Source: Demequina sp.
Lineage (GTDB): Bacteria; Actinomycetota; Actinomycetes; Actinomycetales; Demequinaceae
Length of the DNA: 34,302 nucleotides
Direction of reading: 5' to 3'
NCBI RefSeq assembly: GCF_024642165.1
Contig: NZ_JAHEBP010000009.1
Location: forward strand, 1-34,302
A program made the translations under genes and the position numbers. Below the pieces are notes generated by a model. It ran no database searches, was not told the DNA's origin, and worked only from the letters and a program-made list of their open reading frames with translations. Below, in pieces: positions 1 through 34,302 of the stretch (within the stretch, counting starts at the first letter, position 1; the number at the start of each line of letters is the position of its first letter).

Positions 1-1010
1 GGGACGAACCCGATGCCGGAGTGCAGCACGTCCGTGATGGACTTACCGGTGATGACCTCGCCGTCGAGCGTCGCCTTGCCCGCGTCCGCCACCACCACTC
101 CGAGCAGCGCCTCGGTGAGCTCCGTCTGGCCGTTGCCCTGCACGCCGGCGATGGCGAGGATCTCCCCCGCCCTGACCTTGAAGGACACGCCGGCCAGCTG
201 GACGATCCCGGCATCGTCGACCACGGTCAGCCCGTCGACGTCGAGCATCACGTCGCCCGGCTCGGCGTCCGCCTTGTCGACGCGCATCGTCACGGCGCGC
301 CCGACCATCAGCGAGGCGAGCTCCTCCTGCGTCGCGGTGGGCTCGGCGGTGCCTACCACCTTGCCGCGGCGGATCACGGTGATGGTGTCCGCGACGGCCT
401 GCACCTCGCGGAGCTTGTGGGTGATGAGGACCACGGCCGTGCCGGCGTCCCGGAGGTCGCGGACGATGCCCAGCAGCTCGTCGGTCTCCTGCGGCGTAAG
501 CACGGCGGTGGGCTCGTCGAGGATGAGCACTCGGGCATCGCGCGACAGCGCCTTGATGATCTCCACGCGCTGTTGGGCGCCCACCGGGAGGTCCTCGATG
601 ACCGCGTCGGGGTCCACCCGGAAGTTGAAGCGATCGGAGATCTCGCGGACCTTGCGGCGCGCCGATTCCAGGTCGAGCAGCTTGGCCGGGCCGCGGACGT
701 CCTCGTGCCCCAGCATCACGTTCTCGGCGACGGTGAAGGGATGCACCAGCATGAAGTGCTGGTGCACCATGCCGATGCCCGCCGCCATGGCGTCGCCCGG
801 CCCGGCGAAGGCGACCTGCTCGTCGTCGAGCAGCACCTCGCCCTCGTCCGCGTCGTAGAGCCCGAACAGCACGTTCATGAGCGTCGACTTGCCCGCGCCG
901 TTCTCGCCGAGCAGCGCGTGCACGGTTCCGGACTCGACCACCAGGTCGATCCGGTCGTTGGCGGTGAAGTCACCGAAGCGCTTGGTGATGCCGCGCAGTT
1001 CCAGTTTCAC
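1..1010 (-). CDS. ABC transporter ATP-binding protein (BMP-linked nucleoside/sugar type), C-terminus truncated by the window edge
   Basis: Minus-strand frame reads MKLELRGITKRFGDFTANDRIDLVVESGTVHALLGENGAGKSTLMNVLFGLYDADEGEV...LPVGAQQRVEIIKALSRDARVLILDEPTAVLTPQE: Walker A, Q-loop and Walker B present. GTG start at 1010. Not in the ORF track because it runs off the edge. Confidence 0.93.
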   Translation of the reverse strand, partial: MKLELRGITKRFGDFTANDRIDLVVESGTVHALLGENGAGKSTLMNVLFGLYDADEGEVLLDDEQVAFAGPGDAMAAGIGMVHQHFMLVHPFTVAENVMLGHEDVRGPAKLLDLESARRKVREISDRFNFRVDPDAVIEDLPVGAQQRVEIIKALSRDARVLILDEPTAVLTPQETDELLGIVRDLRDAGTAVVLITHKLREVQAVADTITVIRRGKVVGTAEPTATQEELASLMVGRAVTMRVDKADAEPGDVMLDVDGLTVVDDAGIVQLAGVSFKVRAGEILAIAGVQGNGQTELTEALLGVVVADAGKATLDGEVITGKSITDVLHSGIGFV

Positions 1011-1064
1011 GGGCGTCCTTCCACGTCTTTGCAGGTATGACTCGAAGCCTACTCTCGGGAAGCA

Positions 1065-1107
1065 CCGAGGGGCGCGTCATGGGCATGGCCCACGACGCGC
1101 CCCTCGG
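1065..1107 (-). terminator. Strong intergenic hairpin between the BMP lipoprotein gene and the ATPase gene
   Basis: CCGAGGGGCGCGTC-A-TGGGC-ATG-GCCCA-C-GACGCGCCCCTCGG: a 14-bp stem, one A/C mismatch, a further 5-bp stem and a 3-nt loop. No clear U-tract. Confidence 0.7.
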
Positions 1108-1119
1108 GCACTGCGACTG

Positions 1120-2199
1120 CTAGGAGACGGCGACCGAGATGGAGCCGTCGATGATGCCCGCCTTGATGGTCTCAAGCTCGGCCGCGACATCCGCGGAGAC
1201 CACGGCGTTGAGGGCTGCAAGGCCCACGCCCTCGTTCTCGAGCGTGCCCAGGTACGGCTCGCCGGAGAAGCCGGCGCCCGTCGCGGTCTCGATGATGACG
1301 TCGTGGACGGCCACGCCGGTGTTCTTCAGCACCGAGGTGAGGACGATGTCCGCGTAGTCGGTCGTGACGGTCCAGTCGGCGTCCACGCCGATGATCCACA
1401 CGTCGCCCGCAGACTGCGCCGCAGCGGCGGCGCCCAGACCCACGGGGCCCGCGACCGGGAGGATGATGTCCGCGCCCTGGTCGATGAAGCCCTGTGCGGT
1501 GCTCTGGCCCTTGGTCTGGTCGGAGAAGTCACCGGTGAAGGAGCCGTCCGTGCCGTCCCAGCCCAGCAACGTGACGTCGCCACCGGTGGTCTCGTTGAAG
1601 TAGTTGACGCCCGCGAGGAAGCCGTTCATGAAGATCGTCACCGGCGGGATGTTGATGCCGCCGAAGGTGGCGACGGTGCCCGTGGCCGTGGTGGCCGCGG
1701 CGGCGTAGCCGGCGAGGAACGCCGCCTCGTCCGTCTGGAACTGGAGCGGCTTGATGTTCGGAGCGTCGGTCTCACCGTTGAAGTCGGCGTCCGCCGCGTC
1801 GTCGATGATCGCGAAGTTGGTGTCGGGGTTGGCGAGCGCGCCGGCGATGGTGGCGTCGGCAAGGTTGAAGCCCACGGTGACGATCAGGTCGCACGCATCG
1901 GCGACCAGCGCGTCGATGTTCGGCGCGTAGTCGTTGGAGTCCTGCGACTCGGCCGTCTTGAACTCGACGCCGAGCTCCTCGGCGGCTGCCACGAGGCCCT
2001 CGTAGCCGGTCTGGTTGAACGAGGCGTCGTCGAAGCCGCCCTCGTCGGAGACCATGCAGGGCTTGAAGTCGATGGTCTCGGTGGGGGTGCTGGTGGTGGG
2101 CTCGGATGACGAGCCGGTGTCCTCCGGCGCCGACGAGCACGCTGCGAGCGCGAGCGCCGACACGGCGGCAAGCGCGCCCACACGGATGATGTTGTTCAT
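1120..2199 (-). CDS. BMP family ABC transporter substrate-binding lipoprotein
   Basis: MNNIIRVGALAAVSALALAACSSAPEDTGSSS lipobox (LAAC), then CMVSDEGGFDDASFNQTGYEGL typical of Bmp/Med proteins. RBS-like AGAAGGA upstream. Confidence 0.95.
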   Translation of the reverse strand: MNNIIRVGALAAVSALALAACSSAPEDTGSSSEPTTSTPTETIDFKPCMVSDEGGFDDASFNQTGYEGLVAAAEELGVEFKTAESQDSNDYAPNIDALVADACDLIVTVGFNLADATIAGALANPDTNFAIIDDAADADFNGETDAPNIKPLQFQTDEAAFLAGYAAAATTATGTVATFGGINIPPVTIFMNGFLAGVNYFNETTGGDVTLLGWDGTDGSFTGDFSDQTKGQSTAQGFIDQGADIILPVAGPVGLGAAAAAQSAGDVWIIGVDADWTVTTDYADIVLTSVLKNTGVAVHDVIIETATGAGFSGEPYLGTLENEGVGLAALNAVVSADVAAELETIKAGIIDGSISVAVS

Positions 2200-2251
2200 C
2201 AGGTGATTCCTTCTGCTGTTCAGCCCGGCGGTCGCCGAGCGGGTGTGTGCC

Positions 2252-2274
2252 AACAATCGTACGCGTGGATTGTT
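2252..2274. promoter_or_regulatory. Perfect 7-bp dyad AACAATC-N9-GATTGTT upstream of the BMP gene (candidate operator)
   Basis: AACAATCGTACGCGTGGATTGTT lies in the intergenic region between manC and the BMP gene. Confidence 0.5.
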
Positions 2275-2321
2275 ACTGGATTTGTAGCCCAAGTTGCGCC
2301 CAGGCAACGATTCGGTATCGG

Positions 2322-3407
2322 TCACGCCGTTTCGAGGGCTCCGGCCGCATCCTTCACGCGCTGGGCGGCACTGCGGACCGTCACCAGGATGGCCTCGTCG
2401 GACTCGACCACCACCGCATCGTCCACGCCCACCACCACCACGGGCTTGGTGCCGCCCACCACGACGGCGCCGCGTGCGCCCACCATGGCGACCGCGCCGT
2501 CGCGGGCGATCGACACCGCCGCGGCCCCCGCGCCGGACAGCTCGGCGAGGGAGTCGAAGTCCCCCACGTCGTGCCACTCGAACGAGGCGGGCACCACCGC
2601 GACCCCGCCCTCGGCGGCCACCGGCTCGGCGATGGCGTGGTCGATGGCGATCCGGGTCAGGGTGGGCCACACGCGCGCCACCACGGCGGCACGGTCGGGG
2701 CCGTCCCAGGCCGCAGCGATCTCGCGTGCACCCGCCGCGAGCGCAGGCTGGAGCCGGTCGAGGTGGCCCAGCAGCACGTCGGTGCGCACCACGAACATGC
2801 CGGCGTTCCAGGCGAAGCCGCCCCGCTCGAGCATCGCGGCGGCCGTCTCCGCATCCGGCTTCTCCGTGAACGCGACCACGTGGCGGGCGTCGCCGGCGAG
2901 CGACTCGCCCATCTCGATGTAGCCGAACCCTGTCGAGGGCTCGGTGGGCTCGATGCCGATGACCACCACCTTGCCGTCCTCGGCGGCGCGTGCGGCCTCG
3001 ACCACGGTGGCGCGGAAGGCGCCCGCGTCCGGGATGATGTGGTCGGCCGCGAAGGAGCCCATCACCCGGGCGCCCCAGCGCCGCTCGATCACCGCCGCGG
3101 CGAGCGCGATCGCCGCCATCGAGTCCCGCGGGGTCGGCTCGGTCACCAGGTTCTCGCGGGGCACGTCGACCTGAGCGGCGACCGCATCGGCGTGTCGCTC
3201 TCCGGTCACCACGATCACCCGCTGAGACAGCGGCTGCACACGGCTGACCGTGTCCTGGATCAGGGTGGCACCGGTGCCCAGCAGGTCCAGCAGGAACTTG
3301 GGACGATGCGGCTGGGACAGCGGCCAGAGCCGCGAGCCCACACCCCCGGCGGGGATGACGGTGACGAAGTCGGGCAGCAGCGGGGAGTCGGGTGTCGAAG
3401 CGCTCAT
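2322..3407 (-). CDS. manC: Mannose-1-phosphate guanylyltransferase
   Basis: MSASTPDSPLLPDFVTVIPAGGVGSRLWPLSQPHRPKFLLDLLGTGATLIQDTVSRV: nucleotidyltransferase signature. ATG at 3407 chosen over the longer ORF start. Confidence 0.93.
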   Translation of the reverse strand: MSASTPDSPLLPDFVTVIPAGGVGSRLWPLSQPHRPKFLLDLLGTGATLIQDTVSRVQPLSQRVIVVTGERHADAVAAQVDVPRENLVTEPTPRDSMAAIALAAAVIERRWGARVMGSFAADHIIPDAGAFRATVVEAARAAEDGKVVVIGIEPTEPSTGFGYIEMGESLAGDARHVVAFTEKPDAETAAAMLERGGFAWNAGMFVVRTDVLLGHLDRLQPALAAGAREIAAAWDGPDRAAVVARVWPTLTRIAIDHAIAEPVAAEGGVAVVPASFEWHDVGDFDSLAELSGAGAAAVSIARDGAVAMVGARGAVVVGGTKPVVVVGVDDAVVVESDEAILVTVRSAAQRVKDAAGALETA

Positions 3408-3414
3408 GGACACC

Positions 3415-3424
3415 ACCCTAGAAT
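3415..3424. promoter_or_regulatory. Overlapping divergent -10 elements for manC (TAGGGT, minus) and sdhC (TAGAAT, plus)
   Basis: ACCCTAGAAT. On minus, TAGGGT lies 7 nt before the manC ATG (leaderless-type). On plus, TAGAAT precedes the sdhC RBS AGGAGAG. Confidence 0.5.
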
Positions 3425-3459
3425 GGACGGCGTTACCGGTTGCGTTTCGAAGGAGAGCC

Positions 3460-3834
3460 GTGTCCCCCACGACGACCTTGTATCGAGGACATGAAGGCAT
3501 GTGGATGTGGGTGGTCCACCGCGTTACGGGTGTGGCCATCTTCTTCTTCCTGCTCGTCCACGTGCTCGACACGTCGCTGGTACGGGTGTCGCCCGAGGCG
3601 TACAACGAGATCATCGGCAGCTACAAGACGCCCATCTACGGACTCGTCGAGGCCGGCCTGGTGGCCGCGATCCTGCTCCACGCTTTCAACGGCCTGCGCA
3701 TCATCGCCGTGGACCACTCGACGTGGGCGCTTCGCCACCAGAAGCAGCTGGTGTGGGCGGTGTGGATCATCTTCGTGGTGCTCATGGTGCCGTTCCTGAT
3801 CCGCCACCTCGGCCACGTGTTCGGGGCTGCCTGA
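3460..3834 (+). CDS. sdhC: Succinate dehydrogenase cytochrome b556 subunit
   Basis: [51 protein letters not shown]: SdhC-type haem-binding TM protein. GTG start preceded by AGGAGAG. Confidence 0.92.
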
Positions 3835-4276
3835 TGACCGCCCCCCGGCTGAAGGATCCGCGCGCCCGTTCTGGCCGCCTCCGCCCCGGTGCCGAGCAGT
3901 GGTCCTGGCGCTTCATGCGCATCACCGGCCCACTGCTGCTGGTCCTGATCCTCACGCACCTCTTCATCAACCTGCTGACCGGCGATGGCGTCAGCCAGAT
4001 CGACTTCGCGTTCGTCGCCGGCAAGTGGGCCTCCCCGCTCTGGCAGGTCTGGGACCTCGTCATGCTGGTGCTCGCGATGCTGCACGGCGGCAACGGCATG
4101 CGCCTGCTCGTCAACGATTACGCCACCGGCCGCCGGATGCGGACCACCCTGCACTCGCTGCTCGGATTCTCCGTGATCGGCATCATCGTGCTGGGCGCGC
4201 TCGTCATCTTCACGTTCGACCCGTGCCCCGCGGGCGCGGATGCCAGCCTGCTGCCCAGCTTCTGCGAGGGAGTCGC

Positions 4277-4280
<4 letters not shown>
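3834..4280 (+). CDS. sdhD: Succinate dehydrogenase hydrophobic membrane anchor subunit
   Basis: [48 protein letters not shown]...; start overlaps the sdhC stop; lies between sdhC and sdhA. Confidence 0.92.
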
Positions 4281-6046
<1,766 letters not shown>

Positions 6047-6047
6047 C

Positions 6048-6812
6048 ATGACGGCCACCGCCGAGTCCCCCACCGCGGGCGAGGTCGCCACCATGCGCGT
6101 CGAGCTTCAGGTGCTGCGCATGAACCCCGAGGGCACGCACGAGCGCAAGGCGGGCGAGTCCTACTGGGACTTCTTCGTGGTCGAGGCGCACCCCACGGAC
6201 CGCGTGCTCGACGCGCTCCACAAGATCAAATGGGAGCACGACGGCTCCCTCGCGTTCCGCCGCTCCTGCGCCCACGGAGTGTGCGGCTCCGACGCGATGC
6301 GCATCAACGCGCGCAACCGCCTCGCCTGCAAGACGCTGCTCAAGGACCTCAACCCCGCGCGGCCCATCAAGATCGAGCCCATCAAGGGCCTGCCGGTCGA
6401 GAAGGACCTCATCGTGGACATGGAGCCGTTCTTCGCGTCCTACCGCGAGATCATGCCGTTCCTCATGACCTCGGGCGCCGCACCGGCGCGCGAGCGGCTC
6501 CAGTCCCCCGAGGAGCGCGCGCGCTACGACGACACCACCAAGTGCATCATGTGTGCCGCGTGCACCACGGCCTGCCCGGTGTTCTGGACGGACGGGCAGT
6601 ACTTCGGCCCGCAGGCGATCGTGGGCGCGCACCGGTTCATCTTCGACTCCCGGGACGAGGGCCAGTGGGACCGCCTCGAGGTCCTCAACGACAAGGCCGG
6701 CGTGTGGAAGTGCCGCACCGCCTTCAACTGCACCGAGGCGTGCCCGCGCGGCATCGAGGTCACCAAGGCCATCTCCGAGGTCAAGAAGGCGCTCACCACC
6801 GGCGAGATCTGA
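6048..6812 (+). CDS. sdhB: Succinate dehydrogenase iron-sulfur subunit
   Basis: SCAHGVCGSDAM, CIMCAACTTACPVFW and CTEACPRGIEVTKAI iron-sulfur motifs. Confidence 0.98.
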   Translation: MTATAESPTAGEVATMRVELQVLRMNPEGTHERKAGESYWDFFVVEAHPTDRVLDALHKIKWEHDGSLAFRRSCAHGVCGSDAMRINARNRLACKTLLKDLNPARPIKIEPIKGLPVEKDLIVDMEPFFASYREIMPFLMTSGAAPARERLQSPEERARYDDTTKCIMCAACTTACPVFWTDGQYFGPQAIVGAHRFIFDSRDEGQWDRLEVLNDKAGVWKCRTAFNCTEACPRGIEVTKAISEVKKALTTGEI

Positions 6813-6813
6813 C

Positions 6814-6844
6814 GGACGGCGCGCCCCTCGGCCAGCGCGCGTCC
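6814..6844 (+). terminator. GC-rich hairpin immediately after the sdhB stop
   Basis: GGAC-(G)-GCGCGC-CCCTCGGCCA-GCGCGC-GTCC stem-loop 2 nt after the sdhB stop. Confidence 0.6.
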
Positions 6845-6867
6845 GCCAGGCGTCCTACGGTCGACTC

Positions 6868-7668
6868 ATGGACACGTGGGACGCGGGCGAACTCTACGAG
6901 CAGTACATGGGCCGATGGAGCCGGAGCATCTCGGCCAGTTTTCTCGGTTGGCTCGACGCCGACAAGGATGCTCGCTGGCTCGACGTGGGGTGCGGAACCG
7001 GGGCGCTCACCGCACAGATCGTCACCACATGTCGACCCTCACGCGTGGTCGGTATCGACACGTCGGAGGCGTTCATCGCCGCCGCCCGCCGGCACCTCTC
7101 CACCGCCACCTTCGATGTCGGTGACGCGGCGCAGCTCCCCTATGAGAATCGCTCCTTCGATGTCACCGTCAGCGCGATCGCGCTGAACTTCGTCCCCGCG
7201 CCGTCGGCCGCGATCGGCCACATGGTTCGCGTGACGGAGCACGGCGGGCTGGTAGCGGCGTACGTCTGGGACTACGCCGAGGGCATGGAGATGCTGCGCG
7301 AGTTCTGGGACGCCGCCATCGCGCTCGACCCGGCGGCATCCGAGCTCGACGAGGCGCGGCGCTTTCCGCTCTGCGCCGAGGGCGCCTTGGCGACCGCGTT
7401 CGCGGAAGCAGGACTCACGGAGGTCGAGCAGCAGCCCCTGAAGACGGCGACGGCGTTCGAGTCCTTCGAGGACCTCTGGGAGCCTTTCCTGAGCGGTCAG
7501 GGGCCCGCGCCTTCGTATGTCGCGAGCCTCGACGCCGCCCACCGGTCCGCGCTCGAAGGCCGCCTGCGCGGGTCTCTCCCCACCGGCCCGGCGGGCGAGA
7601 TCACGCTCTCCGCGACCGCCTGGGCCGTCAAGGGCCGCGTGTCCGCACACGAGGCTCGATCGCTCTAG
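6868..7668 (+). CDS. Class I SAM-dependent methyltransferase
   Basis: MDTWDAGELYEQYMGRWSRSISASFLGWLDADKDARWLDVGCGTGALTAQI: LDVGCGTG motif I. Confidence 0.93.
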   Translation: MDTWDAGELYEQYMGRWSRSISASFLGWLDADKDARWLDVGCGTGALTAQIVTTCRPSRVVGIDTSEAFIAAARRHLSTATFDVGDAAQLPYENRSFDVTVSAIALNFVPAPSAAIGHMVRVTEHGGLVAAYVWDYAEGMEMLREFWDAAIALDPAASELDEARRFPLCAEGALATAFAEAGLTEVEQQPLKTATAFESFEDLWEPFLSGQGPAPSYVASLDAAHRSALEGRLRGSLPTGPAGEITLSATAWAVKGRVSAHEARSL

Positions 7669-8690
7669 GCCTGGGCGCCGCGGTCCCGCACCGTCGCGCG
7701 CGCGGTGGTCACGGGGGTGTCGCGGTTGGGCGCGACCGCCGAGTCGACGGTCATGGTCGGCGCGTCGTCGGGGCGGGCGGTCTCGACGCCCGAGGGCTCC
7801 CGATGATGCGCGCCCAGCCACGCGGCGGTGAGCAGCAGGACGCGATTGACGTAGTCGACGAAGATCATCAGCGTGAAGATCGCCGCGAACGGCGCGAGCA
7901 CCTTGTTGTCCGTCACACCGCTGACGAACAGGCTGATGAACTGCCGCAGCACGCCGATCGCCAGGGCCGAGACGAGCACCACCCACAGCAGGCGCCGGGA
8001 CCAGGCCGCACCGCCGAGCAGCATCAGCGCGAGCGCCACGAACAGCATGTCGGCGATCACGCCGGCCAGGGCGGCACTGGCGCGCAGCACCCACGAAGGG
8101 ACCGACATCCCGACGAGCTCGGCGACCCACTCCGCCGCGCCGGAGGCGACCACCTGGATGGCGATGCCGACCACGGCTATCACCACCAACGCGACCAGCG
8201 CCACGAGGTCCCGGACCCGGCCGGACACGGGGGACGCGACCTCGCGACCGAGCATCGAGCGCAGGCTGGTGCGCAGGCCCCGCACGTAGCGGGACGCCGT
8301 GTTGAGGAGGATCAGCAGCGTGACGACGCCGATGATCCCGGTCGCGAGGGCGGTGCCGCTCGAGGACAAGATGTCCGGGTCGATCAGCCCCGGAGAGTCG
8401 TCCGTCGCCACGAGTCCGGGCACGGCTTCGCCCAGGTAGTCGAACATCGCTGCGCGCAAGGTCGGATTGGTGGCGACGGACACGGATGCCACCGTCGCGG
8501 CGATGACTGCGCCGGCCGCGATGGACGTCAGGGAGAGGTATGCGATGCCCGCCGCGAGGACGTTTCCGTTGAGGAGCACGAAGCGCCGAAGCGCGCGGCC
8601 CCAGGTGCTGCCGTCCCAGCGCTCCTTGGCCTGCTTGCCCCGCGTGACGTACGCGCTCGCCCGCTCCTTGAGGTCCGGATCGTCGCTCAT
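7665..8690 (-). CDS. YihY/BrkB family inner-membrane protein
   Basis: VLLNGNVLAAGIAYLSLTSIAAGAVIAATVASV plus multiple TM helices. Located downstream of trpS, a common actinobacterial arrangement. Confidence 0.85.
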   Translation of the reverse strand: MSDDPDLKERASAYVTRGKQAKERWDGSTWGRALRRFVLLNGNVLAAGIAYLSLTSIAAGAVIAATVASVSVATNPTLRAAMFDYLGEAVPGLVATDDSPGLIDPDILSSSGTALATGIIGVVTLLILLNTASRYVRGLRTSLRSMLGREVASPVSGRVRDLVALVALVVIAVVGIAIQVVASGAAEWVAELVGMSVPSWVLRASAALAGVIADMLFVALALMLLGGAAWSRRLLWVVLVSALAIGVLRQFISLFVSGVTDNKVLAPFAAIFTLMIFVDYVNRVLLLTAAWLGAHHREPSGVETARPDDAPTMTVDSAVAPNRDTPVTTARATVRDRGAQA

Positions 8691-8697
8691 GCGGCTC

Positions 8698-9705
8698 CTA
8701 ACGGTGCAGTGCGGGCAGCAGGCCCAGCCTGTCGTAGACGCGGTCCAGGGTCACCTGGGCGATGGCCGAGGCCTTCGCGGCGCCCTGCGCCAACACGGTG
8801 TCCAACCGATCCGGCGAGTCGATCCATTCCATCGCCGAGTCGTGCAGCGGCGTGAGGTACGCGACCACCACGTCCGCGAGCTCCGACTTGAGGTGGCCGT
8901 ACATCCTGCCCTCGTACCGCGCCTCGAGGTCCTCGACGGCCTCGCCCGACAGTGCCGAGTAGATCGTGAGCAGGTTTGAGATTCCGGGCTTGGCGTCGCG
9001 ATCGAACCGGATCTGGGTCTCGAGGTCCGTCACCGCGGACTTGATGTTCTTGGCGACCTTCTTCGGGTCATCGAGGATCTCGATGATGCCCTTGGGGTTG
9101 CCGCCCGACTTCGACATCTTCTTGACCGGGTCCTGAAGGTCGTAGATCTTCGCCGTCTCTTTGACGATGTGCGGCTTGGGGACCACCACGGTGCCCTCGC
9201 CGAGGCGCGAGTTGAGGCGCTCGGCGAGGTTGCGGGACAGCTCGAGGTGCTGGCGCTGATCCTCGCCCACGGGCACCACGTCCGTGTCGTACAGCAGGAT
9301 GTCCGCGGCCATGAGCACGGGGTAGGTGAACAGCCCGACGTTCGCTCCCGACTCGCCGGTCTTCTGGGTCTTGTCCTTGAACTGGGTCATGCGGCCGGCC
9401 TCGCCCATGCCGGTGAAGGTGCTCAGCGCCCAGGCCAGCTCCGCGTGCTGCGGGACGTGCGACTGCACGAAGCAGAGGGAGCGCTCGGGGTCCACGCCGG
9501 CGGCCAGGTACTGCGCGGCGGTGCGGCGCGTGCGGTCCCGAAGTTGCGCCGGGTCGGGCGACTGCGTGAGCGCATGCAGGTCCACCACCGAGTAGATCGC
9601 GTCGTGGGTGTCCTGCAGCTTCACCCACTCGACCAGCGCACCCAGGTAGTTGCCGAGGTGAAGGGAGTCGGAGGTGGGCTGCATGGCCGAGAACACGCGC
9701 GTCAT
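8698..9705 (-). CDS. trpS: Tryptophanyl-tRNA synthetase
   Basis: [35 protein letters not shown]-like site (LHLGNYLG) and the KMSKS motif ([12 protein letters not shown]). Confidence 0.97.
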
Positions 9706-9759
9706 GGGCCCATTGTTCCAAACAAGCCGCGGCTCCCGAACCGCCGCGCACCTTCGCGT

Positions 9760-9774
9760 TCCCGTAGTACGGGA
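9760..9774. repeat. 15-bp palindrome TCCCGTA-G-TACGGGA between trpS and tatB
   Basis: Perfect 7-bp arms with a single central base, in the 80-bp intergenic gap. Confidence 0.5.
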
Positions 9775-9785
9775 CGATGCGCCCG

Positions 9786-10109
9786 TCAGGTGGCGTCGGC
9801 GTCGAACGGCGCGGGGCCGGGCGACGGTTCGGCGACGCGACGAGCCGGCGCCGCGGGCGGCGGCGACGGCTCGTTCAGCGCCTCGCGAACGATCCGGCGG
9901 GGATCGTACTGACGCGGATCGAGCTGCTTCCAGTCGACCTCGTCACCCACCTCGGCCTTGACGGTGGCCTTGCCCTCGCGCAGCATGTCGCGCCCGCGCA
10001 CCACGAGTCCGCGCAGTTGGCGCGCGTACTCGGGCATCCTCTCGGGGCCGATCACCACGATGGCGACCAGCACGAGGATGAGGAGTTCCCCTCCGTTGAC
10101 GTCGAGCAT
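9786..10109 (-). CDS. tatB: Sec-independent protein translocase, TatB-like
   Basis: [78 protein letters not shown]: Tat A/B hinge and amphipathic helix. Directly follows htrA. Confidence 0.9.
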
Positions 10110-10113
10110 GGAC

Positions 10114-11595
10114 CTATTCTGACGGCTCCGGAAGGGTGCCGTCGCCAGAACCGCCCGGGTCGGTCGAGGAGCCCGCGTCGCCGTAGTCCACCGCGGTGTT
10201 CGCCGCGAGGGTCACGTCGATCTCCTGGGAGCCGCCGTCGCGTTCCACCGTGAGGGTCACGACGTCGCCGGCGGACTTGGCGCGGATCGCGACCACCAGC
10301 TCGTCGCCGCGGGTGATCGGACGGCCGTCGATGGCGGTGATGACGTCGCCCTCCTGGACGCCCGCCGCCTCGGCGGGGCCGCCTGCGGCGACGCCTCCGG
10401 TCTGCGCCACCTGGACGCCCTCGCCGGTGTAGCTGCCGTCGATGACGACGCCCACGACGGGGTAGGTGGCGGCCCCGGTCGCGATGAGCTCCTCGGAGGT
10501 GGTGCGAGCCTGGTTCGACGTGATGGCGAATCCCAGACCCACCGAGCCGGCCTGTGCGGAGCCTGAGGTGGGCAGCGCGGCGATGGCCGAGTTGATGCCG
10601 ATCACCTCACCCTGCGAGTTGAGGAGCGGGCCGCCGGAGTTGCCCGGGTTGATGGCAGCATCGGTCTGGATGGCGTCGATGTACGCGCTCGAGCTGGCGT
10701 CGCCGGCGGTCACCGGACGGTGCAGCGCGGAGACGATGCCGGTGGTGACGGTCGACTGGAGGCCGAGCGGTGAGCCCACGGCGATGACGTCGTCTCCCAC
10801 CACGAGCGCGTCGGAGTCACCCAGCACCAGCGGGGTGAGCCCGGTCTTGTCGATCTTCACGACCGCGAGGTCGTAGTCGGCGGTGGCACCCACCACCGTG
10901 CCCTGGTACTCGGCTCCGTCGCTCATGACCACCGTGACCGTGTCGTTGTCCGAGCCGTCCACCACGTGGTTGTTCGTGAGGATGTAGCCGTCCTCGCGGA
11001 TGATGAAGCCCGAACCCTCGCCCGCGGTCCGGCCGCCCTGGACGTTCTCGATCGACACCACCGACGGCAGCGCCGCCGCCGCGATCGCGGCGACCGTGTT
11101 CTGATCCGTGCGCGCGATGGTCGAGCTGCTCGAGGTGGGCAGCGTGGACCCGGCGGTGGTCGCGGTGCCGGTCGAACCGTCGCCGGCGAACGTGTCGTAG
11201 GCCCACGCGCCGCCGAACCCGGCGCCCGCGCCCAGCACGAGCGCCCCGGCCGCGATCATCGCGACCGTGGAGCGCCGCAGCCGGCCGGGTGAGGGGGTCG
11301 CCGCGCGGTGCGGGGTGCCGAAGGGCGGCTCCGTCGGGGGCAGGAAGGGCGAGGTGTCGCCGGTCGGGGCGTCGCGGCGCGGCTCGACCGACGGCGGGAA
11401 CAGCGGGCTCGGGGGGAGCTCGACGGTGTCGTTGGTGACAGGCGCGTCGTAGGTGGCAGGCGCGGCGTAGGGGGCAGGCGCATCCACCGCGTGCACGGCG
11501 TCGTGGACGTCCACGGAGCCAGGGCCCGGCGCTCCGGCGGTCTCGTGAGTCGAGGAGTCGAGGTCGCGCGGAGGCGCGAACGGGTTGTCGTTCAT
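10114..11595 (-). CDS. htrA: HtrA/DegP-type S1C serine protease with PDZ domain
   Basis: TNNHVVDGS, DYDLAVVKID and AAINPGNSGGPLLN catalytic motifs; C-terminal PDZ region; N-terminal TM segment. Confidence 0.95.
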   Translation of the reverse strand: MNDNPFAPPRDLDSSTHETAGAPGPGSVDVHDAVHAVDAPAPYAAPATYDAPVTNDTVELPPSPLFPPSVEPRRDAPTGDTSPFLPPTEPPFGTPHRAATPSPGRLRRSTVAMIAAGALVLGAGAGFGGAWAYDTFAGDGSTGTATTAGSTLPTSSSSTIARTDQNTVAAIAAAALPSVVSIENVQGGRTAGEGSGFIIREDGYILTNNHVVDGSDNDTVTVVMSDGAEYQGTVVGATADYDLAVVKIDKTGLTPLVLGDSDALVVGDDVIAVGSPLGLQSTVTTGIVSALHRPVTAGDASSSAYIDAIQTDAAINPGNSGGPLLNSQGEVIGINSAIAALPTSGSAQAGSVGLGFAITSNQARTTSEELIATGAATYPVVGVVIDGSYTGEGVQVAQTGGVAAGGPAEAAGVQEGDVITAIDGRPITRGDELVVAIRAKSAGDVVTLTVERDGGSQEIDVTLAANTAVDYGDAGSSTDPGGSGDGTLPEPSE

Positions 11596-11614
11596 CAGGG
11601 CACTTCCCTTGTGG

Positions 11615-12457
11615 CTAGTTGCCGGTCAGGGCATCAGCAAAGACGCCCATCCCGGACATGATGCGGTCGACGAATCCTGGTTCGCCGTCCTGGGGGAAAG
11701 CTGCGGCCACGTCCTCAAGCGTCCCCACCGCGCAGGTGCACGTGAGGGACACCACGATCTCGCCGGCCTGCCAGACGACGGACGCGGGAGAGGTACTGAC
11801 CACAAAGGCGTCGATGCCTTCGACCTCCGCGAGCGGCGCATCGGCCACGTACGCGGAGTTCAGGCGGCCCTGCTGCTCGAGGACCAGGACGGGCTGGCTC
11901 CCCGACAGCAGCCGGGCGACCAGCACGGGAGAGCCATCCGAGGCCTCCCGCACCACCGCCTCGACGGGGACGAATCCACTCGCCTGCCAATCCGGGTGGA
12001 TCCACGCGTTCAACTCGTCCCCGGAGCGCATGCTCTGCGAGTCCAGCTGGACAACGCTCAGCATGCCGTCCTCCGACGATGCCGAAAGCTCGGGGTCGAC
12101 TTCAGCGGGCGCGCCCGCGACGTAGGCCGCGCCCAGCACGGCCACCAGCACGAGCGTGACCGAGAGGGTCAGGATCACCGGCCGGCGATCGCGTCCGCGC
12201 GCGGCGCGTGCACTGCGCGGATTCTCCTGCTCGGCCATCTGCGCCATCCGCTCGCGGTCGAGCAGCCTGCGCGCAAACGTCATGTCGATGCCCGCCTCCG
12301 AGGAGTTCAGCGCCTCGCGAGCGGCGCGGAGCTCCCGCCACCGCTCGGTGCACTCCGGGCACTCCGAGAGGTGCGCCATCGCCTCCGCGGCCGCCGGCCG
12401 CGAGAGGCGATTGTCGAGCAGATCGTGGATCCGCTCGCCCAGGTGGCGAGCGGTCAC
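11615..12457 (-). CDS. rseA: Anti-sigma factor (zf-HC2/RseA-like), membrane anchored
   Basis: [51 protein letters not shown]-x3-C-x2-C motif, one TM segment, overlaps the sigE stop. Confidence 0.85.
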
Positions 12458-13041
12458 GCGCCACCCCGGACCGGGGCACGATGCGCGAGCGACTCGCGCA
12501 GCCGGGCACGAGCGCGGGAGAGCCGAGAGCGGACGGTGCCCATCTTGATGCCGAGCGTCGCGGCGATCTCCTCGTACGACAGGCCCTCGATGTCGCTCAG
12601 CACCACGGCCGCCCGGTACTCCGGCGGAAGGTCGGCGAGCGCCTCGATGATGTCGTCCCCGAGGTTGGACATGTCGAACGCGTCCTCGGGCTGTCCCGAC
12701 CGCTCGTGGCGGTCGAAGCTGTCGGAGGTCGCAACCGCCACATCGTCATCCGCCATGAAGTCGAAGCGGATGCGCTTCTTGCGGCGCATGCGGTCGAGGA
12801 ACAGGTTGGTGGTGATGCGGTGCAACCAGCCCTCGAACGTGCCGGGCTTGTACTGCGACAGGGAGTTGAACACGCGGACGAACACGTCCTGCGTGAGGTC
12901 CTCGGCATCGTGCTGGTTGCCGGTGAGGTGGTAGGCCAGGCGGTACACGCGCGCCGAGTGGTCCTCGACGATGCGCTCCCAGGTCAGTTCGGGCGCGGAA
13001 GCGTGCGCGATCTCGGCGGCCTCAATGGTCGTCTCAGTCAT
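12454..13041 (-). CDS. sigE: ECF RNA polymerase sigma factor, SigE type
   Basis: [72 protein letters not shown]: sigma-70 region 2. [30 protein letters not shown]: region 4. ATG at 13041 with RBS AGGAGGGG. Confidence 0.95.
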
Positions 13042-13069
13042 CGTGCTCCCCTCCTGTTCACATCGGTTC

Positions 13070-13105
13070 AACGGGTTGCGACACATCCATGTTCCCATCG
13101 CAACC
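13070..13105 (-). promoter_or_regulatory. ECF-type promoter GGGAAC-N17-CGTT upstream of sigE, embedded in dyad GGTTGCGA-N16-TCGCAACC
   Basis: Minus strand: GGTTGCGAT GGGAAC ATGGATGTG TCGCAACC CGTT. The dyad occupies 13074-13081 and 13098-13105. Confidence 0.6.
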
Positions 13106-13156
13106 TGAGAGTTCGCTGAGACCGACCTATACGCTGACCACAAAAGAGGAGGCGCG

Positions 13157-13786
13157 ATGGGCACCGAGGCAGCGAACTGGGCGTACGCGGAGGACTTCGT
13201 CGAGGAGGACCGCTTCATCCTCGAGGCGCGCGACGTCGCGGACCAGCTCGGATGCGTGCCGGTGCTGCCGGGCGCCGCGCGGGTGATCGAGGTGCTGGCC
13301 CGCGCCATGCGGGCGACCACGGCGGTCGAGATCGGCACGGGCGCGGGGGTGTCCACCGCCTACCTGCTGCGCGGGATGGCACCCGCGGGCGTGGTCACCA
13401 CGATCGACGTCGAGCCCGAGCACCATCAGGCGGCGAAGCGGACGCTTGCCAAGGGAGGCTTCGCGCCGGAGCGGGCGCGAATGATCACCGGCCGAGCGCT
13501 CGACGTCCTGCCGCGCCTCACCGACGCCGGCTACGACATCGTCCTCATCGACGCACGCAAGTCCGAATATCCCGCATACCTGGAGCACGCGCTGCGGCTG
13601 CTGCGTCCCGGCGGGCTGGTGCTGATCGACAACGCGCTGTGGCACGGTCGGGTCCCGGACCCCGCTCAGCGGGACAAGGACACCACGGCGGTGCGCGAGA
13701 CGCTCAAGGCGGTGCGGGAGGACGAATCGCTCACGATCGCCCTGATGACCGCCGGAGACGGGCTGCTCGCGGCGATCAGGTCGTAG
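13157..13786 (+). CDS. O-methyltransferase family 3, divergent from sigE
   Basis: [32 protein letters not shown]...[24 protein letters not shown] motif. Same position as the O-methyltransferase next to mycobacterial sigE. RBS AGAGGAGG. Confidence 0.9.
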
Positions 13787-13795
13787 AACGAAGGA

Positions 13796-13969
13796 TCAGG
13801 CCTGCGGGAGTGCCGCGTGGAGCGCGTCGCCGAGCTGCTGGACCTCGTCCGCGGTGATCTCGACCACCAGACGCCCGCCGCCCTCGAGCGGGACCCGCAT
13901 CACGTAGCTGCGACCCTCCTTCACGACCTCCATGGGGCCGTCACCGGTGCGGGGCTTCATTGCAGCCAT
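13796..13969 (-). CDS. Small conserved actinobacterial protein, DUF3117-like
   Basis: MAAMKPRTGDGPMEVVKEGRSYVMRVPLEGGGRLVVEITADEVQQLGDALHAAL (57 aa); RBS GAGGAGA. Confidence 0.88.
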   Translation of the reverse strand: MAAMKPRTGDGPMEVVKEGRSYVMRVPLEGGGRLVVEITADEVQQLGDALHAALPQA

Positions 13970-14024
13970 CGTGTGGTTCTCCTCGGGTGCATCGCGGCGC
14001 CACCCAAGCGCGGCGCCTCGCACA

Positions 14025-14053
14025 ATTCTACTGCCCGCCCAGACCCGGCCCAA
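14025..14053 (-). promoter_or_regulatory. Candidate housekeeping promoter TTGGGC-N17-TAGAAT for the DUF3117-like gene
   Basis: rc of GCCCAA (14048-14053) and ATTCTA (14025-14030), 17-bp spacer. Confidence 0.5.
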
Positions 14054-14078
14054 ATCCCCGCCTGACGGCCGCCCTGCG

Positions 14079-14807
14079 TCAGCCGCCGTCGCGCGTGAGC
14101 GCCACCACGCGCTCGACCGCCTCCACCGGATCATCGGTCACGTGGATGAGGTCGAGGTCGCTCAGCGCGATCTTGCCGTCCGCCTCGACGGTGTCGCGCA
14201 GCCACTGCACCAGGCCGTCCCAGTAGGAGTGGCCGAGCAGCACGATCGGGAACCGGCGGACGGTGCGCGTCTGGACCAGCGTGAGGCACTCGAAGAGCTC
14301 GTCGAGGGTGCCGAACCCGCCCGGGAGCGCGATGAAGCCCTGCGCGTACTTCACGAACATCGTCTTGCGTGCGAAGAAGTACCGGAAGTTGATGCCCAGG
14401 TTGACGTACTCGTTGACGCCCTGTTCGTAGGGAAGCTCGATACCGAGCCCCACGGAGGTGCCTCCCGCCTCGGCCGCGCCCTTGTTCACGGCCTCCATGC
14501 ACCCCGGGCCGCCGCCCGTGATGACCGCGTAGCCCGCTTCGACCAGCAGGCGACCCACCGTGACGCCCCACTCGTACTCGGGGGAGGACGGAGCCGATCG
14601 CGCGGAGCCGAAGACCGTGATGGCATCGCCGATCTCCGCGAGAGCCCCGAAGCCCTCGACGAACTCCGACTGGATGCGCATCACACGCCACGGGTCCCCA
14701 TGGAGCCAGTCCGCGGTGGCCTGCTCGTCGAGCAGCCGGCCCGACGTCGAGGTGGTGGGGACGTTGCGGCCGCGCAGCAGCACGGGTCCCTTGCGGTACT
14801 CGGTCAT
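14079..14807 (-). CDS. LOG family protein (TIGR00730 Rossmann fold)
   Basis: [17 protein letters not shown]...ITVFGSARSAPSSPEY...ITGGGPGCMEAVNKGAAEAGGTSVGLGIELPYEQ...GFIALPGGFGTLDELFE: GGGxGxME and PGGxGTxxE motifs. Confidence 0.95.
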   Translation of the reverse strand: MTEYRKGPVLLRGRNVPTTSTSGRLLDEQATADWLHGDPWRVMRIQSEFVEGFGALAEIGDAITVFGSARSAPSSPEYEWGVTVGRLLVEAGYAVITGGGPGCMEAVNKGAAEAGGTSVGLGIELPYEQGVNEYVNLGINFRYFFARKTMFVKYAQGFIALPGGFGTLDELFECLTLVQTRTVRRFPIVLLGHSYWDGLVQWLRDTVEADGKIALSDLDLIHVTDDPVEAVERVVALTRDGG

Positions 14808-15931
14808 GATCCTCCTCGGGACGTGAGCCACTCCTCGAGCCCGGCGCGGCACAGCCGGATCTCCTCGACGGGACACCGCTCGTCGTCGTGGTGGGCGAGC
14901 TCCGGGTCCCCGGGGCCGTAGTTCACGGCCGGGATCCCGAGCGAGCCGAATCGCGCGACGTCCGTCCAGCCCTGCTTGGCGCGGGGCTCCGCGACGCCGG
15001 TCGCGGCCACCGCGGCCACGAACTCGCGGGAGAGCGGCACGTCGAGCCCCGGGCGAGCCGCGGCCGATTCATCGGTCCAGACCAGCGACACCCGGCGGCC
15101 TCCCGCCGGCTCGGGAGCGGCGGCGAACGCCTCGTGCACGAACCGCTCCACCCTGGCCTTCGCGGCGTCCAGCTCCCACCGCGGGCTGAAACGGTAATTG
15201 ATGGTCACGGTGCAGGCGTCGGGGATGACGTTGCCCGCGATGCCACCCCGGATGCCCACGGCGTTGAGTCCCTCGCGGAAGACCAGGCCGTCCACCTCGA
15301 CGTCCTCCGGCTGGTGCGCGGCGAGCGCGGCCAGCAGCGGTGCGGCCCCGTGGATGGCGTTGACGCCCTTCCAGGCTCGCGCGCTGTGCGACGCGACCCC
15401 GTGGACGGTGACCTCGGCGCGGAGCGTGCCGTTGCAGCCGCCCTCGATCACGCCCTGCGTGGGCTCGCACAGCACGGCGAAGTCCGCACGGATCAGGTCG
15501 GGGCGCTCACGCGCGAGGCGGCCCAGCCCATTGCGCTCCGCCTCGACCTCCTCCTGGTCGTAGAAGATCCACGTGACGTCGCGGCGCGGGGCGGTGAGCG
15601 CGGCGGCGAGCGACAGTTGGACGGCGATGCCCGCCTTCATGTCGACGGATCCGCGGCCCACGAGCTCACCCTCGGGCGACCACCATCCCGGGACGTTGCC
15701 CGTGATGGGCACCGTGTCGAGGTGGCCGGCGATCGCGACCCGCTGGGCTCTGCCCAGGTGGGTCCGGGCCACGATGGAGTTGCCCAGGCGCACCACGTCG
15801 AGGTGCGCGTGACCGGTGAGCGCCCGCTCGACCGCGTCCGCGATGCGGTCCTCGTTGCCCGATACGGAGGGCATGTCCACCAGCGCCTTGGCAAGATCCT
15901 CGACGGGCGCCGAGAGGTCGAGGTGCGTCAT
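14804..15931 (-). CDS. dapE: Succinyl-diaminopimelate desuccinylase
   Basis: [28 protein letters not shown] and [15 protein letters not shown]20 metal and active-site motifs. Divergent from dapD. Confidence 0.95.
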
Positions 15932-15966
15932 GTCGTCAGCCTAGCCACGTACCCTGGGGACATGAC
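15927..15966. promoter_or_regulatory. Divergent dapE/dapD leaderless-type promoter pair within an inverted repeat spanning both start codons
   Basis: GTCATGTC-N24-GACATGAC. Plus: TACCCT-6 nt-ATG (dapD). Minus: TAGGCT-6 nt-ATG (dapE). Confidence 0.6.
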
Positions 15967-16909
15967 TCGACCCGCCTTCGGATTCGGCCTGGCCACCACG
16001 GACTCCCAGGGCGTCGTCCTCGACGCCTGGTACCCCTCCCCCGCGCTCGGCGAGCCCAAGGCGCGGGACGATGCACCGGCCCAACTCAAGGCCGCCGAAC
16101 GCACCGATGACCTCCGCGACGTCCAGATCCGCGTGGTCCGCACGGTCATCGACCTCGACGAGCCGCCCGCAGGGGTCGAGGACGCCTACCTGCGCCTGCA
16201 CCTGCTCAGCCACCGCATCGTCCAGCCGCACGGCCTCAACCTCGACGGACTCTTCGGCGCGCTCACCAACGTGGTGTGGACGTCGGACGGCCCGTGCGCG
16301 ATCGATGGCTTCGAGTTGGTGCGCCTGCGGTACAGGGCGTTCGGCCGCCAGCTCACCGTCTACGGCGTGGACAAGTTCCCTCGCATGGTCGACTACGTGG
16401 TGCCGTCGGGCGTCCGGATCGCGGATGCGGACCGCGTGCGACTGGGCGCGCACCTCGCCGAGGGCACCACCGTCATGCATGAGGGCTTCGTGAACTTCAA
16501 CGCCGGGACCCTGGGCCACTCGATGGTCGAGGGCCGCATCTCCGCCGGGGTGGTCGTGGGAGACGGCTCGGACGTGGGCGGCGGCGCGTCGATCATGGGC
16601 ACCCTCTCCGGCGGCGGCAAGGAGACCATCTCGCTGGGCGAGAGGTCGCTGCTCGGCGCCAACTCCGGGCTCGGCATCCCCCTGGGCGACGACTGCATCG
16701 TCGAGGCGGGGCTCTACGTGACCGCGGGGTCCAAGGTGCTGCTCGTCGGCCAGACGGACGATGACGGCAACCCCGTGATCGTCAAGGCTCGCGAGCTGGC
16801 GGGAAAGGACGGGATCCTGTTCCGCCGCAACTCGCAGTCCGGCGCGCTGGAGGCCGTGCAGCGCCAGGGCAAGGGCGTCGAGCTCAACGCCGCGCTGCAC
16901 GCGAACTGA
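15962..16909 (+). CDS. dapD: 2,3,4,5-tetrahydropyridine-2,6-dicarboxylate N-succinyltransferase
   Basis: [30 protein letters not shown]...[64 protein letters not shown]: left-handed beta helix typical of actinobacterial DapD. Confidence 0.96.
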
Positions 16910-16910
16910 C

Positions 16911-17792
16911 GTGACGCGGCGGCGACGCACCGTCGCCGCGCTGGCGGTGCTTGCGGTCGCCTCGGGCGCGGCGATCTACGGGATCCACCTGTGGGGCCAG
17001 TACGGCGAGCGGATCCTGCCGAGCGAGAGATGCACGGCGACGCTGGGCGAGGACGCCAACACCCTGTCCGCCGAGCAGGCGGGCAACGCGGCGCTGATCG
17101 CCGCGGCCTCGGCGCGGCTCGGGCTGCCGGCACGCGCCGCGACCATCGGCATCGCCACCGCCATGCAGGAGTCCTCGCTGATCAACATCGACTACGGCGA
17201 CCGGGACTCGTTGGGCCTGTTCCAGCAGCGGCCTTCGCAGGGCTGGGGCACCGAGGACGAGATCCTGGATCCCTACTACTCGTCGGACACCTTCTTCGCC
17301 GCGCTCGCGCGGGTCGAGGGGTGGGAGGACATGGAGGTGACCGTGGCCGCCCAGACGGTGCAACGCTCGGCATTCCCCGATGCGTACGCCCGGCGGGAAC
17401 CCGGCGCGCGCCTGTGGGCGTCGGCGCTGCGCGGGTACTCGGGTGCCGCCGCAGTCACGTGCGACGTGGGTGAGGGGGACGGGACCACGGCCCAGGAGTT
17501 CGCGGCGCGCGTGGACCGCGACTTCGGCGAGGGTCGCTACGAGGTGAGCGTGCTGAGCGCAACCTCCGAGGCGATCTGGCTCGACGTGGTTCCCGCGGGG
17601 AGCGACCAGGTGCTGGCAGCGTCGTTCGCGTCCTGGGCAGTCGCGGTCGCCGCCGACGAATCCATCGAGGCGGTCGCCAACGGCGATGCGGGGTGGGACC
17701 GCGAGCAGGGCGCCGGCGTCATCGACGTGCCGCAGCCGGCGGCGGGCATCGCGGTGCGGCTCACGCCCGTGGACCTGACGCCCGAGGGTTAG
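16911..17792 (+). CDS. Secreted/membrane-anchored protein with lysozyme-like (transglycosylase-type) region
   Basis: N-terminal TM VAALAVLAVASGAAIYGIHLWGQYG; ARAATIGIATAMQESSLINIDYGDRDSLGLFQQRPSQGWGT resembles a lysozyme-like catalytic helix. GTG start 1 nt after dapD. Confidence 0.75.
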   Translation: MTRRRRTVAALAVLAVASGAAIYGIHLWGQYGERILPSERCTATLGEDANTLSAEQAGNAALIAAASARLGLPARAATIGIATAMQESSLINIDYGDRDSLGLFQQRPSQGWGTEDEILDPYYSSDTFFAALARVEGWEDMEVTVAAQTVQRSAFPDAYARREPGARLWASALRGYSGAAAVTCDVGEGDGTTAQEFAARVDRDFGEGRYEVSVLSATSEAIWLDVVPAGSDQVLAASFASWAVAVAADESIEAVANGDAGWDREQGAGVIDVPQPAAGIAVRLTPVDLTPEG

Positions 17793-17821
17793 GTCCGGGC
17801 TCCATCGGACCGGGCACCGTC

Positions 17822-17988
17822 AGCGGTGTGGCTGAGTGTCGTTTTGAGACGCGATTCGGCTCAACGGTGTGCCTGAGTGTCGGTCTGCGACGTGGAGTCG
17901 TCTCGATCACCCGGCGTTGACGTGCACCGACACTCAGACACACCGTTGATGGATCTCGGCGCCGAAAGCGACACTCAGGCACACCGCT
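17822..17988. repeat. Intergenic element with four ~20-bp units (A,B direct; C,D inverted) in nested mirror-symmetric arrangement
   Basis: A 17822-17841 AGCGGTGTGGCTGAGTGTCG; B 17863-17883 AACGGTGTGCCTGAGTGTCGG; C 17927-17947 CCGACACTCAGACACACCGTT; D 17969-17988 CGACACTCAGGCACACCGCT. A pairs with D and B with C, one mismatch each. A-B and C-D spacers are both 21 nt. Confidence 0.92.
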
Positions 17989-18048
17989 AGTTCGCCACGT
18001 GGGTGGAACCGGGCTTCAGCGCAGGCCAACGGCGCGCGGCGCGCTCGG

Positions 18049-18336
18049 CTACGCGTCAGTGGTGTCGCGCTTGAGCTTCCTGTACTCGCGCTCGATCCGG
18101 TCCTCCGTGGGGCGGCCCAACCCGGGCAGGAAGGCCGCGGCCGCCGTGAACGCGAGCGCGATTCCCATGCCGAACATCGCCCACACGGGCCAGAAGTAGC
18201 CGCCGCCCGACATCCACCACACCACCGTGAGCATGGTCCACACCACCGCACACACCACGGCGAACCAGTAGAAGCCGGTGCGCGCCTCGACGCGCCGCTT
18301 CGCCTCGCGCCTCAGCGCGTCGTCATCCGTAGACAT
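18049..18336 (-). CDS. 2TM domain-containing small membrane protein
   Basis: MSTDDDALRREAKRRVEARTGFYWFAVVCAVVWTMLTVVWWMSGGGYFWPVWAMFGMGIALAF: 2TM-domain pattern. Confidence 0.85.
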   Translation of the reverse strand: MSTDDDALRREAKRRVEARTGFYWFAVVCAVVWTMLTVVWWMSGGGYFWPVWAMFGMGIALAFTAAAAFLPGLGRPTEDRIEREYRKLKRDTTDA

Positions 18337-18404
18337 CCTGGGCTCCTATCGTCCTAGCCCTCCCCCTCACTCCAGGGTGGCACGCGGACGACGGCGTCGC
18401 AGGC

Positions 18405-19694
<1,290 letters not shown>

Positions 19695-19742
19695 GCTCTC
19701 CCCTTCCAACCGCCAGTCCGGTGCCAGTGCTTGGGTCCCGGT

Positions 19743-20852
19743 TTACAAGCCTTTTGCGAGCCTACTAGATGCCGCAGAGACTTCCGCATCCCCGGCGGTG
19801 AGCGCGATGCGCACGTGCCGCCGGGCCGCCTCGCCGTAGAAGGCCCCCGGAGCCGCCAGGATGCCGCGTCCCGCGAGGAAGTCGAGCGTGTCCCAGCAGT
19901 CCTCGTCTCGGCTGGCCCAGAGGTACAGTCCCGCGTCGGACCCGTCGACGCGGAAGCCCGCGGCCCGCACGGCGGGCAGAAGCGACTCGCGCCGCGCCCG
20001 GTAGCGCTCCTTCTGAGCGGCCACGTGCGCGTCGTCGCCGAGCGCCACCGTCATCGCCGCCTGCACGGGGGCGGGCACGATCATGCCGGCGTGCTTGCGC
20101 GCCTCGAGCAGCGGCCCCACCACGGCCGGGTCCCCCGCGACGAAGGCGGCGCGATACCCCGCGAGGTTGGATTGCTTCGACAGCGAGTAGACCGCCAGCA
20201 CGCCCGCGTGGGAATCGCCGCAGACCCGCGGGTCCAGGATCGACGGCACGTCGCCGTCCGACCAGGAGAGCTCCGCATAGCACTCGTCCGAGGCGACCAG
20301 CGCGCCGATCTCCCGCGCGGCCCCGACCACCTCGGCGAGCCATTCCGCCGAGGCGACGGCACCCGTGGGGTTCGACGGCGAGTTGACCCACACCAGCCGG
20401 ACCGCGGGGTTGCCACGCCAGTCGTCGACATCGTCGGACGCCAGCGGCGTCGCGCCGGCGAGGCGCGCGCCCACGTCGTACGTGGGGTAGGCGGCGCTCG
20501 GGTGAACCACGATGTCACCGGTGCCGAGGCCCAGGTACGCGGGCAGCGTGGCGACCAGCTCCTTGGACCCCACCGTGGGCAGCACCGCCGCCGGGTCGAC
20601 GCCCGGCGCGTGCCGGCGCCGGGCGAACCACGCCGCGACCGCCTCGCGCAGGGCCAAGGTTCCGTGCGTGGTCGGATACCCCGGCGCGTTCGCCGCCGCC
20701 GCGAGCGCCTCGCGGATCACCGCGGGGGTGGGGTCGACGGGCGTGCCGACGGAGAGGTCCACCAGGCCGTCAGGGTGCGCAGCGGCGCGGGCGCGATAGG
20801 GCGCGAGGGAGTCCCACGGAAAGTCGGGAAGCGAGCGCGGGCTGAGGCCCAT
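19743..20852 (-). CDS. dapC: Succinyldiaminopimelate transaminase
   Basis: MGLSPRSLPDFPWDSLAPYRARAAAHPDGLVDLSVGTPVDPTP...SLSKQSNLAGYRAAFVAGDP: class I aminotransferase with PLP lysine; adjacent to fdxA as in mycobacteria. Confidence 0.92.
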   Translation of the reverse strand: MGLSPRSLPDFPWDSLAPYRARAAAHPDGLVDLSVGTPVDPTPAVIREALAAAANAPGYPTTHGTLALREAVAAWFARRRHAPGVDPAAVLPTVGSKELVATLPAYLGLGTGDIVVHPSAAYPTYDVGARLAGATPLASDDVDDWRGNPAVRLVWVNSPSNPTGAVASAEWLAEVVGAAREIGALVASDECYAELSWSDGDVPSILDPRVCGDSHAGVLAVYSLSKQSNLAGYRAAFVAGDPAVVGPLLEARKHAGMIVPAPVQAAMTVALGDDAHVAAQKERYRARRESLLPAVRAAGFRVDGSDAGLYLWASRDEDCWDTLDFLAGRGILAAPGAFYGEAARRHVRIALTAGDAEVSAASSRLAKGL

Positions 20853-20861
20853 GCGCCCGGG

Positions 20862-21182
20862 TCAGCCGTTCTGGGGGGCCAGCGACTTGATGAGGTCGTG
20901 GTCGTGCTCGATCAGACCCATCTTGGCCGCGCCACCCGGAGAGCCGATCTCCGAGAAGAACTCGACGTTGGCGCCGTAGTAGTCGGCCCACTTGTCCGGC
21001 ACATCGTCCTCGTAGTAGATGGCCTCGACGGGGCACACCGGCTCGCAGGCGCCGCAGTCGACGCACTCATCCGGGTGGATGTAGAGCATGCGCTCGCCCT
21101 CGTAGATGCAGTCGACCGGACACTCGTCGATGCACGCCTTGTCCTTGACGTCGACACACGGCAGGGCGATGACGTACGTCAC
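20862..21182 (-). CDS. fdxA: 7Fe (3Fe-4S/4Fe-4S) ferredoxin
   Basis: MTYVIALPCVDVKDKACIDECPVDCIYEGERMLYIHPDECVDCGACEPVCPVEAIYYEDD; GTG start with RBS GGAGGAGG. A TATGAT -10-like element sits upstream (21221-21226, minus). Confidence 0.96.
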   Translation of the reverse strand: MTYVIALPCVDVKDKACIDECPVDCIYEGERMLYIHPDECVDCGACEPVCPVEAIYYEDDVPDKWADYYGANVEFFSEIGSPGGAAKMGLIEHDHDLIKSLAPQNG

Positions 21183-21299
21183 GGCGCCTCCTCCATCCTC
21201 GGGGCCTTAGGGACGCCGCCATCATACAGGCGAGACCCACCCCGGAGACCGCCTCGCGGGCGACGGGTAAGGGTCACCGGGGCGACCGCATCGTGCCCG

Positions 21300-23057
21300 C
21301 TAGACGCACCTCACGCCGTCGTTGGGCTTGTAGGTCCAGGTGTAGGACTTCTTGTCCACCAGGTCGCCCTTGAGGAACACCTCGCGGGTATTGGTGATGG
21401 TGAACCCGTCCGCCCCGATGGGCGTGTTGATGCACCCCTCGTGGTCCGACTCCACGGTGGTCGCCTTCTTGACGTTGCTGCGCGGCGACGCCGAGGTCTT
21501 GACCGTGAAGTACGGGGTGGACCAGACGTCGACGTGGAGCTCCCCGCCGGTCACGTACGAGCTCAGCACCAGCGCGAAGGGCGTGTTGTTCTTGAACTTG
21601 ACGTCGATCGACCCGATGTAGATGGTCGACTCGCGGCCCGCGGGATAGCGCGAGAAGTACTTCGAGTGCGGACGATGCTCGACGTCCTCCAGGCCGGTGA
21701 AGTACGAGGCGTTGTACAGCGTGGTGGCCATCTGCGACAGCCCGCCGCCGATGCCGTCGGAGATGAATCCGTCGACGATCACGTGGGCCGGGTAGAACCC
21801 GTTCTCCGCGGTGATCGGGCTGAGGGCGCCGAGAAGCGAGAACGTGTCGCCCGGTTGGACCACCTGACCGGTGATCAGCTCGGCGCCGCGGACCAGGTTC
21901 TTGGTTCGGATCGGCTCGGGCGTGAGCGGCGTCGCGAAGCCCGCAACCTTCTTGGTGAAGTCGGAGACGCCCAGCTCGTCGCTCGTGATGGCGGGCTCGG
22001 TCTCCTTGTACGGAAGCTCGCCCGCGCGGTCCGCCGACGTCGCGGCGGCGACCACGGCGTCGCCCAGCAGCGCCCCGTCGATCGCGCGACCCGGCTGGGA
22101 CTCCACCGTCTTGAGCGCGTGGTTGGCATCGAAACGGAACGATGCGGAGGAGGCCGCGCTCACCAGGGTGGGATCGGCGGATTCCAGTTCGGCGGCGAGC
22201 GGCTCGCCGTCGATCGTCAGCGCCAGGGCGCCCTCGATCGCGACCACCGAGCCGAAGCGGGTGAGCTGTTCGGAGGTCACCGTCGCGTCGCCATTGGGTC
22301 CGGTCATGGCGACCTCCCCGGCCAGGACGTCCGCATTGAGCTCGGCGGCGAACGTCTCCGCGTCGGCGGTGGAGATCTGGGCGGGCGCGGGCGCTGTCAC
22401 GGCGGGGAACGTGTCGACGGGCCAGGCGGCGGCGAGGCCCGCGGCCGTCGCCTCGGCATCGACCGCCTCGCCGTCCACGGCGGGTTCGCCCGAGGCGCCC
22501 GTCTCGGCCACGATCACGCCTGCGTCCTGCGCGGGGACGTCGAGCGTCTCGCCCGTGGCCTCGACCGCCGCGACCAGGGCGTCCTCGTCGACGGTGGTCA
22601 CCGGGACCAGGTCCACGCGGCGGCCGGTGAACGTCCGGAGGATGTCGTAGGGGTTGAGGCTGAAGCGCATGAGCGAGTCCACCGTGGCGTCCGCGTCGGC
22701 GACGAGCCCCGAGTCGTCCGGGACGATGCTCGCGGAGCGCTCCTCGGCGGTGAGGATGACCGGGGTGGTGCCCACCTCGGTCACGGCCGGCGCGAGCGCC
22801 TCGACGGCCGCGGCACGGCCCAGGCCGCCGATGTCGACCCCGAGCACGAACGTGCCGGCGGGGATGCGGCCGGCCGCATACACGGCGGTGCCCAGGTACC
22901 CGGCGCCAAGCAGGACGACCACGACCAGCGCGACCCACCGGCCCCAGTGCACCTGGCGCTCGGGAGCCTGCTCGACCACCGCATCGTCCCCCACCGCATG
23001 GTCCGCATCAGGCCAGGCCTGGTGCTCGCCGGTCCCGGTCTCAGCGTCCGTTGCCAC
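21300..23057 (-). CDS. VanW family protein with N-terminal TM anchor and putative peptidoglycan-binding repeats
   Basis: VQPGDTFSLLGALSPITAENGFYPAHVIVDGFISDGIGGGLSQMATTLYNASYFTGLEDVEHRPHSKYFSRYPAGRESTIY: VanW core. Confidence 0.92.
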   Translation of the reverse strand: MATDAETGTGEHQAWPDADHAVGDDAVVEQAPERQVHWGRWVALVVVVLLGAGYLGTAVYAAGRIPAGTFVLGVDIGGLGRAAAVEALAPAVTEVGTTPVILTAEERSASIVPDDSGLVADADATVDSLMRFSLNPYDILRTFTGRRVDLVPVTTVDEDALVAAVEATGETLDVPAQDAGVIVAETGASGEPAVDGEAVDAEATAAGLAAAWPVDTFPAVTAPAPAQISTADAETFAAELNADVLAGEVAMTGPNGDATVTSEQLTRFGSVVAIEGALALTIDGEPLAAELESADPTLVSAASSASFRFDANHALKTVESQPGRAIDGALLGDAVVAAATSADRAGELPYKETEPAITSDELGVSDFTKKVAGFATPLTPEPIRTKNLVRGAELITGQVVQPGDTFSLLGALSPITAENGFYPAHVIVDGFISDGIGGGLSQMATTLYNASYFTGLEDVEHRPHSKYFSRYPAGRESTIYIGSIDVKFKNNTPFALVLSSYVTGGELHVDVWSTPYFTVKTSASPRSNVKKATTVESDHEGCINTPIGADGFTITNTREVFLKGDLVDKKSYTWTYKPNDGVRCV

Positions 23058-23421
23058 TTCGCCCCCGTTCGTCGTCGCCCACCAGCAGCCGGCCCGGCAG
23101 CACGGCGGCGATGACGAACATCGCGGCGCCGCCGTACACCCACGTCAAGCCCAACCCGTCCTGCGCGATCAGCAGCGAGCCGCCGGGCCCGGGGGCCGCG
23201 AGCACCAGGGTGACCGCGACCCAGGCTGCGCCCATGATCGCGAGGCCCAGGAACCCTCGCCAGGCGCGCGCGAACACGCTCGAGGCGGCCATGAGAGCGA
23301 GGCACAGCGTCACTCCCCACCCCCCGAGGGCCCGGTGCGCGCCCGCGCCCACCATCGCCGTGACCACGCCCATGGCGGCGATCACGGCGAGTGACGAGGC
23401 GGCGCGAACCATGCGGACCAT
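23041..23421 (-). CDS. Small multi-TM membrane protein (possibly DUF6113-like)
   Basis: MVRMVRAASSLAVIAAMGVVTAMVGAGAHRALGGWGVTLCLALMAASSVFAR...: about four TM helices, overlaps the VanW gene start, lies downstream of typA. Confidence 0.7.
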   Translation of the reverse strand: MVRMVRAASSLAVIAAMGVVTAMVGAGAHRALGGWGVTLCLALMAASSVFARAWRGFLGLAIMGAAWVAVTLVLAAPGPGGSLLIAQDGLGLTWVYGGAAMFVIAAVLPGRLLVGDDERGRSGNGR

Positions 23422-23434
23422 GGTAGGTGCGGGA

Positions 23435-25336
23435 TCAGGCGTTCTGGCGCTTCGCGCGCGACGTGGCGCGAGCCCGCTCGGTCTGGTCCAGGATCACCTT
23501 GCGGATGCGCACCTTCTCCGGGGTCACCTCGACGCATTCGTCCTCACGGGCGAACTCGAGGGACTCCTCGAGCGTGAGGCGGCGGGGCGGCGCCATGCGC
23601 TCCAGCTCCTCACTGGTGGAGGAGCGGATGTTGTTGAGCTTCTTCTCCTTGGTGATGTTGACGTCCATGTCCTCGTTGCGCGAGTTCTCGCCCACCACCA
23701 TGCCCTCGTAGGTCTCCTCGGTGGGGCCCACGAAGAACGTGCCGCGGTCCTGGAGCGCCATCAGGGCGTTGGAGGTCACGGCGCCGGCGCGGTCCGCGAC
23801 CAGCGAGCCGTTGGTCCGGTACTCGATGGCCCCGGTCCACGCCTCGTAGCCGTGTGCGATCGAAGACGCGATGCCCGTGCCGCGGGTGTCGGTGAGGAAC
23901 GTGCTGCGGAAGCCGATCAGGCCGCGCGCCGGCACGATGAACTCCATGCGCACCCAGCCGGTGCCGTGGTTCGACATCGACGACATGCGGCCCTTGCGGC
24001 TCGCGAGGAGCTGCGTCACGGCACCCAGGTGCTCCTCGGGGACGTCGATGGTCATGTGCTCCATCGGCTCGTGGATCCGCCCATCCACCTCGCGGGTGAC
24101 CACCTGAGGCTTGCCCACGGTGAGCTCGAAACCTTCGCGGCGCATCTGCTCGACCAGGATGGCGAGCGCCAACTCGCCGCGCCCCTGGACCTCCCAGGCG
24201 TCGGGGCGCTCGGTCGGGAGCACGCGGATGGAGACGTTGCCCACCAGCTCCTTCTCGAGGCGGTCCTTGACCTGACGCGCGGTGACCTTGGCGCCCTTGA
24301 CGCGGCCGGACAGCGGCGAGGTGTTGATGCCGATGGTCATCGAGATGGCCGGGTCGTCGACCGTGATGAGGGGCAGCGGCTTCGGGTTCTCCAGGTCGGT
24401 GAGCGTCTCGCCGATGGTGATGTCCTCGATGCCGGCGACCGCGACGATGTCGCCGGGGCCGGCGCTCTCGGCGGGGACCCGATCGAGGCCCTTGGTCTCG
24501 AGCAGCTCGGTGATCTTGACCTGCTTGAGCGAGCCGTCCGCGCGCGCCCAGGCCACCTGCTGGCCCTTGCGCAGCGTGCCGTTGTACACACGCAGCAGGG
24601 CGAGGCGGCCCAGGAACGGGGACGCGTCGAGGTTGGTGACGTGCGCCTGAAGCGGGGCTCCCTCGTCGTAGCTCGGCGCCGGGATGCGCTCCATGATCAC
24701 CTTGAACAGCGGCTCGAGGTTCTCGCCGGCCGGCAGCGTGCCGTCCTCGGGCTGCTCGAGCGACGCGATGCCCGCCTTCGCCGAGGCGAACACCACGGGA
24801 ACCTCGAGGAGCGCGTCGACGTCGAGGTCCGGGACCTCGTCGTGAAGGTCGGACGCCAGGCCCAGCAGGAGGTCGTGCGTCTCGTCCACGACATCGGAGA
24901 TGCGGGAGTCGGGGCGGTCCACCTTGTTGACCACGATGATCACGGGCAGGTGGGCCGCCAGCGCCTTGCGGAGCACGAACCGGGTCTGGGGAAGCGGGCC
25001 CTCGGACGCGTCGACCAGGAGCACCACGCCGTCGACCATGCTCAGGCCGCGCTCGACCTCGCCGCCGAAGTCCGCGTGGCCGGGCGTGTCGATGACGTTG
25101 ATGGTCACGCCGTCGGGACCCGCGGCGGCTCCGGTGTAACGGATCGCCGTGTTCTTCGCGAGGATGGTGATGCCCTTCTCACGCTCGAGGTCGCCGGAGT
25201 CCATCGCGCGGTCCTCGACGTGGGCGTGATCGCCGTAGGCGCCGCCCTGCACCAGCATGGCGTCGACGAGGGTGGTCTTGCCGTGGTCGACGTGGGCGAC
25301 GATGGCGACATTGCGCAGGTCGGAGCGCAGGGGCAT
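23435..25336 (-). CDS. typA: Translational GTPase TypA/BipA
   Basis: MPLRSDLRNVAIVAHVDHGKTTLVDAMLVQGG, DTPGHADFGGEVERGLSMVDGVVLLVDASEGPLPQTRFVLRKAL, VVNKVDR: G-domain motifs. ATG at 25336 preferred to the upstream ORF start. Confidence 0.97.
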   Translation of the reverse strand: MPLRSDLRNVAIVAHVDHGKTTLVDAMLVQGGAYGDHAHVEDRAMDSGDLEREKGITILAKNTAIRYTGAAAGPDGVTINVIDTPGHADFGGEVERGLSMVDGVVLLVDASEGPLPQTRFVLRKALAAHLPVIIVVNKVDRPDSRISDVVDETHDLLLGLASDLHDEVPDLDVDALLEVPVVFASAKAGIASLEQPEDGTLPAGENLEPLFKVIMERIPAPSYDEGAPLQAHVTNLDASPFLGRLALLRVYNGTLRKGQQVAWARADGSLKQVKITELLETKGLDRVPAESAGPGDIVAVAGIEDITIGETLTDLENPKPLPLITVDDPAISMTIGINTSPLSGRVKGAKVTARQVKDRLEKELVGNVSIRVLPTERPDAWEVQGRGELALAILVEQMRREGFELTVGKPQVVTREVDGRIHEPMEHMTIDVPEEHLGAVTQLLASRKGRMSSMSNHGTGWVRMEFIVPARGLIGFRSTFLTDTRGTGIASSIAHGYEAWTGAIEYRTNGSLVADRAGAVTSNALMALQDRGTFFVGPTEETYEGMVVGENSRNEDMDVNITKEKKLNNIRSSTSEELERMAPPRRLTLEESLEFAREDECVEVTPEKVRIRKVILDQTERARATSRAKRQNA

Positions 25337-25444
25337 GCGGGAACTCGTTTCGATATCAGGGGGATGGCGATCCGACGTGGACCGGCATCCCATGATACCG
25401 GGTGTGTCGAGCGGGCGTTCGGACGGGTGCCGCTGGGGCGGAGG

Positions 25445-26488
25445 TCAGGACGGAATGGGCGCCGGCGAGGCGTCGACGGCGGGACGATGCGGGAACCCAG
25501 CGGGCTCGTGGGCATCGGGCAGGGCGGCGGTGGGCACGTCCGCGGTACTCGGGTCTGCGGCGGGCTCCCCCAGCCGGATCAGCACCACTCCCACCAGGAT
25601 GAGCCCGGCGCCGGCGAACTGGATGGCCGCGGGGGCCTGCCCCAGCAGCACCCATGCGAATCCGGCCGCCGCGACCACCTCGAGCAGCGCGACGAAGGAC
25701 CCGAGCCGGGCGCCCAGCCGACGGGTCGCGGCGATGCCGGCCACGTAGGCGACGGCAGCCGTCACGACACCCAGGAGCAGCACGGCGCCCCACCACGGCA
25801 GCTCGAACGGCAGCAGCCGCACGGGTGAGGCGCTGACGGACATGGGCAGCAACCCGCTCACGGCGGCGAGCCCAAGGATCGCGAGCGCCACCACCAGCCC
25901 GCCCCAGGCGAGCGTCACCGGCGGCAGTCCCGTCGACGTGTCTCCCGAGATCACGAAGTACACCGCGGCGCCCACCATGGCGAGCAGTGCCCAGCCCACG
26001 CCCACGGCGTCGACCTGGACGCCGCCGCTGAGCAGCCCGAGCAGCAGCACCAGGCCGCCCACCGCGACGGTCGCGCCCAGCAGGGTGAGCAGTCCCGGGC
26101 GCTGCCCGCGGGTCGCCCACAGCCAGCCGACCACGACCACGGGCGCCATGTACTCGATCAGCAACGCCACGCCCACCTCGAGGTGACCGACGGCGAGGAA
26201 GTAGAAGAGCTGGGCGCCGGCGACGGCGAACACGCCGTACGCGATCACGGTGCCCGCCGCCCGGCGGAGCAGGTGCCACCGGCCGCGCAGGGCGACGATG
26301 GCGGGCACGGCGAGCACCACGGCCGCGATCGCGACGCGCACCAGGGTGGCGGAGCCGGCCGTCCATCCCGCGTCGAAGAGCGCCCGTCCGAGACTTCCGG
26401 ACAGGCCGAAGGCGCCGGCCGAGAGAAGCGCGAAGAGGAGTCCTGAGACGCGGCTCGGTCGGATCGTGTCATGAGTCAAAGGCGTCAT
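25445..26488 (-). CDS. EamA/DMT superfamily transporter (RhaT/YdcZ-like)
   Basis: Ten TM-like segments including LIEYMAPVVVVGWLWATRGQRPGLLTLLGATVAVGGLVLLLG (EamA repeat). Confidence 0.92.
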   Translation of the reverse strand: MTPLTHDTIRPSRVSGLLFALLSAGAFGLSGSLGRALFDAGWTAGSATLVRVAIAAVVLAVPAIVALRGRWHLLRRAAGTVIAYGVFAVAGAQLFYFLAVGHLEVGVALLIEYMAPVVVVGWLWATRGQRPGLLTLLGATVAVGGLVLLLGLLSGGVQVDAVGVGWALLAMVGAAVYFVISGDTSTGLPPVTLAWGGLVVALAILGLAAVSGLLPMSVSASPVRLLPFELPWWGAVLLLGVVTAAVAYVAGIAATRRLGARLGSFVALLEVVAAAGFAWVLLGQAPAAIQFAGAGLILVGVVLIRLGEPAADPSTADVPTAALPDAHEPAGFPHRPAVDASPAPIPS

Positions 26489-26493
26489 GACAC
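26466..26493. promoter_or_regulatory. Candidate operator 1: GTGTCATGA-N10-TCATGACAC over the EamA start codon
   Basis: Perfect 9-bp arms: GTGTCATGAGTCAAAGGCGTCATGACAC. Confidence 0.75.
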
Positions 26494-26496
26494 CTG

Positions 26497-26525
26497 ACGT
26501 TAGACCCGAAGTGGTAATGTGTCAA
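26497..26525 (-). promoter_or_regulatory. Promoter TTGACA-N17-TAACGT driving the EamA gene
   Basis: Minus strand TTGACA CATTACCACTTCGGGTC TAACGT; the -35 overlaps the left half of operator 2. Confidence 0.65.
26515..26520 (+). promoter_or_regulatory. -10-like TAATGT 6 nt before the CGNR gene ATG (leaderless-type)
   Basis: TAATGT-GTCAAA-ATG. Confidence 0.5.
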
Positions 26526-26546
26526 AATGACGTTCGCCAATGACAC
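26519..26546. promoter_or_regulatory. Candidate operator 2: GTGTCA-N16-TGACAC over the CGNR gene start codon
   Basis: GTGTCAAAATGACGTTCGCCAATGACAC; same 28-bp span and half-site sequence as operator 1. Confidence 0.65.
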
Positions 26547-27054
26547 GGCCGAGGCCCTCGAGGCCGGCGTGTACCTGTCGAACTCGGAGCTCGACCCCGA
26601 CACCCTCACCTCGCTCGACCACCTGATCGAGTTCTTCGACCGCTTCGGCTACACCGGGCGGCGGCCTACCGCCGCGGACCTCGCACCGGTGCGCGCCATC
26701 CGCACACCGCTGCGCACGCTGTTCACGGCGACCCGCGAGGACGCGGTTCCGCTGGTCAACGCGATCCTGGAACGCCAGCACGTGATCCCCCGGCTGGTGC
26801 GCCACGGCGGGCTCGACTGGCACATCCATGCGACGTCCGACGATCAGCCGCTGGACGAGCGCATCCTGGTCGACACGGCGATGGCCATGATCGACGTGAT
26901 CCGCGCGGACGATTTCGAGCGCTTCTCGCGCTGCGCCATGGAGGACTGCGGGGGCGTGGTCTTCGACCTCTCCCGCAACCGCTCGCGCAAGTACTGCAGC
27001 ATCACCTGCACGAACCGTGCCGCGCAGGCGGCCCACCGGGCCCGCCAAGGCTGA
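26527..27054 (+). CDS. CGNR/ABATE zinc-finger putative transcriptional regulator
   Basis: C-terminal FSRCAMEDCGGVVFDLSRNRSRKYCSITCTNRAAQAAHRAR (CxxxxC...CSxxCxNR); divergent from the EamA transporter. Confidence 0.85.
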   Translation: MTFANDTAEALEAGVYLSNSELDPDTLTSLDHLIEFFDRFGYTGRRPTAADLAPVRAIRTPLRTLFTATREDAVPLVNAILERQHVIPRLVRHGGLDWHIHATSDDQPLDERILVDTAMAMIDVIRADDFERFSRCAMEDCGGVVFDLSRNRSRKYCSITCTNRAAQAAHRARQG

Positions 27055-27057
27055 CGC

Positions 27058-27091
27058 GCGGCGGGCCCACAGCGGCGGGCCCACAGCGGCG
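27058..27091. repeat. 14-bp tandem repeat GCGGCGGGCCCACA x ~2.4
   Basis: GCGGCGGGCCCACA GCGGCGGGCCCACA GCGGCG read directly. Confidence 0.7.
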
Positions 27092-27119
27092 CGGCACCGG
27101 CGCGTGGGACCATGTCCGC

Positions 27120-27728
27120 ATGCAGATCTACCGCCCGCGCTCGTCCTATGTCTGGGGCTACATCGCCATCGGCGTCGGCGCCATCGTCGCGTTGCTGCCC
27201 CTGCTGGGCGGCGGCTTCGACCAGGCCCGCGGCACCTTCGCGGTCGGTGCGGCCGTCGCCGCCTTCGGCACCGCATCGTTCCTGCGGCCGCACGTGGCGG
27301 TCACCGACGAGCGCGTCGAGATGCACAACATCCTCACCACCGCGACCGTGCCGTTCGCGCGCCTGAGCGCGCTCGACACCCGGTGGACGCTCGAGGCGAT
27401 CGGCGACGACGGCCGCAAGGCGGGCGCATTCGCCGCGCCGGCCCCGGGCGCCGCGCAGTCGCACCGTATCCAGAAGGACATCGCCAAAACGGGGACGGAC
27501 GTGAGCGTCGAGGGCGGGGCCGCGCCGCTGCGCCCGGGCGACCGCGTGGGCACGCCGTCCGGCGACGCCGCGGCGATGGTGCGGGACCGCTGGCGCGCAT
27601 GGCAGCAGGCGCATCCGGACGGGCCCACGGGCGGCGAGGAGTCCTCGGTCACCCGCGGCCTCGACCCGATCGGAATCGCGCTGATCCTGCTGGGGACCGC
27701 CGCCGCGGTCTGGGGCCTGCTCGGCTAA
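27120..27728 (+). CDS. Membrane protein with PH-like domain, function unknown
   Basis: MQIYRPRSSYVWGYIAIGVGAIVALLPLLGGG...SFLRPHVAVTDERVEMHNILTTATVPFARLSALDTRWTLE: TM segments flanking a bacterial PH-like segment. Confidence 0.7.
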   Translation: MQIYRPRSSYVWGYIAIGVGAIVALLPLLGGGFDQARGTFAVGAAVAAFGTASFLRPHVAVTDERVEMHNILTTATVPFARLSALDTRWTLEAIGDDGRKAGAFAAPAPGAAQSHRIQKDIAKTGTDVSVEGGAAPLRPGDRVGTPSGDAAAMVRDRWRAWQQAHPDGPTGGEESSVTRGLDPIGIALILLGTAAAVWGLLG

Positions 27729-29173
27729 TCCGCCGGCCGGTCGCCGTCCGCCGCGTGCGACTCCAGGAAGTCGTAGAGCTCGCGGTCATCGACGCCGGGA
27801 TACGTCCCCTGAGGCAGCGGCGAGAAGATGTGCGCATGGACGCGGGCGCTGGCCCAGGCCCGGCCCGCCCACCGCTCGGCGACGTCGCCCTGCGGGCGCC
27901 GGCAGCAGCTGAGGTCGGGGCAGCGCGACGCCGCGCGCTGAGTCGACTCCCGACCCCGGAACCACCGTGACTCCTGGTACGGAACCCCCAGCGTGATGGA
28001 GAACTCCTCCGCCTCGGTGGTGCCCGTCTGCGTGGCCTCGAAGAAGGTTCCCACGGGGGTGTCCGTGTACTGGTAGTACTCCGTGGTGCGCGTCGAACGG
28101 GCGAACGCCATGCGTGCGCTCCAGTGACGGCACACGATCTGCCCCTCCGTGGATCGCGTGGCGTCGACCGGGAGCGGCAGGCCGTCGTTCTCGTACGCCC
28201 TGACCACCGCGCCGTCGCCGGCGACGCGCAGGAAGTGCAGCCGGATGCCCAGGGACGCCGTCGCGAGGTTGGTGAAACGCAGCGCGGCGGCCTCGTGCGT
28301 GACTCCGAACGCGTCGCGGAAGTCCTCGATCGCGATGTCCCGCTCCTGCTTGGCGCGCTCGAGGAACGCGACGGCCGGATCGCGGGGCATGAGGCACGCT
28401 GCGGCGTAGTAGCTCGCGTCCTGACGCTGACGCAGGAAGTCCTCGTAGTCGACGGGTTCACCGTGTCCGAGCCGCACGTGCGCCATTGCCTGCAGCGCGA
28501 GCGAGCGCAGGCCGTGGCCGCCGGGAATGGACGCCGGCGGGATGTAGATGCGCCCGCTCTCGAGGTCGAGCACGCACCGCGCCGAGTGGGGCAGATCCGC
28601 GACGTGCACGATCGACAGGCCGATCCGCTCCGCCATGAGGCTCACCGTCCGGTGGGTGAGCGCTCCGCCCGTGTGCCCCACGGCGCCCACATCGTCCTGC
28701 GCGAGCCTCTCGATCTCGGGCAGGTAGTTGTCCATGCGCTGCATCCGCAGGCGCTGCCGCGTGTTGGCGCGCCGCGCCTCCTCCGGGGTGGCGATCGCGA
28801 GCCTCGCCCGCCGGTCGATCTCGCGATGGAGCCCCACGAGCGCCCTCAGCACGTCATCCGGCATCCCGCGGGACGGCCTCACCTCGGGAAGGCCCAGCTC
28901 GCGATAGGACGCACCCACCTGCGCGCGCTCGAGCTCGATCTCCATCGCCGCGCGCGGGCTCGGCGGCGAGGCGTCGAGCAGCTCCCCCACGGTGACCCCG
29001 AGCCGGGCCGCGATCGCGGTGAGCAGGGTCAGCCGGGGCTCGCGGCGGCCGTTCTCGATGAGGGACAGCTGGCTCTGGGCGACGTCGACGTCGCGCCCCA
29101 GCTCGTCGAGCGTGAGGCCCGCGGCGGTGCGGTAGTGGCGGATGCGGCGGCCAAGGGTGGCGAGATCGGGCAC
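27725..29173 (-). CDS. ramB: RamB-like regulator: XRE-family HTH + IrrE/ImmA-type region + ScfR C-terminal domain
   Basis: MPDLATLGRRIRHYRTAAGLTLDELGRDVDVAQSQLSLIENGRREPRLTLLTAIAARLGV HTH; LALQAMAHVRLGH; C-rich RCPDLSCCRRPQGDVAERWAGRAWASARVHAHIF tail. The ORF track's 1172-aa version is an upstream artefact. GTG at 29173 lies 7 nt after a TATTGT -10. Confidence 0.85.
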   Translation of the reverse strand: MPDLATLGRRIRHYRTAAGLTLDELGRDVDVAQSQLSLIENGRREPRLTLLTAIAARLGVTVGELLDASPPSPRAAMEIELERAQVGASYRELGLPEVRPSRGMPDDVLRALVGLHREIDRRARLAIATPEEARRANTRQRLRMQRMDNYLPEIERLAQDDVGAVGHTGGALTHRTVSLMAERIGLSIVHVADLPHSARCVLDLESGRIYIPPASIPGGHGLRSLALQAMAHVRLGHGEPVDYEDFLRQRQDASYYAAACLMPRDPAVAFLERAKQERDIAIEDFRDAFGVTHEAAALRFTNLATASLGIRLHFLRVAGDGAVVRAYENDGLPLPVDATRSTEGQIVCRHWSARMAFARSTRTTEYYQYTDTPVGTFFEATQTGTTEAEEFSITLGVPYQESRWFRGRESTQRAASRCPDLSCCRRPQGDVAERWAGRAWASARVHAHIFSPLPQGTYPGVDDRELYDFLESHAADGDRPAD

Positions 29174-29180
29174 GTTCTTC

Positions 29181-29219
29181 ACAATATCGAAAGAATTGCC
29201 AAATTTCACGCACGAATTG
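29181..29219. promoter_or_regulatory. ramB leaderless-type promoter (-10 TATTGT, minus) with adjacent AT-rich RamB-box-like motif
   Basis: ACAATATCGAAAGAATTGCCAAATTTCACGCACGAATTG. Minus strand contains AAATTTGGCAATT, near the RamB consensus AAnTTTGCAAA. Confidence 0.4.
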
Positions 29220-29302
29220 GGGCGGAGGGCGCCGCGTCTTCCCCTAACGTCGAAATCAGGCGACAGTTGCCGTCGTCGTGAACCGATCAGCCTGGAGCAA
29301 CC

Positions 29303-31138
29303 ATGACCGTCACGGACCACCACACCAGCAAGGACGCCGCGCCCGCCATCGCCGACCCGCGCATCGTCGCCTGGGTCGAACGCATGGCGGCCCTCACGGA
29401 ACCCGACAGCGTGGTGTGGTGCGATGGCTCCGCCGCCGAGCGGCGCGGACTCATCGCGACCCTGCTCGACTCCGGCACGCTGATCGAGCTGGACCCGGTG
29501 AAGCGCCCGGGCAGCTACCTCGCCCGCTCGAACCCGAGCGACGTGGCCCGCGTGGAGTCCCGCACCTTCATCTGCACCGACAAGAAGGAGGACGCGGGCC
29601 CCACCAACAACTGGGCGCCGCCGTCGGGGATGCGCGAGACGCTCCACGGACTCTTCCGGGGGACGATGCGCGGCCGCACCATGTACGTGGTGCCCTTCGC
29701 CATGGGCCCGGTAGGCGGGCCGCTCACCCGCTACGGCGTTCAGGTCACCGACTCGCCGTACGTGGTCGCCAGCATGGGGACGATGACGCGCATGGGCACC
29801 GCGGCGCTGAAGCAGATCGGCCCGGACACCTCGTGGGTGCCGGCGGCGCACTCCGTGGGCGCCCCGCTGGCCGCCGGCCAGGAGGACGTCGCCTGGCCCT
29901 GCAGCGACACCAAGTACATCTGCCAGTTCCCGGCGACCCGCGAGATCTGGTCCTACGGCTCGGCGTACGGCGGGAACGCGATCCTCGCCAAGAAGGCGTT
30001 CGCGCTGCGGATCGCGAGCGCGATCGGCCAGGACGAGGGCTGGCTCGCGGCCCACATGCTGCTGCTCAAGGTCACCAACCCCCGCGGACGCGTCTTCCAC
30101 GTGGCGGCGGCGTTCCCCAGCGCGTGCGGCAAGACCAACTTCGCCATGCTGCAGCCCACGGTGCCCGGCTGGACCGTCGAGACCCTGGGGGACGACATCG
30201 CCTGGCTCGCCCCCGGACCCGACGGCAGGCTGCGGGCGATCAACCCCGAGGCGGGCTTCTTCGGCGTCGCGCCCGGCACGGGCCGCTCGACCAACCCCGT
30301 CGCGATCGACACCATGGAACGGGACACTGTCTTCACCAACGTCGCACTCACCGACGACGGCGACGTGTGGTGGGAGGGACTCACGGACGAGCCGCCGGCA
30401 CACCTCACTGACTGGACCGGACAGGACTGGACCCCCGACTCGGGCCGGCCCGCGGCCCACCCCAACTCGCGCTTCACCGTCGCGGCCGCCCAGTGCCCCA
30501 CCATCGCGGACGACTGGGACGACCCCGCCGGAGTGGTGGTGGACGCCGTGATCTTCGGAGGCCGCCGCGCCACCAACGTGCCGCTCGTGGCGCAGGCCCG
30601 CGACTGGGAGCACGGCATGTTCATGGGCGCCACGCTCGCCTCGGAGCGCACGGCCGCCGCCGAGGGCACGGTGGGCGAGCTGCGCCGCGATCCGTTCGCG
30701 ATGCTCCCGTTCTGCGGCGTCCACATGGCCGACCACTGGCGCCACTGGCTCGACGTGGGCGCGGCCGCGGACGTGGCGGGCGGCGCGCCGGCCGTGTTCC
30801 AGGTCAACTGGTTCCGTAAGGGCGCGGACGGCCGCTTCCTCTGGCCCGGGTTCGGCGAGAACATCCACGTCCTGGCCTGGATCCTCGAGCGGCTCGAGGG
30901 CCGTGCGGAGGCCGTCGAGGGTCCGTTCGGCTACGTCCCCGCCGAGGGCTCGATCGACCACGCCGCGGCAGGCGTGGGCGACCAGGACTGGGGCGCGCTC
31001 TTCGCGCTCGACCGCGGCGCCCTCACGGCGGAGGCGGAGGATGCGAAGGCGTTCCTCGACTCCTACGGCGAGCGGGTCCCCCCGGCCATCCACGACCAGC
31101 TGCGGACCATGCGCTCCGCGATCGACACGTTGGACTGA
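29303..31138 (+). CDS. pckG: Phosphoenolpyruvate carboxykinase (GTP)
   Basis: [54 protein letters not shown] and [13 protein letters not shown] (P-loop): GTP-type PEPCK motifs. Confidence 0.98.
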
Positions 31139-31152
31139 CGGCCCGGCGGCCG
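31139..31152 (+). terminator. Short GC hairpin between convergent pckG and amidase genes
   Basis: CGGCC-CGGC-GGCCG directly after the pckG stop; no T-tract. Confidence 0.35.
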
Positions 31153-31154
31153 CC

Positions 31155-32861
31155 TCACAGGCGCGGGGTGCGCGGGGGCTCCTCCCGCCGCGCGCCCGTC
31201 GCCTCGAACCCGGCGGCCAGGCGCAGCAGCGCGGCGTCGTCATAGCCGCGTCCGGCGAAGGTGAGCCCCACGGGCATGCCGATGTCGCGCATCGTCCCCA
31301 GGGGCACCGTCACCGTGGGAATGCCCAGATGGCGGATCGCCAGGTTCCCGTTCGCGACCCAGACGCCGTTGCGCCACCCCGCCTGGGCCGATTCGGGGTT
31401 CACGTCCATGTCCGCGGCGCCCACGTCGGCCACCGCCGGGAAGGCAATCGCGTCGAGGCCCAGGCCGTCCATCCACTCCTCCAGGTCCACGCGCCGCGTC
31501 TCCTCGAGCCCCCGCAGGCCGGCCTCGAGCCCGGGGATGTCGAGGAACGATGCGGGGAGTCCGGCGCGCACCACCTCCGGGTAGACGGCGATGTCGTCGT
31601 CGAAGCCGTCGTAGCGGTCGGGAAGGGCGCCGGCCGGCCGCGGGAAGATGTGGGCGCCGTCGACGTCCGCGAGGCTGCCGAAGGCCGGGTCGCCGTTCGC
31701 ACCCAGGAAGTCCTCCCAGGCCCACGCCGACAGGTCGACGATCTCGCGTCGCAGGTACGCGGCCGGCACCAGCCCGCGGGTGGCGATGGTGGGCGCGCCG
31801 GGGCGGTCGCCCTCGTAGTTCGAGACCGCCGGCAGATCCACCTCGACCACGGTGGCGCCCGCGCGCTCGAGGTCCCGTCGAGCGTCCGCCCACAGTTCGA
31901 GCAGCGTAGGTCTCGGGACGATGCGGCGGCCGGTAGGGCCGCCGATGCCCGGCGCCGGCGAGGTGCCGGCATCGGGATCGGCTCCCACGTACATGCGGGG
32001 CACGCCGATGCGCAGCCCGGCGAGCGCGGCGCGGGACCCCACCGCCAGCGCCGCGTACGAGCGCGGGCGGAGGGCGGAGGCCTCCGGGATCTCCACCCAC
32101 GGCTGCGCGCGCCACAGGTCGCCGCGCGTCTCGGGATCGTCCGCCACCACCACGTCGAGCACCTCGAGAAGGTCCGCCATGGTGCGGGTCTGCGGCACCA
32201 CCACGTCCATGGTGGGCACCAGCGGCCAGTTGCCACGCACGGAGATCACTCCACGCGACGGCGTGTACGCGCACAGCGCGTTGTTCGACGCCGGGCCGCG
32301 CCCGCTCGACCACGTCTCCTCGCCCAGCCCGAACGCGCACATCGACGCGGCGGTCGCCGTGCCCGAGCCGTTCGAGGATCCGGACCCGAAGGGGGCGGTG
32401 AGGTAGTCGGCGTTGTAGGGGCTCTCCGCGCGGCCGTAGAGCCCGCGCTGCATGCCGCCGTTGGCCATGGGCGGCATGTTCGTGAGCCCCAAGCAGATCG
32501 CGCCGGCGGCGCGCAGGCGGGAGATGGTGAACGCGTCGCGCTGGGCGACCAACCCGGCGAATGCGGGGCTGCCCGCCGCGGCCGTGAGCCCGCGCACCAG
32601 GTAGGAGTCCTTCGCGGTGTACGGGATGCCGTCGAGCGGGCCGATCGCCTCGCCGCGCGCGCGGCGGGCGTCGGACGCGCGCGCCTCGGCGATGGCGGCG
32701 GGGTTGTCGACCACCACCGCGTTGAGCGCCGTCACGGTGCCGGGCCGGTCGTAGGCGTCGATCCGGGCCAGGTAGGCGCGCACCAGCTGCTCGCTGGTGG
32801 CGGCACCCGTCGCGAGGGCGCGCCGCAGGTCCGCGATCGAGGCCTCGACCACGTCTATCAT
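31155..32861 (-). CDS. Amidase signature family hydrolase
   Basis: GPLDGIPYTAKDSYLVRGLTAAAGSPAFAGLVAQRDAFTISRLRAAGAICLGLTNMPPMA...FGSGSSNGSGTATAASMCAFGLGEETWSSGRGPASNNAL: catalytic Lys and serines in an AS fold. Confidence 0.92.
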   Translation of the reverse strand: MIDVVEASIADLRRALATGAATSEQLVRAYLARIDAYDRPGTVTALNAVVVDNPAAIAEARASDARRARGEAIGPLDGIPYTAKDSYLVRGLTAAAGSPAFAGLVAQRDAFTISRLRAAGAICLGLTNMPPMANGGMQRGLYGRAESPYNADYLTAPFGSGSSNGSGTATAASMCAFGLGEETWSSGRGPASNNALCAYTPSRGVISVRGNWPLVPTMDVVVPQTRTMADLLEVLDVVVADDPETRGDLWRAQPWVEIPEASALRPRSYAALAVGSRAALAGLRIGVPRMYVGADPDAGTSPAPGIGGPTGRRIVPRPTLLELWADARRDLERAGATVVEVDLPAVSNYEGDRPGAPTIATRGLVPAAYLRREIVDLSAWAWEDFLGANGDPAFGSLADVDGAHIFPRPAGALPDRYDGFDDDIAVYPEVVRAGLPASFLDIPGLEAGLRGLEETRRVDLEEWMDGLGLDAIAFPAVADVGAADMDVNPESAQAGWRNGVWVANGNLAIRHLGIPTVTVPLGTMRDIGMPVGLTFAGRGYDDAALLRLAAGFEATGARREEPPRTPRL

Positions 32862-33898
32862 GCGGCCGCCTCCGTGCTGGGCTGCTGCTGCGTGATGCAG
32901 TGGATGCCGCCGCCGCGCGCGAAGATGGGTCGCGCGTCGACGGTGACCACCTCGCGCCCCGGGTACGCGTCCGCCAGGACCTCGCGCGCCCGAGCGTCCG
33001 CCGCATCGTCCCCGAAGCCGCAGGCGATCACTCCCCCGTTCACCACGTAGTGGTTGACGTAGCTCCAGTCCACGAAGCCGTGCGCGTCCTCGAGCACGGG
33101 CGGGGCGGGCAGGTCCACGATCTCCAGCGACCGGCCGGCGGCGTCGACCTCGCGCTTGAGGAGGTCGCGCAGTTGCGAGGACACCTCGTAGTCGGGATGC
33201 CCGGGATCCGTCTGGGCGTGGAGCAGCAGCCGCCCGGGCGACGCGAGCGCGGCGACGATGTCGACGTGGCCGTTGGTGCCGAACGCGTCGTAGTCGCGGG
33301 CAAGCCCGCGCGGGAGCCAGATCGCGTGCGTCGCGCCCAGCGTGCGCGCCATCTCCGCCTCGACCGTCGCGCGCGTCGCGCCCGGGTTGCGGCGCGGATC
33401 GAGCTGCACCGTCTCCGTGAGCAGGACGGTGCCGGCGCCGTCGACGTGGACGCCGCCGCCCTCGTTGACCAGGTCGCTGGGCACCAGGACAGCCCCCGCG
33501 GCCTCCGCCACCACGCGGCCGAGCCGAGCGGAGAGCTCCCAGACGGCCCACTCGGGCGCACCCCAGCCGTTGAAGGTCCAGTCGACCGCGCCCAGCACCC
33601 CGGGGGCGTCGGGGTCCAGGACGAAGGTGGGGCCCACGTCGCGCATCCAGAACTCGTCGAGCGGGGCCTCCAGGATCTCGATCCCGGCGTCCAGCATCCG
33701 CCGCGCGCGGGCGGTCTCGGACGGGTCCACGACCATGGTCACCGGCTCGAACCGCGCGACGGCGTGCGCGACGTCCACCCACGCCGCGTAGCCCTCGTCT
33801 CGATCCGCGTCGTGGGCGCCCAGCGTGGCACCCTCGCGCGGGAACGCCATCCAGGTGCGGTCATGCGGGGCGGTCTCCGCGGGCATCCGCCAGGCCAT
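32858..33898 (-). CDS. aguA: Agmatine deiminase / peptidyl-arginine deiminase family
   Basis: MPAETAPHDRTWMAFPREGATLG, DEFWMRDVGPTFVLD, NEGGGVHVDGAGTVLLTE, GTNGHVDIVAALASPGRLLLHA, GGGIHCITQQQPS (catalytic Cys). Confidence 0.93.
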   Translation of the reverse strand: MAWRMPAETAPHDRTWMAFPREGATLGAHDADRDEGYAAWVDVAHAVARFEPVTMVVDPSETARARRMLDAGIEILEAPLDEFWMRDVGPTFVLDPDAPGVLGAVDWTFNGWGAPEWAVWELSARLGRVVAEAAGAVLVPSDLVNEGGGVHVDGAGTVLLTETVQLDPRRNPGATRATVEAEMARTLGATHAIWLPRGLARDYDAFGTNGHVDIVAALASPGRLLLHAQTDPGHPDYEVSSQLRDLLKREVDAAGRSLEIVDLPAPPVLEDAHGFVDWSYVNHYVVNGGVIACGFGDDAADARAREVLADAYPGREVVTVDARPIFARGGGIHCITQQQPSTEAAA

Positions 33899-33922
33899 GT
33901 CGATCCCTCCGACGTCGATGCA

Positions 33923-33937
33923 GGCGACAGTATCGCC
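33923..33937. promoter_or_regulatory. Dyad GGCGA-N5-TCGCC over a candidate -10 (TACTGT, minus) of the aguA operon
   Basis: GGCGACAGTATCGCC; rc contains TACTGT upstream of RBS GGAGGG and ATG 33898. Confidence 0.4.
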
Positions 33938-33949
33938 CGCGGTGCTCGC

Positions 33950-34302
33950 TCAGCCCTCCGCGCGAGCCTTGCGCCGCTTCTCGCGACGCTCCCGCAGGGT
34001 GAACGCGATCTCGGCGGGCGCGTAGGCGCTGCGCCACGCCGCCCACGCGGACCGCGGGCGGGGCACCCCGAAGTCCCGGGCCAGCGCTCGGCCCACCGGC
34101 CGCGCCATCCCCTGCAGGGACTTGCCCGAGTGGTTCTCCCCCGTGTCGACCTGATACACGGCGCCGGGGAAGCCCAGCGGTTCCAGCTTGTTGCCGTGCT
34201 TGGACAGCCAGACCCGGGCGTTGCGATGTGCGCCGATGATCGCCGCGAGCCGCTCGCCGAACGCCTCGATCACCTGCTCCTGGGTGGCGGCGACCCCGAG
34301 GT
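33950..34302 (-). CDS. Hypothetical protein, N-terminus beyond the window
   Basis: Frame stays open to the window edge: ..LGVAATQEQVIEAFGERLAAIIGAHRNARVWLSKHGNKLEPLGFPGAVYQVDTGENHSGKSLQGMARPVG... stop at 33950. Confidence 0.6.
   Translation of the reverse strand, partial: LGVAATQEQVIEAFGERLAAIIGAHRNARVWLSKHGNKLEPLGFPGAVYQVDTGENHSGKSLQGMARPVGRALARDFGVPRPRSAWAAWRSAYAPAEIAFTLRERREKRRKARAEG

Follow-up and report, generated by a model that had tools for sequence, protein, structure and literature searches.

The window, the whole 34,302-nucleotide stretch of DNA that was analysed, is one 34-kb contig of a Demequina draft genome (2.2 Mb, 173 contigs, 89% complete), referred to below as the host. 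A repeat at positions 17822-17988 lies between two convergent genes whose 3' ends, at 17792 and 18049, face it from either side. The gene on the left (16911..17792, + strand; the gene caller alternatively places its start at 16947) encodes a secreted or membrane protein that is conserved in Demequina and for which no Pfam match was found. The gene on the right (18049..18336, - strand) encodes a 2TM-domain protein (PF13239), and a citrate synthase gene (18405-19709) is located upstream of it. The repeat comprises four ~20-bp units with the orientation + + - -. Units A (AGCGGTGTGGCTGAGTGTCG, 17822-17841) and B (AACGGTGTGCCTGAGTGTCGG, 17863-17883) run along the forward strand and contain the cores CAGCGGTGTGGCTGAGTGTCG (17821..17841) and CAACGGTGTGCCTGAGTGTCG (17862..17882), respectively. 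Units C' (17927-17947) and D' (17969-17988) run along the reverse strand, with the cores CAACGGTGTGTCTGAGTGTCG (17928..17948) and TAGCGGTGTGCCTGAGTGTCG (17969..17989). The 21-bp cores A and B are joined by the 20-bp linker TTTTGAGACGCGATTCGGCT (17842..17861) to form dimer 1 (17820..17884, +), and cores C and D, likewise with a 20-bp linker, form dimer 2 (17926..17988, -). The TTT of the linker, 3' of GTGTCG, is almost invariant among copies. A 43-nt centre (17884..17926) separates the two dimers. Measured between units, both spacers (A-B and C-D) span 21 nt, the start-to-start distance is 41 bp in both pairs, and A differs from D' by one base, as does B from C'. A sequence-only reading of the window had described this arrangement as a mirror-symmetric A-B-B'-A' element between convergent genes, and its anatomy proved correct to the base.

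The four-unit pattern of the window is not due to chance. The 18-bp core CGGTGTGNCTGAGTGTCG, allowing up to three mismatches, matches the window four times, whereas 100 dinucleotide shuffles gave a mean of 0.36 matches and a maximum of 2, none reaching four. Both dimers were also found as direct repeats (D1 and D2), and they score 64.2 bits (E 2e-17) and 59.7 bits (E 4.8e-16), respectively, against the R1 model, which was itself built from this family. Genome-wide, the host contains 24 and 23 core matches on the two strands, compared with one on each strand for a reversed control pattern. The host contains 24 direct-repeat dimers, which are spread over 18 intergenic loci and share a period of 41 bp, and no isolated single core occurs among the strong matches. 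The dimer consensus is CAACGGTGYGNNNNNGTGTCG, then YTTT and ~16 variable bases, then CAACGGTGYGNNNNNGTGTCG again. The repeat is thus multi-copy, interspersed and intergenic, as the sequence-only reading had proposed, and neither single-copy nor coding.

The mirror arrangement is not the rule among these copies. A single dimer is present at 12 of the 18 host loci, and inverted dimer pairs occur at the other six. In five of these the dimers face each other as in the window, and in the sixth they face away from each other; C96, among the six, carries a trimer on one side. The period and paired orientation noted in the sequence-only reading are thus found in the family, the period in all host dimers and the pairing at these six loci. 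The 43-nt centre is not common to the other mirrored copies, in which the centre measures ~24 to 127 bp. The nested pairing of A with D' and B with C', described earlier as paired subtypes, exists in the window copy and is not kept in the mirrored copies C70, C88 and C96, and is thus a local feature and not a family rule.

The basic element is a dimer of ~62-68 bp, consisting of two ~20-bp direct sites placed 41 or 42 bp apart. Similarity between copies within one genome stops at the dimer borders, and at the host locus C169 two copies are identical over 63 bp and differ in their outer flanks. In two other Demequina genomes (G022 and G030), left sites resemble left sites (0.79-0.82) and right sites resemble right sites (0.89-0.92) among copies, whereas left and right sites are far less alike (0.61-0.69), which identifies the dimer as the copied unit. 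The linkers too are common to copies within a genome, with ~0.5 identity. Together, the dimer-limited homology, the distinct left and right sites and the C169 copies resolve the A-B-B'-A' mirror, which had been taken for the element itself, into a pair of dimers. At two host loci, L084 (contig C92, ~97-115) and L089 (contig C161, ~5815-5840), the element's first 13-14 bp (CATCARCGGTGCGG) occur a second time immediately upstream of a full dimer, cut at the identical base in both; this extra fragment may be a vestige of how the element is copied. The R3 model, which represents a subfamily described below, additionally detected host copies of another type (GAATGGGTAGACCATGGTCG...AAGGGTGGCTGAGTGTCG) at C99:2320-2378 and C109:19-77 (L351).

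The repeat family is confined to Demequina, with up to ~50 copies per genome, and is apparently undescribed; the open-access literature yielded no description of repeats of this kind from Demequina or related Actinobacteria. Relatives were anticipated within the genus, and other Demequina indeed carry lineage-specific subfamilies that differ in core sequence and keep the 41/42-bp period constant. SYSU T00192 (G006) has about ten dimers with the core CAACCGTGAGGNNNNGTGACG and a period of 42 bp, D. maris (G030) and G022 each have their own subfamily, and the complete single-contig genome G001 has a third type, with the core GGGTGAGYCAGTGTCGGTTC, whose 41-bp units build head-to-tail arrays that reach 6-7 cores. 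D. maris also contains a second dimer type at L244, L246 and L333 (~1921-1985), with the core CCGTACCGCTGACGGTGCGG and a 42-bp period; these dimers adjoin the first family and some are in inverted pairs. In G022, a further subtype dimer with 41-bp spacing (GGGTAGATGGTNGTCG) is found at L250 (~1312-1372) near a GAATCGTGTCG-type dimer. Matches to R3, the model of the G001-type subfamily, with which tandem arrays are counted more than once, number 54 in G020, 43 in G022, 42 in G001, 38 in G011, 37 in D. maris and 23 in D. mangrovi (G059), and are absent in 14 of 39 Demequina genomes. A pattern of architecture only (GTGTCG-N-TT, then GTGTCG at a set distance) gave ~55 matches in sampled Demequina, where its reversed control gave none; overall the control was silent in nearly all Demequina genomes. 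Outside Demequina, across 362 genomes of the order or family, the same pattern gave 13 matches versus 12 for the control, which is background. Weak matches to the R2 model in other genera were rejected; a repeated match in G073 lies in identical copies that are coding- or insertion-sequence-like, and the remainder are as many as expected by chance over many genomes. The tandem pattern had no match in a genome-contig collection or in viral contigs, nor did the 231-bp element region match plasmids or phages.

The call of the sequence-only reading for comparison at orthologous loci was borne out by an empty site. The gene neighbouring the window element has orthologues with 62-68% protein identity in nine named Demequina, a similarity that places the host in this genus, and in these species the spacer between the convergent genes is ~5-40 bp compared with 256 bp in the window; one of them, D. 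silvatica, is missing the small 2TM gene. Four of the nine (D. mangrovi, D. maris, D. rhizosphaerae (G023) and SYSU T00192) carry the family elsewhere, so the insertion in the window is specific to the window's lineage. A search for other orthologous empty sites gave no clean one from which insertion borders or a target duplication could be read, both alignable comparisons being interrupted by unrelated inserted genes, one of which looks like a DUF222/HNH-type gene. Several intergenic regions are occupied in two species (G006/G030, G006/G026 twice, and G002/G020), and the elements at shared positions have 0.55-0.67 identity in the three pairs measured. The orthologous intergenic regions L152 of G006 and L256 of G017 hold one dimer each in opposite orientations, an arrangement that separate insertion events, or an inversion, would produce.

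Among 62 loci from all species, 32 lie between convergent genes (~19% expected; P ~1e-8) and 5 between divergent genes (~29% expected; P ~5e-5), counts that are approximate as genes were called with a simple codon-usage script that missed at least one, and loci with several dimers were counted once. The predicted bias toward 3' ends is therefore present. Copies lie on either strand relative to the genes with no consistent orientation. No gene family recurs beside the copies among the flanking genes of 43 loci, and no transposase or other partner gene was identified. In G001, the 35 of 42 matches listed leave a 1.11-Mb arc (2.40 Mb through 0 to 0.43 Mb) free of copies, with P = 0.006 for the largest gap, and this arc holds the origin inferred by GC skew; we regard the avoidance as a lead. 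Placement restricted to the terminus, as for matS, was considered and rejected, G001 copies being found on both arms, including near the skew switch.

With a probability of roughly 0.55, we interpret the repeat as a non-autonomous dispersed dimer, restricted to Demequina, that has probably spread with a putative two-site-binding protein and persists where it is least harmful. That the period stays at 41/42 bp while the sequence changes suggests that two sites are read on one face of the DNA, four turns apart. The uniformity within genomes, which includes the linkers, together with the empty window site and the distinct left and right sites, suggests that whole dimers are copied. We infer recognition at the DNA level by a protein that mobilises or homogenises the copies. 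Such a candidate protein would bind both sites of the dimer on one helix face, and the dimer would most likely spread by copying and insertion with its help. Insertions would then survive where their cost is lowest, chiefly between convergent genes. It is a tentative proposal, somewhat short of an even chance, that these dimers constitute an apparently undescribed class of non-autonomous element, in which a putative non-RAYT protein, its specificity changing from species to species, disseminates direct-repeat, two-site dimers of four-turn phase and homogenises them within each genome. Among small dispersed repeats whose mover is known, most are REP/RAYT systems. A family that is found across a genus and preserves its spacing to the base pair as its sequence changes, with no RAYT, points to a mover or binder of an unrecognised kind. 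The division of Demequina into genomes rich in matches and genomes that lack them offers gene-content comparison as a direct route to the candidate protein, and the dimer sites are usable as strain markers.

The main rival to a mobile dimer is a host binding site of drifting specificity, an explanation that we consider unlikely, yet stronger than any of those below. In this reading, a nucleoid, chromosome-organising or anti-collision protein of the host would act between convergent genes and use the copies as operators or architectural sites, and all sites would follow as the specificity of that protein drifts. Strict 41/42-bp phasing over very different cores is what such a protein might impose, and the convergent bias, with its avoidance of divergent spacers, could reflect function and not tolerance. 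The copies in the same intergenic region of two species also fit long-retained functional sites, and the G001 origin arc, free of copies among the 35 of 42 matches listed, points in the same direction. However, linkers need not be bound by such a protein, yet they are common within a genome, as copying predicts. The absence of R3 matches from 14 of the 39 genomes indicates that the system is dispensable, and nine relatives have no element at the window site.

Pairing of the mirrored dimers into a bidirectional terminator or mRNA-end hairpin, a role also raised by the sequence-only reading, is improbable. The mirrored copy of the window does fold much more stably than its shuffles, whichever strand is taken (z of about -7.7), and it is positioned between convergent genes. 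However, this hairpin is open to the mirrored minority only. Five single host dimers, tested on both strands, showed no folding beyond shuffles (z near zero), and of 12 single dimers tested most were near zero, with z <= -1.8 for the G022 and G030 examples only, never for a host dimer, and with the lower value of the G030 dimer on one strand only. The strand of the copies relative to genes is mixed, and some copies (L152, L256 and L296) adjoin separate terminator-like hairpins. A GC hairpin followed by a T-run in transcript orientation, the mark of an intrinsic terminator, was not found in the unfolded single host dimers. Rfam gave no match in the window, nor in 12 element loci except to a neighbouring tRNA. 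A hairpin pairing of core bases 1 and 20 was rejected for want of covariation in an alignment judged by eye. The lack of folding in single dimers, the mixed strand and the lack of Rfam matches make a role at the RNA level unlikely, other than as a side effect where mirrored copies fold strongly.

Equally improbable is a plain MIRU-like minisatellite that arose by slippage as a tandem duplication and was dispersed by chance. The G001 arrays and the C96 trimer are of the kind that slippage would give. However, nearly all copies are dimers, a core stands at either end of the arrays, and in G022 and G030 the left site is distinct from the right; dimers stand at many loci with inverted partners, and slippage neither disperses nor inverts.

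Identity with REP, BIME or REPIN sequences mobilised by RAYT (TnpA-REP), close to the BIME/MITE-like element that the sequence-only reading had inferred, is the least probable explanation. Intergenic placement, convergent bias, inverted pairs and lineage-specific sequence do agree with descriptions of REP families. However, a search for RAYT (PF01797) that was positive in 5 of 14 control genomes gave no match in 44 Demequina genomes, the units contain no inverted repeat and are not palindromic, and the basic unit is a direct-repeat dimer and not an inverted doublet.

The Demequina repeat resembles REP, BIME and REPIN sequences in being short, dispersed and intergenic, with a bias toward 3' ends and convergent genes, close inverted pairs and lineage-specific families. 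It differs from them in its direct-repeat dimer of fixed 41/42-bp phase, in single host units that are unfolded, and in the absence of RAYT from the genomes searched. With the palindrome and RAYT tests failed, it is not a REP/BIME by membership, despite its REP-like placement and pairing. The mirrored + + - - copies resemble a MITE of a DDE transposon with Tn7/Mu-like ends, where left and right ends carry two direct sites each. However, inverted ends are present in the mirrored minority only, most copies being single dimers without an inverted partner; a constant centre was not seen, nor was a target duplication in the two alignable comparisons, and no parent transposon was found, the flanking genes of 43 loci showing no recurring family. 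Streptococcal BOX elements are modular and intergenic, and their internal ~45-bp module is present in varying numbers. They are built of three distinct modules and fold as RNA, whereas the Demequina repeat has two near-equal sites on either side of a linker, and its single host dimers are unfolded. The mycobacterial MIRU is likewise actinobacterial and intergenic, with head-to-tail units that can extend into longer arrays; it is set apart here by description, from the generally known length and anatomy of its unit, and not by sequence. Unlike the MIRU, the Demequina repeat mostly has two sites in a 41-42 bp unit, its dimers commonly occur in inverted pairs, and its sequence is replaced between species while its spacing is kept.
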